DNA of 64,000 nt, taken from assembly GCF_002355595.1 (NCBI RefSeq), contig NZ_AP017422.1, forward strand, positions 7,258,823 through 7,322,822. Reading direction: 5' to 3'. The DNA is from Filimonas lacunae (GTDB lineage: Bacteria > Bacteroidota > Bacteroidia > Chitinophagales > Chitinophagaceae). Below are positions 1 to 64,000 of the stretch, piece after piece. Positions within the stretch are counted from its first letter, which is position 1. Each line of letters begins with the position of its first letter. The position numbers were made by a program, and so were the translations under genes. The notes below the pieces were generated by a model that saw only the letters and a list, made by a program, of their open reading frames with translations, had not been told where the DNA came from and did no database searches.

Positions 1-636
1 CCTTTCCACTAAAAAACAAAACACTTCTTTAGGTCCGTGTACACCGGTAACCAGCGTTTTTTCAATATCTGCGGTACGGCTGGGGCCTGTTGCGAGGGTT
101 ATTAAGGAAGGTATATTGCGTGGGTAACGTTCCTTTACACCCAGTAGCGCATCTTTAATATCATATACCAGCTGATCGGTGTAGGCTACGCAAATATGTA
201 TAGGCGTGTATACACTGGTGGTACGTCCGCTGGGTTGTGCGCTGCTCATAATAATACTGCCAGTACGCGCTACCAGCCACTCGCAGGTGGTGATGGCAGC
301 ATCGCTGCTGTATACATCAGGCGCATTAAAGGGAATAGAAAAGCCACTTTGTTGTAAAGCGGTTTTCATTTGCTCTTCGCGGCAATACAATTGCTTCCAC
401 TCTTTAGAAACTATTAATGCCTGTAGTTGTTGTACGAGTTCCTGTTCGTTTTCACAAAACACAAAACGACCCTGCAGGCTCGTAAAATTTTCTGCAAACT
501 CTACTTCCAATTCCTGCTGTGCAGGTTTAAATATTGATTCTGTGCCCTCACTGTGTGGAAAAGGAACAGGCACCGGATTACTCAGTGCCTGTCTTATTTT
601 TTTCAGAATGTTTTCTTTTGAAGGAGAAACTTTCAT
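1..636 (-). CDS. LUD domain protein (LutC/YkgG family), cut by window edge
   Basis: The reading frame runs from an ATG at 636 to the first base of the window without a stop, giving 212 residues; only the last few codons are likely missing because the sequence already reaches the PKEVFCFLVER end typical of this family. The LUD fold is shared with LutC of the lactate-oxidising LutABC complex. Visible family features are the T-x-x-x-T-G-S strand (near TTCEWLVARTGSI) and the conserved TGPSRTADIEKTLVTGVHGPKE stretch split around the ligand site. It starts 14 bases after ftsH and is probably the third gene of rsfS-ftsH-LUD. No lutA or lutB is in view, so a role in lactate oxidation is not shown. 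Confidence 0.85.
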   Translation of the reverse strand, partial: MKVSPSKENILKKIRQALSNPVPVPFPHSEGTESIFKPAQQELEVEFAENFTSLQGRFVFCENEQELVQQLQALIVSKEWKQLYCREEQMKTALQQSGFSIPFNAPDVYSSDAAITTCEWLVARTGSIIMSSAQPSGRTTSVYTPIHICVAYTDQLVYDIKDALLGVKERYPRNIPSLITLATGPSRTADIEKTLVTGVHGPKEVFCFLVER

Positions 637-650
637 CTTTTATATATGTT

Positions 651-2732
651 CTATACGTTGCCTTCGTTTTTTTCTTCCACCGGCAGTTTGTTTAAACCAC
701 CATCGTAAGGAGGAACACCTTCGCTGATAGCTCCTGGCTCTGTGTGCTTTCCTTCCGGATCTATATCCAGCGGCTTTTTATCTTCGAAAGGACGTTTGCC
801 AATTAAAGTCTCTACATCGCTCTGGAACAACACTTCTTTTGTTAACAGTTGTTTAGCCAGTATTTCTACCTGTGCTTTTTTCTCCTCTAACAATTGTTTA
901 GTGCGTACGTAAGCATCCTGTATCAGTTTTCTTACTTCCGTGTCAATCAGTTTACCTGTTTCTTCGCTATAAGGCTTGGTAAAAGTATTGTCTTGTTGCG
1001 GATCGTAGTAGCTGATGTTACCTACTTTATCGTTCATACCGTATACAGTAATCATCGAGTAGGCTATTTTGGTGATCTGTTGAAGATCGTTAGATGCTCC
1101 GGTAGAAATTTTACCAAAGAAAATTTCCTCAGCAGCACGGCCCCCCAAAGTCATACAAATCTGATCGGTCAGTTGGTCGGTATTGTACAGGTATTGCTCT
1201 TTAGGAGTGTACTGTGCATAACCTAATGCTGCTGTGCCACGTGGAACAATTGTCACCTTTAATAAGGGATAGGCATGTTCTAAATACCAGCCACAGATAG
1301 CGTGTCCGGCTTCGTGATAAGCGATAATTTCTTTCTCTTCCGGAAGAATAATCTTGTTCTTTTTCTCCAAACCGCCAATAACCCTGTCAATGGCATCCTG
1401 GAAGTCGCTCATGTCTACCGCTTCTTTGCCTTTACGGGCAGCTATCAGGGCAGCTTCGTTACAAACGTTGGCAATATCAGCACCTGCAAAACCAGGAGTT
1501 TGTTCAGCCAGTTTGTGAATATCGAGTGTTTGAGAAATTTTAATCGGTTTCAGGTGTACTTTGAAGATGGCTTCACGACCTTTTACATCCGGGCGGTCAA
1601 TGCTTATTTGTCTGTCAAAGCGTCCTGGGCGTAATAACGCAGTATCCAGTACGTCAGGTCTGTTGGTTGCAGCGAGGATAATGATACCGCTGTCTGTGCC
1701 AAAACCATCCATTTCTACCAGTAACTGGTTCAGTGTGTTTTCGCGTTCGTCATTGCTCATGATAGCGTTGCGACCACGTGCACGACCAATAGCGTCAATC
1801 TCGTCAATGAAAATTACGCAAGGCGCTTTTTCACGGGCTTGTTTAAACAGGTCACGTACACGGCTGGCACCTACACCTACAAACAATTCAACGAAATCAG
1901 AACCGCTCATGCTAAAGAAAGGAACCTGTGCTTCACCGGCCATTGCTTTTGCCAGTAAGGTTTTACCTGTACCGGGAGGGCCTACCAGTAATGCGCCTTT
2001 CGGTATTTTACCACCCAGGGCTGTATATTTCTTCGGATTTTTCAGGAAGTCTACAATCTCCATTACCTCTTGTTTGGCTTCATCCAAACCGGCAACATCA
2101 GAGAAGGTGATGTTTACTTTGGTACCTTTTTCAAATAGCTGTGCTTTAGATTTACCGATATTGAAAATACCGCCTGGTCCGCCACCGCCACCAGGGCCAC
2201 CCATTTTGCGCATCATCAGTATCCAGATACCTGCAAACAGTAACACCATAAACAGGGTGTTGAACACAGGGCTAAACCATTCTGTATCCTGGGTAACATG
2301 AATTTCAATTTCTTTGATACCATGATCGGCAGTAAACTTGTTCAGTCTTTCCTGGAAATCTTTTAATTCGGTCACTTTAAAAGCAAACTGTGGTCCTTTA
2401 GAAAGATCAGAGCTACCAGTGCGTTTGAATTTGTCCTGGTAAAACGATTTGTGAACGCTGTCTTTTTTAATATACACCAGCACTTCCGAGCGGGTGCTGT
2501 TTAAATCCAGCTTATCAACATCTCCGGTAGCCACCATGTTTTGCTTGAATTCCTGCTCATTGGTTTGCTGCGTGTTAGCTGAATTAAAGTTTAATAAGTT
2601 GTACCCTATTAAAATAGCGGCTATAATAGCGTATATCCAGTATATGCTAAATTTAGGCCCTCGTCTCTGTCCCTTGTCATCTCCACCCTTGTCGTTAAAG
2701 CCGGGCGTTGTTTTTTTATCATCTTGTGCCAT
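651..2732 (-). CDS. ftsH: ATP-dependent zinc metalloprotease FtsH
   Basis: This 693-residue membrane protease degrades unassembled or damaged membrane and soluble proteins. Two transmembrane segments (about 29-49 and 156-174) flank a periplasmic region, followed by a Gly-rich linker (179-188). The AAA module has Walker A GPPGTGKT at 251-258 and Walker B VIFIDEID at 306-313; the zinc site HEAGH is at 473-477, followed by the M41 peptidase domain. The length is normal for Bacteroidota. It lies downstream of rsfS (54-base gap) and 14 bases before the LUD gene, all on the minus strand, suggesting one operon. The ATG at 2732 is the first Met and gives a typical charged cytoplasmic N-terminus. Confidence 0.98.
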
Positions 2733-2786
2733 ACGGTCGTTTGCTAAAGCTAAATTGTATTAATAAGGTTTGAGTGTATAAAATGT

Positions 2787-3191
2787 TTAGTCGTTATGCT
2801 CCATTCCTGAAGCATCGTTCCACATTTCTTCGAGTTTATAAAATTTTCTGGTATCAGGATGCATTACGTGCACTACAATATTCACGTAATCAATAATTAC
2901 CCACTGCAGGGCCTGGAAGCCTTCGTGTTTGTAGGGCGTTTCTCCTAATTGATCTTTGAGTTCAACCTCTATGTTGTCGCTGATAGCTTTAACCTGAGTG
3001 GTGCTTGTGGCTTCACAGATAATAAAGAAATCCGCTACAGCCTCCGGTATTTGTCGGAGGTCGAGCGAAATGATATTTTCACCCTTTTTATCCTGGATGG
3101 CCTTTATTATAGATTTGAATATTTTAGAATTCCTGGTGAGCGCAGTAACACTGCTTTTTGGGCGTGCAGCTAAAACGGATAGTGGTGCCAA
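2787..3191 (-). CDS. rsfS: Ribosome silencing factor RsfS
   Basis: RsfS (RsfA/YbeB family, DUF143) binds ribosomal protein uL14 and blocks joining of the subunits when nutrients are short. The family core runs from SKIFKSIIKAIQDKK through ADFFIICEATSTTQVKAI and ends with VVHVMHPDTRKFYKLEEMW, which is strongly diagnostic. The frame has no ATG or GTG before the core: it opens after a TGA, and the only usual start is TTG at 3191, which I chose (134 residues). It diverges from birA, whose only start candidate is also TTG, and is followed by ftsH. Confidence 0.93.
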   Translation of the reverse strand: MAPLSVLAARPKSSVTALTRNSKIFKSIIKAIQDKKGENIISLDLRQIPEAVADFFIICEATSTTQVKAISDNIEVELKDQLGETPYKHEGFQALQWVIIDYVNIVVHVMHPDTRKFYKLEEMWNDASGMEHND

Positions 3192-3252
3192 TAATCAAAC
3201 AAGTTTAAAATGAATAAATTGTAGTTTCGCCTCGTCAAAAATAATAATTCTT

Positions 3253-4023
3253 TTGCCTCTTTCACGTGCCATTCAAATAATTGGGGAACCTTTTACAGAA
3301 TTGACCAGTGTTGACAGTACCAACAACTATGCCATGGGCATTGTTCAAAATGGTGCAGGAATACATGGCAGTGCCTGGTTTGCCCACGAACAAACAGCCG
3401 GTAAGGGACAACGCGGCAAAGTGTGGAAAACAGCCCCTTTGCAAAACGTTATCCTGTCTGTGTTGCTGGATACCAGCTGGTTACCGCTTTCCAAACAATT
3501 TTACCTGAGTATGGCGGCTTCGCTGGCCTGGCACGATTTCTACAGCAAATATGCGCTGGACGAAACAAGAATTAAATGGCCAAACGACTTGTATTGGCGT
3601 GACAGAAAGGCAGGAGGAATGCTGATTGAAACGGTGGTAAAAGGCAGTAAATGGCAGTGGGCCGTAGTAGGAATGGGCACTAATGTAAACCAGGGAGCCT
3701 TTGAAGAACTGCAACGCGCTGTTTCATTAAGGCAAATTACTGGTAAAACTTTCGATACAGTAGCCCTGGCCAAAGAGCTGTGTGCTTGCCTGCAAATTCG
3801 CTATACTCAGTTGCAACAGAGTATCAATAACCCCGAAAAAGAGCGGCTGTTACTGGAATCTTACAACAACATCCTGTTTAAGCGGGGTGAAAGGGTAATG
3901 CTGAGAAAAGAAAACACAGCGTTTACCTGCGTGATTGATTATGTAGACAGCAATGGCCTCCTTTGGGTAAAAGAAGCCATGCAGGAAAGTTTTCAGTTTG
4001 GCGAAGTGCAATGGGTGCTTTAG
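3253..4023 (+). CDS. birA: Biotin--[acetyl-CoA-carboxylase] ligase
   Basis: This 256-residue enzyme activates biotin to biotinyl-AMP and attaches it to the biotin carboxyl carrier lysine of carboxylases. The catalytic domain begins almost at once (SVDSTNNYAM, residues 19-28). The biotin/ATP-binding glycine-rich segment GKGQRGK is at 50-56 and the RIKWPND strand follows near residue 108. There is no N-terminal winged-helix domain, so it is a monofunctional ligase and not a repressor. The frame opens after a stop at 3211, and TTG at 3253 is the only usual start ahead of the conserved fold. Its stop overlaps the bcp stop by four bases from the opposite strand. Confidence 0.93.
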   Translation: MPLSRAIQIIGEPFTELTSVDSTNNYAMGIVQNGAGIHGSAWFAHEQTAGKGQRGKVWKTAPLQNVILSVLLDTSWLPLSKQFYLSMAASLAWHDFYSKYALDETRIKWPNDLYWRDRKAGGMLIETVVKGSKWQWAVVGMGTNVNQGAFEELQRAVSLRQITGKTFDTVALAKELCACLQIRYTQLQQSINNPEKERLLLESYNNILFKRGERVMLRKENTAFTCVIDYVDSNGLLWVKEAMQESFQFGEVQWVL

Positions 4024-4490
4024 CTGGCTGCTTCCCATGCTTCAAACACCTGTTGTGTTTGATTTTTAGTATCGGGTTTATCCAACACTTTATACACGCT
4101 ACCTTCTTCATCAATTAAAAATGTGGTGCGGATAGTGCCCATATGAGTTTTGCCCATAAAGGTTTTTTCGCCGTACACGCCATATTTTTCAACAATAGCT
4201 TTGTCTTCGTCTGCAATCAGCGGAAAAGGCAACTCGTATTTGGTTTCAAACTTCTTGTGACTTTTTACGCTATCTGTGCTTACACCAATTACCTGATAGC
4301 CTTTTTTCAGTAAGTCACTGTAGTTATCACGCAGGTTACAGGCCTGTGCAGTACAACCTGGAGTGTCATCTTTCGGGTAGAAATACAGTACTACTTTTTT
4401 ACCTTTAAAATCGTGCAGCGATACGGTGTTGCCGTTCTGATCGGTGCCTGTAAAATCTGGTGCTTTACTTCCTTCTTTTATTGTTGCCAT
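4020..4490 (-). CDS. bcp: Thiol peroxidase, Bcp-type peroxiredoxin
   Basis: This 156-residue peroxiredoxin of the AhpC/TSA superfamily (Bcp/PrxQ) reduces hydroperoxides. The peroxidatic Cys46 lies in the DTPGCT motif and Cys51 five residues on is the usual resolving Cys of this subfamily. The frame is open upstream to 4559, but the ATG at 4490 starts the canonical MATIKEG N-terminus, and the additional upstream residues are out-of-frame coding sequence of the M23 peptidase gene. Its first 26 bases therefore overlap the end of that gene, suggesting cotranscription and coupled translation. It ends tail to tail with birA. Confidence 0.95.
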   Translation of the reverse strand: MATIKEGSKAPDFTGTDQNGNTVSLHDFKGKKVVLYFYPKDDTPGCTAQACNLRDNYSDLLKKGYQVIGVSTDSVKSHKKFETKYELPFPLIADEDKAIVEKYGVYGEKTFMGKTHMGTIRTTFLIDEEGSVYKVLDKPDTKNQTQQVFEAWEAAS

Positions 4491-6210
4491 TGGGTTCTTT
4501 TTTAATAAAATTAAATTCACGTACACTGGTGTTACCAGCCAGATCCTGTACCGACACACTCAGCACGTGTTCACCTAAGGTGCAATGTTCGTCAAAAGTA
4601 TAGATATAATCGTAGGTGCTGTGGGTGAATAATATCCACTGCCCATCTAGGTAAGCATTGAAGTTGCGTACTTCATCAATATTATCGCTGCAACGCACGC
4701 GAATGCTGCTTTGGGTGGTAAATACCTGGTTGTCTTTCCAGCCTATGGGAGTAATGGAAGGAGGTACAGTGTCTACCAGCAACTGCACATTGCCCAGGCG
4801 GTTAAAGCTGCCGCTAAACCAGCCATTAGAAGCAGGTTGTGCTTTCTGGTATAAACGATAACGGCCACTTTGCAGCTGCATCACCAATCTATCCGTATAA
4901 TTAGCAGCTACGGGCTGCAAAGGTAGTTGCACGGTATACATATCGTGTACCGGCACGTTTTCATTGTGCAACAGGGCTTGTGAAGAAGCCTGTGGCCATT
5001 GCTGGCGGGGCTGCTGGCCCAGCACAAAAGGTACTATATCGTAAAAAGCAAAGGCATCGAAAGACGCTTTTACTTCCTGCTCGTTAATGTTGTAAGGTTG
5101 GTTTGGCGGCACGGCCACGCTGTTCATAGTAAAAAACAGGTCTTCCTGTAAAGTGCTGTCGTAGCGCACCATATACTGCATTACAGTGCTGTTGCCTTCC
5201 ACATCTTTCAGCAGTATACGAACCGTGTGTGGCAGGGTATCGGTAAGCGAGATAACGCCATTGTTGTCATCTGTATTATAAATGCTTAACTCGTTACCTG
5301 GCAGGCGCGACAAATGCTGAATGCCTTTGCCGGTGTGCAAAAAGGTAGCGTAATCAATGCTGCCATTCACGTACCGGCTATCAGGATAAGAGAAATTGTT
5401 TACCTGAAAATAGCAGCGCAGGCTATCGTCCATCCACAAACCCGCTTCATAAATGCCAAACAGGAAAGATGAGCTGTTGGTACGGTCTTCTGCCCGAACG
5501 CCGAAGCTAATGCGGGGCGAGCCTATGTGCAGGGTATCACCACCACCTTTCAGCTGGTAGCTACCTTTGTTATTCACGATGGCAATGGGTTTGGGGCTGG
5601 TTTGGTAGGTGCTGTAACGGCGATCGAACCAATATAATCCTTCCAGCACGGGGGGAATATTATCTTCTACCTCCATTCCAAACAGCAGGGGATTCAGGTT
5701 TTTGCCGGTGCGGGTGTCACGAATTTCGAAATGCAGGTGTGGTCCGCCGGAAGAGCCGGTATTACCGCTCCAGGCAATAAACTGGCCTTTTTCTACCGGA
5801 AACTGACCGGGCGAAAAGGTAATATCCTGTTCCCACTGTTTATCTGTATATTGTTTTTGAATAATATAATGGCTAAGTGTATCGTAATAACCGTTCAAAT
5901 GGCCATATACCGTGGTAAAACCGTTAGGGTGCTGAATATATATGGCTTTTCCATATCCATAGCGTTGAATAGAAATACGACTGATAAAACCACCGGCAGC
6001 GGCATAAACAGGCAGGTTTTCACGTTGTTTGGTGCGGATATCCAGCCCCATATGGAAGTGATCTTTGCGAATTTCTCCAAAATTGGCGCTCAGCTGTATG
6101 GGCACTCCCAGCGGGTTACGGAAGTATTCCTGCGGGAAAACAGTGGCAGATTGGGCTTGGATACGGAGGTTGCTTACGAGAAGCACTAAAAAAAATAATG
6201 GCTTGGGCAT
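4465..6210 (-). CDS. Secreted M23-family metallopeptidase
   Basis: This 581-residue protein has an N-terminal signal peptide (MPKPLFFLVLLVSNLRIQAQ). A LytM/M23 zinc peptidase domain follows, with HxxxD (His53, Asp57) and HLH (His158, His160), the ligands and catalytic residues of peptidoglycan endopeptidases. Everything after about residue 180 is a long beta-rich region of unknown function ending in an Ig-like stretch (VSVQDLAGNTSVREF), probably for substrate or envelope binding. A TTG one codon upstream is also in frame, but the ATG at 6210 is preferred. The 3' end overlaps bcp by 26 bases. It diverges from carB. Confidence 0.9.
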   Translation of the reverse strand: MPKPLFFLVLLVSNLRIQAQSATVFPQEYFRNPLGVPIQLSANFGEIRKDHFHMGLDIRTKQRENLPVYAAAGGFISRISIQRYGYGKAIYIQHPNGFTTVYGHLNGYYDTLSHYIIQKQYTDKQWEQDITFSPGQFPVEKGQFIAWSGNTGSSGGPHLHFEIRDTRTGKNLNPLLFGMEVEDNIPPVLEGLYWFDRRYSTYQTSPKPIAIVNNKGSYQLKGGGDTLHIGSPRISFGVRAEDRTNSSSFLFGIYEAGLWMDDSLRCYFQVNNFSYPDSRYVNGSIDYATFLHTGKGIQHLSRLPGNELSIYNTDDNNGVISLTDTLPHTVRILLKDVEGNSTVMQYMVRYDSTLQEDLFFTMNSVAVPPNQPYNINEQEVKASFDAFAFYDIVPFVLGQQPRQQWPQASSQALLHNENVPVHDMYTVQLPLQPVAANYTDRLVMQLQSGRYRLYQKAQPASNGWFSGSFNRLGNVQLLVDTVPPSITPIGWKDNQVFTTQSSIRVRCSDNIDEVRNFNAYLDGQWILFTHSTYDYIYTFDEHCTLGEHVLSVSVQDLAGNTSVREFNFIKKEPNGNNKRRK

Positions 6211-6252
6211 CAAAAAATAAAATTTATCCGGCTACAATTGATTTCTAAAACT

Positions 6253-6260
6253 TACTTTTG
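6253..6260 (+). promoter_or_regulatory. Candidate -7 element for carB
   Basis: TACTTTTG matches the Bacteroidota -7 consensus TAnnTTTG, 86 bases before the carB ATG. No TTG lies at the usual 17-23 base distance upstream (one is 12 bases away), so only the -7 half is supported. Confidence 0.45.
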
Positions 6261-6261
6261 C

Positions 6262-6311
6262 GCAATTTATCCAGCCGGAGCAACATAAACAACCGCTTTC
6301 GGGTAAATTGC
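6262..6311 (+). promoter_or_regulatory. Inverted repeat in the carB leader
   Basis: Bases 6262-6272 pair with 6301-6311 over 11 positions (GCAATTTA / TAAATTGC plus three further pairs, one G.U), with a 28-base loop. It lies between the -7 element and the carB start. If transcription starts about seven bases after the -7 element, part of the left arm would be missing from the RNA, so it could be a DNA operator rather than an RNA hairpin. Confidence 0.4.
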
Positions 6312-6345
6312 TTTAATAACATTAAAAGCACTAGTAGCAAGTACC

Positions 6346-7992
6346 ATGCCCAGAGACAATTCAATTAAGTCAGTACTAATTATCGGATCAGGACCTATTG
6401 TGATAGGACAAGCATGTGAATTTGATTATTCAGGTTCACAAGCCGCGCGTAGTTTACGTGAAGAAGGAATAAAGGTGATACTGATTAACAGTAACCCTGC
6501 CACTATTATGACCGATCCTATGATGGCCGACAGGGTATACCTGCTTCCGCTGACTGTGGATAGTATTGAGCAGATTCTGGAAGAGAATCAGATTGACGCG
6601 GTTCTGCCTACCATGGGCGGACAAACTGCGTTGAACCTTGCCAAAGAAGCCGAAGAGTTAGGCGTTTGGGAAAAGTACAACTGTCGCCTTATAGGGGTGG
6701 ACATTAAAGCAATTGATAAAGCAGAAGACAGGGAAAAATTCCGTCAGTGGATGATCCAGATGGGCGTTCCCGTTGCCCCTGCTAAAACAGCCAACAGCTT
6801 CTTGGAAGGCAAAGAATTTGCACAGGAAATTGGCTTCCCATTAGTAATCCGTCCTTCTTTCACCCTGGGCGGTACAGGTGGTGGCTTTGTACACAGTAAA
6901 GATCAGTTGGATGAAGCATTGAACCGTGGTTTGTCTGCTTCTCCTATACATGAAGTACTGGTAGAAAAAGCAGTATTAGGCTGGAAAGAATTTGAATTGG
7001 AACTGTTACGGGATTCTGCTGATAACGTAGTAATTATATGTACGGTAGAAAACTTCGACCCAATGGGGATACATACCGGTGATTCTATCACGGTTGCACC
7101 TGCCATGACGTTAAGCGATACCGCGTTTCAACTGATGCGTAACACCGCTATCGACATCATGCGCGATCTGGGCAACTTTGCCGGTGGTTGTAACGTACAG
7201 TTCTCTTTAAATCCTGAAACAGAAGAACTGATTGCTATTGAAATTAATCCGCGCGTAAGCCGTTCTTCTGCGCTGGCTTCTAAAGCAACCGGTTATCCTA
7301 TCGCTAAAATAGCAGCGAAACTGGCCATTGGTTATAACCTGGATGAACTGAAAAACCAAATCACCAAAACAACTTCTGCCTATTTCGAGCCTGCACTGGA
7401 CTACGTAATTGTAAAAGTGCCACGCTGGAACTTCGACAAGTTCAAAGGCGCTAATGATACATTAGGTTTACAAATGAAAAGCGTTGGTGAAGTAATGGCT
7501 ATTGGCCGCAGCTTTACCGAGGCTATCCAGAAAGCCTGTCAGAGCCTGGAAAACGATGCTATAGGTTTAGGCTACTATGGCAAAAGCCTGATGAAAACAG
7601 ACGAGTTGATTGAATATATCAAAACTCCGAAGTGGGATCGTATTTTCCGCATCAAAGATGCGCTGATGCAAGGCGTAACTGTAAAAACCATTGTTCAGGC
7701 TACACATATCGACCGCTGGTTCATTTACCAGATTCAGCAATTATGTGATATAGAGAAAGAACTGGCTACACATACACTGGATACATTGCCACTGCAATTG
7801 CTGAAAGACGCTAAGAAAAACGGTTTCAGCGATGAGCAGATTGCAAAACTGTTACGTACAGATTGCACAGATGACCAGGTGTATGAGAAAAGAAAAGCAG
7901 CTGGTATTACCCGTGTATACAAAATGGTAGATACCTGTAGCGCTGAGTTTGAGGCTAAAACGCCTTATTTCTACAGCAGCTTTGAAAATTAA
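6346..7992 (+). CDS. carB: Carbamoyl-phosphate synthase large subunit, N-terminal half only
   Basis: CarB makes carbamoyl phosphate from bicarbonate, ammonia and two ATP for pyrimidine and arginine synthesis. Typical CarB is about 1070 residues; this gene encodes 548. It holds the first ATP-grasp (carboxyphosphate) module, starting with [22 protein letters not shown], and the helical oligomerisation domain, ending at [20 protein letters not shown], close to the natural boundary between the halves of E. coli CarB. The second ATP-grasp and the allosteric domain are absent. The stop is followed at once by a good terminator and then recO, so this is a clean end rather than a frameshift. A split enzyme with carB2 elsewhere (as in Aquifex or Methanocaldococcus) or a paralogue are both possible. 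Confidence 0.9.
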
Positions 7993-8020
7993 TCGATTTA
8001 CACAAAGCATTATATTTATA

Positions 8021-8060
8021 GCGGATGACAGCTGCCAACCAGTTGTCATCCGCTTTTCTT
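8021..8060 (+). terminator. Terminator of carB
   Basis: GCGGATGACA (8021-8030) pairs perfectly with TGTCATCCGC (8044-8053), followed by TTTTCTT. It ends seven bases before the recO ATG. Confidence 0.8.
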
Positions 8061-8067
8061 CTTATAT

Positions 8068-8805
8068 ATGACGCACGCAACCAAGGGCATTGTATTACGC
8101 ACGGTTAAATATGGCGAAACCAGCATTATTGCCAGTGTGTATACCGAGTTGTTCGGGTTGCAGAGTTATATGGTAAAAGGGGTACGGCAATCTTCTAAAA
8201 AATCGCAGGGTAAAGCAGGCTTGTTTCAACCCGGCGCTATTTTGCAGATGGAAGTGTATCATAACGAATTCAAGCACCTGCACTTTATAAGGGAGTACGA
8301 CTGGGCTTACTTATACGATAAGGTGTTTTTTAACGTGGTGCGTAATGCAGTGGCCATGTATGTTATTGAAGTGGTACAGCACAGTCTCAAACAGCCCGAA
8401 GCCAACCCCGAATTGTTTTACCTGATAGAAGATACTTTAAAACAACTGGACAGAGGCGCGGATACACTGGTGGCCAATCTTCCCATTTATTTTACCCTGC
8501 ATCTGGGTAGTGAACTGGGGTTTCAATTGCAAGGAGAGTTTAGCAAGCGAACGCCTGTGTTGGATTTGCAGGAAGGTATGTTTACCGCAGAACCACCTAC
8601 CCATCCTTATTTTGTAAGTGGCGAAACAGCAGCTTTTGCTTCCCGCATCAACAGCATCCAATTCTATAATGATCTGGAAGATATTCATATGTCGCGTTTT
8701 CACCGTCGCGATTTGTTGGAAAATCTGCAACATTATATCGCATTGCACGTAACCGATTTTGGTACTTTACGTAGCCTGGAAATTTTACAGGAAGTATTAG
8801 CATAA
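8068..8805 (+). CDS. recO: DNA repair protein RecO
   Basis: RecO anneals single strands and, with RecR, loads RecA onto SSB-coated gaps. The 245-residue product has the N-terminal OB-fold signature (TKGIVLRTVKYGETSIIASVYT) and the following KGVRQSSKKSQGKAGLFQPG stretch, split here between residues 33 and 52. The C-terminal helical part matches family length. Its partner recR lies at 57.7 kb in this window. The ATG at 8068 directly follows the carB terminator, so its promoter must lie inside or upstream of the terminator unless there is read-through. Confidence 0.93.
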   Translation: MTHATKGIVLRTVKYGETSIIASVYTELFGLQSYMVKGVRQSSKKSQGKAGLFQPGAILQMEVYHNEFKHLHFIREYDWAYLYDKVFFNVVRNAVAMYVIEVVQHSLKQPEANPELFYLIEDTLKQLDRGADTLVANLPIYFTLHLGSELGFQLQGEFSKRTPVLDLQEGMFTAEPPTHPYFVSGETAAFASRINSIQFYNDLEDIHMSRFHRRDLLENLQHYIALHVTDFGTLRSLEILQEVLA

Positions 8806-8868
8806 ATAATATTATTCTAAATGAATTTTAATGTGTAGAATCCATGGGATGTGTAGCTTGCACATCGT

Positions 8869-11800
8869 ATGAACCAACCACAACCTTCTGCGCAAATTTT
8901 TCAAACCAAAGGTCCCGGCCGCTGGCAACGCTTCAAATGGGGCGGTCGAATTGTTTTATTCCTGGTAATTCTTGCAGGTGTAGTGCTGTATCTCTCGCTG
9001 CATAATGCCTACATGCCCTCCCTACCTCAACTGAAAGACCGGAATGAATTACTGAAAAGCGCTTTACAGGATAAACCCATCTTTTATAAAGAGTCCAGGC
9101 TGGGCAAGCAATACCGGGGTTTCCGTAGTTTTATCACTAAACAATGGAACAGGGGAAACGGTGTAGGACAACGCAATGAACGTTTAGATTTGTCAAACTC
9201 CCCTTTATTCAGCGATAGCCTGGGGGTGCGGGCTGCCTTCTATGTTGCCTGGGATGCGCAATCGTATTTTTCTTTAAAGCGCAATATCTCTCATGTAAAC
9301 CTGGTGATACCGGAATGGTTTTTCCTGGATGCCAATACCGATACACTTACTGTAAACATTGATGTAAGGGCATTTAGCCTGATTAAAAAGTCGGGCGTTA
9401 AAGTAATGCCCATGCTCACCAACTTTTGTGTAGATAAATTCAGGGGGGATGTTATACACCGTATACTGCACGATCCGGCCAAGAAGGCACGTTTAATTAA
9501 TGATATTTCCCGGTTTTTACTAGCCAATCATTTTCAAGGTATCAACATTGACTTTGAAGAGTTGCAGGAAGAAACAAACGAACCATTAGCATTGTTTCAG
9601 CAGGAATTATACGAAAGTCTGCACAGCAAAGGCTTAATGGTAACACAGGATGTGGCGGTGTTTAATGAAGATTATGATTATCCCACACTGGCAAAATATA
9701 ACGATTATCTCTTTTTAATGGCTTATGACGAGTTTTCTACCAACACTCAGCCAGGGCCTGTAAGCAGTCAGAAGTGGATTGAAGCTGCGGTGGATCATAT
9801 CGCTAAACAAGTGCCTTCCGATAAAATTGTATTGTGTATTGCGGGTTATGGGTACGACTGGCCGCAGGGTAAAGAAGCTGCTAACGTAACATTCCAGGAA
9901 GCAGTGAGTATTGCACGTGAGCGAAAAGTGGAAACTGATTTTGATAACAATACTTATAATATCAAGTTTTCTTATGTAGATGACAACAATGTTCCACACA
10001 CGGTATTTGCTACCGATGCCGCTACTAATTTTAATACACTACGCTTTGCTACTGAGTATGGGTTAGCCGGAACAGCTTTATGGCGTTTAGGAAGTGAGGA
10101 TAGCCGTATCTGGGATTTTTATGATAAGCCCATGACCAAAGCAGCCTTACGAAAGTTTGATTTTAGTGAGTTTAGCCGTGTAGAAAGCTCTGACGACGTA
10201 GATTATATAGGAGAAGGTGAAGTGCTGGATGTAGTAGCTACACCGCGGCCCGGCCATATTTCTACGGAACTGGATACTATTGATATGCTGATTAGTGAAG
10301 AACATTATGATTCTTTACCTTCTATGTATGTAGTTCAGAAATGGGGTAAACCCATTGGTAAAAAAATGGTGTTGACTTTTGATGATGGTCCTGATCCTGT
10401 TTATACAAAGCAAATACTGGATACACTGGCTAAGTATAAAGTGCCGGCGGCTTTCTTCCTGGTGGGCCTGGAAGCGGAGAATAATATTCCTTTAGTAAAA
10501 AGAATATTTAAAGAAGGGCATGAAATAGGTAACCACACTTTTACGCATCCTAACATGGCGCGTGTAAGTGAACAACGTGCCTTTCTGGAAATGGATGCAA
10601 CACGGCTGTTACTAGAGTGTTTAACGGGGCGCAGCACTATTCTTTTCCGTGCGCCTTACAATGCTGATAGTGAACCTGAAACCATAGAAGAGCTGGTGCC
10701 TGTAGCATTAAGTCGTACACGTAATTATTTAACTATTGGTGAAAGTATTGACCCTAACGATTGGGAAGCAAGCATTGATCCTAATCTGAATGCAGATACT
10801 ATTTTCAATCGTGTGGTCCGTTTCCAGGACAGAGGTAATGTAATTCTGTTGCATGATGCCGGCGGCCCCCGTGAGCATACGGTAGAAGCGCTGCCCCGTA
10901 TTATCAAGTATTTCCGTAGCAAGGGATATACATTTACCACTATTGCCGATTTGTTAGGCAAAAACAAAGACGAGTTAATGCCGCCTGTGCCTAAAGGCAG
11001 TGGTTTTGATATTATACAATCTAATTTTTTACTGGTACAAATCGGCTATTATGGTAGCCATGTTCTGTTCGCGCTTTTTATTGTATTCCTGATACTAAGC
11101 ACTATCCGGCTGCTGGTAATGGCAGTACTGGCCATTTTGCAAAAGCGAAAAGAGCAGAAGCTGGCCGCATTGCCGGCGCTTTCTACAGCTAATGAAAGCC
11201 TGCCGCTTGTTTCTATCATTGTACCTGCTTATAACGAAGAAGTAAACGCAGTAAGCTCTTTGCAAAACCTGTTGCTGTGCGATTATCCTTTTTTCGAAAT
11301 ACTGTTTATTGATGATGGTAGTAAAGACAGTACATATGAAAAAGTTTCACAGGCATTTGCCGGGCACAGCCAGATAAAAGTATTTACCAAACCTAATGGA
11401 GGTAAAGCCTCTGCATTGAACTATGGTATCAATCAATCTCATGCCGATTTTGTAGTATGTATTGATGCAGATACCCAGCTACGCCCGGATGCGGTAGGGT
11501 TGCTGATGCAACATTTCCTGCGTCCTCTACAACCAGGGCAGCCGCAAATGGGCGCTGTGTCCGGAACAGTTAAGGTGGGTAACACAGTAAATATTCTTAC
11601 CAAATGGCAAAGCATTGAATACATTACCAGTCAGAATTTTGATCGCAAAGCGTTTGCCTATATCAATGCCATTACTGTGGTGCCTGGTGCCATTGGGGCA
11701 TTTAGAAAAGATGCGCTGATTATGGCAGGTGGGTTTACTACCGATACACTTGCCGAAGATTGCGACATCACTATCCGTATACTAAAAGCGGGTTTTGTAG

Positions 11801-12291
11801 TGGCCAATGAGTCTAAGGCTTATGCGTATACAGAAGCGCCGGAAACGTTAAAGCAATTTATGAAACAGCGTTTCCGCTGGAGCTTTGGAGTTATGCAAAC
11901 GGTATGGAAAAACAAGGATGTTACCTTTAACTTCCGGTATAAATCCCTCGGATGGCTTGCTTTTCCCGATATATTATTATTTAAGTATGTAATTCCCTTT
12001 TTCACACCATTGGCCGATTTGCTAATGATTATTGGGTTATTTACCGAAAACGCTACCCGTATTGGTAAGTATTACCTGCTATTTACAGTGGTAGATGCGG
12101 CTATTGCGCTATTCGCATTTTCGCTGGAAAGCGAAAAACCCGGGAAATTAGTATGGATGTTACCTCAAAGATTGGTGTATCGCTGGCTTTTGATGGTAGT
12201 ATTAATACGTTCACTGTTAAGGGCTGTTAAGGGAGAATTGCAGCATTGGGGCGTATTAAAGCGCACGGGTAATGTGAAACAGATGAGGTAA
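8869..12291 (+). CDS. Trifunctional GH18-like / polysaccharide deacetylase / GT2 glycosyltransferase
   Basis: This 1140-residue membrane protein carries three enzyme modules. A transmembrane anchor (about 25-45) leads into a GH18-type domain with the DFE catalytic motif (Asp228, Glu230) and LMAYDEF. A NodB/CE4 deacetylase follows, with DDGPDP at 505-510, the metal pair His556/His560 in HTFTH, and RAPY at 594-597. After a second hydrophobic block (about 727-755) comes a processive GT2 domain with VPAYNEE (785-), DDGS (815-818), DAD (866-868), ED (963-964) and QRFRW (1000-1004), and C-terminal membrane helices. The order resembles PgaB (deacetylase plus hydrolase) fused to PgaC (synthase), so I infer synthesis, de-N-acetylation and trimming of an extracellular amino-sugar polymer. 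The substrate is not shown. Confidence 0.9.
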   Translation: MNQPQPSAQIFQTKGPGRWQRFKWGGRIVLFLVILAGVVLYLSLHNAYMPSLPQLKDRNELLKSALQDKPIFYKESRLGKQYRGFRSFITKQWNRGNGVGQRNERLDLSNSPLFSDSLGVRAAFYVAWDAQSYFSLKRNISHVNLVIPEWFFLDANTDTLTVNIDVRAFSLIKKSGVKVMPMLTNFCVDKFRGDVIHRILHDPAKKARLINDISRFLLANHFQGINIDFEELQEETNEPLALFQQELYESLHSKGLMVTQDVAVFNEDYDYPTLAKYNDYLFLMAYDEFSTNTQPGPVSSQKWIEAAVDHIAKQVPSDKIVLCIAGYGYDWPQGKEAANVTFQEAVSIARERKVETDFDNNTYNIKFSYVDDNNVPHTVFATDAATNFNTLRFATEYGLAGTALWRLGSEDSRIWDFYDKPMTKAALRKFDFSEFSRVESSDDVDYIGEGEVLDVVATPRPGHISTELDTIDMLISEEHYDSLPSMYVVQKWGKPIGKKMVLTFDDGPDPVYTKQILDTLAKYKVPAAFFLVGLEAENNIPLVKRIFKEGHEIGNHTFTHPNMARVSEQRAFLEMDATRLLLECLTGRSTILFRAPYNADSEPETIEELVPVALSRTRNYLTIGESIDPNDWEASIDPNLNADTIFNRVVRFQDRGNVILLHDAGGPREHTVEALPRIIKYFRSKGYTFTTIADLLGKNKDELMPPVPKGSGFDIIQSNFLLVQIGYYGSHVLFALFIVFLILSTIRLLVMAVLAILQKRKEQKLAALPALSTANESLPLVSIIVPAYNEEVNAVSSLQNLLLCDYPFFEILFIDDGSKDSTYEKVSQAFAGHSQIKVFTKPNGGKASALNYGINQSHADFVVCIDADTQLRPDAVGLLMQHFLRPLQPGQPQMGAVSGTVKVGNTVNILTKWQSIEYITSQNFDRKAFAYINAITVVPGAIGAFRKDALIMAGGFTTDTLAEDCDITIRILKAGFVVANESKAYAYTEAPETLKQFMKQRFRWSFGVMQTVWKNKDVTFNFRYKSLGWLAFPDILLFKYVIPFFTPLADLLMIIGLFTENATRIGKYYLLFTVVDAAIALFAFSLESEKPGKLVWMLPQRLVYRWLLMVVLIRSLLRAVKGELQHWGVLKRTGNVKQMR

Positions 12292-12397
12292 TTGCGTAAA
12301 ATGTAAAACTTTTAAGCAGTTTTTTAACATCAAAAGTATTTTTGATACTATACAAAAAACTACCTTTACAATGTTTTTTAAGGGTTTAGGGTTGAAG

Positions 12398-12428
12398 TCC
12401 CTGCTATTCATAGCAGGGAATTTTTTTT
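12398..12428 (+). terminator. Terminator after the trifunctional glycosyltransferase
   Basis: TCCCTGCTA (12398-12406) pairs with TAGCAGGGA (12411-12419) around a TTCA loop, followed by eight T. Confidence 0.85.
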
Positions 12429-12513
12429 ATATAAGGTCCCATTTTTATATGTGTGGCAGGTGTTCTGGCTAATGAGATGTCTCTCATCACTACATTTACC
12501 AGAACAAATACCA

Positions 12514-13725
12514 ATGCTAATGCTAAGAGTTTTTCTCCTGATATTCTTTGGTACCTGGTTCCTGTTTGCCCAAAGCCAAAATCTTCCCAGCTTACTTACT
12601 GAAAAAAATATCAATGCCACTTTTGCTATTGCTGCATACGATGCCGAGGCAAAAGAATGGGGTATTGCTGTAGCTACTAATAACTTATATGTAGGAAACT
12701 CTACTATTTATATCCAGCCTGGTGTGGGGGCTATTGCGGTGATTGCCGAAACGGAACCCGCCTATGGTATTAAAGGGTTGCAACAACTACAAAAAGGCAA
12801 AACTCCTCAACAGGTTATACAAGAGCAATTAATAAAAGACGAAGATGCTACCTATCGCCAGGTTTGTGTAATCGATAGCATAGGTAATTCTTTTGCTTAT
12901 ACCGGCAACACGCTTACTTACTGGAAAGGGGTATCCTCCCATAAAACAGGGAAAGGATATGCGGTAATGGGCAACCAGTTAGCACCACATGTGTTAGATA
13001 GCCTGGCTATTGTTTTTGAACAAACCAAAGGAACGTTGGCACAAAGGCTTACAGCAGCCCTGGTTGCCGGACAACATGCAGGAGGACAAATAAATGGTAA
13101 GCAGTCCTGCGCGGTAATGGTAAAAGGCAGTAATAATGAATGGTTTAACCAGATAGATTTTCGTGTAGATAACTCCCACACTCCTTTTGAAGACTTACAA
13201 AAATTACTCAACTATCATTATGGGCGCATCCGGCTAAACCAGGCTATTTACCAGGTAAGGGAAGGGCGTATGGATAGAGGTGTACAACTGTTGCAGGAAG
13301 GTGAAAAACTGGTAAGTGGGTGGACGGGCATTTATGGAAAAATTGTGACTGCTTATCTGTTGCTTCATCAGGATAGCACTGCTGTGCAATGGATACAGCG
13401 CGCTTTACGGGAAGTGCCGGAATGGCGGGAAAATCTCCCGGCGTTTTATTGTTTGAAAGATGCACCTGGTATGCAAGGCCTGATACAATCCTCTTTTTTT
13501 ACTGCAAAAGACTGGATGGCTGCCATTCAGCAGTACCAGAACCTGGGTTTACATACAGAAGCAATTAATCTGGCTAAACAAACCCTGCAACAATATCCTT
13601 TGCATTCTTATATCTGGTATTTATTGGGAAAAAGCTACAAAGTAATTGGCTATCCTAAAGATGCAGCCAGTGCTTTCGCCCGTTCTTTACAGCTGGATCC
13701 TGCGAATCTGGAAGCCAGGCTGTAG
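12514..13725 (+). CDS. Secreted DUF1028 protein with C-terminal TPR repeats
   Basis: The 403-residue product starts with a signal peptide (MLMLRVFLLIFFGTWFLFAQ). Residues about 25-240 match DUF1028, an Ntn-hydrolase-like domain: NATFAIAAYDAEAKEWGIAVAT, YTGN, and the GQHAGGQINGKQSCAVMV core. The last ~80 residues hold a TPR-like repeat (WYLLGKSYKVIGYPKDAASA) ending in DPANLEARL. The frame is open upstream to 12451, but the ATG at 12514 gives a proper signal peptide. The biochemical role of DUF1028 proteins is not established. It forms its own unit after a terminator. Confidence 0.85.
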   Translation: MLMLRVFLLIFFGTWFLFAQSQNLPSLLTEKNINATFAIAAYDAEAKEWGIAVATNNLYVGNSTIYIQPGVGAIAVIAETEPAYGIKGLQQLQKGKTPQQVIQEQLIKDEDATYRQVCVIDSIGNSFAYTGNTLTYWKGVSSHKTGKGYAVMGNQLAPHVLDSLAIVFEQTKGTLAQRLTAALVAGQHAGGQINGKQSCAVMVKGSNNEWFNQIDFRVDNSHTPFEDLQKLLNYHYGRIRLNQAIYQVREGRMDRGVQLLQEGEKLVSGWTGIYGKIVTAYLLLHQDSTAVQWIQRALREVPEWRENLPAFYCLKDAPGMQGLIQSSFFTAKDWMAAIQQYQNLGLHTEAINLAKQTLQQYPLHSYIWYLLGKSYKVIGYPKDAASAFARSLQLDPANLEARL

Positions 13726-13792
13726 CCTAAAATACTTTGAATTTTATAATTTTTGCTTTGAATAGCGTAAGTGTAATCGTTCATCCGTCGTT

Positions 13793-13800
13793 TAATTTTG
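13793..13800 (+). promoter_or_regulatory. Candidate -7 element for the SDR-like gene
   Basis: TAATTTTG fits TAnnTTTG and ends 19 bases before the ATG at 13820. A clear -33 TTG at the right distance is missing. Confidence 0.45.
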
Positions 13801-13819
13801 TATTTACAAAAGACGGGTA

Positions 13820-14668
13820 ATGAATACTAAAAAAACATGGTTTATATCCGGCGCAAACAACGAACTAGGCATTAGCCTTGTAAAACAACTATTGCAGCTG
13901 GGACACAATGTGGCGGCAACTTCTCCCAACATCTACGACCTGATACAGACTATAGGTGACGACCATCCTGCTTTTCTTCCACTACAGCTGGATACTGCAT
14001 CTGATAGTGCTGTGGCACAGGTGTTGAAAAGCGTGAACGAAGTTTTTGGGCGCATTGATGTAGTGGTGAATAATGGAAGCTATAGCACTAACCGGAGTGT
14101 CTCATTACAACTGCGTAAAGAAACCAATCGGCACTTTGAAAAGAATGTATTTGGCACCTTACATGTTATCAGAAGAGCCATGCCTTATTTGCAGGCACAG
14201 CAATCGGGGCATATCATCAATATCGTTTCAGATGAAGGCGTAAATGCTGCTATAGGTTGGGCACCTGATGCTGCCGCTAAGCATGCGGTAATGGGCTTTT
14301 CAGAGGTGTTGTATAAAGATGCAGGAGCATTTGGCGCGCACGTAACGGTGGTAACGCCTGGCAGTTTTTGCCATGCTTCTGTGCCGGAGTCACTAATTAT
14401 CAGCAAGCGTCCTTTAGAAGCTTATGACGCTGTAAAAAGTTCACATGTAAAATACCTACAGGCTAGCGCGTTGCAGGCCACCAGTACCTGCCGGGTTGCT
14501 ATGGGCATTATTGATGTGGCCGAAGAGGATAATCCACCTTTATACTTAGTTGTAGGTAACAGTTCTGGCAAAGAAGTAAAAGCAGTAAAATGGCAATCAG
14601 AAGCTGCTTATGCTGCAAAATTCTTTTATACACCAGCGGATTATGGAGCCTTGATCGGTAGCAATTAG
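13820..14668 (+). CDS. Short-chain dehydrogenase/reductase-like protein lacking the catalytic Tyr
   Basis: The 282-residue product has an SDR Rossmann fold: FISGANNELG at the start, VNNGS near residue 90, and Ser137 and Lys154 of the usual catalytic set. The Tyr four residues before the Lys is Asp150 (PDAAAK), and the second Gly of the TGxxxGxG cofactor loop is Glu. Both changes argue against normal dehydrogenase activity. It may be a binding or regulatory pseudoenzyme. The residues around are well kept (KHAVMGFSEVL), so the gene is not simply decaying. Confidence 0.85.
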   Translation: MNTKKTWFISGANNELGISLVKQLLQLGHNVAATSPNIYDLIQTIGDDHPAFLPLQLDTASDSAVAQVLKSVNEVFGRIDVVVNNGSYSTNRSVSLQLRKETNRHFEKNVFGTLHVIRRAMPYLQAQQSGHIINIVSDEGVNAAIGWAPDAAAKHAVMGFSEVLYKDAGAFGAHVTVVTPGSFCHASVPESLIISKRPLEAYDAVKSSHVKYLQASALQATSTCRVAMGIIDVAEEDNPPLYLVVGNSSGKEVKAVKWQSEAAYAAKFFYTPADYGALIGSN

Positions 14669-14710
14669 CAGAAACCGTAACTTTGGGAATATCACCTTAA
14701 ACCTTTCGTC

Positions 14711-16231
14711 ATGAAACCTGCCCAAAGTTTCTACAGCTTGCTTGCTGTACTATGTATAGTTTTTGCATCCTGCAACAATAGCACTAAGCCGCCGGCGTCT
14801 CAAGTGATTACCCCTGCTAACCTGACCGAACAATATTTTGCTATCAGTACAGATGTGGATACTACACTTACCACAAAAGAGGGCATTAGAGTGCATATCC
14901 CGGGAGGAAGTATACAAGCTGATGGAAAGCGGGTAACAGTGGTTATTAAAGAAGCATTGTCGTTATATGATATGCTTAACGGTGGCCTTACTACCATGTC
15001 TGGTAAGGAGTTATTGCGCAGCAATGGTATGTTTTACATTTCTACTAAAGAAGCTTCTAAAATTGTAAAGCCGTTACAGGTAGAGGTGCCTGCTGTGTAT
15101 GCTGATACCAGTATGAAGTTGTATAGTGGGGTGGAAAAAGAAGGAAGAATTGATTGGGAAGAACCTAAATCGCTTCAAAGCAGTGATACTGCCAATTGTG
15201 ACGCACGGCTTTTATTTAATAATAACTGTGCTTCCTGTCATGCAATAGCTAAAAAACTTACTGGGCCTGCTTTGGCTAATGTGGAAAACAGATGGCCCAA
15301 CAAGCGACATTTAATTGAGTTTATAAGAAACAACCAGGCTGTGATTCATAGCGGAAAATGTGCCTATGCTGTTTGTCTTTATGATGAATATAACAAAACG
15401 CCTATGAATACATTCCCTTCACTTTCTGATGATGACATTGAATGTCTTTTGAAATATTTTAGGCGAGAAACAGAAAGGCTGGGGGTGACGGAGTTTCCAA
15501 AGAAAACTTCAGCGGCTGAAGATTCTACTAATCTGGCATACCTAGAGAAGTTATGGGCTAAAAGGGAAGCATACATGGAGGAAAATGGGGCTAAAGTTGA
15601 GTACAATAGAAATTACGATACCGCTTTTACTGTAAGCGTCGATTCTTTGTTAGTGCAGCCTGTTATTATCGATACAAAAAAAGTCGTGCCACCTTATGAA
15701 AATGCTGAGTATTATAAGATTACTATTAATACGTATGGCTGGCATAACATTGATTGTATACTGGATATGCCTGATGTTGCCAATAGTAAGTTGGTAGTTA
15801 AAAAGAAAGGAGTTTATAGTGATGTGATTAATATGTATCTGGTCATCCCTTCCTATAAAGTATTTGTAGAAGGTGGACTTCTTGAAAACAAAGTAGATTA
15901 TGGTTTTTATGCAGTCGATGGAAACATTTCATTGCCTATGAATAAAGATGCTTTTATTATTGCAATAGGAGAAAAAGGGGGTAGGATCTTTTATGGGCAG
16001 CGATATTTTAGAACATCGCCCACACAAACGATTGAAATGTCTATTGAAGAGGTTAGTAAAAGGGAATTAGAAAAGAACTTGGAAAACTTAAAAATGGAAG
16101 ATGCCACTTTCGAAGTAAAAAAGACAAAGCACTTTAAAGACATGAAAGCGCTGGACAAGGAAATAGAGCGAATGAAAGAAAAAGTGAAAGGGGTGATTTG
16201 TAATTGTCAACATCCTATAGGTGGGGCTTAG
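14711..16231 (+). CDS. Lipoprotein with a c-type cytochrome motif
   Basis: The 506-residue product has a lipoprotein signal (lipobox FASC, Cys about 21). Residues about 40-135 form a beta domain seen in many Bacteroidota envelope proteins (EGIRVHIPGGSI ... ALSLYDMLNGGLTTM). A haem c site CASCH lies at 173-177 in a short cytochrome c domain (NNNCASCHAIAKKLTGPAL ... FIRNN). A long beta region follows, then a Lys/Glu-rich helix near the C-terminus (ELEKNLENLKMEDATFEVKK). It probably sits in the periplasm on a membrane and handles electrons or haem, but its partner is unknown. Confidence 0.8.
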   Translation: MKPAQSFYSLLAVLCIVFASCNNSTKPPASQVITPANLTEQYFAISTDVDTTLTTKEGIRVHIPGGSIQADGKRVTVVIKEALSLYDMLNGGLTTMSGKELLRSNGMFYISTKEASKIVKPLQVEVPAVYADTSMKLYSGVEKEGRIDWEEPKSLQSSDTANCDARLLFNNNCASCHAIAKKLTGPALANVENRWPNKRHLIEFIRNNQAVIHSGKCAYAVCLYDEYNKTPMNTFPSLSDDDIECLLKYFRRETERLGVTEFPKKTSAAEDSTNLAYLEKLWAKREAYMEENGAKVEYNRNYDTAFTVSVDSLLVQPVIIDTKKVVPPYENAEYYKITINTYGWHNIDCILDMPDVANSKLVVKKKGVYSDVINMYLVIPSYKVFVEGGLLENKVDYGFYAVDGNISLPMNKDAFIIAIGEKGGRIFYGQRYFRTSPTQTIEMSIEEVSKRELEKNLENLKMEDATFEVKKTKHFKDMKALDKEIERMKEKVKGVICNCQHPIGGA

Positions 16232-16267
16232 TGTTGTTATGTTACAAATCAATAAAATATTTTTAAT

Positions 16268-16275
16268 TACCTTTG
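16268..16275 (+). promoter_or_regulatory. Candidate -7 element for the RNA-repair genes
   Basis: TACCTTTG fits TAnnTTTG, 124 bases before the RNA ligase ATG. No clear -33 element at the standard spacing. It would give a leader of about 115 bases in which I see no strong structure. Confidence 0.4.
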
Positions 16276-16399
16276 CTACTTTTTAAATAACACTGTAAGT
16301 TTTGAGCCATGTAATGTCACACACATATTCATGTTAATGAAAGCCTTCCTTCTCAGGGACAGGCGGTGACTTTTATTGTTTTAACTAAAGAAATATTAC

Positions 16400-17110
16400 A
16401 TGGCCATTTCAAGAAAATATGGCCGTACATATCATTATCCATTTTCGCCGGGTACTACCAGTGACGACAGAATTATTGTTGATTACTGGAAGTATGTAAG
16501 TGCGATGAAGGAGTTGGTACATACGGAAAAGCTGGATGGAGAAAATAATTGCTTATCCAGGCTGGGTGTTTTTGCCCGTTCTCATGCGGCACCTACCACT
16601 TCGCCGTGGACCGAAGATTTACGGCGATACTGGCAACTGATTAAAAATGATTTGGGTGTGCTGGAAGTATTTGTGGAAAACCTATATGCAGTGCATTCTA
16701 TTGAATATAAAAACCTTGATCATCACTATTATGTGTTTGCAGTGAGAGAGGGGGAACATTGGTTGGGTTGGGAAGAAACAAAGTTTTACGCTGCTATGCT
16801 TGATTTGCCGGTAGTGCCGGAAATAAAAAGGATGACACCTCCGCATCAACAGGCAGTGTTTGAAAGTGAAGTGAAGCAAATAGTACAGGGAAGTGGCATG
16901 TTGATGCCTTTTGATGCAGCAAGTGGAGTGCCTGTGACAATGGAAGGCATTGTCACAAGAAATGCCGAAGGCTATGCAATGGAGGATTTTGCGTGTAATG
17001 TGTTTAAATATGTTCGCAAAGGGCATGTAAAAACAGATGTGCATTGGACGCGCAACTGGAAAAGGGCTTCCTTAAAAAATGAAGGAGGAAAGTATGTGGA
17101 CAATCGGTAA
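16400..17110 (+). CDS. Small ATP-dependent RNA ligase
   Basis: The 236-residue product has the nucleotidyltransferase motifs of RNA ligases in order. Motif I KLDGEN has the adenylated Lys at 44, motif III VFVEN has Glu93, motif IV MEGIVTR has Glu182, and motif V NVFKYVRK has Lys203 and Lys207. It consists of the catalytic domain with almost no C-terminal extension. Such enzymes seal 5'-phosphate and 3'-OH RNA ends through ligase-AMP and RNA-AMP intermediates. The next gene, overlapping by 17 bases, encodes an end-healing HD-kinase, so the pair should be able to heal and seal broken RNA. Confidence 0.85.
   Translation: MAISRKYGRTYHYPFSPGTTSDDRIIVDYWKYVSAMKELVHTEKLDGENNCLSRLGVFARSHAAPTTSPWTEDLRRYWQLIKNDLGVLEVFVENLYAVHSIEYKNLDHHYYVFAVREGEHWLGWEETKFYAAMLDLPVVPEIKRMTPPHQQAVFESEVKQIVQGSGMLMPFDAASGVPVTMEGIVTRNAEGYAMEDFACNVFKYVRKGHVKTDVHWTRNWKRASLKNEGGKYVDNR
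17081..17093 (+). promoter_or_regulatory. Strong Shine-Dalgarno deciding the HD-Pnk start
   Basis: GAAGGAGGAAAGT directly precedes the ATG at 17094, inside the end of the RNA ligase gene. Such sites are rare in this phylum, and it favours 17094 over the ATG at 17079. Confidence 0.6.
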
Positions 17111-18197
17111 AGAGAAAAGCTGGGAATACCTGGAGCGTACATTTGAATGGGTGGCTATTATGAAAGAGGTACCACAGGATGCACGTCATCATGCCGAGGG
17201 TAATGTGGCCATTCACACCCGTATGGTGCTGGATGCGTTGATAAAGGAACCAACGTATGCACAATTGTTGCCACAGCAACAGGAAATTTTATGGGCAGCG
17301 GCATTGTTGCACGATGTAGAAAAGGCTACTACCACGATAACAGTGCCTGATGGTAGTATTACGTCACATGGGCATGCCAGAAAAGGAGCTATGAAAGCCA
17401 GGCAGCTATTATACAAAGAGATAGATACCCCTTTTTCTATAAGGGAAAGTGTGGTGAGCCTGGTGCGGTATCATGGTTTGCCTTTGTGGTTGTTTGAAAA
17501 GCCCGATCCGGTAAAGGCGGTTGTGATGGCCAGCCTGGAAATAAATATGCAATGGCTGGCTTTGCTGGCAAGGGCGGATGTGTTGGGCAGGGTTTGTGCC
17601 GATCAGGCGGAATTGCTGTATCGTATTGACTGCTTTGAAGAGTTCTGTAAAGAGCATCATTGCTGGGGTGTTCCTTTTCATTTTCCTTCGCCTGCTGCCA
17701 GGATGTATTATTTTTCGCAGCAAGAAGGCTACACCGGATATGAGCCTTTTAAAACAGCTGTCGCAGAAGTGATTATGATGAGCGGCTTGCCGGGTTCGGG
17801 AAAAGACAGTTACGTTAGAAGGCACTATAAGGACAAACCTGTTGTTTCGCTTGACCAGTTACGTACAGAAATGGGTATCGCTGCTACCGATAAAAACGGA
17901 AACGGAAAGGTGATTCAGGCAGCTAAAGAGCAGGCCCGGGAAATGTTAAGAAAACAAACCGGTTTTGTGTGGAATGCTACCAACATTACCCGGCAAATGC
18001 GTATGCAGTTAATAGAGCTGTTTATGGCCTATGATGCCAGCGTAAAAATTATTTATATAGAAGTTCCTTATAATAAATTACATGGGCAAAATAAAAGCAG
18101 GAACGAAGTGGTACCTGCTGCTGTAATAGATAAACTGGCTGGCAAACTGGAGGTGCCAGCCTTGTGGGAGGCGCACGAAGTAGAATATTATGCTTAA
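17094..18197 (+). CDS. HD-Pnk: HD phosphoesterase plus polynucleotide kinase
   Basis: The 367-residue product combines two end-healing modules. The N-terminal HD domain has HHAEGNVAIHT (metal His) and LLHDVEK with His73-Asp74, then HGHARKG and VRYHG. The C-terminal P-loop kinase starts at about 225 with Walker A GLPGSGKDS (231-239) and continues with SLDQLR and WNATN, as in T4 Pnkp-like kinases. The same architecture was characterised in Runella slithyformis HD-Pnk, which removes 2',3'-cyclic or 3'-phosphates and phosphorylates 5'-OH ends. It overlaps the RNA ligase gene, so the two are translated together. I infer repair of RNA cut by ribotoxins or RNases. Confidence 0.9.
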   Translation: MWTIGKEKSWEYLERTFEWVAIMKEVPQDARHHAEGNVAIHTRMVLDALIKEPTYAQLLPQQQEILWAAALLHDVEKATTTITVPDGSITSHGHARKGAMKARQLLYKEIDTPFSIRESVVSLVRYHGLPLWLFEKPDPVKAVVMASLEINMQWLALLARADVLGRVCADQAELLYRIDCFEEFCKEHHCWGVPFHFPSPAARMYYFSQQEGYTGYEPFKTAVAEVIMMSGLPGSGKDSYVRRHYKDKPVVSLDQLRTEMGIAATDKNGNGKVIQAAKEQAREMLRKQTGFVWNATNITRQMRMQLIELFMAYDASVKIIYIEVPYNKLHGQNKSRNEVVPAAVIDKLAGKLEVPALWEAHEVEYYA

Positions 18198-18203
18198 TAA
18201 ATA

Positions 18204-18236
18204 ACCCGCCATATCCTTTGTGGCGGGTGTTTAATT
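18204..18236 (+). terminator. Hairpin ending the RNA-repair unit
   Basis: ACCCGCCA (18204-18211) pairs with TGGCGGGT (18221-18228); the tail GTTTAATTGT is only moderately T-rich. Confidence 0.6.
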
Positions 18237-18270
18237 GTCTTACATTTAATATGCAATTAAACAGTATCCT

Positions 18271-18885
18271 ATGCTCAGGCAAATTTTCACGCCGCTTGCC
18301 CTCCAATATGCCAAAGACGATGATACGGTAACCGGGCTTTGGATAGAAATTGAACAGCAGCATTCTCAAAAGGGGCGTTATTATCATACACTGGCACACC
18401 TCGAAAATATCTGTCGCGATCTGCAGCAGTTTCAACATGCTATCACTAATCCCGACGCTGTATTTTTCGCGCTGTTTTACCACGATATTGTGTACAAGGT
18501 GCTGAATAAAGACAATGAAGAAAAAAGTGCCTTGCTGGCGGTAAAACGGCTTACTAACATCAATGTTCCTGCTAGTACTATAGAAGCATGCCGTAAGCAT
18601 ATTCTGGCAACCAAGGCGCATACGGCAGCTGATAGCAACGATACCAATATGTTTACTGATGCCGATCTGGCTATTTTAGGATATGATAAGCCGGCATACG
18701 AAACCTATATGCAGCAAGTGCGTAAGGAATATAAGATCTACCCTGATATTGTATACATACCCGGTCGTAAAAAAGTTTTAAAACATTTTCTGCAGATGGA
18801 GCGTATATTTAAGACAGAGCTGTTTTTTCAGCAATATGAGCAGCAGGCCCGTAGTAACATGGAATACGAGCTATCTATTTTATAA
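18271..18885 (+). CDS. HD superfamily phosphohydrolase (COG4339-like)
   Basis: This 204-residue protein belongs to the predicted metal-dependent HD hydrolases. Visible are the RYYHTLAHLENI start of the metal site, FYHDIVYK with the His-Asp pair, and FTDADLAILG with a conserved Asp. The substrate is unknown. It lies after the hairpin that ends the RNA-repair unit and 11 bases before nudK, so it forms a pair with nudK rather than with the ligase. The ATG at 18271 matches the family N-terminus. Confidence 0.85.
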   Translation: MLRQIFTPLALQYAKDDDTVTGLWIEIEQQHSQKGRYYHTLAHLENICRDLQQFQHAITNPDAVFFALFYHDIVYKVLNKDNEEKSALLAVKRLTNINVPASTIEACRKHILATKAHTAADSNDTNMFTDADLAILGYDKPAYETYMQQVRKEYKIYPDIVYIPGRKKVLKHFLQMERIFKTELFFQQYEQQARSNMEYELSIL

Positions 18886-18896
18886 ATATACTTTCA

Positions 18897-19478
18897 ATGA
18901 ATAACAGGGTAAAAGAGCTATCTACTGAAATACTTTCGGATAACTGGTCCATTTTAAAAAAGGCAATCTATCAATATCAGCAAAATGACGGCCGCTGGCA
19001 AACGCATGTGCGCGAAGCATATGACAGAGGCAATGGAGTGGCTATGTTGCTATATAACAAAGAACAGGGAACGGTGATACTTACGCGCCAGTTCAGACTA
19101 CCTACTTATGTGAATGGCAATGAAGATGGCATGTTGATAGAAGTATGCGCAGGAAAATTAGATTCCAACAACCCTGAAGAATGCGCTAAACGGGAGGTGG
19201 AAGAAGAAACTGGCTTTAAAATAACACATATACAAAAGGTAATGGAAGCCTATACTTCACCTGGTTCTGTTACCGAAATGCTATACCTTTTTGTTGCCGA
19301 ATACAATGCAGGAATGAAAGTACACGCAGGTGGAGGTGTAGCGCATGAACAGGAGGAAATTGAAGTGCTGGAAGTAACATTAGAGCAAGCTATGGAAATG
19401 ATAGTTACCGGTGAGATAAAAGATGCCAAAACCATTATGCTATTACAATATGCTAAACTAAATCAGTTGATGGGATAA
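18897..19478 (+). CDS. nudK: Nudix hydrolase, GDP-mannose pyrophosphatase type
   Basis: The 193-residue product resembles NudK, which cleaves GDP-mannose to GMP and mannose 1-phosphate. The Nudix box spans about 86-107 (GKLDSNNPEECAKREVEEE then TGF) and is followed by AYTSPGSVTEMLYLFVAEY, the typical sugar-nucleotide branch. The N-terminal beta part (LTRQFRLPTYVNGN) fits dimeric NudK. It is 11 bases after the HD gene and ends at a strong bidirectional terminator. Confidence 0.87.
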   Translation: MNNRVKELSTEILSDNWSILKKAIYQYQQNDGRWQTHVREAYDRGNGVAMLLYNKEQGTVILTRQFRLPTYVNGNEDGMLIEVCAGKLDSNNPEECAKREVEEETGFKITHIQKVMEAYTSPGSVTEMLYLFVAEYNAGMKVHAGGGVAHEQEEIEVLEVTLEQAMEMIVTGEIKDAKTIMLLQYAKLNQLMG

Positions 19479-19570
19479 CAGCATATCAACAACACTCTCC
19501 TCTTTGAAAGAAAACAACCTTTAGAGGGCCTTTACTTGCTGTGTCGATGATATTGTTATACCTGAAATTA

Positions 19571-19614
19571 AAAAGCGGCTTTTGCGTACCAATTCATACG
19601 CAAAAGCCGCTTTT
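19571..19614. terminator. Bidirectional terminator between nudK and a lipoprotein gene
   Basis: A perfect 18-bp stem (19571-19588 with 19597-19614), A-rich on the left and T-rich on the right, lies between convergent genes and can serve both. Confidence 0.9.
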
Positions 19615-19650
19615 GGTAGAAGCTGTATTACAGCAATGTGGTTATCAGCA

Positions 19651-20496
19651 CTAATTCTTTCTGTTGTTATTATTGTTGTTGTGATTTATACTTTCCGAAA
19701 GCGCCGCTACGGCGCCAATAGCTACAATGGCGCCTACCGTGGGAGCCGTTTTCCCATAGCCTGTTTTTTCTGATACATAAAACCTGTCGCCGCTTTTTAA
19801 ATCGTACAGCGCTATGTTATCGGGGTTGGTGTTAGTGTTAATGATTTCTGCAATGTAAAACTGTTGCTGATAAGAAACCTTTTTGTCGGAGTTGTTAGAG
19901 ACGATGGTAAGATAGCTGTTAAATACCAGCGGGGTGTTCTCTTTGGTAAAAGAAACCGACTTTCCTTTCACCGTTGGTACATCTGTCTGGTTAGTAGGTA
20001 GCTTCACTTTTTTAAAGGCAGTGTCTGGTATACTATTTACAAACACATCCATTAATTGCAAAGGCGTTCGCTTTACAAAAGAATGCGGAGGTATAAAATC
20101 GCTGTATTGCGGCAGGGTAATGGTGCCGTTGATGTTACCGTTACTGGTACTCCAGCGGGTGCCCCAATTATAGCTGGCGCTGTTAATGTCGGCGTTTAAG
20201 TTGGCAGAATTACCTGCATAACTAACAGCACTGTCGTTATAGGTCAATGCCGATCGTTGCCAGTCAATCAGCAATGGTTCGTCCAGCTTATTGTGTATCT
20301 CAATAGAAACCGGAGCATTTTCGCCATAAAAGGAATAGATAATTTTTAAAGAGTCGTTTTCCTGTACAAAGCGGCCATCCACTTCGCTCCGTACAGTGTT
20401 AGTGCTGGCGATGGTACTGAGCTGGTACCGGGAGCATGATACAAGTGCAAAAGAAAATGCACCTATTGCGCACGCCACAGAAGTAAGCCTTTTCAT
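19651..20496 (-). CDS. Lipoprotein of unknown function
   Basis: The 281-residue product has a lipoprotein signal (MKRLTSVACAIGAFSFALVSC, Cys21). The rest is beta-rich with a segment on equal spacing of polar residues (IEIHNKLDEPLLIDWQRSAL) that resembles bacterial Ig-like folds, a short hydrophobic segment near the end (VGAIVAIGAVAALSE) and an Asn-rich tail. I do not recognise the family. It is the only minus-strand gene between two plus-strand groups and ends at the shared terminator. Confidence 0.8.
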   Translation of the reverse strand: MKRLTSVACAIGAFSFALVSCSRYQLSTIASTNTVRSEVDGRFVQENDSLKIIYSFYGENAPVSIEIHNKLDEPLLIDWQRSALTYNDSAVSYAGNSANLNADINSASYNWGTRWSTSNGNINGTITLPQYSDFIPPHSFVKRTPLQLMDVFVNSIPDTAFKKVKLPTNQTDVPTVKGKSVSFTKENTPLVFNSYLTIVSNNSDKKVSYQQQFYIAEIINTNTNPDNIALYDLKSGDRFYVSEKTGYGKTAPTVGAIVAIGAVAALSESINHNNNNNNRKN

Positions 20497-20621
20497 AGTA
20501 GAGTTTTTAGCATTGTATAATGAAAGTACAGCAAGGTTTCAGTTGTTGAAAGTGCCCATATATGCTTTATTAATAATTTAACAGCGTGTTGCACCCTGCG
20601 TAATTTGTGTAATTTAGCCGC

Positions 20622-21233
20622 ATGAGTTACTATATACGTGTATTGGGTACGAAAGACCCTGATATTCATTTAGATGAACTGCTGGATGCGCTGGAAGCAG
20701 ATGGTTTACGCGCAAAGTTTGCGGTAGCAGATGATGAAAAGCCTGAAAAATGGACTGCCATAGAAATATTAAGTGACAAGGAAGAAGTGCTTACCGAACT
20801 AGAGCGCAACCCGGTAAAAAAGGGCGATTTTGGTCTGGAAGAGCTGGAAGAGTTTAAAGAAACCATTTTAGATTTTAAACCTGCTTCTGCCGCCAAATGG
20901 TTAAATACATTTTTTGACAAGGTAAAAGTGATCTATGCTTTCCAGTTACTGGATGCGGCATTTGAAGAAAATCACTACCCTGTTGTAACCGCTATTCAGG
21001 CGGCTATCTGGCAAAAAATAGGTGGTATTTTACAGGCAGATGGTGAAGGTTTTTCTAATGAAGAAGGCTACCATATTTTGTGGCAGTTTGAAGATGATGT
21101 AGAAGGTGGCTGGAACTGTGCTGTAATAAACAGCAAAGGCGAATGGGAAAACTTTGCCATGGAGCTGGGTGATACAACACAAAGACAGGAGTTTTTAGAA
21201 GGACGTGTGCCTGCCAGTGCTACCCGCGTATAA
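20622..21233 (+). CDS. Conserved hypothetical protein
   Basis: The 203-residue soluble protein has no signal peptide or membrane segment. The N-terminal part (SYYIRVLGTKDPDIHLDELL) looks like an alpha/beta domain; residues 60-95 are Glu/Lys-rich, and the C-terminal half contains WQKIGGILQADGEGF and WQFEDDVEGGWNCAV. I do not recognise a family. Codon use and GC match the neighbours, and the frame is free of stops from an ATG to a natural end, so it is a real gene. Confidence 0.75.
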   Translation: MSYYIRVLGTKDPDIHLDELLDALEADGLRAKFAVADDEKPEKWTAIEILSDKEEVLTELERNPVKKGDFGLEELEEFKETILDFKPASAAKWLNTFFDKVKVIYAFQLLDAAFEENHYPVVTAIQAAIWQKIGGILQADGEGFSNEEGYHILWQFEDDVEGGWNCAVINSKGEWENFAMELGDTTQRQEFLEGRVPASATRV

Positions 21234-21312
21234 ATTAAAAAAAAGACAAAAAGCACTGACATAGGGTTGTCAGTCTGCGGTGGTTACTTTGTATGATAAA
21301 ACAAACAATACT

Positions 21313-21810
21313 ATGACTATCATTCAATTTATGCAGGAGCAGCTGGCACATGAAGGCACCACCACCCGTAGAATGTTATCACGCATTCCTAACGACAAAT
21401 ACGACTGGCAGCCACATGAAAAAAGCATGACTATTCAGCGGCTGGCTGTGCATATTGCCGAATTGCCATCATGGATAGGTATGGTGTTGCATACAAGCGA
21501 GTTGGATTTTGCTACCAATGCTTACCAGCCAGAAACGATCAGCAATACGCCGGCATTACTGGAATATTTTGAACGGATGTTGATGGAAGCAAAAGAACAG
21601 CTGGCAAAAGCTTCTGATGAGGTGCTATCTGATATATGGACGCTTCGTAACGGTAAAGATATTTACAGTGCCGAACCCAAGGTAGCCGTTTTAAGAATGG
21701 TGTTGAGCCAGATAATACATCACAGGGCGCAGTTAGGTGTTTACCTGCGCCTGTTGAATGTACCTATTCCGGGAAGTTATGGTCCTAGTGCAGATGAACC
21801 TAAATTTTAA
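21313..21810 (+). CDS. DinB-family protein
   Basis: The 165-residue product is a four-helix DinB/YfiT-like metal-binding protein. It shows the family pattern EGTTTRRMLSRIPNDKYDWQ, a first metal His in AVHIAELPSW, and the pair HHRAQL near residue 138 that completes the three-His site. Family members include bacillithiol or mycothiol-dependent S-transferases; the function here is open. The frame extends upstream to a GTG at 21280, but ATG 21313 gives the normal N-terminus. It ends at a terminator. Confidence 0.88.
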   Translation: MTIIQFMQEQLAHEGTTTRRMLSRIPNDKYDWQPHEKSMTIQRLAVHIAELPSWIGMVLHTSELDFATNAYQPETISNTPALLEYFERMLMEAKEQLAKASDEVLSDIWTLRNGKDIYSAEPKVAVLRMVLSQIIHHRAQLGVYLRLLNVPIPGSYGPSADEPKF

Positions 21811-21819
21811 ATAGCTGAA

Positions 21820-21850
21820 CAGCTGGTTGTTTGCAGCCGGCTGTTTTTTT
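21820..21850 (+). terminator. Terminator after the DinB gene
   Basis: CAGCTGG (21820-21826) pairs with CCGGCTG (21837-21843, one G.U), followed by seven T. The next gene on the other strand ends right there. Confidence 0.75.
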
Positions 21851-22241
21851 ACCAGTTAAACAAAGAATGTAATGCCTGCCATGTTAGTATAAATAACCAC
21901 ACCATCAACAACAGCAGGCATACGATAAACAGGGTAAAAACTAATGTTAACCTGCGTGCCCGTTTCCGTGCAACTTCCGCACACTCTATCCTTACTTGCG
22001 CGGGAAGTAGTTTGACAGAGGTGTTGATAAAAAACGGCACAATCAGCAAATCGTCCAGGTAACCGAAAAAAGGAATAACATCGGGAACAATGTCTAAGGG
22101 ACTTACCAGGTATAACAGGGTGAGTGCTGCCACCACTTTGGGTAACAATGGTGTTAATGGGTGACGCAGTGCAAAATATAACACCAGGGTATCCTGTTTC
22201 AACAGGCGCAATTTTCCTCCTATAAAGCTTCCTTTTGCCAA
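21849..22241 (-). CDS. DUF1232 (YkvA-family) membrane protein
   Basis: The 130-residue product shows the DUF1232 signature LLYLVSPLDIVPDVIPFFGYLDD (split here at residue 48), a short hydrophobic hairpin in which the DxxPDxxP residues are conserved. A second membrane segment is at the C-terminus (LVFTLFIVCLLLLMVWLFIL). The function of the family is unknown. It stands alone, convergent with the DinB gene. Confidence 0.88.
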   Translation of the reverse strand: MAKGSFIGGKLRLLKQDTLVLYFALRHPLTPLLPKVVAALTLLYLVSPLDIVPDVIPFFGYLDDLLIVPFFINTSVKLLPAQVRIECAEVARKRARRLTLVFTLFIVCLLLLMVWLFILTWQALHSLFNW

Positions 22242-22429
22242 GTTTTAGTATTTGATGATGGAAAGGCTATTCAGTATGTTTTAAAGATAAGAAAAATCGT
22301 GCCCCGCAATGGAGCATGCGTTGGCGGGCTGCAGTGTTGGCATTAACCGATTAATTCTGTTAGCAACCTCTTCCATTCCGGGTATATAGTATCTTTATTC
22401 AAAGGGTGTAAATGCGCCTTTGATCTGTC

Positions 22430-24283
22430 ATGAGAAAGAAAACTAGTTTATTGCTGGCAGCAGTGTTAGCCGGTGTATCGGTAACTGCCCAACCTCCTCA
22501 GTTTAAGCCTTCACAAACACAAAAGCCACCGTTACATGGTAAAAACTGGATGGCAATTACCGGTAAGCCGTTGGCTGCAACAGCCGGCTCCGCTATTTTT
22601 CAAAAAGGGGGTAATGCGGTAGATGCTGCCTGTGCTATGCTGGCAGCCACCTGCACCATGTGGGATGTATTAAGCTGGGGGGGCGAAACCCAGGCGCTTA
22701 TCTATAATCCTAAAACCAAAAAGGTAATAGGAATCAATGCCATGGGCGTAGCGCCAACAGGTGCCACTGCTTCGTTTTTCAAAAATAAAGGCATGAACTG
22801 GCCACCGGAATATGGGCCACTGGCTGCTGTAACTCCCGGAACGCCGGGCGGTTTATGTACTATGCTGGCCGAATATGGTACCATGAGCTTAAAAGAGGTA
22901 TTAACGCCTGCCATGCAAATGGCAGAAGGCTATCCTATTGAAGCACAAACGGCTAATGCCATAGAAAAGAATAAAGACAAGATAAAAGAATGGCCCTATT
23001 CCAAATCGGTGTTTCTGCCGCATGCAGGTGAACAGCGCGAAGCACCGGAAGCGGGTGAAATATTTAAGCAGCTGGAATTACTGGCCACTTTGCAAAAAAT
23101 GGTAGATGCAGAACAGGTGGCCCTGAAAAAAGGAAAAAGCCGTAAAGAAGCTATCTATGCCGCTTACGACCGCTTTTACAAAGGGGATATTGCCAAAGAA
23201 TTTGTAAGAGGTTGCCAGGAGCAGGGTGGTTTAATTACCCTGAACGATCTGGCTAAGTGGAAAGTGTTACAGGAAGAACCTTTGACTGTAAACTACCGTG
23301 GTATTGATGTGTACAAACTTCCGCAATGGACACAAGGGCCCATGTTGTTACAATCACTGAATATCCTGGAAAACTTCGATCTGAAAGCGATGGGCTTTAA
23401 CTCCACAAAATACATCCATACGCTGTACCAGACCATGAACATGACTTTTGCCGACAGGGACTTTTACTATGGCGATCCGTATTTTCCTCCGGCAGAGCCT
23501 ATGAAAGGTTTGCTGTCAAAAGCTTATGCCAAACAACGTTCCGCTACCATGGATACTTTGCAAAATGATGCTAAAGTAGCGCCGGGCGATCCCTATCCTT
23601 TCCAGGGTGAAACCAATCCTTACCTCGATCTGCTGCATAAAACCTATGCAGTATCCGATAAGCCGGTAGATGATATATACCTGGATAAGCAGTGGCGTGG
23701 TACTACTTCGGTAGAAGCTGCCGATAAAGACGGTTGGGTGGTATCTATTACGCCCAGTGGCGGTTGGGTGCCGGCCTGTATTGCAGGGCATACCGGTGTG
23801 GGCATGAGTCAGCGTATGCAAAGCTTTGTGCTGGATGCTGCGTTAAATCCTTTCAACGTAGTAGAGCCTGGTAAAAGACCGCGGGTAACGTTAACACCTA
23901 CACTTGCTTTAAAAGATGGCAAACCATTCCTGTCTTTTGCGGTACAGGGCGGCGATACACAAGATCAGAACCTACTACAGTTTTTCCTGGATATGGTAGA
24001 ATTTGGTATGACGGTGCAGCAGGCTACCGAAGCGCCTAATATCAATACCGATCAATTATATCTTTCCTTAGGTGGAGAAGACAGAAAACCTAAGCCGGGG
24101 TCTATCCTGTTAAATGTAACTACGCCGGAAGAAGTGCGTAAACAACTGCAAAAGATGGGATATCATGCCCGGTATGAGTCCAGAACATCCGGTCCTGTTA
24201 ATGCTATTTATTTCGATTGGAAACATGGAAGCTTCTGGGGTGGTTCCAGTAATCATGGTGAGGATTATGGTATAGCATGGTAA
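22430..24283 (+). CDS. Gamma-glutamyltransferase family protein
   Basis: The 617-residue precursor has a signal peptide (MRKKTSLLLAAVLAGVSVTAQ). The large-subunit region includes GGNAVDAACA and AVTPGTPGG. The autoprocessing site is RGTTS with the likely nucleophile Thr425 starting the small subunit, followed by VEAADKDGWVVS. The later GGxxG-type loop appears as AVQGGDTQDQ. Family enzymes are Ntn hydrolases that move or hydrolyse gamma-glutamyl groups such as that of glutathione. The His usually after TT is Ser here, so the substrate may differ. A small membrane protein gene follows within 15 bases. Confidence 0.9.
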   Translation: MRKKTSLLLAAVLAGVSVTAQPPQFKPSQTQKPPLHGKNWMAITGKPLAATAGSAIFQKGGNAVDAACAMLAATCTMWDVLSWGGETQALIYNPKTKKVIGINAMGVAPTGATASFFKNKGMNWPPEYGPLAAVTPGTPGGLCTMLAEYGTMSLKEVLTPAMQMAEGYPIEAQTANAIEKNKDKIKEWPYSKSVFLPHAGEQREAPEAGEIFKQLELLATLQKMVDAEQVALKKGKSRKEAIYAAYDRFYKGDIAKEFVRGCQEQGGLITLNDLAKWKVLQEEPLTVNYRGIDVYKLPQWTQGPMLLQSLNILENFDLKAMGFNSTKYIHTLYQTMNMTFADRDFYYGDPYFPPAEPMKGLLSKAYAKQRSATMDTLQNDAKVAPGDPYPFQGETNPYLDLLHKTYAVSDKPVDDIYLDKQWRGTTSVEAADKDGWVVSITPSGGWVPACIAGHTGVGMSQRMQSFVLDAALNPFNVVEPGKRPRVTLTPTLALKDGKPFLSFAVQGGDTQDQNLLQFFLDMVEFGMTVQQATEAPNINTDQLYLSLGGEDRKPKPGSILLNVTTPEEVRKQLQKMGYHARYESRTSGPVNAIYFDWKHGSFWGGSSNHGEDYGIAW

Positions 24284-24297
24284 TTAAGATACAATAA

Positions 24298-24546
24298 ATG
24301 AAAGTTAGAAAAATACTGATAGTAGCATTGGCGGCTGTCGCGGTTAACCTGGTGTTATTAATACTCGCCTATCAAAAAGCAGTGATAGGTGTATTGGAAT
24401 ATACGGCACCGATTGCAGAACTGGTGCTGGGTGTGGTATTGCTGGTAATAAACAGGAAGAGTGAAGCAGGGATAGGATTGTTATTAGGAGTTGGTGTGTC
24501 TTTCCTGATCGGGGGCTCTATTATCATAGCACTTTTTCATGCATAA
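24298..24546 (+). CDS. Small two- or three-helix membrane protein
   Basis: This 82-residue product is almost entirely hydrophobic: helices at about 5-25, 34-51 and 58-79, with a charged break RKSEAG at 53-58. It follows the gamma-glutamyltransferase gene by 14 bases and has a clean ATG and stop. I do not recognise a family. It may be cotranscribed with the preceding gene. Confidence 0.65.
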   Translation: MKVRKILIVALAAVAVNLVLLILAYQKAVIGVLEYTAPIAELVLGVVLLVINRKSEAGIGLLLGVGVSFLIGGSIIIALFHA

Positions 24547-24560
24547 TGGGCGAGGGCTAA

Positions 24561-25340
24561 CTACTGAAACACCTCTTTCAAAAACTGTAACAGGTATTGC
24601 CAGCTGCGTTCATCGGCTTGTTTATTATAGGCAGCTCCTTTACTGTTGTCGTTGCCGGCAGCAGGGTCGGTAAATGCGTGTACTGCGTTCGCAAAGTATA
24701 TCATTTGCCAGTCGGCCTTGCTGCTGCGCATTTCCTGCTGAAATGATTTTATCTCTTTCTCTGACACGTGTGGGTCGTCTGCGCCGTGCAACACCAATAC
24801 AGCAGGTTTTATAGGTATATTATTACGTGAACTATCTTTGCCTAATCCCCCATGTACACACACTACTCCTTTTACGGGTAAGCCGCCCCGTGCAGCTTCC
24901 AGTGCGCCGGTGCCGCCAAAGCAATAGCCTATTATCACAATATTGTCAGCATCCGCACCTTGTTTTATCAATGCGTTGATGGCTGCCCGAATGCGTGATT
25001 GATAAGTAACATAATCTTTTTTATACCTGGCAGAAACGGCTCCTGCTTCTTTGGTGTTAGCGGGTTGGTCTTTACTGCCATAGATGTCTGCGGCCAGTGC
25101 ATGATAACCGTATTGAGCCAGTATAGAAGCGGTGTTTTTTTCGTGGTCGGTGATGCCTGTCCACGCATGCAGAATAATAACGCCGGGTATTTTGCTAACC
25201 CCCTTTGCTTTGGGTTTGCAGTAATAACCTTTGAGTGTGGTATTGTTATCCTGATAGGAAAAATCATATCCTTGTGCGGTAACGTTTTGCATGCGTAGCA
25301 ACCCGATAGCAACGGCCAATATGGAAATAATCTTTTTCAT
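24561..25340 (-). CDS. Secreted dienelactone hydrolase-family protein
   Basis: The 259-residue alpha/beta hydrolase has a signal peptide (MKKIISILAVAIGLLRMQNVTAQ). It shows IGYCFGG with a Cys nucleophile, as in dienelactone hydrolase, and HGADDPHV with the acid Asp, plus ANAVHAF with the catalytic His. The natural substrate is unknown. The frame is open to 25478, but ATG 25340 starts the signal peptide and overlaps the stop of the preceding gene as ATGA, a translational coupling arrangement. Confidence 0.9.
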   Translation of the reverse strand: MKKIISILAVAIGLLRMQNVTAQGYDFSYQDNNTTLKGYYCKPKAKGVSKIPGVIILHAWTGITDHEKNTASILAQYGYHALAADIYGSKDQPANTKEAGAVSARYKKDYVTYQSRIRAAINALIKQGADADNIVIIGYCFGGTGALEAARGGLPVKGVVCVHGGLGKDSSRNNIPIKPAVLVLHGADDPHVSEKEIKSFQQEMRSSKADWQMIYFANAVHAFTDPAAGNDNSKGAAYNKQADERSWQYLLQFLKEVFQ

Positions 25341-25723
25341 AATTTTTCCAGTTTTTTTTCCTCGATAGAAATCTCCGTTCTTTCCTTTTTCAAACTGGTG
25401 CGTAACCAGGCAAACAAGCTCATGTACATGTTGGCTATCCATACCAGCGAAAAGCCTGCAATAATATAACCACGCCATCCGGTTAATAGCAACTGAAAAT
25501 CGGACAACAGCAGTATGAATATCACCACATAATGACTAAAACAGTATTCACAGGTGAATAGGTAAAACAACTTGCGCTGCCATAATGTTCGGCTTTTCCT
25601 GCTTCTTTCAATACAGTATTGCCGGGGCTCTAAAAATACTTCTTCATGGGTGATGGTCCAGGCAATGCAGGCCACCGGCAGAGCCAGCAAAAACAGCCAT
25701 ATAATTTGTGTGTGCAGTAGCAT
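25337..25723 (-). CDS. Membrane protein of unknown function with CEYC motif
   Basis: The 128-residue product has three likely membrane segments (about 6-22, 66-79 and 84-107), and a CEYCFSHY motif between the first two, similar to the Cys-x-x-Cys loop of DUF1360-like small membrane proteins. It ends in a Lys/Glu-rich helix. Its TGA overlaps the dienelactone hydrolase ATG. Function not known. Confidence 0.75.
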   Translation of the reverse strand: MLLHTQIIWLFLLALPVACIAWTITHEEVFLEPRQYCIERSRKSRTLWQRKLFYLFTCEYCFSHYVVIFILLLSDFQLLLTGWRGYIIAGFSLVWIANMYMSLFAWLRTSLKKERTEISIEEKKLEKL

Positions 25724-25758
25724 ATTAAAGTATAGTTTTACTGGTAATACAACATGGC

Positions 25759-26319
25759 ATGGAAGGGGTAAAATTGTTTATGTTTTTACTGGGATGTAAA
25801 CCAGCTGGCCGACATACAGAACAGCATGATATGTTTTTTGCTATAGGTAGTTCTATAAAAGAGCTGGTTCCAGCTATAAAAACTTTCTGGCCGGAGGGCG
25901 AAGAAGGTATACATATCGATGCCTGGCGTGAAGTGAACCTGGTAAGCGGGTACCGGGTAACGGTGTTGCCTGCTCCATCGGTAAATATTATGGAGCCCGA
26001 AAGCAGCACTAAGCTCTTTTTTCTCAACCTGGGTGGTTACAAGGCTGGTGAGTTTGAAGAATTTCATTATAAGGTACTTTCTATAGCAAGTGATAAAAAC
26101 AGTGCCATAAAAGAGGCCAAACAAACTACATTTTTCAGGCATAGTGCATCGGCCCATGTAGATGATAAATACGGGGTAGATGTTGATGATATTTATGCAG
26201 TTGAAGATATTTTGCCCCAGTTCTGTAAAGAAAAATACCGCCTTTACATTACAAAAGAAGAAGAGGCTTTACCGGAAGACGAGATACACCTGGGGTATTT
26301 TAAACTAAACAGCTTTTGA
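25759..26319 (+). CDS. DUF1543 protein
   Basis: This 186-residue protein matches DUF1543, which occurs as two related halves: the first has LFMFLLGCKPAGRHTEQHD and the second FFLNLGGYKAGEFEEFH. Conserved features are HTEQHDMFF, WREVNLVSGY and HVDDKYGVDVDDIY. The fold and function are not known. It is 18 bases ahead of an NAD(P)-binding protein gene in the same direction and diverges from the membrane protein gene. Confidence 0.85.
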   Translation: MEGVKLFMFLLGCKPAGRHTEQHDMFFAIGSSIKELVPAIKTFWPEGEEGIHIDAWREVNLVSGYRVTVLPAPSVNIMEPESSTKLFFLNLGGYKAGEFEEFHYKVLSIASDKNSAIKEAKQTTFFRHSASAHVDDKYGVDVDDIYAVEDILPQFCKEKYRLYITKEEEALPEDEIHLGYFKLNSF

Positions 26320-26337
26320 TACGTTGTAACTACATAT

Positions 26338-26994
26338 ATGAAAACTGCTATTATAATCGGAGCTACAGGTTTGGTTGGTAATGAGTTACTGCATTTGCTA
26401 CTGGATGATAACCGTTTTGAAAAAGTAAAGATACTGGTAGGCAAATCGGCGGGCATTACGCATGCAAAACTGGAAGAACATGTTATTGACTTTGGAAAGC
26501 CACAATTATGGAAGCAGGAAGTGCAGGGGGATGTACTTTTCTCCTGCCTGGGTACAACTATGAAGCAGGCTGGTGGAAAAGATGCACAATATCGTGTGGA
26601 TTATAGTTACCAGTTTGCAGTAGCATCTATAGCAGCTGAAAACAATGTACCTGTTTATGTGCTGGTGTCTTCTATTGGAGCTGATACTGAATCCCGCTTC
26701 TTCTATGCACAAATGAAAGGTCAGCTGGATGAAGGGGTAAGCAGGTTGCCTTTTGCCAGCACTTCTATTGTAAGGCCAGGACCATTGTATGGAGCACGCA
26801 AAAACAAACGGGGCGGCGAAAACCTGAGCGTAATGCTGGTGAAAGCTTTTAATGCTATTGGCATCTTTAAAAAGTACAAGCCTGTTTCGGGTGCACAGGT
26901 GGCGCGGGCTATGATGCAGGTGGCGGTTGCCGCAAAAGCTGGTGTTACTATTTACGAAAACAATGCGTTATTTGCCCTGGCTGCTGCTAAATAA
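26338..26994 (+). CDS. NAD(P)-binding Rossmann protein (atypical SDR)
   Basis: The 218-residue product begins with IIIGATGLVGNELL, the GxxGxxG dinucleotide site of extended/atypical SDRs of the Htatip2 type. FSCLGTTMKQAGG and VSSIGAD follow, and YAQMKGQLDE keeps a YxxxK pair. No substrate can be assigned. It is cotranscribed with the DUF1543 gene and ends at a short hairpin. Confidence 0.87.
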   Translation: MKTAIIIGATGLVGNELLHLLLDDNRFEKVKILVGKSAGITHAKLEEHVIDFGKPQLWKQEVQGDVLFSCLGTTMKQAGGKDAQYRVDYSYQFAVASIAAENNVPVYVLVSSIGADTESRFFYAQMKGQLDEGVSRLPFASTSIVRPGPLYGARKNKRGGENLSVMLVKAFNAIGIFKKYKPVSGAQVARAMMQVAVAAKAGVTIYENNALFALAAAK

Positions 26995-27024
26995 AAAGGC
27001 ACCCCTTCCGGAATGCCCTTTTGT
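26993..27024. terminator. Weak hairpin between convergent genes
   Basis: AAAAGGCA (about 26994-27001) can pair with TGCCCTTTT (27014-27022) with one bulged base; a T-run follows. Confidence 0.4.
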
Positions 27025-27040
27025 TGCCTCTCACATTATT

Positions 27041-27724
27041 CTAAAATTTATAACCAATACCTATACCAACCACCCAGGGGTTTATTTTGGTGTCTGCTCC
27101 AATACCTGCCAGCACCGGGCTTAATTCGGGGCTTTCAGCAGGCGTTAAATTAGACGCATCTACGGTTGCATTGGTTTTCAGGAATATCTTCTTTATATCT
27201 ATATTCAGGTATAACTTTTTGCTGATGTCGTAGTCTATGCCCAGTTGTGTGGCAAAGCCGAATTTGTTTTCGTAAGAAATGTTTTTCACCACAGAGCCAC
27301 TGTTTTTGCTATAGAAAATGGTGTAGTTAACACCGGCACCTACATAAGGCTTTAAGCCGCATTTAAAAGGCAGGTGATATTGCACAGTTAATGTAGGTGG
27401 TAACAGCCATACACTACCAAGGTCTACATTGGCCTTGTTGGGGCCGCCAATGGCAGATAGGTCAGAGCCTGTGGTGTGCAGGTTGTGTTTAGAGGTACCC
27501 AGTATTAATTCAGCTGCCATGTTTTTGGTAAAGAAATAAGTAAAGTCCAGTTCGGGAATATAAGCAGTGCTAATGTTGATATCTCCGCCAATCACTCCAA
27601 TTTTGGCGCTCTCCTGCGGAGCAATTCCTAAGCCACGTAGCCTTACTCTCCATTCGTTGCTTTTTTGGCTAAATACATGGAATGAACTTGCCAGTAAACA
27701 ACCAACGATGAATAGTTTTTTCAT
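27041..27724 (-). CDS. OmpW-family outer membrane protein
   Basis: The 227-residue product has a signal peptide (MKKLFIVGCLLASSFHVFSQ). The body is a small beta-barrel: VRLRGLGIAPQES at the start, LDFTYFFTKNMAAELILGT, PPTLTVQYHLPF, LKPYVGAGVNYTIFY and a terminal aromatic GIGIGYKF, all typical of OmpW. These 8-strand barrels pass small hydrophobic molecules. It has a good -7 element upstream. Confidence 0.9.
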   Translation of the reverse strand: MKKLFIVGCLLASSFHVFSQKSNEWRVRLRGLGIAPQESAKIGVIGGDINISTAYIPELDFTYFFTKNMAAELILGTSKHNLHTTGSDLSAIGGPNKANVDLGSVWLLPPTLTVQYHLPFKCGLKPYVGAGVNYTIFYSKNSGSVVKNISYENKFGFATQLGIDYDISKKLYLNIDIKKIFLKTNATVDASNLTPAESPELSPVLAGIGADTKINPWVVGIGIGYKF

Positions 27725-27746
27725 AAATGATGTTTTGTTGATACTG

Positions 27747-27754
27747 CAAAGCTA
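27747..27754 (-). promoter_or_regulatory. Candidate -7 element for the OmpW gene
   Basis: On the minus strand the bases read TAGCTTTG, fitting TAnnTTTG, 22 bases before the ATG. No TTG at 17-23 bases; one lies at 26. Confidence 0.45.
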
Positions 27755-27878
27755 GCAGGGTGCTACATGTTGTTAAATGACAAATAGCAGTTGAACAAAT
27801 GACTTTTATCATCTGTTGTTATGGAACGTTACGTGTTATTTGAGTAAATGAACAGGCAAACACTTTAATACAAAATAT

Positions 27879-28739
27879 ATGAACACAGTTACTTCGTTCA
27901 AAAGGACCTACACGCTAAAAAGTGGTGTTACTGTTAACCGTATGGGTTTTGGCGCTATGCGTATAACGGGCAAGGGAATATGGGGGCCGCCGGCCGATAA
28001 AGAAGAAGCGATACGGGTGTTACAACGTGCGGTAGAGCTAGGTGTAAATTTTATTGATACAGCAGACAGTTACGGTCCCAATGTATCGGAAGAGCTGATT
28101 GCCGAAGCATTATATCCTTATCATGCCAGCCTGGTTATCGCTACCAAAGGTGGGCTTACCCGCACGGGGCCGGATGAATGGCCCGTTAATGCACATCCCG
28201 ATCATTTGCGTAAAGCATTAGAGGGAAGTCTGAAACGTTTGCGACTGGATAGTATTGAGCTGTACCAACTACATCGTATAGATCCTCATGTTCCTTTTGA
28301 AGATTCACTGACTTTTTTGAAAAAAGCCCAGGAAGATGGGTTGATTAAACATATTGGCCTGTCTGAGGTAAAAGTGGCTGATATTTTAAAAGCCCAGGAA
28401 TATGTAGAGGTGGTATCTGTACAAAACATGTACAGCTTCGATAACCGGAAGTGGGAAGCAGAACTGCAATATTGTAATGATAGTGGTATTGCTTTTATTC
28501 CCTGGTATCCTTTAGGAGGTGGCAATGTTAAACAATTGTCCAGGCTGGAGGAGTTTGCAGCCAAAAAAGGAGTAAGCCTGCACCAGCTGGCGCTCAGTTG
28601 GTTATTGCATTATTCACCCAACATATTGCTGATTCCGGGTACCTCCAGTGTAAAACACCTGGAAGAAAATATACAGGCAGCAGAGGTGATGTTAAACGAA
28701 GAAGAAATGGTGGTGCTGCAAAAAATAGCGGGTATGTAA
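27879..28739 (+). CDS. Aldo/keto reductase
   Basis: The 286-residue product is an NADPH-dependent TIM-barrel reductase with the complete catalytic tetrad Asp60, Tyr65 (FIDTADSYG), Lys90 (IATKGG) and His132 (YQLHRIDP). The C-terminal cofactor loop reads IPGTSSVKHLEENI. It is most like the bacterial YdbC/YajO-type enzymes. The substrate is unknown. Its stop codon lies inside a hairpin shared with the convergent amidohydrolase gene. Confidence 0.92.
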   Translation: MNTVTSFKRTYTLKSGVTVNRMGFGAMRITGKGIWGPPADKEEAIRVLQRAVELGVNFIDTADSYGPNVSEELIAEALYPYHASLVIATKGGLTRTGPDEWPVNAHPDHLRKALEGSLKRLRLDSIELYQLHRIDPHVPFEDSLTFLKKAQEDGLIKHIGLSEVKVADILKAQEYVEVVSVQNMYSFDNRKWEAELQYCNDSGIAFIPWYPLGGGNVKQLSRLEEFAAKKGVSLHQLALSWLLHYSPNILLIPGTSSVKHLEENIQAAEVMLNEEEMVVLQKIAGM

Positions 28740-28762
28740 AACGGTTATAACAACCGTTTTAC
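28736..28762. terminator. Hairpin built from two opposing stop codons
   Basis: GTAAAACGGTT (28736-28746) pairs perfectly with AACCGTTTTAC (28752-28762). The aldo/keto reductase stop (28737-28739) and the amidohydrolase stop (28745-28747) both lie inside it. Confidence 0.7.
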
Positions 28763-29899
28763 ACTTTCCAGTCTTTTATCCAATAATAACACACCGGGTT
28801 GCTTGCCTTTTTCAAAGCTGCCCAATGTGTGTGCCAGCTGCAATGCTTGCGCACCGTTTAAAGTGGCCCATTGAAGCAGTTGTTCCAATGGAATTTCTGT
28901 AAAATGAGTGCGCAGGGTTTGCAGCTCAGCCAGTATGCTTAATTGCCAATTGCTGGCCAGGCTGTCGGTGCCTACGGTAATGGCGCACTGATGTTTCACC
29001 AAAAGATCCACGTGGGGCAACCTGTTTTCAATATACAGGTTGGCATTGGGACAAAGCGTCCAGTAAAGCGTTTGTTGCCGGCCTGCTGCCAGTTGTTGAG
29101 CAAACCGGATGTCTGTTTCCGTGGTGCAGGTATTATGGACCAGCAATACCTGGTTGGGTTTATCTGTTTTAGGTAGCCAGCATTGTATAGAAGTGCAGCC
29201 AGGGGGTTGGTAAAAGGAAATATCGGCCCCCAGCATACTATATAATTGCCTGAAGCTGGAAATGCCATCCAGGAAAAGTGCATCTTCATCCGGGGTTTCC
29301 TGATTATGTACCGAAATTACCTTGCCGGCAGAATGTTCATTTATCAGCTCAAAAAGAGCCGGCGATACTGAGTAAGGTGCGTGAGGGGTAATAGAGCTGT
29401 GAACGGCAGGGAAAGCCTTATAGGTTTGCACAGCCTGTTCAAATCGGGTATTGGCCGAAGCGGGAATAAAACCGCTTGTTTCTATAAAGTTATGGTAATG
29501 AAGGCGGTGTAAGCTTTTTTGCGCAACGGTGTGGGTGGTATTACAAATATCCCCTACCGCTACAATGCCGTTATCCCACATTTCCTGCTCGCCGGCGGCT
29601 ATGGCTTCCAATATGGTTTCCTGCGAAAAGTTCCGGTGTTGCATTACACCGGTAACAAAAGCCACCAGCCCGGTTTTTTCAGGTAAAAGCGCTTTCATAT
29701 GGCTTAATTCCAGGTGGCAGTGGGTGTTAACAAAGCCTGGCGAAAGTATTCCGTTTACGTGTTGAACATCGGCTCCCGCCTCAGAATCAGCTATAATATC
29801 TTCGACTATTCCTTTCTCGTTGGTAATCAATACCTGGTTTGCGGGTAAAATTTCGCGGCCATTAAACAGGCCTTCCCCCTGAAATTTTAAATATGCCAT
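28745..29899 (-). CDS. Amidohydrolase-family protein
   Basis: The 384-residue product belongs to the metal-dependent amidohydrolases of the chlorohydrolase/guanine-deaminase (SsnA/MtaD) branch. Metal ligands appear as HCH at 60-62 after LSPGFVNT, a later His in VHNQETPDE, and GTDSLASN with the Asp. The substrate cannot be told. The frame is open to 30004, but ATG 29899 starts the usual N-terminal beta strands. It diverges from prfA. Confidence 0.88.
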   Translation of the reverse strand: MAYLKFQGEGLFNGREILPANQVLITNEKGIVEDIIADSEAGADVQHVNGILSPGFVNTHCHLELSHMKALLPEKTGLVAFVTGVMQHRNFSQETILEAIAAGEQEMWDNGIVAVGDICNTTHTVAQKSLHRLHYHNFIETSGFIPASANTRFEQAVQTYKAFPAVHSSITPHAPYSVSPALFELINEHSAGKVISVHNQETPDEDALFLDGISSFRQLYSMLGADISFYQPPGCTSIQCWLPKTDKPNQVLLVHNTCTTETDIRFAQQLAAGRQQTLYWTLCPNANLYIENRLPHVDLLVKHQCAITVGTDSLASNWQLSILAELQTLRTHFTEIPLEQLLQWATLNGAQALQLAHTLGSFEKGKQPGVLLLDKRLESVKRLL

Positions 29900-29941
29900 G
29901 CTGTAAAGGTACATGACACGCTGCATGCGGGCGAAAACACT

Positions 29942-29949
29942 TAATTTTG
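29942..29949 (+). promoter_or_regulatory. Candidate -7 element for prfA
   Basis: TAATTTTG fits TAnnTTTG, 60 bases before the prfA ATG. A strong AAGGAGG lies at about 29990-29996, 13 bases before the start. Confidence 0.45.
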
Positions 29950-30009
29950 CCGCCACTTTAGGCGGATGCCAGGTTACCTGTTGCCGCATAAGGAGGTAAA
30001 CCATACAAG

Positions 30010-31077
30010 ATGTTAGACCAGTTAGATGCTATTAAGGCACGTTTTCAACAAATAGGTGTTGCGCTGACCAACCCTGAAATTATTAATAACCAGAAGGAGT
30101 TTGGTAGACAAAGTAAAGAATACCGCCAGCTGGAAAGAATTGTGCAGCCTTACGAAGAATATCGCAGGGTGATGGATGATTACAATTTCAGCAAAGATGC
30201 GCTGAATGGTAACGACGAAGAACTGCGCGAACTGGCAAAGATGGAGTTGCCGGAGCTGGAAGAGAAAAAAGTGCAGCTGGAAAAGCATCTTACCAAATTA
30301 TTGATACCGAAAGATCCGCAGGATGATAAAAATGCGGTGCTGGAAATACGGGCAGGAACCGGTGGCGACGAAGCTTCTTTGTTTGCCGGCGACCTGTTGA
30401 ACATGTACCTGCGTTACTGCGCTAAAAAAGGCTGGAAAACAGCTATAGTGAGTGAAAGTGAAGGCTCTGTAGGTGGTTATAAGGAAGTGATGGTGGAAGT
30501 GAGCGGTGAAGACGTGTACGGAACACTGAAGTTTGAAAGTGGTGTGCACCGTGTTCAACGGGTACCTAACACCGAAACCCAGGGCCGTGTGCACACCTCA
30601 GCTGCTACCGTGGCGGTAATGCCCGAAGCGGAAGAAGTGGATTTTGAACTGAACCCTGCTGATGTTAAAATGGAAACATCCCGAAGCGGTGGTGCGGGTG
30701 GACAAAACGTAAACAAGGTAGAAACCAAGGTAATGCTTACCCACATTCCTACCGGTACGGTTGTTATTTGTCAGACCGAGCGTACCCAGCTGGGTAACCG
30801 CGAAAAGGCCATGACAATGATGCGTACCAAGCTGTACGAAGAGCAGGTGCGCAAGCAGGAAGATGAAATTGCCCGCCAGCGTAAAACCCTGGTTAGCACC
30901 GGCGATCGTAGTGCTAAAATCCGTACTTACAACTGGCCGCAGGGACGTGTAACCGATCACCGTATTGGTTTAACTTCTTACAATCTGGATGCTGTAGTGA
31001 ATGGTGAAATTGAAGAGTTTATTGAAGCGTTGCAGATAGCTGAGAACGCAGAAAAGATGAGCAAACAGAATAATTAA
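30010..31077 (+). CDS. prfA: Peptide chain release factor 1
   Basis: RF1 ends translation at UAA and UAG. The 355-residue protein has the tripeptide anticodon region of RF1 type, P-N-T at 186-188 in [10 protein letters not shown], rather than the SPF of RF2. The GGQ motif at 230-232 ([10 protein letters not shown]) triggers peptidyl-tRNA hydrolysis. Length and ends are normal. It is 36 bases upstream of pheS in the same direction and likely cotranscribed. Confidence 0.97.
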
Positions 31078-31113
31078 TAATACTGGTTCTATAGAACTTA
31101 TTATATTCATTAC

Positions 31114-32145
31114 ATGGAACAACTGTTACAACAGATTGAGCAACTGAAACAGGAAATGAATGCTGCTACCGGTTCGGATAGCGATGCAGCAGAACAATTC
31201 CGTATTAAATACCTGGGTACCAAAGGCATTATCAAAGGGTTGATGGGTGAAATGAAAAACATTCCCAACGACCAGAAGAAAAACTTTGGCCAGGTAATGA
31301 ACGACCTGAAACAACTGGCAGAAGAAAAATGGGAAAGCCTGAAAGGTGCTGCCGCTGATGCTGGTGCATCTGCCGGTGTTGACTTCGACTGGACTTTACC
31401 TGGCGCCCCTGTAAATGTAGGTGGCCGTCATCCTATCAGCATTGTTCGTAACCAGATTGTTTCCATTTTTAAAAGGCTGGGCTTTGCTGTAGCAGAAGGT
31501 CCGGAAATTGAAGACGACTGGCACAACTTCACTGCGTTGAACATGCCCGAAAACCACACGGCGCGTGACATGCAGGATACCTTTTATATTCTGCAAAATC
31601 CCGATTGGGTACTGCGTACGCATACCAGCAGTGTGCAGGCAAGGGTCATGGAAAAACAAAAGCCACCTATCCGCATCATCTGCCCCGGTCGTGTATACCG
31701 TAACGAAACCATCAGCGCCCGTGCGCATTGTTTCTTCCACCAGGTAGAAGGTTTGTATATTGATGAGCATGTAAGCTTTGCCGATTTAAAACAAACCCTG
31801 TATTTCTTTGTGCAGGAGATGTTTGGTAAAGATGTGAAAATACGTTTCCGTCCTTCTTACTTCCCTTTCACCGAGCCTAGTGCCGAAATGGATATCAGCT
31901 GTACGGTGTGTGGCGGTAAAGGATGTTCTTTATGTAAACATACCGGCTGGGTAGAAATATTGGGCTGTGGTATGGTGCATCCTAAAATGCTCGACAATTT
32001 TGGCATTGATTCCAGCAAATACACAGGCTTTGCGTTTGGTATGGGCATGGAGCGTATCTGCCAGTTGAAATACCGTGTAAACGATCTTCGTTTGTATTCG
32101 CAAAACGATGTCAGGTTCCTGGATCAGTTTACGGGTGGCGTATAA
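31114..32145 (+). CDS. pheS: Phenylalanine--tRNA ligase alpha subunit
   Basis: The 343-residue class II synthetase subunit charges tRNA-Phe together with PheT. It has the N-terminal coiled coil (MEQLLQQIEQLKQEM), motif 2 FFHQVEGLYI and FRPSYFPFTEPSAE, the Cys-rich loop CTVCGGKGCSLCKHTGW and motif 3 FGMGMERI. No pheT is in view; it must be elsewhere. The gene ends at a strong terminator. Confidence 0.97.
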   Translation: MEQLLQQIEQLKQEMNAATGSDSDAAEQFRIKYLGTKGIIKGLMGEMKNIPNDQKKNFGQVMNDLKQLAEEKWESLKGAAADAGASAGVDFDWTLPGAPVNVGGRHPISIVRNQIVSIFKRLGFAVAEGPEIEDDWHNFTALNMPENHTARDMQDTFYILQNPDWVLRTHTSSVQARVMEKQKPPIRIICPGRVYRNETISARAHCFFHQVEGLYIDEHVSFADLKQTLYFFVQEMFGKDVKIRFRPSYFPFTEPSAEMDISCTVCGGKGCSLCKHTGWVEILGCGMVHPKMLDNFGIDSSKYTGFAFGMGMERICQLKYRVNDLRLYSQNDVRFLDQFTGGV

Positions 32146-32166
32146 ATACAATAAACTCTCTATAGT

Positions 32167-32206
32167 AACAGTTCCGTATTCAATCAATACGGAACTGTTT
32201 TTTATA
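32167..32206 (+). terminator. Terminator of prfA-pheS
   Basis: A perfect 14-bp stem (32167-32180 with 32186-32199) around a CAATC loop, followed by TTTTTATAT. Confidence 0.9.
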
Positions 32207-32268
32207 TAACCTATGTTTTGCGCTGCCTGTATTATAATAAGCGGTTCCAAACGCTTGGGAATACTCTT

Positions 32269-32976
32269 TTACAGATCGCCCAGTTGGGGACGTAGTATAA
32301 TTTCTTCCATACATGCCTGCGGCGATAAGTAAGAAGCTGCATATATCATAGCGGCAACATCTCCTGCTTCCATAATGCGTTTAGGATCTATGCCCGAACC
32401 ACTCCACGAATCGGTGTAGGAAGCGCCGGGATATACCGAGGTAACTTTGATATTATAGGGTTTCATTTCTTCCCGCAGGTTTTTAGAAAATCCAGCCAGG
32501 GCAAATTTACTGATGCTGTAGGCTCCCCCATTGCTATACGCTTGTAAAGAAGCTATAGAACACATGTTGAATATGTGGCCACTGCGGGCTTCCATCATAT
32601 GAGGTAACACAGCGCGGGTAAGGTGGTAGGCGCTGTATAAATTCACTTCTATCATTTTTTCCAAGGCCCCTGCTGCTTCGTTATGCACACTGCCGGGTAT
32701 AAACTGGCCGGCATTGTTCACCAGCACATCCAGCTTAACGTTAAAAGCTAAAAACCAGTTGGCAAATGCCTGCACTTCTTCCTGTTTGCTCATGTCGCAT
32801 ACAAAGTACTGTACATTGGTGCGTGGAAAACGGCCTTGTAATTCCAATGCAAATGCTCTTAGTTGCTCACTGTTACGGGCGCATAAAAAAAGGCCATGTC
32901 CCTGCTTGTCTTCTCCAAATTTTTCAGCAATAGCTCTTCCTAATCCTTTTGAAGCACCGGTAATTACAATATTCAT
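32269..32976 (-). CDS. Short-chain dehydrogenase/reductase
   Basis: The 235-residue classical SDR has the cofactor motif TGASKGLG (6-13), NNAG, a Ser in FNMCSIAS, and the intact YSISK (Tyr-x-x-x-Lys). The SDR-type PG motif appears as VYPGASYTDS. The closest named group is the sepiapterin/3-ketoacyl-ACP reductase type, but the substrate is open. Compare the SDR-like protein at 13.8 kb, which lacks the Tyr. Confidence 0.9.
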   Translation of the reverse strand: MNIVITGASKGLGRAIAEKFGEDKQGHGLFLCARNSEQLRAFALELQGRFPRTNVQYFVCDMSKQEEVQAFANWFLAFNVKLDVLVNNAGQFIPGSVHNEAAGALEKMIEVNLYSAYHLTRAVLPHMMEARSGHIFNMCSIASLQAYSNGGAYSISKFALAGFSKNLREEMKPYNIKVTSVYPGASYTDSWSGSGIDPKRIMEAGDVAAMIYAASYLSPQACMEEIILRPQLGDL

Positions 32977-33067
32977 GCGAGCGTTTTTTACGGTATGAAA
33001 TGTGAATTTTTAGGTAACAAATATCGTACAAACCGGGTAAGTGGGTGGTATGAAGTAATTTTACACC

Positions 33068-33766
33068 ATGGCAACATACACACATTTATTCTTCGATCTG
33101 GATCATACGTTGTGGGATTTTGAAACCAATGCCAAAGAAACGTTGTCTGAATTGTATGCTATCAACGCCCTGGAAGCAAAAGGTGTACATGATTTTAACC
33201 TGTTCTTTCAACAATATAGCCATCACAATAACCGCCTGTGGGACAGGTATACCAAAGGATATATTAAACAGGAAGAGCTTCGCTGGAAAAGAATGTGGTT
33301 TACCCTGCTGGACTTTAAAATAGGTGATGAAGCTTTGTCAAAAGATATGTCTGTTCAATTTCTCGACAGGCTTCCCTATCGCAAAAACCTGTTTCCCTAT
33401 ACGGTAGAAATCCTCAACTACCTGCGTAATAAAGGTTATCGCATGCATCTTATCACCAACGGGTTTGATGAAGTGCAACATTGCAAGTTAGCCAGCAGCA
33501 ACCTTACTCATTTTTTTGAAGAGGTGATCACTTCTCAAAAGAGCAATAGCTTAAAGCCTAATAAAGCCATTTTTGAGTTTGCCTTACAAGCTACAGGGGC
33601 AACAGTAAGGGAGAGCATTATGATAGGCGATAACCTGGATGCAGATATACAGGGGGGCATGAATGCAGGATTAGACACGGTGTTTGTAAATCATCTGAAT
33701 GTGCAGGCCCATATACAACCTACTTATACCATCCTGCATTTGCAGGAACTGGAAACCATATTGTAA
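33068..33766 (+). CDS. yjjG: YjjG-family noncanonical pyrimidine nucleotidase (HAD)
   Basis: This 232-residue HAD phosphatase of subfamily IA has motif I DLDHTLWD (nucleophile Asp), motif II LITNGF, Lys in KPNKAIFE and motif IV MIGDNLDADI. YjjG enzymes dephosphorylate dUMP, dTMP and modified pyrimidine nucleotides to keep them out of DNA. It ends at a terminator facing the DUF3857 gene. Confidence 0.87.
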   Translation: MATYTHLFFDLDHTLWDFETNAKETLSELYAINALEAKGVHDFNLFFQQYSHHNNRLWDRYTKGYIKQEELRWKRMWFTLLDFKIGDEALSKDMSVQFLDRLPYRKNLFPYTVEILNYLRNKGYRMHLITNGFDEVQHCKLASSNLTHFFEEVITSQKSNSLKPNKAIFEFALQATGATVRESIMIGDNLDADIQGGMNAGLDTVFVNHLNVQAHIQPTYTILHLQELETIL

Positions 33767-33770
33767 ATAA

Positions 33771-33810
33771 AAAAGCCGGTGACGTTTCAACACGCCACCG
33801 GCTTTTCTTT
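33771..33810. terminator. Bidirectional terminator between yjjG and the DUF3857 gene
   Basis: AAAAGCCGGTG (33771-33781) pairs perfectly with CACCGGCTTTT (33796-33806), A-rich to the left and T-rich to the right. Confidence 0.88.
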
Positions 33811-33823
33811 TATCTTACCAGTC

Positions 33824-36127
33824 TTAGTTTTTACTAAACAGGATTTTGGATCTTGAAAATGCATAAGAGGCTTTCAGCAGCTCCATCATCAGTGGCCATT
33901 CCTGCGCAGGCAACTGGCTTTTGCTGAATGTTTTCCTTACTTCAATTACCACGTTTTTATTTTCATCAATGCGTCCTTTGGTTACAAACGAACCGGCTTC
34001 ATTTCTTACTTCTTTAGTAAGGCTTTCTACTCCACGTGCAGTATAGCCAGCTGGTATAGGGCAAATAATGCGGTAGTTCAAAGTGCGGGCATAATCTATA
34101 TACACGGGATAGGTACGGGCAACGTCATCCTTTTTCAGTTTTATTTGGTTGCCACCGCCTGCCAGTGCAGGTAAGGAAACCAGCAGATCTTCTCCTACGG
34201 TATTTACTGCATCATCTAATGTCAGCGTTTCATTGTATTTGAGCGTGCTTTTTTTATAGCTGCGTCCGTCCTGGATCAGTTTAAAACCTGAGTAGTCTGC
34301 TACTGTTACATTGTAGTAATCTTCTGCAATAGACTTCATCATTTTAGGTTTCTCTTCGCTCCATTCTTTTTTTTGCTGGGCAAATTCGCTAATGGCTTTG
34401 GTTTCCATTTGTTCATTCAGGCCTTCCCACATGCCGGTGCCATCATAGTTGCGAAAATCCGATTCCATAAAGGGCGTGTAGGCCAGCACTTCATCCATCA
34501 GGTTTTCTTTAATCAATCCTTGTGCTTCTACTGTTTTATCTATTGCCAGCAGGTAGCTGTTGGTAGAGGGGGTTACATTCACTTTCACCTGTGCGTTCAA
34601 GGTGTTAAGCAGTGTATCTGTAGCGGGTAATGGTTCTGTAACAGGTTTTGTTTTTTCGTCCAGTGCGTTGAAGCGAACAGACGGATTACCACATACCTCT
34701 TCGGGCAGTTCTTCCGGGTTGCGGTGTTCATCGGGGTTTGCGTAATACTTGTTTTTGCAGCGTATCAGCCATTTCAGCTCCTGTGCAAAGGAAGCCGATT
34801 CAATAGTAGATTCCGTGTTGGAAGTGGTTACTATTATTTCGTGTGCGATGCCTTTTTCTGCTAACAAGGCCGAGTAAATTTTAGCAAAACCAAAATCGCT
34901 CCAATTGCTGTATAAGGTTTGAGAGCGCACGGTATAATAGGCTTTGCGTATAAACTCGTCTTCCGAGCCGTTGGTGATATCTTTTTTGCGCATGGCTTTA
35001 TAAATGCCTTTTGCAGTTTCGTCAAAACCCGCTTTCAGGCCATCTGTATATTCTCCGGTGGTTCTTAATTTGCCGGGGTTAAACCAGAAGGTTTTGGCTT
35101 TTTCCGACAGTTGCTCCAGCGTGATATTGCTTTTAGGGTCTTCATTATCTTTAAACCACACCAGGTTTTTACTGTTGTTGCGGGCATACACTACCTGGAA
35201 CTTAACGGAAGGCAGTTCTATTAATTTGTTTACATACCGTGTGCGGCTTACTGTTTCGCGGTTATTATCCACCCATCTGTATACTTTATTTCCGTTGGTA
35301 TTGGTAGAGGTGAAGTCCGGTGCTCCTTTCAGGCTTTTATAGCTTACATAGTATTTATCGTCTTCAGTAACTACTTCCAATACCTGCTTTACTACAGGCA
35401 GGGGCCTGTTACACAAATAATAAATAGGCTCAAACTCTTTATAATCCGGGTTTTGGTTATACTTCCGGGTGTTAAAGTTTACGTACTCATATTCTACAAT
35501 GTCGCCTTCTTCCATATCAGGTATGGCCACTTTGTAAAAGGTAGGGCGATATCCTGAACTGCTTTTGGCATCGGTGTAGCTGGTGAATAAAGAAGGAACA
35601 GAAGCGTTGTTTTCTACTTTCACTGCATCGGTTAAGTCAACAGGCGTTTGTGTGCCGTCTTTTTTGATAATACGTGCAGTAAAAGCATCGCCTTCGGCGG
35701 ATAAACGAAAGTATAATATGGAGTAGTTTTCTACTGCATATTTGTCCTGCAATAAAATTTTACGACGCTCGGTTTCCTGCACCAGTATGCTGGTTTCATT
35801 ATTGGCATTGGCGTAGTAAATAGAGGTGCCAAAGGTAATAGGCGCCAGTAATGCACCCCATATGTTACGGCCAATGCGCTTGCCTGCGCTCAGGCCTTTT
35901 TTATCAAAGTCAAAGCTGGTTTTTTGCGCCAGTATCACGGCGCTTTCTTCCGGCCATTTTGAGGTGCTGGCAACGTCTTTAAAATCTTCATCCGTTTCTT
36001 CCAGCAGTTTTACTGCCTTATTGTTTTTTTCCAGGGTTTCCAGTTCCCTGGCGGTAATACGTTGTTGTGCATGGATGGTAGAGTGGGCTACCATGAATAC
36101 CAGTAAACTATATAGAATGCGTTTCAT
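33824..36127 (-). CDS. DUF3857 protein with a degenerate transglutaminase-like domain
   Basis: The 767-residue secreted protein (signal peptide MKRILYSLLVFMVAHSTIHA) resembles the adjacent gene's product. The N-terminal DUF3857 part includes YENFNTRKYN-like YEYVNFNTRKYN and IPDMEEGDIVEYEY. At the place of the transglutaminase Cys it reads NWSDFGFAKIYSALL (from 408), without a Cys, so peptidase or transferase activity is unlikely. The rest is a beta-rich C-terminal DUF2569/DUF3858-like region. It is 33 bases downstream of the paralogous gene and probably cotranscribed. The frame opens at 36160, but ATG 36127 precedes the signal peptide. Confidence 0.85.
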   Translation of the reverse strand: MKRILYSLLVFMVAHSTIHAQQRITARELETLEKNNKAVKLLEETDEDFKDVASTSKWPEESAVILAQKTSFDFDKKGLSAGKRIGRNIWGALLAPITFGTSIYYANANNETSILVQETERRKILLQDKYAVENYSILYFRLSAEGDAFTARIIKKDGTQTPVDLTDAVKVENNASVPSLFTSYTDAKSSSGYRPTFYKVAIPDMEEGDIVEYEYVNFNTRKYNQNPDYKEFEPIYYLCNRPLPVVKQVLEVVTEDDKYYVSYKSLKGAPDFTSTNTNGNKVYRWVDNNRETVSRTRYVNKLIELPSVKFQVVYARNNSKNLVWFKDNEDPKSNITLEQLSEKAKTFWFNPGKLRTTGEYTDGLKAGFDETAKGIYKAMRKKDITNGSEDEFIRKAYYTVRSQTLYSNWSDFGFAKIYSALLAEKGIAHEIIVTTSNTESTIESASFAQELKWLIRCKNKYYANPDEHRNPEELPEEVCGNPSVRFNALDEKTKPVTEPLPATDTLLNTLNAQVKVNVTPSTNSYLLAIDKTVEAQGLIKENLMDEVLAYTPFMESDFRNYDGTGMWEGLNEQMETKAISEFAQQKKEWSEEKPKMMKSIAEDYYNVTVADYSGFKLIQDGRSYKKSTLKYNETLTLDDAVNTVGEDLLVSLPALAGGGNQIKLKKDDVARTYPVYIDYARTLNYRIICPIPAGYTARGVESLTKEVRNEAGSFVTKGRIDENKNVVIEVRKTFSKSQLPAQEWPLMMELLKASYAFSRSKILFSKN

Positions 36128-36159
36128 GAAATGAGGTTGGGGGTGAATAACAAGGTGCA

Positions 36160-38094
36160 TTACAATTGAACAGATAAGTTGCTTTTATTAAAGGCTTTTA
36201 TCTTGTTTAAGAAATTTTTCCAGTTGTCAAAATCACTTCTGTTAATTACCGGGCTGTTAATCACCATTGTTTTGCGTAGGATAATTTTGTTATCGCGTGC
36301 GGTATAGCTGGCTTGCATGGTATTTTGTAAAAACTCGCTGGTAAAGCTTTTAGGCAGTGAAATAGGCTTGCCATTAGCTGGTAACTCCAGTGTTATTTCA
36401 TCAGAAGAAGTGTACACTTCGTTTATATCAATGGGTGTTTTGCGCGAATCTTCCGGTATAAAGCGGGTAATGGTGCCGGGGAAGAAATCGATATTGGTAT
36501 AATACCTGTTTTCTACCACAGTAACCTGCTCTGATAAATCTACATCGCCTTCAATAACAATGGCCGAATCACGGCTTTTAAAATCGGAAGTTCGTATGTT
36601 GGTTACTTCGGCATTTTTATTATTGAACTGCAGCAGGCTATTGATAAAATCTTTACGCCTGTTAGTGGGTATGCTGTTATAAATGTAATGGAACAGGCTG
36701 CTGGTAGCTCCTTCAAAAGATACTTTCACATGCCCGCTTATTTTATCTTCCTGCAGCACCAGTGCGGCTGTGGTGTATTGTGTGTTTTCACCTGCCCTGG
36801 CTTCTGGTACGGTTTCAATTTTGTAGGTGTCGCCATATTCTACCAGCACTTTTTTACCTTGTATGCGGTAAGCATTTCTGCCCAGTGGTTGGTATTTTTC
36901 GGTGCCATCTAAAAAGTAGGTACTGCCATTATGATACAGCACACAAATAGCGTGGTTGTCTACACAAACCGATTGCACCTCTGTGCGGTCGTAAGGTATT
37001 TCACGGGTGCCTATCCATGAGAAGTGTGCATCAAAGCCAGCCTCTTTCAGCATGGCTGATAAGAGGTTGGCCATGCCTTTACAATCGCCGTATTTGTTTT
37101 TATATACTTCCTGTATGGTTTGTGGAATAAAACCTGCATACCCTTCTTCAAAAGCGATATAGCGAATGTTGTCCTGTACCCAGTAATAGATAGATTTAAT
37201 CTTCTCCTCATCGGTGCTTTTTCCCTGGGTCAGTTGCTGTACTACCGGTTTAATGCTTTCGGCCTGGTTATCTGCTTTTTTGTATAAGTAGTTATACCAC
37301 GCATACATATCGTCAGGCCCTTTAAAGCCGTTGTAGTCTTTTTTGTTGATGTTAAAGCTGCGTACAGTAATAATCAGGTGTGGTAAGTAATAAGGAGATG
37401 CGAGAGAATGGGCTTCGTGTTTCATGCCGGATAAGTTATCGGCGGTGTAGGTGTACGTAGTAAAGCCCTTTTCTTTTTTAGTGCCCTTTTTAAAGGTGTA
37501 ACCGGCAAAGTTTTTCTCGGTTATTTCCAGTTGCAGCCAATCAGGTACTTTAAAGCTGATAGTAGAACTTTTTACCGGGAAGCTTTCATGAAAGAAAACG
37601 CGGCTCAGGTACTTTGCATCTTTAAAGGTGCTGGTGAATTTAAAGCGGCTGCGCTGGCCCGATTCTTCTGCCCTAAAGCCATACCACAAACCAAAGTTGT
37701 CGTCTAAGTAAATGCTTTCATCTGTTAACGATACTTTTTCGGGCGGGTACTTCTGGCTTTTAAAGCCGGTTTTGTAAAAAATCTCAAAATCGTAATCATC
37801 CAGTTTACGAAACTCGTTGTCGGCAATCAGGTAGCCCATAGGAACTTTGTTGTCCATGGCCACCATTTCTACCACGCCTTTTTCTTCCGCTGTGGTAACT
37901 GGCTGACCGTTAAGCCCTTTGCCGGTACTGAAAGTGATTTCTTTTTTGATGTCTGAAGCGCCGAAACGGGCTTTTTTGTCTAGTTTTTTAAGGTAAGAGG
38001 CTGCTAATACTCCTTCGCCATCTGAGGTTTGATATTGGCCGAAGGCGGTTGCACATATCCATAGGCAACCTAACAACAACGTTGGCTTTTTCAT
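36160..38094 (-). CDS. DUF3857/transglutaminase-like protein with intact triad
   Basis: The 644-residue secreted protein (signal peptide MKKPTLLLGCLWICATAFGQ) has an N-terminal DUF3857 domain, then a transglutaminase-like core with Cys338 (YGDCKG), His381 (DNHAICVL) and Asp396 (FLDGTEKY), and a C-terminal beta domain. Such proteins are common in Bacteroidota, often encoded in tandem, and their substrates are unknown. The next gene downstream is the Cys-less relative. The hairpin at 38131-38155 separates it from the upstream peptidase gene. Confidence 0.88.
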   Translation of the reverse strand: MKKPTLLLGCLWICATAFGQYQTSDGEGVLAASYLKKLDKKARFGASDIKKEITFSTGKGLNGQPVTTAEEKGVVEMVAMDNKVPMGYLIADNEFRKLDDYDFEIFYKTGFKSQKYPPEKVSLTDESIYLDDNFGLWYGFRAEESGQRSRFKFTSTFKDAKYLSRVFFHESFPVKSSTISFKVPDWLQLEITEKNFAGYTFKKGTKKEKGFTTYTYTADNLSGMKHEAHSLASPYYLPHLIITVRSFNINKKDYNGFKGPDDMYAWYNYLYKKADNQAESIKPVVQQLTQGKSTDEEKIKSIYYWVQDNIRYIAFEEGYAGFIPQTIQEVYKNKYGDCKGMANLLSAMLKEAGFDAHFSWIGTREIPYDRTEVQSVCVDNHAICVLYHNGSTYFLDGTEKYQPLGRNAYRIQGKKVLVEYGDTYKIETVPEARAGENTQYTTAALVLQEDKISGHVKVSFEGATSSLFHYIYNSIPTNRRKDFINSLLQFNNKNAEVTNIRTSDFKSRDSAIVIEGDVDLSEQVTVVENRYYTNIDFFPGTITRFIPEDSRKTPIDINEVYTSSDEITLELPANGKPISLPKSFTSEFLQNTMQASYTARDNKIILRKTMVINSPVINRSDFDNWKNFLNKIKAFNKSNLSVQL

Positions 38095-38130
38095 TCTTGG
38101 TGATTTAGGGGTCCGGAACAAACATAATTA

Positions 38131-38155
38131 AAAAAGGGGCCATAAGCCCCTTTTT
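38131..38155 (-). terminator. Terminator of the C1-type peptidase gene
   Basis: AAAAAGGGGC (38131-38140) pairs perfectly with GCCCCTTTTT (38146-38155), loop CATAA. On the minus strand it follows the peptidase gene directly and ends in a T-run. Confidence 0.88.
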
Positions 38156-38186
38156 AGCGATATATATCAGAAAAATTAAATGCTGA

Positions 38187-39368
38187 TTATGCTTTCAGTT
38201 TGCTGCGGATATCTTTAGGTAAACCTTCTTTGTTCAGCAGTAAACCGGTGGTTTTAAACTTCACAAAGTTTTTGGTTACGTATAAATAGCCTTTGTAATC
38301 GTTGCTTTCGCCCCATGAGTTTTTCACAATGTAGTATTCACGGCCGGTTTGGTCTTTTGCCAGGCCTACAATCTGCATACCATGGTCGTCGGTGGTAGAG
38401 AAGTTGTCAAAAGCCAGCTGACGCATAGCAGGAGTAATAGTTCTTTCCGGCTTAGGACCGCTGAACATATCTCTTTTTTCAGCGTCGTTCATGTCTTCAA
38501 AATCTTTCTCAGGCACATACGCTACACCGTTTCTCCAGCTGAAGTATTTTTCGCTTACATCGGTAGCCCAACCTACACTATAGCCATTTTTCAGGGCATT
38601 GTCAATAACGTTGGTCATGTCGTCCATTTGAACGTTATAAGCCTGGTCAAAGCTCCAGTTGTCAGGAACCGGTAAGAATACTTTCTGATAAAAAGGCTGA
38701 TCGTTTAAAGAAGTCATTTCAATATAATCAGCTGCATTTAATCCAACTACTTCTTTAGCAAAGGTTTGTGGAGTATAAGACTTGCCGTTGTAATCGAATT
38801 TTTCAGGCACAGTACCCAGGTAGGCGTCTAAAGCTGCGGTAAAAGCAACAATCCAGTTTGGGGTTAATTTGCCGTTGGCATTTTTAATAATACCATCCAG
38901 CATGCCTTTTAAAGCATCCTGCATTTCTGAAAACTTGTTTACAGCAGTACCATAGTTTAAGCCGTTGTATACGCTTTGTGGTAAAGCGCCGTATTTAGCA
39001 TAAATGTTCACTACGTCGTGCAGTTCGCCACCATCTCCCCAGCTAACAGAACCGTGCATGCGCACATAGTTTTTTGCTTTCTCGATGTATACGCAGCGTG
39101 CGGTATATATTTCAGCAATGTCAACAGGTGTTTTTCCTTTTTTCAGCATTTCTGTTTCCAGGAAAGAATTGCCGGAGTAGCTCCAGCAGGTTCCGCTGCT
39201 GCCCTGATTTTTAATAGAAGTAGTTTCTATGTTAATAACAGGCGTGAAAGTGAACTTTTCTTTAGAAGCATCGCTTTTGTTGGCATTCAGCGAGTTTACC
39301 AGGTTGTCCTGCGCCATAATGCTACCTAGCGGAAGCATGGCCAGCAGCACCACATACTTTTTGTTCAT
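38187..39368 (-). CDS. C1-family peptidase (bleomycin hydrolase/PepC type)
   Basis: The 393-residue cysteine peptidase has a signal peptide (MNKKYVVLLAMLPLGSIMAQ), so it is periplasmic or secreted, unlike cytosolic PepC. Catalytic residues are Cys61 in QGSSGTCWSYSG, His329 in DDHGMQIVG and Asn350 in VKNSWG. The ISA-type ARCVYIEKAKNYVRMHG segment also fits the family. The ATG at 39368 is chosen over 39392 because it starts the signal peptide. It diverges from rplM with a 310-base gap. Confidence 0.92.
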   Translation of the reverse strand: MNKKYVVLLAMLPLGSIMAQDNLVNSLNANKSDASKEKFTFTPVINIETTSIKNQGSSGTCWSYSGNSFLETEMLKKGKTPVDIAEIYTARCVYIEKAKNYVRMHGSVSWGDGGELHDVVNIYAKYGALPQSVYNGLNYGTAVNKFSEMQDALKGMLDGIIKNANGKLTPNWIVAFTAALDAYLGTVPEKFDYNGKSYTPQTFAKEVVGLNAADYIEMTSLNDQPFYQKVFLPVPDNWSFDQAYNVQMDDMTNVIDNALKNGYSVGWATDVSEKYFSWRNGVAYVPEKDFEDMNDAEKRDMFSGPKPERTITPAMRQLAFDNFSTTDDHGMQIVGLAKDQTGREYYIVKNSWGESNDYKGYLYVTKNFVKFKTTGLLLNKEGLPKDIRSKLKA

Positions 39369-39678
39369 AAAATACTTGTACTTCGTTTTCAAAAAATTAA
39401 GGGAGCTAAGTTAGGGGGAATGGGTATTACAAAAAGTGCCACGGCATTGTGTTGCAGCCTAAAAAATGTTAAAAAGGCCTTATTTTATGCCGGTTTGATG
39501 TGTTTTATTAAAAATATGTTCAAAAATATTATTGAAAATCAGCGAGTTGCAAGGGTGTGTTGTAAAATAGTTGGCAAAAGGAATAAAAAACCGTTTTGTG
39601 CTGTTACCTTTGCACTCCCGAATTTTTTGGGGTGCCTGACGGGTTAGCGTTGGGTGGGATTATAAAAAAATACAAAAA
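39369..39678. other. Intergenic region between peptidase gene and rplM
   Basis: This 310-base AT-rich gap between divergent genes has one supported signal, the -7 element TACCTTTG at 39605-39612. Bases 39617-39632 (CCCGAATTTTTTGGGG) can form a short hairpin after it. A 75-codon frame here is not believed: it has no family features and lies over the promoter. Confidence 0.6.
39605..39612 (+). promoter_or_regulatory. Candidate -7 element for rplM
   Basis: TACCTTTG fits TAnnTTTG, 67 bases before the rplM ATG. No TTG at the normal spacing upstream. Confidence 0.5.
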
Positions 39679-40122
39679 ATGAGCAAACTTCATTTCACAA
39701 CCAAGCATGCAAATGCGGCTACCGTACAACGCAATTGGTACGTTGTAGACGGTACTAATCAAACCGTAGGGCGTGTGTGTTCAAGAATCGCTTCTGTTCT
39801 GCGCGGCAAGAACAAGGCTTCTTACACTCCACACGTTGATACCGGTGATTATGTAATTTTTATTAACGCTGACAAAGTGGTTTTCTCCGGCAACAAGTTC
39901 GAAGACAAAACCTACATCAACTACTCCGGTTATCCTGGTGGTAAAAAAGAGGAAGCAGCAAAAGATCTGATCAAGCGTCGTCCTGAGGTTATTATTGAGC
40001 GTGCTGTAAAAGGTATGTTACCTAAAAACCGTCTGGGTCGCAAAATGATCAAGAAATTATTCGTGTACGCTGGTACTCAGCACCCGCACACTGCACAGCA
40101 ACCTAAAGAACTTAAGTTCTAA
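39679..40122 (+). CDS. rplM: 50S ribosomal protein L13 (uL13)
   Basis: The 147-residue protein matches uL13: [25 protein letters not shown] near the start, [20 protein letters not shown], and [21 protein letters not shown]. It starts a run rplM-rpsI-rpsB-tsf on the plus strand and is 36 bases from rpsI, an arrangement conserved in many bacteria. Confidence 0.98.
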
Positions 40123-40158
40123 TCACCAATCCAAATTTCAAATTCCAAATAGTTATAA

Positions 40159-40548
40159 ATGGAAAAGCAAAAGAATGCAGTTGGTCGTCGTAAAGAAGCC
40201 GTAACCCGTGTTTTCATTACTAAGGGCGAAGGTAAGATCACTGTTAACGATAAAGATTACAAAGTTTACTTTCCGCTGGTATACCTGCAAAATCAGGTAG
40301 AAGCGCCTTTAAAGGCTATCGAGTCTTTAGATAAATTTGATGTGAAGATAAACGCAACTGGCGGTGGCTTAAAAGGTCAGGCCGAAGCTGCTAAACTGGG
40401 TGTTGCCCGCGTTCTGCTGGAAATCAACCCTGAGTTTCGCCCTGCTTTAAAAGTAGCTGGTTACCTGAAACGCGACCCACGTGGTGTTGAACGTAAGAAA
40501 TTCGGTCATAAGAAAGCCCGTCGTAGCTACCAGTTCAGCAAGCGTTAA
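40159..40548 (+). CDS. rpsI: 30S ribosomal protein S9 (uS9)
   Basis: The 129-residue protein has the uS9 start NAVGRRKEAVTRVFITKGEGK and the basic C-terminal tail ending in KARRSYQFSKR, whose last residues contact P-site tRNA. Its length is normal and it lies between rplM and rpsB. Confidence 0.98.
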   Translation: MEKQKNAVGRRKEAVTRVFITKGEGKITVNDKDYKVYFPLVYLQNQVEAPLKAIESLDKFDVKINATGGGLKGQAEAAKLGVARVLLEINPEFRPALKVAGYLKRDPRGVERKKFGHKKARRSYQFSKR

Positions 40549-40587
40549 TATTCACAATCTTATCATCAAACTTTACAAATTAGTACA

Positions 40588-41469
40588 ATGGAAAATAACA
40601 CTTCATTGCAACAGCAATTACTCGAAGCCGGCGTGCATTTTGGACACCTGCGTAAGAAGTGGAATCCTAAAATGTTGCCTTACATCTTTGCAGAAAAGAA
40701 AGGCATCCATATTATAGATCTGAACAAAACCGTTGACCATCTGCAGGAAACTGCAGCTGCGTTAAAGCAAATTGCTAAAAGCGGTAAAAAGATCATGTTC
40801 GTAGCAACTAAAAAACAGGCTAAAGAAATCGTTAGCGAATGCGCTAAACGCGTTAACATGCCTTTTGCTACTGAGCGTTGGTTAGGTGGTATGCTTACTA
40901 ACTTCAACACTGTTCGTAAGAGCGTGAAGAAAATGCAGAGCATTGAAAAAATGCTGGCTGATGGTAGCGCAGAAAGCTTAACTAAGAAAGAGCGTTTAAC
41001 ATTAACCCGCGATAAAGACAAAATGGAAAAAGTATTAGGTGGTATTGCCCAGCTGGGTCGTCTGCCTGCAGCTTTATTCCTGGTTGATATCGGGCACGAG
41101 CATATCGCATTAGCTGAAGCTAAGCGTTTAGGCATCACCACTTTTGGTATGGTTGATACCAACTGTGATCCTAACAAAGTTGACTTCGCTATTCCTTCAA
41201 ACGATGATGCTACTAAATCTATCGCTATCATCACTAACTACATCACTGCTGCTATTGCAGAAGGTTTAGCTGAGCGTCAGGCTGCTAAAGATGATGATGT
41301 GGAAGAAGTAGATAACGAAAACGAAAAGAAAGCAGCACGTATCCAGGCAGAAGCAGAAGCTGAAGCTGCACGTGGTGGTAAAGTTCGTGGTGGTGCTCCT
41401 GCTAAACGTCGTGTACCAGGTGGTGCAAGCCGTCGTCCGGGTGGTCCAAGCACTGGCGGTCCACGCTAG
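40588..41469 (+). CDS. rpsB: 30S ribosomal protein S2 (uS2)
   Basis: The 293-residue protein has the uS2 signatures LLEAGVHFGHLRKKWNPKM and NFNTVRKSVKKMQ and the central PAALFLVDIGHEHIALAEAK. After about residue 230 there is an acidic then Ala/Glu, then Gly/Arg-rich tail (from about 237 on) that many bacteria lack. A 20-bp hairpin separates it from tsf. Confidence 0.98.
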   Translation: MENNTSLQQQLLEAGVHFGHLRKKWNPKMLPYIFAEKKGIHIIDLNKTVDHLQETAAALKQIAKSGKKIMFVATKKQAKEIVSECAKRVNMPFATERWLGGMLTNFNTVRKSVKKMQSIEKMLADGSAESLTKKERLTLTRDKDKMEKVLGGIAQLGRLPAALFLVDIGHEHIALAEAKRLGITTFGMVDTNCDPNKVDFAIPSNDDATKSIAIITNYITAAIAEGLAERQAAKDDDVEEVDNENEKKAARIQAEAEAEAARGGKVRGGAPAKRRVPGGASRRPGGPSTGGPR

Positions 41470-41503
41470 TCGTCAACATTTCCAAATAGTTAAATCGTAA
41501 GGA

Positions 41504-41564
41504 TGAATGTTGGGTTTTAAATGAAGCGTCTATATTAGACAATGCATTTAAAATTCAACATTCA
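41504..41564 (+). other. 20-bp hairpin between rpsB and tsf
   Basis: Bases 41504-41523 pair with 41545-41564 at all 20 positions (two G.U), with a 21-base loop. There is no T-run, so it is not a classical terminator. It could be an attenuator, an RNase site or a protein-binding element controlling tsf relative to rpsB. Confidence 0.65.
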
Positions 41565-41588
41565 CCATTAAAATCATAAAAGAATACT

Positions 41589-42425
41589 ATGTCAACTGTA
41601 TCAATTACAGCCGCTGATATTAACAAACTGCGTCAGGCTACCGGCGCCGGTATGATGGATTGCCGCAAAGCGTTAACCGAAACCAATGGTGACTTTGAAG
41701 CTGCTATTGACTGGTTACGTAAGCAAGGACAGAAAGTTGCTGCTAAACGCAGCGACCGTGAAGCGAAAGAAGGTGTGGTCCTGGCTAAAACTACCGCTGA
41801 CAACAAAACTGGTATTGTTCTGTGTATTAGCTGCGAAACTGACTTCGTATCTAAAAACGCGGACTTCGTTGCTTTTGCTCAAAGCATTGCTGATGCAGCT
41901 ATTGCTAACGACGTAAAAAGCGCAGAAGAACTGAACGAAGTAAGCATCAACGGTGCTAAAATTTCAGATCTGATCAATGATAAACTGGCTGCTATCGGTG
42001 AAAAAATCGGTGTTAGCCGTTTTGAAAGAGTAGAAGCTCCTTATGTTGCCTCTTACATCCACGGTGCAAACCGTATGGGCGTACTGGTAGCTTTAGATAA
42101 AGAATCTGCTGAAGCTGGTAAAGACGTAGCTATGCAAATTGCTGCTATGAACCCGGTTGCAGTTGATCCTGAAAGCGTACCTGCTGAAGCAGTAGAACGC
42201 GAGAGAGCTATCGTTACCGAGCAAATTTCTGCTGATCCTAAAATGGCGGGCAAACCTGCTGAAATGATCGCTAAAATTGCTGATGGTAAACTGAATGCTT
42301 TCTTCAAAGAGCAAACTTTATTAGCTCAGCCTTTTGTTAAAGACGGTGGCAAAACTGTTGCTGAATTCCTGAAAAGCAGCGGCGACGTTAAAGTTCTGTC
42401 TTTCAAACGTGTTGCTTTAGGTTAA
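41589..42425 (+). CDS. tsf: Elongation factor Ts
   Basis: EF-Ts releases GDP from EF-Tu. The 278-residue protein has the N-terminal UBA-like domain (LRQATGAGMMDCRKALTETNGDFEAAIDWLR; the TGAGMMDC motif at about 18), the CETDFVSKN segment of the core domain and a normal C-terminus. It is the last gene of the ribosomal run and ends at a good terminator. Confidence 0.98.
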   Translation: MSTVSITAADINKLRQATGAGMMDCRKALTETNGDFEAAIDWLRKQGQKVAAKRSDREAKEGVVLAKTTADNKTGIVLCISCETDFVSKNADFVAFAQSIADAAIANDVKSAEELNEVSINGAKISDLINDKLAAIGEKIGVSRFERVEAPYVASYIHGANRMGVLVALDKESAEAGKDVAMQIAAMNPVAVDPESVPAEAVERERAIVTEQISADPKMAGKPAEMIAKIADGKLNAFFKEQTLLAQPFVKDGGKTVAEFLKSSGDVKVLSFKRVALG

Positions 42426-42455
42426 TATCTAAGATAACATACTAACAATATACAG

Positions 42456-42484
42456 GCCCGGTAGCATATGCTGCCGGGCTTTTT
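42456..42484. terminator. Terminator of the ribosomal run
   Basis: GCCCGGTAGC pairs with GCTGCCGGGC (42456-42465 with 42470-42479; one G.U), followed by TTTTT. It lies between convergent tsf and recQ. Confidence 0.88.
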
Positions 42485-42491
42485 AGTGGTA

Positions 42492-44384
42492 TTATCTCTT
42501 ACGTTTATCCTGCTTGTGTTGTATGCGGGTGTATAGCTGGTGGTTGATACAATAGTCCTGCACCATTTCTAAAAACGGCTCGCCATACTTAGCCATCTTC
42601 ACTTCCCCAAATCCGTTTATTTTGGAGATATCGCTAAGCGTAATAGGCAAATAGCTGGCCAGTTCACTTAAAGTAGCATCGGAGAAAATAATATAAGGCG
42701 GCACGTTTTCGCTGGTGGCAATTTGTTTACGCAAAGCCTTCAATGCATCAAACAGGTCCTGTTCTATGGCAGGCATGGATGCGGCAACACCCTTCGTGGC
42801 AACAGGTTTGGTTTTGGTTTCCGGCGCTTTGGTAAGTACTGTCAGCATCAACACCGCTTCCCCTTTTAATACAGGCTTACTTTCTTCGGTAAGTTGTAGT
42901 ATAGGGTATTGGCCATCTGTTTGTTTCAGGTAGCCCAGTTGTATCATCTCTTTCATAAAAGAACGCCACTGGTCTTTGCTGTACTCTTTACCTGCACCAT
43001 AGGTTTTAAGCCCGCGGTGCATACCTTTAATGGCGTCGCTGCCACGTAAAAAGTCTATAACATAGTTCAACCCAAAGCGTTCTTCCAGCCGGCTTACAGC
43101 GCTTAGTATCTTTTGACCGGCAATGGTCATATCGCTTTTCACCTGGTCGCTCAGGCACACATCACAATTGCCACAGTAATTGCCGGTATATTCACTAAAA
43201 TAGTTGAGCAGGTATTTGCGGCGGCAGGTATGCAGCTCGCAGAATTCGGCCATCTGTTTCAGCTTTTTCAGCATCAGGCGCGATTGTTCTTCGTTGCCTT
43301 CTACCTGTACCATATTGGTAAGCTTAATTACATCTGCACCGGTGTAATACAACAATGCTTCGCTGGCCAGCCCATCGCGCCCGGCACGACCGGTTTCCTG
43401 GTAATACCCTTCCAGGTTCTTAGGCATGTCGATATGTATTACATAACGCACGTTGCTTTTGTTAATGCCCATACCAAAGGCAATGGTGGCCACAATAATC
43501 TTCACCTCGTCTTTTAAAAACAGGTCCTGCCTTTCTTCCCGTACCTGCTTTTCTAACCCTGCATGATAGGCAATGGCGTCAAAGCCTTGTTCCCGCAGCT
43601 TTTCGGCAAGCGTTTCGGTGCTGTTGCGTGAGAGACAGTAGATAATACCTGCTTCGTTACGGCGTTCTTTCAGATATTGACACAGATGGTCAAAATGGTT
43701 TTTACGCGGCTTAATAGTGTAGCTGATATTAGGCCTGTTAAACGAATTTTCAAAAGTGGCATAGTGGGTTAACTGCAGCTTTTTAATAATGTCGTTACGG
43801 GTATTGGTATCAGCGGTTGCGGTAAGTGCAATAATGGGTGTTTCCGGAAACTGTTGTTTCAGGTTGCCCAGCATCAGGTATTCGGGCCTGAAATCGTGAC
43901 CCCAATCGCTAATACAGTGTGCTTCGTCAATGGCAAACAATGCCACCTGCACCTTCTCTTTCAGATGATTTAAAAAATTGCGTTCGCCCAATAAGCGTTC
44001 CGGTGAAATGTATAAAAGCTTTAACTGGCTTTTTAAGGCCGGCTTATTTTTCAGGGGCAAACGATCCAGTATATCCTGTTGCTCGTAGTTAGACAGGGTA
44101 GAATTCAGATAGGCTGCTTCAATACCATTCTGGTGCAATGCATCCACCTGGTCTTTCATCAATGCAATCAGGGGCGAAACCACCACAGTAAGCCCCTCCA
44201 ATGCTAAGGCGGGTATCTGGTAACAAACCGATTTTCCACCGCCTGTAGGCATCAGCACCATCGAATCTTTGCCCGATAAAATGGTTTCAATAATAGCCTG
44301 CTGGTTATGCCGGAAGGCCGTAAAGCCAAAATGTTCTTTTAATAACTGTAACAATCTCTCCGAACTATTGCCTGTGTCTTTCAT
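42492..44384 (-). CDS. recQ: ATP-dependent DNA helicase RecQ
   Basis: The 630-residue 3'-5' helicase has Walker A TGGGKS in LMPTGGGKSVCYQ, the DEAH box (AIDEAHCISDWGHDFRPEY, from about 150), motif VI QETGRAGRD, a zinc domain CRRKYLLNYFSEYTGNYCGNCDVC (four Cys), a winged helix and an HRDC domain near the end. Length is a little over E. coli RecQ. It acts in recombination, alongside RecO and RecR, which are also encoded in this window. Confidence 0.97.
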   Translation of the reverse strand: MKDTGNSSERLLQLLKEHFGFTAFRHNQQAIIETILSGKDSMVLMPTGGGKSVCYQIPALALEGLTVVVSPLIALMKDQVDALHQNGIEAAYLNSTLSNYEQQDILDRLPLKNKPALKSQLKLLYISPERLLGERNFLNHLKEKVQVALFAIDEAHCISDWGHDFRPEYLMLGNLKQQFPETPIIALTATADTNTRNDIIKKLQLTHYATFENSFNRPNISYTIKPRKNHFDHLCQYLKERRNEAGIIYCLSRNSTETLAEKLREQGFDAIAYHAGLEKQVREERQDLFLKDEVKIIVATIAFGMGINKSNVRYVIHIDMPKNLEGYYQETGRAGRDGLASEALLYYTGADVIKLTNMVQVEGNEEQSRLMLKKLKQMAEFCELHTCRRKYLLNYFSEYTGNYCGNCDVCLSDQVKSDMTIAGQKILSAVSRLEERFGLNYVIDFLRGSDAIKGMHRGLKTYGAGKEYSKDQWRSFMKEMIQLGYLKQTDGQYPILQLTEESKPVLKGEAVLMLTVLTKAPETKTKPVATKGVAASMPAIEQDLFDALKALRKQIATSENVPPYIIFSDATLSELASYLPITLSDISKINGFGEVKMAKYGEPFLEMVQDYCINHQLYTRIQHKQDKRKR

Positions 44385-44476
44385 GCAACATCATTATTCT
44401 AACTGGTAAGAACAGTGAAGATAACATAATATCGGCACGATTATTTGCAGGTAATGGACGGAAAACGCCACTGATT

Positions 44477-45385
44477 ATGACTATTTCGCCCAGCTTTAGA
44501 TTTACACGTGTACTGCAATATACCTGGAAGGTAGACCTTATTATCCTGTTATCGTGTGTAATAGCATACTATGCAGATACCTATATAATAGAACGATTTT
44601 TCATACTACCTCCTATTATCCCCACCGTGCTGGGGCCGGCTATTGCATTTTTTGTAGGCTTTAATAACAACCAGGCTTACGACCGTTGGTGGGAAGCGCG
44701 CAAAATATGGGGCGCTATTGTAAACGACTCACGTTCGTGGGCCAGAAGCATACTGTGCTATGTGGTGCCGAAAGAAGATGATACAGACGCAGAAGCACTG
44801 AAGCAACGTATGGTAAAAAGGCATATCGCCTTTGTATATGCTTTGAAAACAGCACTGCGGCCGCAGAATGACACCGGGTACCGCAAATACCTGGATGAGC
44901 AGGAGCTGGCGTTGGTAGAAAGCCATTCCAACATGCACAACGCTATATTAATGTTGCAAAGTCGCGACCTGGAAATGCTGTCGCAGGAAGGCTACCTGGA
45001 TGGATTCCGGTTTATGGAGATGAACCAACTGTTAGTGAAGTTCAGCGACAGTATGGGGCAGGCCGAACGCATCAAAAACACGGTATTTCCTACCATTTAT
45101 ATTTTCTTTACCCGGCTGTTTATACTGCTGTTTACGGTGATGATTACGATGGTGTGTTCACAGTCAATAGGGCCATGGTCTATTATCATGGGCAGCATTG
45201 TAGGCTCGGTGTTTCATATTACCCATTACAACGGGCAGGCATTGATGGACCCTTTCAGCACACTTACCACCAGCATTTCTATGAACCAGATAAGCCGTAC
45301 CATAGAAATAAACCTGCTGGAAATGATGGGCGAAAAAGAAATTCCACAGCCTGTAAGGCCTATTAATGGTGAATATGTAATGTAA
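44477..45385 (+). CDS. Bestrophin-family anion channel
   Basis: The 302-residue membrane protein has the bacterial bestrophin (YneE/UPF0187) signature: VLGPAIAFFVGFNNNQAYDRWWEARKIWG contains the conserved NNQAYDRWWE segment. Helices at about 19-36, 43-62, 195-213 and 218-238 form a pentameric pore in solved homologues. The C-terminal EMMGEKEIPQPV resembles the family's cytoplasmic end. The role in this organism is unknown. Confidence 0.9.
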   Translation: MTISPSFRFTRVLQYTWKVDLIILLSCVIAYYADTYIIERFFILPPIIPTVLGPAIAFFVGFNNNQAYDRWWEARKIWGAIVNDSRSWARSILCYVVPKEDDTDAEALKQRMVKRHIAFVYALKTALRPQNDTGYRKYLDEQELALVESHSNMHNAILMLQSRDLEMLSQEGYLDGFRFMEMNQLLVKFSDSMGQAERIKNTVFPTIYIFFTRLFILLFTVMITMVCSQSIGPWSIIMGSIVGSVFHITHYNGQALMDPFSTLTTSISMNQISRTIEINLLEMMGEKEIPQPVRPINGEYVM

Positions 45386-45464
45386 ACCGCGGATGTAAGG
45401 GAGGGGAACGATTTGGCATTTGCGGAAAAATTCAGGTTATTTGCACCCACAAATTCCTCTATAC

Positions 45465-46184
45465 ATGTTACCGAAATATAAACGTATCCTGCTTAAATTG
45501 TCGGGAGAAGCCCTGATGGGCGAGTCAAAGAATGGTTTTGACCCTTTTAATCCCCAGATAATTGAGCAATATGCCAACGACATTAAAAGAGTTACCGATC
45601 TGGGCGTTCAGGTAGCGCTGGTTATTGGCGGTGGTAATATCTACAGGGGAATGAACGAGCATGACTCTGGTATTGAAAGGGCGCATGGCGATTATATGGG
45701 CATGCTGGCTACTATGATCAACGCGATGGCTATGCAGGCGATGCTGGAAAAAATTGGTGTGTTCACCAGGCTGCAAAGCGCCATTAAAATGGAGCAGATT
45801 GCCGAGCCTTATGTGCGCCGTCGCGCTATGCGTCACCTGGAAAAAGGCCGTGTAGTGATATTTGGTGCCGGTACCGGTAACCCTTATTTCACTACCGATA
45901 CTGCCGGTTCATTGCGTGCTATTGAAATACAGGCTGATGTTATTTTAAAAGGCACCCGTGTAGATGGTATTTATACTGCCGATCCGGAAAAAGATCCTAC
46001 TGCTACCCGTTACGATGAAATCTCTTACCAGGAGTGCATCAGCAAAAATCTGAAAGTAATGGATATGACCGCTTTCACCCTTTGCATGGAAAACAAACTG
46101 CCTATTATTGTTTTTGATATGAACAAGCCGGGCAGCCTGTTAAAAGTGGTAGAAGGCAGTGGCATTGGTACATTGGTAAAATAA
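45465..46184 (+). CDS. pyrH: UMP kinase
   Basis: The 239-residue UMP kinase makes UDP from UMP in pyrimidine synthesis. It has KLSGEALMG, the GGGN motif [30 protein letters not shown] and [19 protein letters not shown], typical of PyrH. The frame opens at 45420, but ATG 45465 gives the usual start. In the same pathway as carB at 6.3 kb. A good terminator follows. Confidence 0.97.
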
Positions 46185-46208
46185 CCATTGAATATAATCT
46201 TCTTACAG

Positions 46209-46250
46209 GCCGTAAACAGTGGTAGCACACTGTTTACGGCTTTGTTTTTC
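46209..46250 (+). terminator. Terminator of pyrH
   Basis: GCCGTAAACAGTG (46209-46221) pairs perfectly with CACTGTTTACGGC (46228-46240), followed by TTTGTTTTTC. Confidence 0.9.
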
Positions 46251-46275
46251 AAGCTATTGACCTTTGCCGTGGCAT

Positions 46276-46289
46276 ATGACGTATGTCAT
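46276..46289. promoter_or_regulatory. Small dyad upstream of pdxH
   Basis: ATGAC and GTCAT flank GTAT, 50 bases before the pdxH ATG. It is short enough to be chance. Confidence 0.25.
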
Positions 46290-46339
46290 TCTTCCATTCC
46301 GTTTTTTGCTGTAGGTTTGAACTCTTAAACCATATACCT

Positions 46340-46993
46340 ATGTCTATACAAAAAGCAATTGCAGACATACGCACTGATTATAGCCTTAAAACCCTTGATG
46401 AGAAGGAAGTGGCCAAAGACCCCATTACGCAGTTTGATGCCTGGTGGAAAGAGGCTATAGACAGTCACCTGGACGAGGTAAATGCGATGACGCTGGCTAC
46501 CGCTTCGCCGGACGGTATTCCTTCGGCCCGCATCGTATTGCTGAAAAGCTTTGACGAAAATGGCTTTGTGTTCTTTACCAATTATAACAGCGCTAAAGGC
46601 CGGGAACTGGCCGCCAACCCACGTGCCGAGCTGGTGTTTTTCTGGCGCGAATTGCAACGCCAGGTGCGTATTAACGGTATTGTGAAAAAGGTAAGTAAAG
46701 AGGATAGTGACGCCTATTTTCAATCGCGCCCTGCCGGTAGTCGCATTGGCGCCTTATCATCGCCGCAAAGCCAGGTATTGGCCAATCGTGAGGTGTTGGA
46801 GCAGATTGTGGCAGTGAATACGGCACAGTTTGCCGGTGATGCCTTTATTCCGCGTCCCGGGCATTGGGGTGGCTACGTGGTACAACCTGTGATGATAGAG
46901 TTCTGGCAGGGAAGAAGCAGTCGTTTACACGATAGAATTCAATATGCGCTTCTGGATAATAACAGCTGGAAAATAGAAAGGCTGGCGCCTTAA
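46340..46993 (+). CDS. pdxH: Pyridoxamine 5'-phosphate oxidase
   Basis: PdxH uses FMN and oxygen to make pyridoxal 5'-phosphate. The 217-residue protein has AMTLATASPDGIPSARIVLLK, FFTNYNSAKGRELAANP, the RPAGSRIGALSSPQSQ region and a C-terminal HDRIQY-type RLHDRIQY ... ERLAP end, as in the family. ATG 46340 is chosen over the open frame start 46283 because of the normal MSIQKAIADIR N-terminus. It stands alone after the pyrH terminator. Confidence 0.96.
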   Translation: MSIQKAIADIRTDYSLKTLDEKEVAKDPITQFDAWWKEAIDSHLDEVNAMTLATASPDGIPSARIVLLKSFDENGFVFFTNYNSAKGRELAANPRAELVFFWRELQRQVRINGIVKKVSKEDSDAYFQSRPAGSRIGALSSPQSQVLANREVLEQIVAVNTAQFAGDAFIPRPGHWGGYVVQPVMIEFWQGRSSRLHDRIQYALLDNNSWKIERLAP

Positions 46994-47088
46994 ATAAAGG
47001 AGGGAATATGACTTTGTGATGTCTGATATGTAAAAACAGGTTACTGTACTCTATATCAGACATCATTCATCATATCAACATATGCTGA

Positions 47089-47217
47089 TTAAGCTACTTG
47101 TAATTTAGCTGCCGCTGCTCTTTTAGCGCTGGAGCTAGTAGGTCTTGAATTACGGCTTTTGCCATAAGAACCTTTGAAAATCTTGCCTTTTTTGGTTTTT
47201 TTATCGCCTCTACCCAT
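47089..47217 (-). CDS. Small ribosomal protein bTHX
   Basis: A 42-residue basic protein is encoded from ATG 47217 to TAA at 47089. It starts MGRGDKKTKKGKIFKGSYG, the signature of bTHX (Thx), which sits in a cavity at the top of the 30S head and stabilises the subunit. The C-terminal part is Ser/Arg/Ala-rich. It is easily missed because of its size. The preceding base run TTTT and a hup terminator upstream suggest its own promoter. Confidence 0.85.
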   Translation of the reverse strand: MGRGDKKTKKGKIFKGSYGKSRNSRPTSSSAKRAAAAKLQVA

Positions 47218-47282
47218 TTTAAAAAGTTTTTAGTGGTTACAAAATAAACGACGAACCGCGAAATTCGTAAATTTTAGACAAT

Positions 47283-47320
47283 AAAAAAGCAGAAGAATAA
47301 GCTATTCTTCTGCTTTAGCA
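47283..47320 (-). terminator. Terminator of the HU gene
   Basis: AAAGCAGAAGAATA (47286-47299) pairs perfectly with TATTCTTCTGCTTT (47303-47316), loop AGC, T-rich on the minus strand after it. Confidence 0.88.
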
Positions 47321-47342
47321 AGTTCTTTTTGCAATTATACCA

Positions 47343-47612
47343 TTAGATTTTCGCAGAAAGCTCTTTACCAGCTTTAAAGCGGGCTACTTTTTTAGCCTTT
47401 ATTTTAATCACTTCGCCAGTTTGAGGGTTGCGACCTGTACGGGCTGCACGCTTAGACACAGAGAAGGTACCGAAACCAACCAGGGTAACTTTACCACCAC
47501 CTTTCAGGGTTTTAGTTACTGCTTCTACGAAAGAATCGATAGTCGCATTTGCCTGTGTTTTAGTGATACCTGCATCTTCGGCCAGTTTTGCAACCAATTC
47601 AGCTTTGTTCAT
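47343..47612 (-). CDS. hup: HU-family DNA-binding protein
   Basis: The 89-residue protein matches [47 protein letters not shown] with the minor-groove arm (RTGRNPQTG) and [15 protein letters not shown]. It is a nucleoid protein and dimerises. It has the best promoter of the window (TTTTG, 18 bases, TAAATTTG) and its own terminator. Confidence 0.97.
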
Positions 47613-47905
47613 AGTGTATGTTTTAAGTTGTGATTTACTGAAACAAATTTATTGGCTTTTACATACCGGCAAAATTTTTTTAGGCAACCTTCACACTTTT
47701 ACAACAGCCTGAAGGCCGCATCGGCCCTGCATTTTAGCAGCCTAACGGTTGCCGGACGCCCGTTAGAACTGGTGTAGGTTTTCTGAAAGGCAATGCTGTA
47801 AAGCCTTACAGCCTTTTATCCCTGCTAATGCAGTGCTGTGGCGGGTTTGGGTAATATACAACACTTTGCCGAATGAGAAAACCACTAGAATTAAGATTTC
47901 CACAT
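47613..47905. other. Intergenic region between hup and DUF4286 genes
   Basis: About 290 bases with the hup promoter at 47644-47674. A short hairpin GCTGTAA/TTACAGC (47795-47801 with 47806-47812) follows the DUF4286 gene on its strand but lacks a T-run there, so it is only a weak terminator candidate. I see nothing else. Confidence 0.55.
47644..47674 (-). promoter_or_regulatory. Promoter of hup
   Basis: On the minus strand TTTTG (47674-47670) and TAAATTTG (47651-47644) are 18 bases apart, which fits the Bacteroidota -33/-7 consensus in both elements and in spacing. It starts 32 bases before the ATG. Confidence 0.72.
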
Positions 47906-48211
47906 TCAATTCACAACCTGCATCAGGGTATGAAACGAAATAACCCGGGCCTTCCACTTATCTACCGCTTCCTCGCGAAATGCAGGCTGGTACAGGTCTA
48001 TATACCTGTTATAACTTACATTTCCATTAGCATAATACTGCACGGCATAGGTAACACCCTCAGTTTCGTCGGTATCCAGCAGGCGCACCAGTTGGTGCTT
48101 TTCAAAGCATCCGGTGGCCATTACTGCCGGAATGTGTTCTTCCTGCATCCATTTTAGCCAGTTATCGTGTACCAGCCAGTCTACTTTGGTTGTAACGTTA
48201 TAAATAAGCAT
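47906..48211 (-). CDS. DUF4286 protein
   Basis: The 101-residue protein matches DUF4286, a small family largely in Bacteroidota: MLIYNVTTKVDWLVHDNWLKWM at the start, HIPAVMATGCFEKHQLVRLL and YAVQYYANGNVSYNRYI. It may fold like an alpha/beta barrel dimer, but its function is unknown. ATG 48211 is chosen; the frame extends upstream as overlap with the end of the exonuclease gene. It lies 8 bases after that gene on the same strand. Confidence 0.87.
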   Translation of the reverse strand: MLIYNVTTKVDWLVHDNWLKWMQEEHIPAVMATGCFEKHQLVRLLDTDETEGVTYAVQYYANGNVSYNRYIDLYQPAFREEAVDKWKARVISFHTLMQVVN

Positions 48212-48219
48212 GGGTACGT

Positions 48220-48984
48220 TTAGTTTAATTCCACAAAAACAGGGCAATGGTCGCTGTGCTTTACATCCGGATAAATCTCCGCCCCTTTTAACCGGCTTTG
48301 CAAAGGCGTGGTAACGCTGATGTAATCAATACGCCAGCCTTTGTTTTGCAGGCGCACAGACGGGAAACGCTGGCTCCACCAGCTATACAGGTGTGGCTCA
48401 GTATGAAACTCACGTAAGGTGTCTACAAAGCCGTTGGAATACAGCTTGTCCATCCAGGCCTTTTCTTCCGGTAAAAAGCCCGATGACTTTTTATTGCCCT
48501 TGGGATCGTGAATATCGATGTCTTTATGTGCAATATTGTAATCGCCTACCACTACCAGGTTGGGGCGGGTACGCTTTAACACATCCAGGTATTCGTAAAA
48601 CTCGTCCAGCCACTGGTATTTATACGTCTGGCGCAGATCACCGCTGGTGCCCGAGGGGAAATACGCGTTTACCACCGTAATATCTCCAAAGTCCAGGCGT
48701 ATTACCCGTCCTTCTGCATCGCTTTGCATAATGCCATTGCCAAAAAACACTTCATCGGGATGTATACGGGTGAAAATGGCCACACCGCTGTATCCTTTCT
48801 TATCAGCACTGAACCAGTAGGTGCTGTAGCCCAGCTCTTCAATAGCGGCATAGTTCACGTTCTCTTTATGCGCTTTGGTTTCCTGCACACATATAATGTC
48901 GGCAGGATCGGTTTTCAGCCAGTCGATAAACCCTTTGGTAATGGCGCTTCTGATGCCATTAACGTTATAGGAAATAATACGCAT
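48220..48984 (-). CDS. xth: Exodeoxyribonuclease III (AP endonuclease)
   Basis: The 254-residue enzyme cuts at abasic sites and degrades 3' ends of duplex DNA. It has MRIISYNVNGIRSA, CVQETKAHKE with the metal Glu, VNAYFPSG, GDYNIAHKDID and KHSDHCPVFVEL with the catalytic Asp-His. The family is the Xth/ExoA type. ATG 48984 starts the canonical N-terminus. DUF4286 follows 8 bases on. It diverges from the LOG gene. Confidence 0.95.
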   Translation of the reverse strand: MRIISYNVNGIRSAITKGFIDWLKTDPADIICVQETKAHKENVNYAAIEELGYSTYWFSADKKGYSGVAIFTRIHPDEVFFGNGIMQSDAEGRVIRLDFGDITVVNAYFPSGTSGDLRQTYKYQWLDEFYEYLDVLKRTRPNLVVVGDYNIAHKDIDIHDPKGNKKSSGFLPEEKAWMDKLYSNGFVDTLREFHTEPHLYSWWSQRFPSVRLQNKGWRIDYISVTTPLQSRLKGAEIYPDVKHSDHCPVFVELN

Positions 48985-49061
48985 GTGATTCTCAATTGAT
49001 AGTGCAAAGTAATACAACAGTTATAATTAACTTGCGGGGTGGTACAAAAAAGCCACTTTGA

Positions 49062-49805
49062 ATGGACGCAATAAAGGAGACAGACCGCATTATTCCTGCG
49101 GGTACAATGAATGCTTACCTCGATGGACCTAAACCCCGAATTTATGAACTCGGTTTTGCCTGGCAGGTGTTTACTGAGTTTATAAAAGGCTTTCGCAAGC
49201 TGCATTTTCTGGGGCCTTGTGTAACGGTGTTTGGATCGGCGCGTTTTAAAAGCGGACATCCTTATTACGAAGCTGCCGTGGAGTTTGGGAAACGTATTGC
49301 CGGCCTGGGGCTGGTTACTATGACGGGCGGCGGACCGGGTATTATGGAAGCGGCCAACAAAGGCGCTTATGAAAACAATGGAATGTCGGTAGGTTGCAAT
49401 ATTATATTACCCCACGAGCAACATGCCAACCCCTATTTGCACAGGGCCATTGATATGAAGTTCTTTTTTGTGCGTAAAGTGTTGCTGGTGAAGTACTCTT
49501 ATGCTTTTGTCATCATGCCTGGCGGCTTTGGCACTATGGATGAGTTCTTTGAAACCCTTACGCTTGTGCAAACCAAAGTAATTAACGACTTTCCCATCGT
49601 ATTATACGGGAAAGAATATTATCAGCCATTGTGGGACGTAATGCAGGATATGGCAGATAAGGGCACTATTTCTGCCGACGACATGAAACTGGTGTTGTTA
49701 ACGGATGATATTAACGAGGCCATTAATCATATTTCGAAATACCTTTCCTTAAATTATAAAGTAAAAACACGCCGCCGGCTGTGGTGGTTGTTCGAGAAAA
49801 AATAA
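49062..49805 (+). CDS. LOG-family protein (TIGR00730 type)
   Basis: The 247-residue Rossmann-fold protein has the LOG motifs GSARFKSGHPYYE, MTGGGPGIMEAANKGAYE and PGGFGTMDE (153-161). LOG proteins split AMP-type nucleotides at the glycosidic bond (cytokinin riboside monophosphate phosphoribohydrolase); in bacteria the substrate is often AMP. It precedes the AsmA-like gene by 28 bases. Confidence 0.92.
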   Translation: MDAIKETDRIIPAGTMNAYLDGPKPRIYELGFAWQVFTEFIKGFRKLHFLGPCVTVFGSARFKSGHPYYEAAVEFGKRIAGLGLVTMTGGGPGIMEAANKGAYENNGMSVGCNIILPHEQHANPYLHRAIDMKFFFVRKVLLVKYSYAFVIMPGGFGTMDEFFETLTLVQTKVINDFPIVLYGKEYYQPLWDVMQDMADKGTISADDMKLVLLTDDINEAINHISKYLSLNYKVKTRRRLWWLFEKK

Positions 49806-49833
49806 TAAATTACATACATACCTCTGTACAAAT

Positions 49834-52800
49834 ATGAAATCCCTTCTGCTCCGATCACTGAAAGTGAGCGGTATTGCTATAGCAGCAATCATTGCTTTGC
49901 TTTTTTTGCTACCCGCCATATTTCCCGGCTTTATTGCTAAAAAAATAAAGACCTGGACCAATAAATCCATACAGGGTGAGCTGAACTTTTCCAAAGCAAG
50001 GCTGTCGTTTTTCCGTCACTTTCCTTCTCTTACTTTAACGTTGCACGACTTTACTTTAAAAGGTTCTGCTCCGTTTAGTAAAGACACGCTTATTTCGGCC
50101 GAAGGGGTTTCGCTTGGGCTTGATTTATCCAGCATATTTTCCAGCACGCTTACGATTAATAAGATATTCGTAGATGATGCGCATATTCATGTGCTGGTAA
50201 ATGAAAAAGGGGAAGCCAACTACAATGTATATGCTTCCAAAAGTGACAAGGCTACCAGTAACCCTGCTGACAGCAGTGATGCTACCCTTAAAATGGAAAG
50301 TATTGTTATTAACAATACCAGCATTATCTATGATGATGCTTCGCTGCCCATGCTCATGAGCTTTAAAGGCTTTAACTACACTGGCAGCGGCGATTTTGAG
50401 AAAGCGATCTTTGACCTGGATAGCCATATTGAAGCCGATTCGGTAGATTTTTCTTATGACCATCAAAACTACTTTCTCTCTAAAAAACTACAGGCCGACT
50501 TAATTACTAAAATCAATACCCATTCGCTTTCGCTGTTGTTTGAAAAGAACGATTTAAAGATCAACTCTTTGCCTGTTCATTTCAAAGGGCACTTTGATAT
50601 CTTAAGCACCGGGTATAATATGGACTTTAAGCTGGAAACAGCGAATACCGATTTGCATGATATCTTTTCTGCCATGCCCGCTGAATACCTGGGATGGCTG
50701 GCCAATACAGACGTGCGTGGCTTTGGTGATATCAACGCTTCCCTGGCTGGTATGTACAGTGCTGCATCTAACCAGATGCCCAGCCTGGAACTGAACATGA
50801 AAATACGCGATGGGTATGTGGCGAATAAGAAAGCGCCCGCACCTATTAAAAACCTGTTTCTGAACCTGCAGGCGCGTGTGCCGCAGATGAAGCCGGATAG
50901 CTTGTTTGTAAACATGGACTCTATCTACTTTAACATTGATAAAGACTATGTAAGCTCTGTAGTAAGAGTGAACGGTTTAAAAGAACCGGAAATATACGCC
51001 AAGCTGAATGCCGCTATTGACCTGGAAAAATGGGACCAGGCCATTGGCTTTGAACCGCTGGATATGAAAGGCCGTTGCAATGTGCATTTGCTGGCAGAAG
51101 GTAAGTATGCTACCAGTGTAGTAAAAACAGGATTGCGTGAGGTGGATACGGTAATTACCAGCATTCCTAAATTCACTTTTCACTCTTCTTTGCAAGACGG
51201 TTATATCAAATATGCCTCGGTACCAGAAGCTATCCGGGACATTAATTTCTCTATCAATGCTTCTTGTCCCGATAACGATTACAAGCACACTACGCTCAGT
51301 GTAGACAGCCTGAGTGCAAAAGTGTTAAGCAACTATATCAAAGGCTTTTTTAAACTATACAATGCAGCCGATTTCTCTATGGAAGGCAAGCTGCAATCGG
51401 TATTGCACTTAAGCGATATTGCCCAGGTGTATCCGCTGGATAGTATGACGCTGAAGGGTGACCTGGCTGTGAATATTACTACCAAAGGGCATTATGTGGC
51501 AGCTAAAAGAGTATTCCCGGTAACTGAAGCCAATCTTACCTTGAAGAATGGGTTTATACAAACCAAGTATTATCCCGAGCCCTTACAGCAAATACAGGTG
51601 CAGGCAGATATCAGCAGCAGTGCCGGTAACTTCCGCACACTGAAAATTGATATCAGTCCGGTTTCATTCCTGTTTGCCGGTCAGCCGTTCTCGTTCCGTG
51701 CCGACCTGCGTAACCTGGATAACCTTCGTTATGCTATTGCTTCCCAGGGAACCATTGATGTGGGTAAGTTGTACAAGCTGTTTGCGGTAAAAGGGTACAA
51801 CCTCAAAGGATTTATACAAACGAATTTATCGCTGCGTGGCTTGCAAAGTGATGCCACCGCCGGTAATTATGATAAACTGGCCAATAAGGGTACTTTAAAA
51901 GTGCGTGACATTGCTTTATATTCCGAGCTGTTTCCACAACCGTTATGGATTAAAAACGGGCTTTTCCGTTTTGATCAGGATAAGATGTGGTTTGATGCTT
52001 TCCAGGGCAAGTATGGTTCTTCTAAATTAACCATGAATGGTTATTTATCTAATGTAATTGCCTATGCTACGCAAGCCCATGCCCCTTTACAGGGAACGTT
52101 TGATGTAAAAAGCGATTTTGTAAAAGTGGATGAACTGATGGCCTTTTCCAATGTAGCGGGTAGTGGTGCGCCTGCCCCTGCCTCTACGGGGGTAATACTG
52201 GTGCCGGATAATTTAAACCTGCACCTGGCAGCTGTTGTTGGGCAGGTACAATACCAGGGCCTGATTATTAAAAATGCCAATGCTAGTATAAAGGTGGATA
52301 GTGGTGCTATTAACCTGCAAAATGCCGGCTTTGAGCTGGCAGGCTGTAAGGTAAACATGGACGCCAACTATAAAAGCCTTACGCCAAAGAAGGCGGAGTT
52401 TGACTATCATATTAATGCCAGTGAGTTTGATGTGCAGCGTATGTATAAAGAGGTGGAGCTGTTCCGAAACATGGTTACCGCTGCTGCAAAAGCACAGGGT
52501 ATTATCTCGCTCGACTATCAATTAAGCGGAAAGCTGAACGGCGATATGCAGCCTATCTATCCTTCTTTAAAAGGTGGCGGTGTACTGAGTGTGAAACAGG
52601 TAAAAATGCGTGGCTTTAAGCTACTGAACGCTGTAGGTAGCAGCACCGGCAGAGAAGGTTTAAAAGATGCAGACCTTTCCAAAATAGATATTAAGTCTAC
52701 CATCAACAATAATATCATCACCATTGAGCGTACCAAAATGAGGGTAGCCGGGTTTCGACCACGTTTTGAAGGCCAGGTAAGTTTTGACGGACGCCTGAAC

Positions 52801-52947
52801 CTGAGCGGTCGTTTAGGCTTACCGCCACTGGGTATTATTGGTATCCCTTTTAGTGTAACCGGAACGCAGGAAAACCCCAAAGTAAAACTGCGCCGCGCAA
52901 AAGATTCAGACAAGCTGGAAGAAACTTCAGAAGAAGGCGATCAATAG
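49834..52947 (+). CDS. AsmA-like protein
   Basis: The 1037-residue protein has an N-terminal membrane anchor (about 12-33) followed by a long periplasmic beta-rich region with an AsmA start (ELNFSKARLSFFRHFPSLTLTLHDF) and an AsmA_2 end (KMRVAGFRPRFEGQVSFDGRLNLSGRLGLP). AsmA/TamB-type proteins form hydrophobic grooves that carry lipid between membranes in Gram-negative bacteria. The C-terminus is acidic (EETSEEGDQ). The stop codon is 14 bases before the first element of the palindrome array. Confidence 0.88.
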   Translation: MKSLLLRSLKVSGIAIAAIIALLFLLPAIFPGFIAKKIKTWTNKSIQGELNFSKARLSFFRHFPSLTLTLHDFTLKGSAPFSKDTLISAEGVSLGLDLSSIFSSTLTINKIFVDDAHIHVLVNEKGEANYNVYASKSDKATSNPADSSDATLKMESIVINNTSIIYDDASLPMLMSFKGFNYTGSGDFEKAIFDLDSHIEADSVDFSYDHQNYFLSKKLQADLITKINTHSLSLLFEKNDLKINSLPVHFKGHFDILSTGYNMDFKLETANTDLHDIFSAMPAEYLGWLANTDVRGFGDINASLAGMYSAASNQMPSLELNMKIRDGYVANKKAPAPIKNLFLNLQARVPQMKPDSLFVNMDSIYFNIDKDYVSSVVRVNGLKEPEIYAKLNAAIDLEKWDQAIGFEPLDMKGRCNVHLLAEGKYATSVVKTGLREVDTVITSIPKFTFHSSLQDGYIKYASVPEAIRDINFSINASCPDNDYKHTTLSVDSLSAKVLSNYIKGFFKLYNAADFSMEGKLQSVLHLSDIAQVYPLDSMTLKGDLAVNITTKGHYVAAKRVFPVTEANLTLKNGFIQTKYYPEPLQQIQVQADISSSAGNFRTLKIDISPVSFLFAGQPFSFRADLRNLDNLRYAIASQGTIDVGKLYKLFAVKGYNLKGFIQTNLSLRGLQSDATAGNYDKLANKGTLKVRDIALYSELFPQPLWIKNGLFRFDQDKMWFDAFQGKYGSSKLTMNGYLSNVIAYATQAHAPLQGTFDVKSDFVKVDELMAFSNVAGSGAPAPASTGVILVPDNLNLHLAAVVGQVQYQGLIIKNANASIKVDSGAINLQNAGFELAGCKVNMDANYKSLTPKKAEFDYHINASEFDVQRMYKEVELFRNMVTAAAKAQGIISLDYQLSGKLNGDMQPIYPSLKGGGVLSVKQVKMRGFKLLNAVGSSTGREGLKDADLSKIDIKSTINNNIITIERTKMRVAGFRPRFEGQVSFDGRLNLSGRLGLPPLGIIGIPFSVTGTQENPKVKLRRAKDSDKLEETSEEGDQ

Positions 52948-52961
52948 ATTTTCAATGCTTT

Positions 52962-53386
52962 AGGGGTGCTTACAGAAGGCTTTGTAAGTACCCGCAAACC
53001 ACCTTGTAAGTACTTACTACGACTTTGTAAGTACATACAGACCCTATTGTAAGCACTTACAAACGCTTCGTAAGTACCCGCAAACCACTTTGTAAGTACA
53101 TACATACGACCTTGTAAGTACATACAAACCCTATTGTAAGCACTTACAAACGCTTCGTAAGTACCCACAAACCACCTTGTAAGTACTTACATACGACCTT
53201 GTAAGTACATACAGACTCTGTTGTAAGCACTTACAAACGCTTCGTAAGTACCCACAAACCACTTTGTAAGTACTTACATACGACCTTGTAAGTACTTACA
53301 AACTCTATTGTAAGCACTCACAAACTGCCTTGTAAGTATTTACAACGGCTCTGTAAATGCCCTAAAACCAGCTGGTAAGTGCTTAC
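52962..53386. repeat. Tandem array of ~22-bp near-palindromic units
   Basis: Twenty elements with core GTAAGTACTTAC (or GTAAGCACTTAC and close forms) start at 52962, 52984, 53006, 53027, 53049, 53070, 53092, 53114, 53136, 53157, 53179, 53201, 53223, 53244, 53266, 53288, 53310, 53332, 53353 and 53375, spaced 21-22 bases. The core is its own reverse complement. Four successive types of unit (flanks CAAACCAC, CATACGAC, CAGACCCT and CAAACGCT) repeat as a larger block of 86-88 bp at 52984, 53070, 53157, 53244 and 53332. No spacers, so it is not CRISPR. Confidence 0.9.
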
Positions 53387-53722
53387 CATGAAATGGAGGG
53401 TACCTACAACTAGATACTAAGTATCCATAAACAAACTGTATGCGCTTCCTGCTATTTTGTAAGTCTTTGTAAGCAATTGCTAAGGGGTATAAAGCGGTTA
53501 GTGAGTACTCGCCAAATGTTACAATGTATCTGGATATGGTTTGTATGTGTTTATCTATAGCTGGTAAGTACCTGGTAATTGTTTGTATTTCTTTTTCAAT
53601 GGGTTATAAGTACTGTCAGGCGATTGTTCCATGCTGCCGAATACAACCAGCATACTTTTCCATGAGGGGGCAGTGCTTGTAAAGGATAGCAAAGTGCTAT
53701 AAAGGAGAAGGTAAGTGCTTAA
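53387..53722. repeat. Decayed continuation of the palindrome array
   Basis: Weak copies continue with about the same phase: GGTACCTAC at 53399, GTATGCGCTTCC at 53438, GTAAGTCTTTGT at 53459, GTGAGTACTCGC at 53501, GTATGTGTTTAT at 53543, GTAAGTACCTGG at 53564, ATAAGTAC at 53606 and GTAAGTGCTTA at 53711. Match quality drops with distance from the AsmA gene. Confidence 0.6.
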
Positions 53723-53729
53723 TCACAGG

Positions 53730-53770
53730 TAAAAAATACCGGGTATTCACTGTACAAACGAATACCCGGT
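53730..53770 (-). terminator. Terminator of the metH genes
   Basis: ACCGGGTATTC (53738-53748) pairs perfectly with GAATACCCGGT (53760-53770). On the minus strand it is followed by ATTTTTT. Confidence 0.87.
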
Positions 53771-53777
53771 GAAATCA

Positions 53778-56480
53778 TTATTCTAAAATCGGGCGTAACC
53801 ATCTTTCCGCCTCGTCTCTGCTCATTCCTTTTCTTTGAATGTAATCTTCAAACTGGTCGTTGTTTATTTTGTCGATACCGAAGTACTGGCTTTGCGGATG
53901 GCTGAAATACCAGCCACAAACAGACGACGCCGGGTACATGGCCAGTGACTCTGTTAAGGTAATGCCCGTGTTTTCAGTAGCGTTTAACAGATCAAACAGT
54001 TTGTATTTTTCGGTGTGGTCAGGGCAGGCAGGGTAGCCTGGTGCCGGACGTATACCTACGTATTGTTCTTTAATCAGTTGTTCGTTACTTAACTGCTCGT
54101 TGTTGATATAGCCCCAGTATTCAGTTCTTACTTTTTTATGCAACAGCTCGGTAAAAGCTTCCGCAAAACGGTCGGCCAGGGCTTGCAGCATAATTTTATT
54201 GTAGTCGTCAAAAGCAGCTTCCAGGCGTTTGATATGGGGTTCTATACCTTTGATGGTTACCGCAAAAGCACCCAGGTAGTCATTCGCTTCTGTGCTGCCG
54301 GCTGCGGCTGGTTTTATAAAGTCGGCCAGTGACAGGTTGGGCAGGTCGGCTGCTTTCTTTACCTGCTGACGTATAAATTCCAGTTTAATATCGCCGGAGT
54401 TGGCAGCGCCTTGTTTTACCAATACGCTATCCGATGCTACGCGGGTAGCAGGCCAGAAGCCTATTACACCGTGTGCGCTTAACCATTTCTCTGCTATTAT
54501 TTTGTCCAGCAGGGCGTTGGCATCATTATACAGCTTAGTGGCTTCTACACCAATTACTTTATCGGTAAGCAGGTCGGGGAAACGGCCACCCAGCTCCCAA
54601 GAAATAAAGAAGGGGCCCCAGTCAATATAGTCTCTTACTTCTGCGAGGTCGTAGTTGTCAAACGTTTTAATACCGGTAAAGGTGGGTACGGGAGGTTGGT
54701 AATTATCCCAGTCTACCTTCACGGCTTTGGCCTGTGCTTCGGGGTAGGTAATGTATTGCTTAACAGATTTCTTCTTACCAAAATCGTCGCGCAGCTTAAT
54801 GTATTCTTTAGTTACCCCATCCAGGAAGCCCGACTTCTGTTCTTTGCTTAACAGCGAGCCTGCTACGGTTACGCTACGGGAGGCATCCAGTACGTGAATA
54901 ACACCGTTGCCGTATTCCGGTTCTATTTTAACCGCGGTGTGGGTGCGGGATGTGGTGGCGCCACCAATCAGCAATGGTTGCGTCATGTTGCGGCGTTTCA
55001 TTTCACGGGCCACGTGTACCATCTCATCTAATGATGGAGTAATTAATCCGCTCAGGCCAATGATGTCTACGTTTTCCTTTTGGGCGGTGTCCAGTATTTT
55101 ATCAGCAGGCACCATCACGCCCATGTCAATGATATCATAGCCGTTACAGCCTAATACCACCCCTACAATGTTTTTACCAATATCATGCACATCGCCTTTT
55201 ACGGTAGCCATTAATATTTTGGCTGCACCGCCTTGCTGTGCATTGGGATTATTCTTTTTCTCTTCTTCAATAAACGGGGTAAGCACCGCCACGCTTTTCT
55301 TCATTACGCGGGCGCTTTTCACCACCTGTGGTAAAAACATTTTACCTGCGCCGAATAAATCACCTACCACGTTCATGCCGTCCATTAACGGGCCTTCAAT
55401 CACTAACAGCGGACGGCCATATTTAACACGCGCTTCTTCGGTATCGGCTTCAATATGTTCAGTAATGCCATTAACCAGCGCATGTTTTAAACGCTCTTCT
55501 ACGCTGGTGTTGCGCCAGGCATCATCCTTTTTCACTTCTTTGCCGCTTGCTTTTACGGTTTCGGCAAAGGCAATGAGTTTATCAGTAGCCTCGTTATTAT
55601 CGTTGTTGCGGTTAAGAATTACATCTTCACATAGTTCGCGTAACTGCGGCTCAATTTCGGAATATACCTGTAACTGGCCTGCGTTTACAATGCCCATGTC
55701 CATACCGGCCTGAATGGCGTAGTACAGGAACACAGAGTGCATGGCTTCCCTTACCGGTTCGTTACCACGGAAAGAGAACGACAGGTTACTTACGCCACCG
55801 CTGATCTTCACCAGCGGGTATTTTTGTTTGATGATACGGCAGGCTTCAATAAAGTCTACACCGTAGTTGTTATGCTCTTCCAAACCGGTGGCTACGGCAA
55901 ACACGTTGATATCAAAAATGATATCTTCCGGGGCAAAGCCTACCTGCCGGGTTAATATTTCGTATGCGCGTGATGATATTTCTACTTTGCGCTCCATGGT
56001 ATCTGCCTGGCCTTTTTCGTCAAAAGCCATTACAATTACCGCAGCGCCAAAGCTTTTACATATGTAAGCCTGCTCTATAAACTTGTCTTCCCCTTCTTTC
56101 ATGGAAATAGAGTTTACAATGCACTTGCCCTGTACGCACTTTAAACCAGCTTCAATAATGGGAAACTTGGAGGAGTCGATCATTACCGGAATTTTGGCAA
56201 TGTCAGGTTCGCTTTGCAGCAGGTTTAAATACGTGGTCATGGCCTGTACACCGTCCAGCAGTGCATCATCCATGTTTACGTCAATTACCTGTGCGCCGCT
56301 TTCTACCTGTTGACGGGCAACGCTTAAAGCTTCTTCGTATTTGTTTTCCTTAATAAGGCGTGCAAACTTCTTAGAGCCGGTTACGTTGGTTCGCTCACCT
56401 ACGTTTACAAAGTTGGTTTCGGGGCGTACTACTAATGGTTCTAAACCCGAAAGGCGTAAGTATGGCTTGATAATGCTCAT
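53778..56480 (-). CDS. metH: Methionine synthase, folate/cobalamin/activation part
   Basis: The 900-residue product is cobalamin-dependent MetH without its first module. It has the pterin-binding domain ([16 protein letters not shown], then GIVNAGQ), the B12 cap and binding domain with DVHDIG (His432 is the cobalt ligand) and the C-terminal activation domain with [15 protein letters not shown] for AdoMet binding. The homocysteine module is encoded by the next gene upstream, 37 bases away. The cut lies at the natural linker after about residue 350 of the E. coli enzyme. It transfers methyl from methyl-tetrahydrofolate to homocysteine when joined with that module. Confidence 0.95.
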
Positions 56481-56517
56481 TGAATGTATCTCGTTGTAAA
56501 AACTTCTTCCTTAACAA

Positions 56518-57546
56518 TTAAAGCGCTGTTTCCAGTACAGGGATTTGCCTGGCCTGAAAGCGTTTTACATTGTCTGCAATATGTTTAATATGATCGGGGG
56601 TAGTGCCGCAGCAGCCGCCCACAATGTTTACAAATCCTTTTTCGGCCCACTCTTCAATAAAGTGCGCTGTTTCGTGTGGCGCTTCATCGTACTCACCCAT
56701 TGCATTCGGTAAACCTGCGTTAGGATAAGCTGAGGTAAAGCAGCCGGCTATCTGGCTCAGTTCTTCAATATGGCTGCGCATGTCATTGGCTCCGAGGGCG
56801 CAGTTTAAGCCTACGCTTAACGGCCTGGCATGACTTACAGAAATATAAAATGCTTCCAGGGTTTGACCGCTCAGGGTACGTCCGCTGGCATCGGTAATGG
56901 TACCGCTGATCATGATAGGCAAGGTGCCTTCACCATCGGGCTTGCCGGTAGTATCCATAAAAAACTTACGGGTGGCATAGATAGCCGCTTTGGCATTTAA
57001 GGTGTCAAAGATGGTTTCTATCAGCAACAGGTGCACGCCACCTTCTACCAGGGCTTTAATCTGATCGTAATAAGCATCGGCTACTTCATCAAAAGTAACG
57101 GCGCGGTAGCCGGGGTTATTCACGTCAGGAGAGAGTGATAAGGTTTTGTTCATAGGGCCAATGGCGCCTGCTACAAAACGGGGCTTATCCGGATTGAGAG
57201 CAGTATACTCGTCCGCTGCTTTGCGGGCAACACGGGCGCTTTCCACGTTCATGGCGTAAGCCACTTCCTGCATGTCATAATCGGCCTGGGCTATTACGGT
57301 GCTACTGAAAGTGTTAGTTTCAATAATGTCTGCACCTGCTTCCAGGTATTGCTTGTGAATTTCTTCAATAATGCCCGGCTGGGTAATACTTAACAGGTCG
57401 TTGTTGCCCTTCACATCACAATGCCAGTTTTTAAACTTTTCGCCACGGTAATCTTCTTCCTGCAGTTTATAGCGCTGGATCATAGTGCCCATAGCGCCAT
57501 CAATTACCAGTATGCGTTCCTGTAAACATTCCTGAATTGTTTTCAT
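56518..57546 (-). CDS. metH: Methionine synthase, homocysteine-binding module
   Basis: The 342-residue product is a homocysteine S-methyltransferase barrel. Zinc ligands are Cys249 (GLNCALGAN) and Cys312-Cys313 ([10 protein letters not shown]). It matches the first 330 residues of E. coli MetH and precedes the rest of the enzyme as a separate gene. Upstream on the same strand lie a -7 element and structured leader; the transcript continues into the second metH gene and ends at 53730-53770. Confidence 0.95.
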
Positions 57547-57705
57547 GCCTATCCTTTTTCCCTAACGGGAAAACTCCTTTTATTTAACTGTAAGAATGAT
57601 TGCTTCTGAGTTGGTAAACGTTTGGGGTACCGGTTGGTGGCATCTTAGACGTTTATTAGTTCAGATTTTTACAGGCCGAACAATAAACAAATCTGCCTGA
57701 GGATG
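57547..57705 (-). promoter_or_regulatory. Structured leader of the split metH operon
   Basis: In the RNA direction CAGATTT (57695-57689), GTTTATT (57688-57682), AAATCTG (57668-57662) and AATAAAC (57657-57651) form two interleaved 7-bp helices, the pattern of an H-type pseudoknot. An outer GCATC/GATGC pair (57706-57702 with 57644-57640) may close it, and a second hairpin TTTCCC/GGGAAA lies at 57557-57572 next to the start codon. It does not match SAM-I or B12 riboswitch consensus as I know it. Confidence 0.5.
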
Positions 57706-57713
57706 CAAAGATA
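57706..57713 (-). promoter_or_regulatory. Candidate -7 element for metH
   Basis: On the minus strand the bases read TATCTTTG (TAnnTTTG), 160 bases before the metH start and just after the recR stop. A TTG lies 12 bases upstream, shorter than usual. Confidence 0.5.
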
Positions 57714-57738
57714 ATGAACATTCGGCAATATGATGGTC

Positions 57739-58359
57739 TTAGCGGTTGCTGATATAGCTGTCCACCGGCAGGCGGTTGGCCAGGCTGCGACCCAGCGTAA
57801 GTTCATCGGCATATTCCAGCTCGCCACCAAAGGCTATGCCGCGGGCTATAGTGGTTACCTTACAGGGTAAGTGTTTGATTTTCTTCTGGATATAGTAAAT
57901 GGTAGTGTCGCCTTGTATGTTGGGGTTTAAAGCAAAGATCAGTTCTTCGGTTCCTTCCTGGCCCACGCGATGTATCAGCGATTCAATGTTCAGCTGATCG
58001 GGGCCAATGCCATCCAGGGGGGAGATAATGCCACCCAGCACATGGTAGGTGCCGCTGAATTGTTGTGTGGTTTCCAGGGCAATAACATCCCGTATGTTTT
58101 CTACCACACAAATCTGGCGCTGGTTGCGCAGGCTGTTGGCGCAGATGCTGCAATAATTGGCATCGCTAATGTTAAAGCAACGCTGGCAAAACTGAATCTC
58201 CCGGCGCATGCGGGCTATTGTATCGCCAAATTGTTCCACAGCTCCCACCTCCTGTTTTAACAGGTGCAGTACCAGGCGTAAAGCCGTTTTTTTGCCTATA
58301 CCTGGTAATTTGGAAAATTCATTCACCGCATTTTCTAACAACGAAGATGGTAGCTGCAT
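57739..58359 (-). CDS. recR: Recombination protein RecR
   Basis: The 206-residue protein has the helix-hairpin-helix FSKLPGIGKKTALRLVLHLL, a four-Cys zinc finger CQRCFNISDANYCSIC (from about 58), and a Toprim domain (CVVENIRDVIALE ... HVLGGIISPLDGIGPD) with C-terminal RGIAFGGELEYADELTLGRSL in part. It acts with RecO, encoded at 8 kb. A -7 element for metH follows right after its stop. Confidence 0.97.
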   Translation of the reverse strand: MQLPSSLLENAVNEFSKLPGIGKKTALRLVLHLLKQEVGAVEQFGDTIARMRREIQFCQRCFNISDANYCSICANSLRNQRQICVVENIRDVIALETTQQFSGTYHVLGGIISPLDGIGPDQLNIESLIHRVGQEGTEELIFALNPNIQGDTTIYYIQKKIKHLPCKVTTIARGIAFGGELEYADELTLGRSLANRLPVDSYISNR

Positions 58360-58396
58360 AACACAAAATTAAGCTGTAAAAAGCAATATCTATGCT

Positions 58397-59959
58397 TTAT
58401 AGCGACTTGCCTGGCAGCTTGCCGCTACCGATTCCGCCGCCTTTACCGGCACCCATTCCAGCGCCTGCTTTACGCTTACCATCAGGGCCATGTGCTTCAA
58501 ACGGATCGCCCGGGCTTACATCCCATTCGTTGTCCCAGTTGGCACGAACGGATATTTTGGCGGGTGTTGCGGGTACTATTAATTCCGGTTGCCTTCTGGT
58601 GGTGCTTAACCAGTATTGTCCAGGAGTCCAAACGCTATCGGCATTGGTGTCGTACAATATTTTCAGTTCATAGTCACCGGGGTTAAACAACCTGCGGAAC
58701 CATTCTTTTTGTTTAATGAACACAGAGTCAACCGTCTTGTCGTTTTGCGTAATTAGCAGCACCGGGTTTTTAGCATAATCTATTTTCTCAAAGTGGAGTT
58801 TTATGCTGCCGTAAGCTGCTTCTTTTTTGGTAACAAATGGCAAGGTGTCGGTGCGATATAAGTTCATGTCGGCACTATCGGTAACCGCCTTGTCCTTTAT
58901 AATCAGTTTCAATTGTGTACCTACCTGCCAGCTATAGCGAAGGGTAAGTTTGGTGGCCGTGGTATCGCTCCAGCTAACAGAAGGTTGCTTAGCCAAAGGC
59001 TTGTAACCGGTATCTGTTAAAACGAAAGCGGTGCTGTCAAAGTTGCGCAGGGGCCTGTTAAAGCTTATTTGCAGATTTCCTAACAAATCCTGCTCGCCGC
59101 CTGCCAGGGAAGTGCCTGTTATTTTCAGGCGCTTATCCTCCTCTTTTTCTTTATCCTTATCCTTTTTCTTATTAGGATTATTATTACCTGAATTGGTAGT
59201 GGTGGATTTGGTTTTGGGGCCTTCTTTATATTCCTGGTAAGCATACATGGTAACGGATGGGGTATGTGTACTTACGGTAATGTTAGAATCGGCAAAGGCA
59301 AATAGCTTGGTGCTGTCGTCATATTTTTTACTGTAATCGTCCGGGATAATGAACAGGGAAAATGTTTCGGCCGGCAAATGGGCAAAACGGAAGTTGCCGC
59401 TACCGTCTATCCTGGCGTAATAACGTGGCGTATTTTTATAAATAGCCGTATCGTTCAGGTTTTGGTGCAATACTGCAATAAGGGTGGTATCTACTTTACC
59501 GGTTTGGGCTACCAGCACACGACCTTCCAGGTAGTTGCTGTCAATGTAGCTGCCGGTGCTGAATACGTAAGTCAGTTGCTTAGCCACGTTGCCTTCGTTT
59601 ACGTCCTTAATGGCATGGCCAAAATTGATGGAGTAAGTGGTATTGGCTTCCAGGCTATCGCGCAGTTTTACCGTAATGGTACGCAGCTTGCCAGAAACCT
59701 GTGGGGCGTTTTTAGGAACAGGCGATACTATCAGGTTTTGCTGGGCATTATCCAGCGTAACGTATTCGTCGAATGTAATAACAATTTTATCACTGTTAAA
59801 GTGCAATGCAGAATCGCGCGGCACTGCACTTACCAGCACAGGTGGCAAACTGTCTTTAGGTCCGCCGCTGGGAGGAATAATGTTAGCACAGGAATGTAAA
59901 AGTTGTGTAGCAGGTAGCAACAGCAACAACACAAAGGCGGGCAAAAATGATTGTTTCAT
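58397..59959 (-). CDS. Lipoprotein with bacterial Ig-like (Big_5) domain
   Basis: The 520-residue product has a lipoprotein signal with the lipobox LLHSC, then ANIIPPSGGPKDSLPPVLVSAVPRDSA split at the Ig-like Big_5 domain, a common start in Bacteroidota surface lipoproteins. A Lys-rich acidic-basic segment (NNPNKKKDKDKEKEEDKR) lies mid-protein and the C-terminus is Gly/Lys-rich. The frame is open to 59986; ATG 59959 is chosen because a -7 element (59980-59987) would lie over the first Met. Function unknown. Confidence 0.83.
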   Translation of the reverse strand: MKQSFLPAFVLLLLLPATQLLHSCANIIPPSGGPKDSLPPVLVSAVPRDSALHFNSDKIVITFDEYVTLDNAQQNLIVSPVPKNAPQVSGKLRTITVKLRDSLEANTTYSINFGHAIKDVNEGNVAKQLTYVFSTGSYIDSNYLEGRVLVAQTGKVDTTLIAVLHQNLNDTAIYKNTPRYYARIDGSGNFRFAHLPAETFSLFIIPDDYSKKYDDSTKLFAFADSNITVSTHTPSVTMYAYQEYKEGPKTKSTTTNSGNNNPNKKKDKDKEKEEDKRLKITGTSLAGGEQDLLGNLQISFNRPLRNFDSTAFVLTDTGYKPLAKQPSVSWSDTTATKLTLRYSWQVGTQLKLIIKDKAVTDSADMNLYRTDTLPFVTKKEAAYGSIKLHFEKIDYAKNPVLLITQNDKTVDSVFIKQKEWFRRLFNPGDYELKILYDTNADSVWTPGQYWLSTTRRQPELIVPATPAKISVRANWDNEWDVSPGDPFEAHGPDGKRKAGAGMGAGKGGGIGSGKLPGKSL

Positions 59960-59979
59960 CCGTAAACGCATATAGTTTG

Positions 59980-59987
59980 CAAACATA
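59980..59987 (-). promoter_or_regulatory. Candidate -7 element for the Ig-like lipoprotein gene
   Basis: On the minus strand TATGTTTG fits TAnnTTTG and ends 20 bases before the chosen ATG at 59959. It rules against a start at 59986. Confidence 0.45.
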
Positions 59988-60002
59988 ACCTCTTCCCGCT
60001 TC

Positions 60003-63000
60003 TTACACTTCCTCTTCTTCCGCTATTTCGTGTAGTTTAACGGCCATATTATTGGTTTTAACAAATTGACACCAATGACAGTCTTCTTTACCGCAGCCGG
60101 TGTAAAAATCCCGGGCCTGTATTTTGTCCCACACCAGGCTAATTTGCTGATTTACAGTGGTAATGTCCTCCGGGGCAATCACCACTTTGCGTTTCTGGTA
60201 TTCTTTCTTCTTATCCGGCTCTACAAAGTCAAATTCGGTACTTACCACCTTCCAAGATTTCCGCTCGTACTGATCTACCAGTATTTTATAAAAAACCGCC
60301 TGCCGCCAGTAGTCGCCCCCATTGGGGTTTCTTTCGTTGGGAGGTAACAGTTTTTCACGGGCTTTATCCGGATCGCCGGTTTTATAATCCACCACGTTGG
60401 CTTCTTTACCAAAAAATTCCAGTTTATCCAGCTTGCCTTTCAGGGGCACGCCGTTAACTATTACGTTTTTGATATTGCGTTCTATAGAAACGATCTTGTT
60501 CCACTCGTTGATGTACTTTTCGTAGTAATTGCTAAGCACATCCTGCCCGTATTCCAGTCTTCTTAAAAATTGCTCGCGGGTAAAGCTTTCGCGGTGGCGG
60601 TGCATGTATCGTTCAAAGTCGGTAATAAAGTCTGCTACCGGCGAAAACTGTTCGTTGTTCGTCTTCATTTTTTCAAACAACCTTTCCAGCGCGTAGTGTA
60701 CGGCCGAGCCAAATTCGGTGGCTTCGTTTTTGGGCGAAGGAATGCGCACCAGGTTTTTAAAATAAAACTCCAGCGGACATTTAAGGTAGTTGTTGAGGGC
60801 TGTAACGTTCATGGAAAACTTATCCAGCATGCGGGTGATCCAGTCTGCTTCTACCTGCTCAATTTCCGGAGCCTGCAGGGCATGGAAGGCCAGGCCCTGG
60901 AAACCGAATTCTGTTTCTGTATCTACGGTTACCTTTTCTACCGGCAGGCTATGTTCTTCCTGTATCTCGGCAATAAACATAGATGGTTCCAGCTCTTTAC
61001 CATCACTTTTAAAGCGGCTGTACGAAATACACAGGTGTTGCTCGGCACGCGTAAGCGCTACATAAAACAGGCGGCGTAGCTCTTCGTTGTTTTCGTGTGC
61101 GGCGCTGGCAGCAGAAGAGAACAACGTATCGGGCATGCTGTAGCCACCACCGGGCTTGCGTTTCTTTTCCCACGAAGCAGCATTGCAACCCGCCAGGAAC
61201 ACGTATTCGAATTCCAAACCCTTACTGCCGTGGGCAGTAAGCAGGTTAATGCCTTTTTCGTTGCCACTTACCTGTGTCATGGGAAGGCTGATGCCTTCTT
61301 TTTCCATCAGGTCTATAATGTTAATAAAGCCGTGAACATTTAAAATAGGATTGCGCCGGGTTTCTTCCTTCACAAAATCGAACAGGGTGGTTAACACCTG
61401 CATCATCATAATCTTGTCAGGGCTTTTCATAATAATGCCCAGCACGCCTGCCCCGCGTATAATGCTTTCAAACAGGTTTTGCAGGGTGATATTAGGCACC
61501 TCGCTTACCAGCTTTTCTATAATCTGGCTGGCATCTTTGAGCTTAGGATGAATGTTTACACTAAACAGGTCGCGTGCAGGCTGGTTGCTTTTTTCTACCA
61601 GCAGTTGCCTGAGCGTGGTTTTGTTTTCTCCGTACTTTCTGTCTGCTGCTTCCACACTTACTTTCGCCACTTCAATGGCGGGGATATGAAACCAGTCGAA
61701 GTGTAATACTTCAAACAACATTTCATCGCCACCATAAGGCACATCCAGCTCGGCAGAAAGGTAACGTAGTAGTAATAATATCTTTTGTACCAGCGGAATA
61801 TGCAGCACATTCAGGCTGCGCTTGCTGTACATGGGAATGTTGCGCGCCCTGAAATATTCTGCCAATGTTTCGCCGTACCGGTTCTCTTTATAAATCACCG
61901 CCATCCTGCCCGGACCTACCCCTTCATTCAGCAGTTGCTCAATCTGTAGGGTAATGTCAATCATTTCCTGGCGCTGGGTCATGTATTCTTTTATCTGCGG
62001 GCGGTGTATCATGTGGCTGATGCGCTTGTTGGCCGATATCAGCTCTTTGCTTAAACCGCTTATCTGGGTAACCAGCCTTTCCTGGTTACGACCAATGACC
62101 GATTTAGAAACATCCAGTATGGGCTGGGTGCTGCGATAATTATTGGTGAGTATTACCGTAAGCAGGGTGTCTTTATAGCTATCGGCAAACGTGAGCATGT
62201 TTTCAATGTTCGCGCCCTGGAAGCGGTAAATACTTTGGTCATCATCACCCACCACAAACACGTTGGGTTTTTCCCAGAAGTTGATCAGCAGCTCTACCAG
62301 CTTGTTTTGCGTACCACTGGTATCCTGGTATTCATCTACCAGGATATATAAAAACTGCTCCTGGTAGCGGTTTAACATGCCTTTGTTTTCTTCAAAAGCG
62401 CGTATCACCCAGTTGATCATGTCGTCAAAATCGTAGCGATTGCGTTGGCGCATGGCTTGCTGAAAATGGTCAAACTCGTTTACGGCTGCGCGTAGCTTTT
62501 CCATCTTTTCCTGCTCGTCGGCAATCTTATCGGTGCGCACATCTCCTTTCTTAAACTCCTTCACTGCCCGCTTGGCAATGTATTCGTCTCTGAAAGGTAA
62601 ACTGGCAATGTATTCGTCTATTTTGCTGTTGATGAAAGCGGGTGTCCAGCCTTCGCGTTTCATGGTACTGAACAGCGATTGCAGGTTAGTGATTTCAAAA
62701 TACACATCGCCCCGGTAACGTTTCAGGGGGTGGTTTTTAGGAAAAGTATCTATCAGTTGCTTTAACAGCTCTATGCGTTCCAGGTCTGATATAGGGTCCA
62801 GCGCTGTTTTTTCAAACATAGACAGGTTATCCTGTATCACATCGTTACAAAAGGCGTGGAAAGTGTAAATGTTTACTTTATAAGCATCGGCACCTATAAA
62901 GTTGAGTAAACGCCTGCGCATGGCTACCACCCCGGCGTCGGTATAGGTAAGGCAAAGAATGTTTTCGGGACGGGCATCTGTATCGGTCAGTATTTTACCG

Positions 63001-63152
63001 ATGCGTGCGCTTAAAATCTGCGTTTTCCCCGTTCCCGGGCCGGCTATCACCATTACAGGGCCTTCAATTGTATCCACAGCCAGTTTTTGCTGGGGATTCA
63101 ATTGCTGGTATACCTGTTGAAACTTTTCTGACTGCTGTTGCTTGCCAACCAT
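60003..63152 (-). CDS. UvrD-type helicase fused to a PD-(D/E)XK nuclease
   Basis: The 1049-residue product has an N-terminal SF1A helicase with Walker A AGPGTGKT, VDEYQDT and GDDDQSIYRFQGA, and a C-terminal RecB-type nuclease with HYALERL, GKLDKLEF and VVDYKTGDP. Four Cys (792, 1020, 1025, 1028) form the iron-sulfur staple of AddB-like nucleases, with CGKEDCHWC at the end. It most likely processes DNA ends or flaps. A -7 element 5 bases ahead of the ATG suggests a leaderless transcript. It diverges from the peptidyl-prolyl isomerase gene. Confidence 0.92.
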   Translation of the reverse strand: MVGKQQQSEKFQQVYQQLNPQQKLAVDTIEGPVMVIAGPGTGKTQILSARIGKILTDTDARPENILCLTYTDAGVVAMRRRLLNFIGADAYKVNIYTFHAFCNDVIQDNLSMFEKTALDPISDLERIELLKQLIDTFPKNHPLKRYRGDVYFEITNLQSLFSTMKREGWTPAFINSKIDEYIASLPFRDEYIAKRAVKEFKKGDVRTDKIADEQEKMEKLRAAVNEFDHFQQAMRQRNRYDFDDMINWVIRAFEENKGMLNRYQEQFLYILVDEYQDTSGTQNKLVELLINFWEKPNVFVVGDDDQSIYRFQGANIENMLTFADSYKDTLLTVILTNNYRSTQPILDVSKSVIGRNQERLVTQISGLSKELISANKRISHMIHRPQIKEYMTQRQEMIDITLQIEQLLNEGVGPGRMAVIYKENRYGETLAEYFRARNIPMYSKRSLNVLHIPLVQKILLLLRYLSAELDVPYGGDEMLFEVLHFDWFHIPAIEVAKVSVEAADRKYGENKTTLRQLLVEKSNQPARDLFSVNIHPKLKDASQIIEKLVSEVPNITLQNLFESIIRGAGVLGIIMKSPDKIMMMQVLTTLFDFVKEETRRNPILNVHGFINIIDLMEKEGISLPMTQVSGNEKGINLLTAHGSKGLEFEYVFLAGCNAASWEKKRKPGGGYSMPDTLFSSAASAAHENNEELRRLFYVALTRAEQHLCISYSRFKSDGKELEPSMFIAEIQEEHSLPVEKVTVDTETEFGFQGLAFHALQAPEIEQVEADWITRMLDKFSMNVTALNNYLKCPLEFYFKNLVRIPSPKNEATEFGSAVHYALERLFEKMKTNNEQFSPVADFITDFERYMHRHRESFTREQFLRRLEYGQDVLSNYYEKYINEWNKIVSIERNIKNVIVNGVPLKGKLDKLEFFGKEANVVDYKTGDPDKAREKLLPPNERNPNGGDYWRQAVFYKILVDQYERKSWKVVSTEFDFVEPDKKKEYQKRKVVIAPEDITTVNQQISLVWDKIQARDFYTGCGKEDCHWCQFVKTNNMAVKLHEIAEEEEV

Positions 63153-63156
63153 GCAA

Positions 63157-63164
63157 CAAAGGTA
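63157..63164 (-). promoter_or_regulatory. Candidate -7 element for the helicase-nuclease gene
   Basis: On the minus strand TACCTTTG fits TAnnTTTG. It ends 4 bases before the ATG at 63152, so transcription would start at or near the start codon. Confidence 0.5.
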
Positions 63165-63184
63165 ATATATGGCGGGGTGTTTAC

Positions 63185-63192
63185 TATTTTTG
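63185..63192 (+). promoter_or_regulatory. Candidate -7 element for the isomerase gene
   Basis: TATTTTTG fits TAnnTTTG, 19 bases before the ATG at 63212. Confidence 0.4.
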
Positions 63193-63211
63193 TGTTCCTT
63201 TTCAAAAAATA

Positions 63212-63802
63212 ATGATGCGTAATCTATTCATATCGCTGGTTGTAAGTTGCCTGACGCTGGCCGCCTGTAAACCCAAATACAAGAACCCGCATGTAGTGAT
63301 TGAAACACGGGATGGTGATATAGAAATAGAACTTTATCCGGATAAGGCCCCTAAAACAGTAGCTGCTTTTTTAAGCTATGTAGATTCGGGCTTGTATAAG
63401 AACACTTCTTTTTACCGGGTGCTTACTGATGACAATCAACCTTCCAACGCGCCTAAAAGCAACTTAATACAGGGCGGTTTGTGGCGCACCAACCATACCA
63501 AGGCCGGCAGCTTACCGGGCATACCACACGAAACCACGCAGCAAACAGGTATTCAACACCTGAATGGTACGGTGTCACTGGCGCGTACCACACCGGGCAG
63601 TGGCACTACAGAGTTTTTTATTTGCGTGGGCGATCAGCCCGGGTTTAATTACGGCGGGGCTAATAACGACGACGGGCAGGGCTATGCTGCTTTTGGGAGG
63701 GTGGTAAAAGGTATGAAAGTGGTGAAAGCGGTATATAACCGCCCGGAAGACGACCAGTATTTTAAGCCTGTGGTAAGCATTTATAACATTACGCGTTTAT
63801 GA
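63212..63802 (+). CDS. Lipoprotein peptidyl-prolyl cis-trans isomerase (cyclophilin type)
   Basis: The 196-residue product has a lipoprotein signal (MMRNLFISLVVSCLTLAAC, lipobox LAAC). The cyclophilin fold follows: GDIEIELYPDKAPKTVAAFL, FYRVLTDD, IQGG, GTVSLARTTPGSGTTEFFICV and FGRVVKGMKVV. It assists folding of envelope proteins in the periplasm. The frame is open upstream over the helicase gene on the other strand, but ATG 63212 starts the signal. Its TGA overlaps the next ATG. Confidence 0.9.
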   Translation: MMRNLFISLVVSCLTLAACKPKYKNPHVVIETRDGDIEIELYPDKAPKTVAAFLSYVDSGLYKNTSFYRVLTDDNQPSNAPKSNLIQGGLWRTNHTKAGSLPGIPHETTQQTGIQHLNGTVSLARTTPGSGTTEFFICVGDQPGFNYGGANNDDGQGYAAFGRVVKGMKVVKAVYNRPEDDQYFKPVVSIYNITRL

Positions 63803-64000
63803 TAACACCTGACGACCTTACCCAATTCCGCAATGCTATCTCCCGCTTTGTGCTGCTTACAGATGCCGACTGGAATTTGCTGTTGCCGGCATTACAATAC
63901 CGCTCACTGGCCAAAAATGAATGCTGGATAAAGGAAGGCCGCACGGCCACCGAAATAGGCTGGGTGCTGGAAGGGAATATGCGGCACTACTACACGGTGA
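63799..64000 (+). CDS. Crp/Fnr-family regulator, cut by window edge
   Basis: The first 67 residues are visible, starting MITPDDLTQFRNAISRFVLLTD. The start of a cyclic-nucleotide-binding-like domain shows WIKEGRTATEIGWVLEGNMRHYYTV, typical of Bacteroidota Crp/Fnr regulators. Its ATG overlaps the isomerase stop as ATGA, so they are probably translated from one mRNA. The DNA-binding part lies outside the window. Confidence 0.75.
   Translation, partial: MITPDDLTQFRNAISRFVLLTDADWNLLLPALQYRSLAKNECWIKEGRTATEIGWVLEGNMRHYYTV

What the first reader, a model, noticed from the sequence alone, without database searches (positions are those of the whole stretch)
52962..53722. Phased array of palindromic 22-bp units with a higher-order repeat and a decay gradient
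Seen directly: about 20 near-palindromic units (core GTAAGTACTTAC) at 21-22 base spacing, close to two helical turns, so every site faces the same side of DNA. Unit types recur in fours as an 86-88 bp block. Divergence grows steadily toward metH with phase largely kept, as if new copies are added at the AsmA side and old ones decay. There is no spacer, gene or known mobile element. Inference: a binding array for a dimeric protein, a nucleoid or segregation site, or a self-amplifying satellite. I know no named family that fits.
Basis: partly seen in the sequence, partly recalled or inferred. Interest (0 to 1): 0.8.

Follow-up and report, generated by a model that had tools for sequence, protein, structure and literature searches.

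The report
Phased 21-bp palindromic satellite arrays
A patch of repetitive, mirror-symmetric DNA between two genes turns out to be one of an estimated sixty such arrays in this bacterial genome, which differ in sequence but mostly keep a 21-letter rhythm (two turns of the double helix), hinting that the rhythm rather than the wording is what matters.

Summary
In detail: 52984-53343 holds 17 near-palindromic units (core GTAAGTACTTAC), 21-22 bp apart, in an 87-bp block of four, with a sharp AsmA-side edge and a metH-side tail that decays mostly in 21-bp steps. It is not unique. Three sister arrays lie elsewhere in the chromosome, and an even 25.6% sample of the genome shows 15 intergenic arrays with period exactly 21 bp (a sister with 22 is a sixteenth), about 60 per genome by extrapolation, mostly of unrelated sequence. 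In 18 fitted arrays (322 units) units match their consensus at only 51-72%, yet one phase slip was found against 2665 off-consensus positions; 15 of 18 profiles are palindromic (p<0.05); several repeat in blocks of four (84 bp). At 2 of 5 orthologous sites looked at, a congener carries a 21-bp array of unrelated sequence. Arrays look non-coding, mostly not curved, without compensatory pairing. The kind is known (20-23-nt bacterial satellites of constant size and variable sequence, Subirana and Messeguer), function unknown. Best reading: a geometry-constrained satellite, probably a scaffold for a dimeric or wrapping DNA-binding factor; a neutral slippage satellite is the chief rival. An origin or segregation site is not supported for the class.

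The parts
52984..53343 (.). Young part of the array: 17 near-palindromic units (core GTAAGTACTTAC), steps of 21-22 bp, higher-order block of four units (87 bp)
53344..53722 (.). Decayed tail of the array: nine weaker cores, mostly multiples of 21 bp apart
52948..52983 (.). Sharp edge between the AsmA stop codon and the first unit
49834..52947 (+).
   Evidence: ORF

Best explanation
The array is the cleanest member seen of a genome-wide class of non-coding intergenic satellites whose conserved property is geometry: a short, roughly palindromic core repeated every 21 bp (two turns of B-DNA), so that successive cores face the same side of the helix. Shown by sequence comparison: arrays repeat in blocks of two or four units (84-87 bp), some have been copied to other sites, and at two orthologous sites the period persists while the sequence differs. 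Inferred: a low-specificity dimeric or DNA-wrapping protein (nucleoid-associated type) occupies the same-face cores cooperatively, and loss of phase is selected against. No binding protein was identified and no binding was shown.
For: In 2.0 Mb sampled evenly (100 stretches), intergenic self-match peaks at lags 21, 84, 63, 42 (z 14.7, 13.2, 11.5, 10.7), while lags 20 and 22 are negative. Of 459 intergenic gaps of 150 bp or more, 18 have a best period (12-35 tried) with z>6: 21 bp in 15, 22 in 1 (a sister array), 12 in 1, 15 in 1; of 918 shuffled gaps none passes z>6 (largest 5.4). In 18 fitted arrays (15 of the sample plus 3 from earlier stretches) there are 322 units, 2665 positions off consensus and 1 slip; a simulation recovers 257 of 360 planted single-base indels as slips. 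Column profiles are palindromic at p<0.05 in 15 of 18. Column conservation is uneven (p<0.02) in 8 of 10 arrays that I set apart as lacking a strong higher-order repeat, with 1-6 columns at 85% or more and 4-9 at 50% or less. At 2 of 5 flanking-gene sites the congener G002 has a 21-bp array of unrelated sequence. Stop-free frames in arrays have codon usage unlike called genes.
Against: No protein is identified. The window family itself has drifted to 21.75 bp (A2: 21.5), so strict phase is not obligatory. No 10.5-bp sub-period and no general excess of curvature. 21 is a multiple of 3, and lags 6, 9, 12, 15, 18 and 24 are also raised (z 6.6-9.2), a sign of unannotated coding in the gaps. The 2665 positions are not independent events, since units share ancestry. 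Detection needs about 8-10 in-phase units, which favours arrays without indels, and 103 of 360 planted indels were not called as slips (45 cut the array short). Congener G001 has no array at 4 of 4 sites found, G002 none at 3 of 5 (metH, L170, and L110 with a weak gene match), so no given array is essential. Three of 18 profiles, and 3 of 9 arrays of relatives, are not clearly palindromic; two of those 9 show one slip each.
Confidence: 0.45

Rival explanations
1. Neutral or selfish satellite: palindromic units promote replication slippage and unequal exchange, the array expands in blocks of units, and old copies simply decay; the 21-bp size is a by-product of the amplification mechanism.
For: Higher-order blocks, related arrays at distant sites with unrelated flanks, no array at many orthologous sites, symmetric profile without compensatory change as expected if a palindromic ancestor decays.
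Against: One slip at about 39% divergence and columns of very uneven conservation are not expected of free decay; the indel to substitution ratio expected from mutation (about 1:10, recalled) would give on the order of a hundred slips if the off-consensus positions were independent events, which they are only in part.
Confidence: 0.33
2. Array of operators for one sequence-specific dimeric regulator of this family (GTAAGTACTTAC).
For: 12-16-bp palindrome; same core in four arrays of the genome and in a short decayed 21-bp array of one Bacteroidetes MAG.
Against: Of 147 genomes of the taxonomic family the own one has 22 exact sites and the other 146 at most 3 (this would miss decayed arrays); other arrays have other cores but the same geometry; no preference for divergent, promoter-rich gaps.
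Confidence: 0.1
3. Origin-proximal segregation or domain site (parS-like).
For: The four sister arrays lie at -1.10, -0.83, +0.08 and +0.25 Mb from the parS cluster; post hoc chance about 0.006 under even placement (hand calculation).
Against: parS of the usual sequence is present elsewhere (9 sites); the 15 sampled 21-bp arrays lie 0.16-3.89 Mb from it, 2 of 15 within 1.1 Mb, with no significant clustering (Rayleigh p about 0.17); congener G002 has no array beside metH.
Confidence: 0.05
4. Transcribed RNA scaffold or processed small RNAs from hairpin units.
For: Either strand would fold far better than shuffles (z -10.0 and -12.6).
Against: Any palindromic array folds well; no within-unit compensatory change in 18 arrays (summed z -2.7); Rfam gives only eleven matches, all below their gathering scores and all to microRNA families.
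Confidence: 0.05
5. Protein-coding heptad repeat (21 nt = 7 codons).
For: A frame without stops spans 9 of 18 arrays (3.6 expected from column shuffles; 3 of 18 for the reversed sequence, 6 of 18 for mock stop codons); L137 against L193 mismatches by codon position 24/16/31; indels are rare, as in genes.
Against: The other 9 arrays have stops in all six frames; stop-free frames score -0.285 to -0.015 per codon against 0.094 (sd 0.036) for 1211 called genes, though these were called with the same model; the window region 52941-53760 has 7-17 stops in every frame; palindromic profiles are not expected of a gene.
Confidence: 0.02

Closest known systems
20-23-nt bacterial tandem repeats (satellites) of constant size and variable sequence, Subirana and Messeguer (PMC8161180: abstract, introduction, section 3.3 and discussion read, and term passages; the 2020 J Bacteriol survey is recalled, not read)
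   Same: Non-coding, unit about two helical turns, several families per genome, species-specific sequence, function unknown; the authors suggest a polymerising nucleoid protein or small RNAs.
   Different: Here the period is exactly 21 in 15 of 16 sampled arrays, units are strongly diverged (51-72% to consensus), profiles are mostly palindromic, blocks of four recur, and a congener has other sequence at the same sites. The words palindrom and Bacteroid do not occur in that paper's main text.
REP / BIME elements with RAYT transposases (titles and starts of abstracts only; otherwise recalled)
   Same: Intergenic palindromic units, sometimes in clusters.
   Different: REPs are 20-40-bp palindromes, many tagged GTAG or CGTC (title and start of abstract of PMC3733652); here tandem 21-bp phase, diverse sequence, no recurring tag in the window array.
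Alpha-satellite higher-order repeats of centromeres (recalled)
   Same: Young higher-order core beside decayed monomers; period kept while sequence turns over.
   Different: Bacterial, a few hundred bp, dispersed; no centromere role shown.
Plasmid iterons and partition-site arrays (recalled)
   Same: Repeats of about 22 bp on one face of DNA.
   Different: Chromosomal, many different sequences; no blastn match of the window array in the plasmid or phage collections at E 1e-5.
CRISPR or other guide arrays (recalled)
   Same: Regular palindromic repeats, one-sided decay.
   Different: No unique spacers: the inter-core sequences recur every fourth unit.

Membership tests
20-23-nt constant-size bacterial satellites | Tandem unit of 20-23 nt | tested here: met
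20-23-nt constant-size bacterial satellites | Not part of a protein-coding gene | tested here: met
   (window array clearly; 9 of 18 other arrays have a stop-free frame of non-gene codon usage)
20-23-nt constant-size bacterial satellites | Several families of the same unit size and different sequence in one genome | tested here: met
20-23-nt constant-size bacterial satellites | Species-specific sequence | tested here: met
   (only the own genome of 147 has more than 3 exact sites); exception: short decayed array of the same core in L067
REP/BIME | GTAG or CGTC tag at the foot of a 20-40-bp palindrome | tested here: not met
   window array: GTAG 0, CGTC 0 and GACG 0 on the + strand, CTAC once in the young part and once in the tail; tag rule from a title and start of abstract
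REP/BIME | RAYT transposase in the genome | not tested
   no search made
parS centromere | GTTNCACGTGNAAC-type sites | tested here: not met
   all 9 sites of the genome lie at 7.063-7.065 Mb, none in the array
CRISPR | Unique spacers between near-identical repeats | tested here: not met

The most novel reading that the evidence does not exclude
Bacteria of this group carry a satellite chromatin: dozens of intergenic arrays selected for helical phase and symmetry rather than for sequence, persisting at the same loci while their sequence is replaced by amplification of four-unit blocks, read by a DNA-wrapping or polymerising nucleoid protein that measures 21 bp.
Probability: 0.3. Interest if true: 0.85.

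Novelty: new variant of a known kind. Interest (0 to 1): 0.62.

Why it matters
Constant-size, variable-sequence bacterial satellites have no known function. A genome with an estimated 60 of them, with far fewer phase slips than off-consensus positions, and with two orthologous sites in a congener where the sequence differs but not the period, makes the question testable: whether selection acts on geometry, and which protein reads it.

Tried and rejected
Coding heptads: unlikely for the class. RNA hairpins: strong folding but no compensatory change; Rfam only below gathering scores. Intrinsic curvature: mean z 0.2 over 18 arrays, wedge values recalled from memory; two arrays stand out (L157 z 4.0, L127 z 2.1). 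Convergent-gene or terminator element: the 16 sampled arrays are 9 tandem, 4 divergent, 3 convergent against 333, 168, 73 of 574 gaps, no evident preference, no test made. Origin site: see rivals. Phage or plasmid origin: no blastn match; the 8 viral contigs found by pattern carry a pair of sites in an otherwise different AT-rich region. Single GTAAGTACTTAC sites in the 9 relative loci looked at are not in arrays, by eye. Polarity of growth: a 15-base edge motif is shared (but for one base) by the sharp edges of two sister arrays and has no other match of that pattern in the genome (three places with one mismatch); the window array lacks it. A common purine/pyrimidine pattern was tried but the arrays had been oriented by the same criterion, so no claim is made. 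The 21-spaced pattern search of 396 genomes hit 26 genomes, but the reversed control pattern also hit many and 7-bp microsatellites match it, so its hits alone are no evidence.

Rows dropped: own-genome loci L205, L234 and L081 were left out of the count over relatives; loci L231-L233 were not scanned; the choice of 10 arrays without strong higher-order repeat was mine (of the other 8, five have p<0.05).

Full report
What is there. TRF reports period 22 (16.7 copies) and period 87 (4.2 copies, 92% matches) within 52969-53345. The core GTAAGTACTTAC with up to two mismatches occurs 19 times in the window, 17 of them in 53006-53722; chance gives 2.9 and no shuffle of 100 gave 19. The first 17 units run from 52984 to 53343 with steps of 21 or 22 bp and four unit types in a block of 87 bp. 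The following 380 bp hold nine weaker cores (shuffles give 1.8 on average, none of 500 gave nine), with steps 21, 42, 31, 32, 42, 21, 42, 105.

It has sisters. The own genome (one contig, 7,814,405 bp) has four arrays of this family: near 5.965, 6.239, 7.147 and 7.312 Mb, the last being the window's. By eye each has one sharp and one decayed edge; decayed parts keep multiples of 21 well in A1 and A2, less well in A3. The sharp edge abuts the 3' end of a gene in three and an upstream region in one, so the polarity may only reflect the neighbouring gene. Two sisters share an edge motif (14 of 15 bases alike) whose pattern has no other exact match in the genome. Among 147 genomes of the taxonomic family, own included, only the own genome has more than 3 exact core sites, and blastn found no such array in 28 relatives. 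In the genome-contig scan, a strict two-unit pattern hit one contig, of a Bacteroidetes MAG (L067), which has a short decayed 21-bp array with the same core.

It belongs to a larger class. I took 100 stretches of 20 kb evenly from the genome and called genes with a simple codon-usage caller (79% coding in the sample, so some genes are missed). In the 574 intergenic gaps of 100 bp or more (327 kb), self-match peaks at 21, 84, 63 and 42 bp (z 14.7, 13.2, 11.5, 10.7), with 20 and 22 below expectation; other multiples of 3 such as 6, 12, 15 and 24 are raised too (z 6.6-9.2), probably missed genes. Eighteen of 459 gaps of 150 bp or more have a best period with z>6: 15 at 21 bp, one at 22 (the sister array A1), one at 12, one at 15; none of 918 shuffled gaps does. 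Scaled up this is about 60 detectable arrays per genome. The sequences differ: cores such as GGAAGCTTCC, ACGGAANTTCCG, GGTTAACC, CCAGGGAGTTCCCTGG are read; only a few pairs are clearly related (L137-L193, 85% over 511 bp; L131-L045, 65% over 370 bp; a short match L157-L054).

Properties. I fitted 18 arrays: the 15 of the sample with period 21 and three (L054, L056, L045) from stretches fetched earlier (found). They hold 322 units that match their own consensus at 51-72%, that is 2665 deviating positions (not all independent), with one phase slip, at the end of one array. Planting single-base indels and refitting recovers 257 of 360 as slips and 45 as shortened arrays, so slips are truly rare, though arrays with many indels would have been missed at detection. 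Profiles are palindromic beyond column-permuted controls at p<0.05 in 15 of 18 (no correction for multiple tests). Within units the two halves do not compensate each other's changes. In 10 arrays that I set apart as lacking a strong higher-order repeat, columns differ in conservation in 8 at p<0.02, with 1-6 columns at 85% or more beside 4-9 at 50% or less; of the other 8 arrays five have p<0.05. Where a higher-order repeat is strong it is four units (L127, L137, L204, L056), four or eight (L113) or two/four (L133, L193), as in the window (87) and sister A3 (87); sister A2 has two (43). By the raw rule (excess over 0.08) the best n was 4 in five arrays and 8, 7, 6, 2 in one each. There is no general excess of curvature (two exceptions) and no 10.5-bp sub-period. 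Coding is unlikely: 9 of 18 arrays have a stop-free frame (3.6 expected from column shuffles; controls 3 and 6 of 18), but its codon usage lies below that of called genes.

Relatives. Five flanking genes were used to find the same sites in congeners. Downstream of the homoserine dehydrogenase gene (annotation mine), where sister A1 sits, G002 (protein 95% identical) has a 21-bp array (z 14.1) before a right flank that is 86% identical over 619 bp; blastn finds no likeness between the two arrays. Downstream of the gene left of L056 (92% identical) G002 has a 21-bp array (z 25.0); the 1500 bp downstream of the two genes share no blastn match. Downstream of the gene left of L170 G002 has none; for L110 it has only a weak gene match and no array. 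Next to metH G002 has no array, and by eye a LOG-family-like gene follows where AsmA stands in the window. G001 has no array at the four sites found (metH, A1, L170, L056). In 80 kb of G002 taken without regard to arrays, two gaps have 21-bp arrays. Of 25 loci of relatives scanned beside metH, one (G017) has a 21-bp array, about 0.7 kb downstream. Elsewhere in the order, loci brought in by a 21-spaced pattern (so biased) show similar arrays, some of them only 7-bp microsatellites. Of nine arrays of relatives fitted, six have palindromic profiles at p<0.05 and two show one slip.

Place on the chromosome. Nine parS-like sites lie at 7.063-7.065 Mb, near the GC-skew switch (between samples at 6.62 and 7.14 Mb). 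The four sister arrays lie within 1.1 Mb of it, but of the 15 sampled 21-bp arrays only two do, and their positions do not cluster significantly.

Reading. The constancy of 21 bp with sequence turnover, the kept phase at high divergence and the uneven column conservation argue that geometry is under selection; I take a phased scaffold for a dimeric or wrapping DNA-binding factor as most likely (0.45) and a mechanistically sized neutral satellite as the main rival (0.33). The drift of the window family to 21.75 bp and the absence of arrays at most orthologous sites count against a strict, essential function. The kind was described as 20-23-nt bacterial tandem repeats of constant size and variable sequence, with the remark that the length is two helical turns and with a nucleoid protein or small RNA proposed (PMC8161180: introduction, section 3.3 and discussion read; term search). 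PMC6749651 and PMC8625621 were seen as abstracts, the former also by term passages, and PMC12255303 by passages; others as listings. I saw no description of palindromy, phase retention or four-unit blocks in bacterial satellites in the listings; subscription papers are not covered, and the 2020 survey by the same authors was not read.

Noticed in passing
own genome G000:C1:7063446-7065245 (L068-L070): Nine parS-like sites (GTTNCACGTGNAAC) within 1.8 kb, near the GC-skew switch, while dnaA lies at the contig start; if the contig is circular the origin may be about 0.75 Mb from dnaA.
   Followed up: partly
L097-L104 (IMG/VR contigs): Eight viral contigs each have two GTAAGTACTTAC palindromes exactly 21 bp apart; seven of them, as printed, share a similar AT-rich surrounding.
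   Followed up: partly
L083 (G032), about 1405-1585 and 1790-1915: Two different 21-bp arrays within 500 bp of each other in a relative (the second by eye).
   Followed up: partly
G358, G402, G420, G435 (same genus g183), control columns: The reversed control pattern with 21-bp spacing hits these genomes up to 30 times per strand, suggesting many 21-bp (or 7-bp) repeats of another sequence there.
   Followed up: no
G005 and G407 (L088, L095): Seven-base microsatellites (CTACTTA and relatives) in several copies.
   Followed up: no
L038:9907-10281 and L040:9533-9907: Two 124-codon open frames run through sister arrays A1 and A3, where 87 is a multiple of 3; in the window array and A2 no open frame is as long (longest 87 and 42 codons, stop to stop).
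   Followed up: partly
window 59132-59172: Short imperfect repeat of 18-19 bp inside a predicted gene (Lys/Asp/Glu-rich stretch).
   Followed up: no
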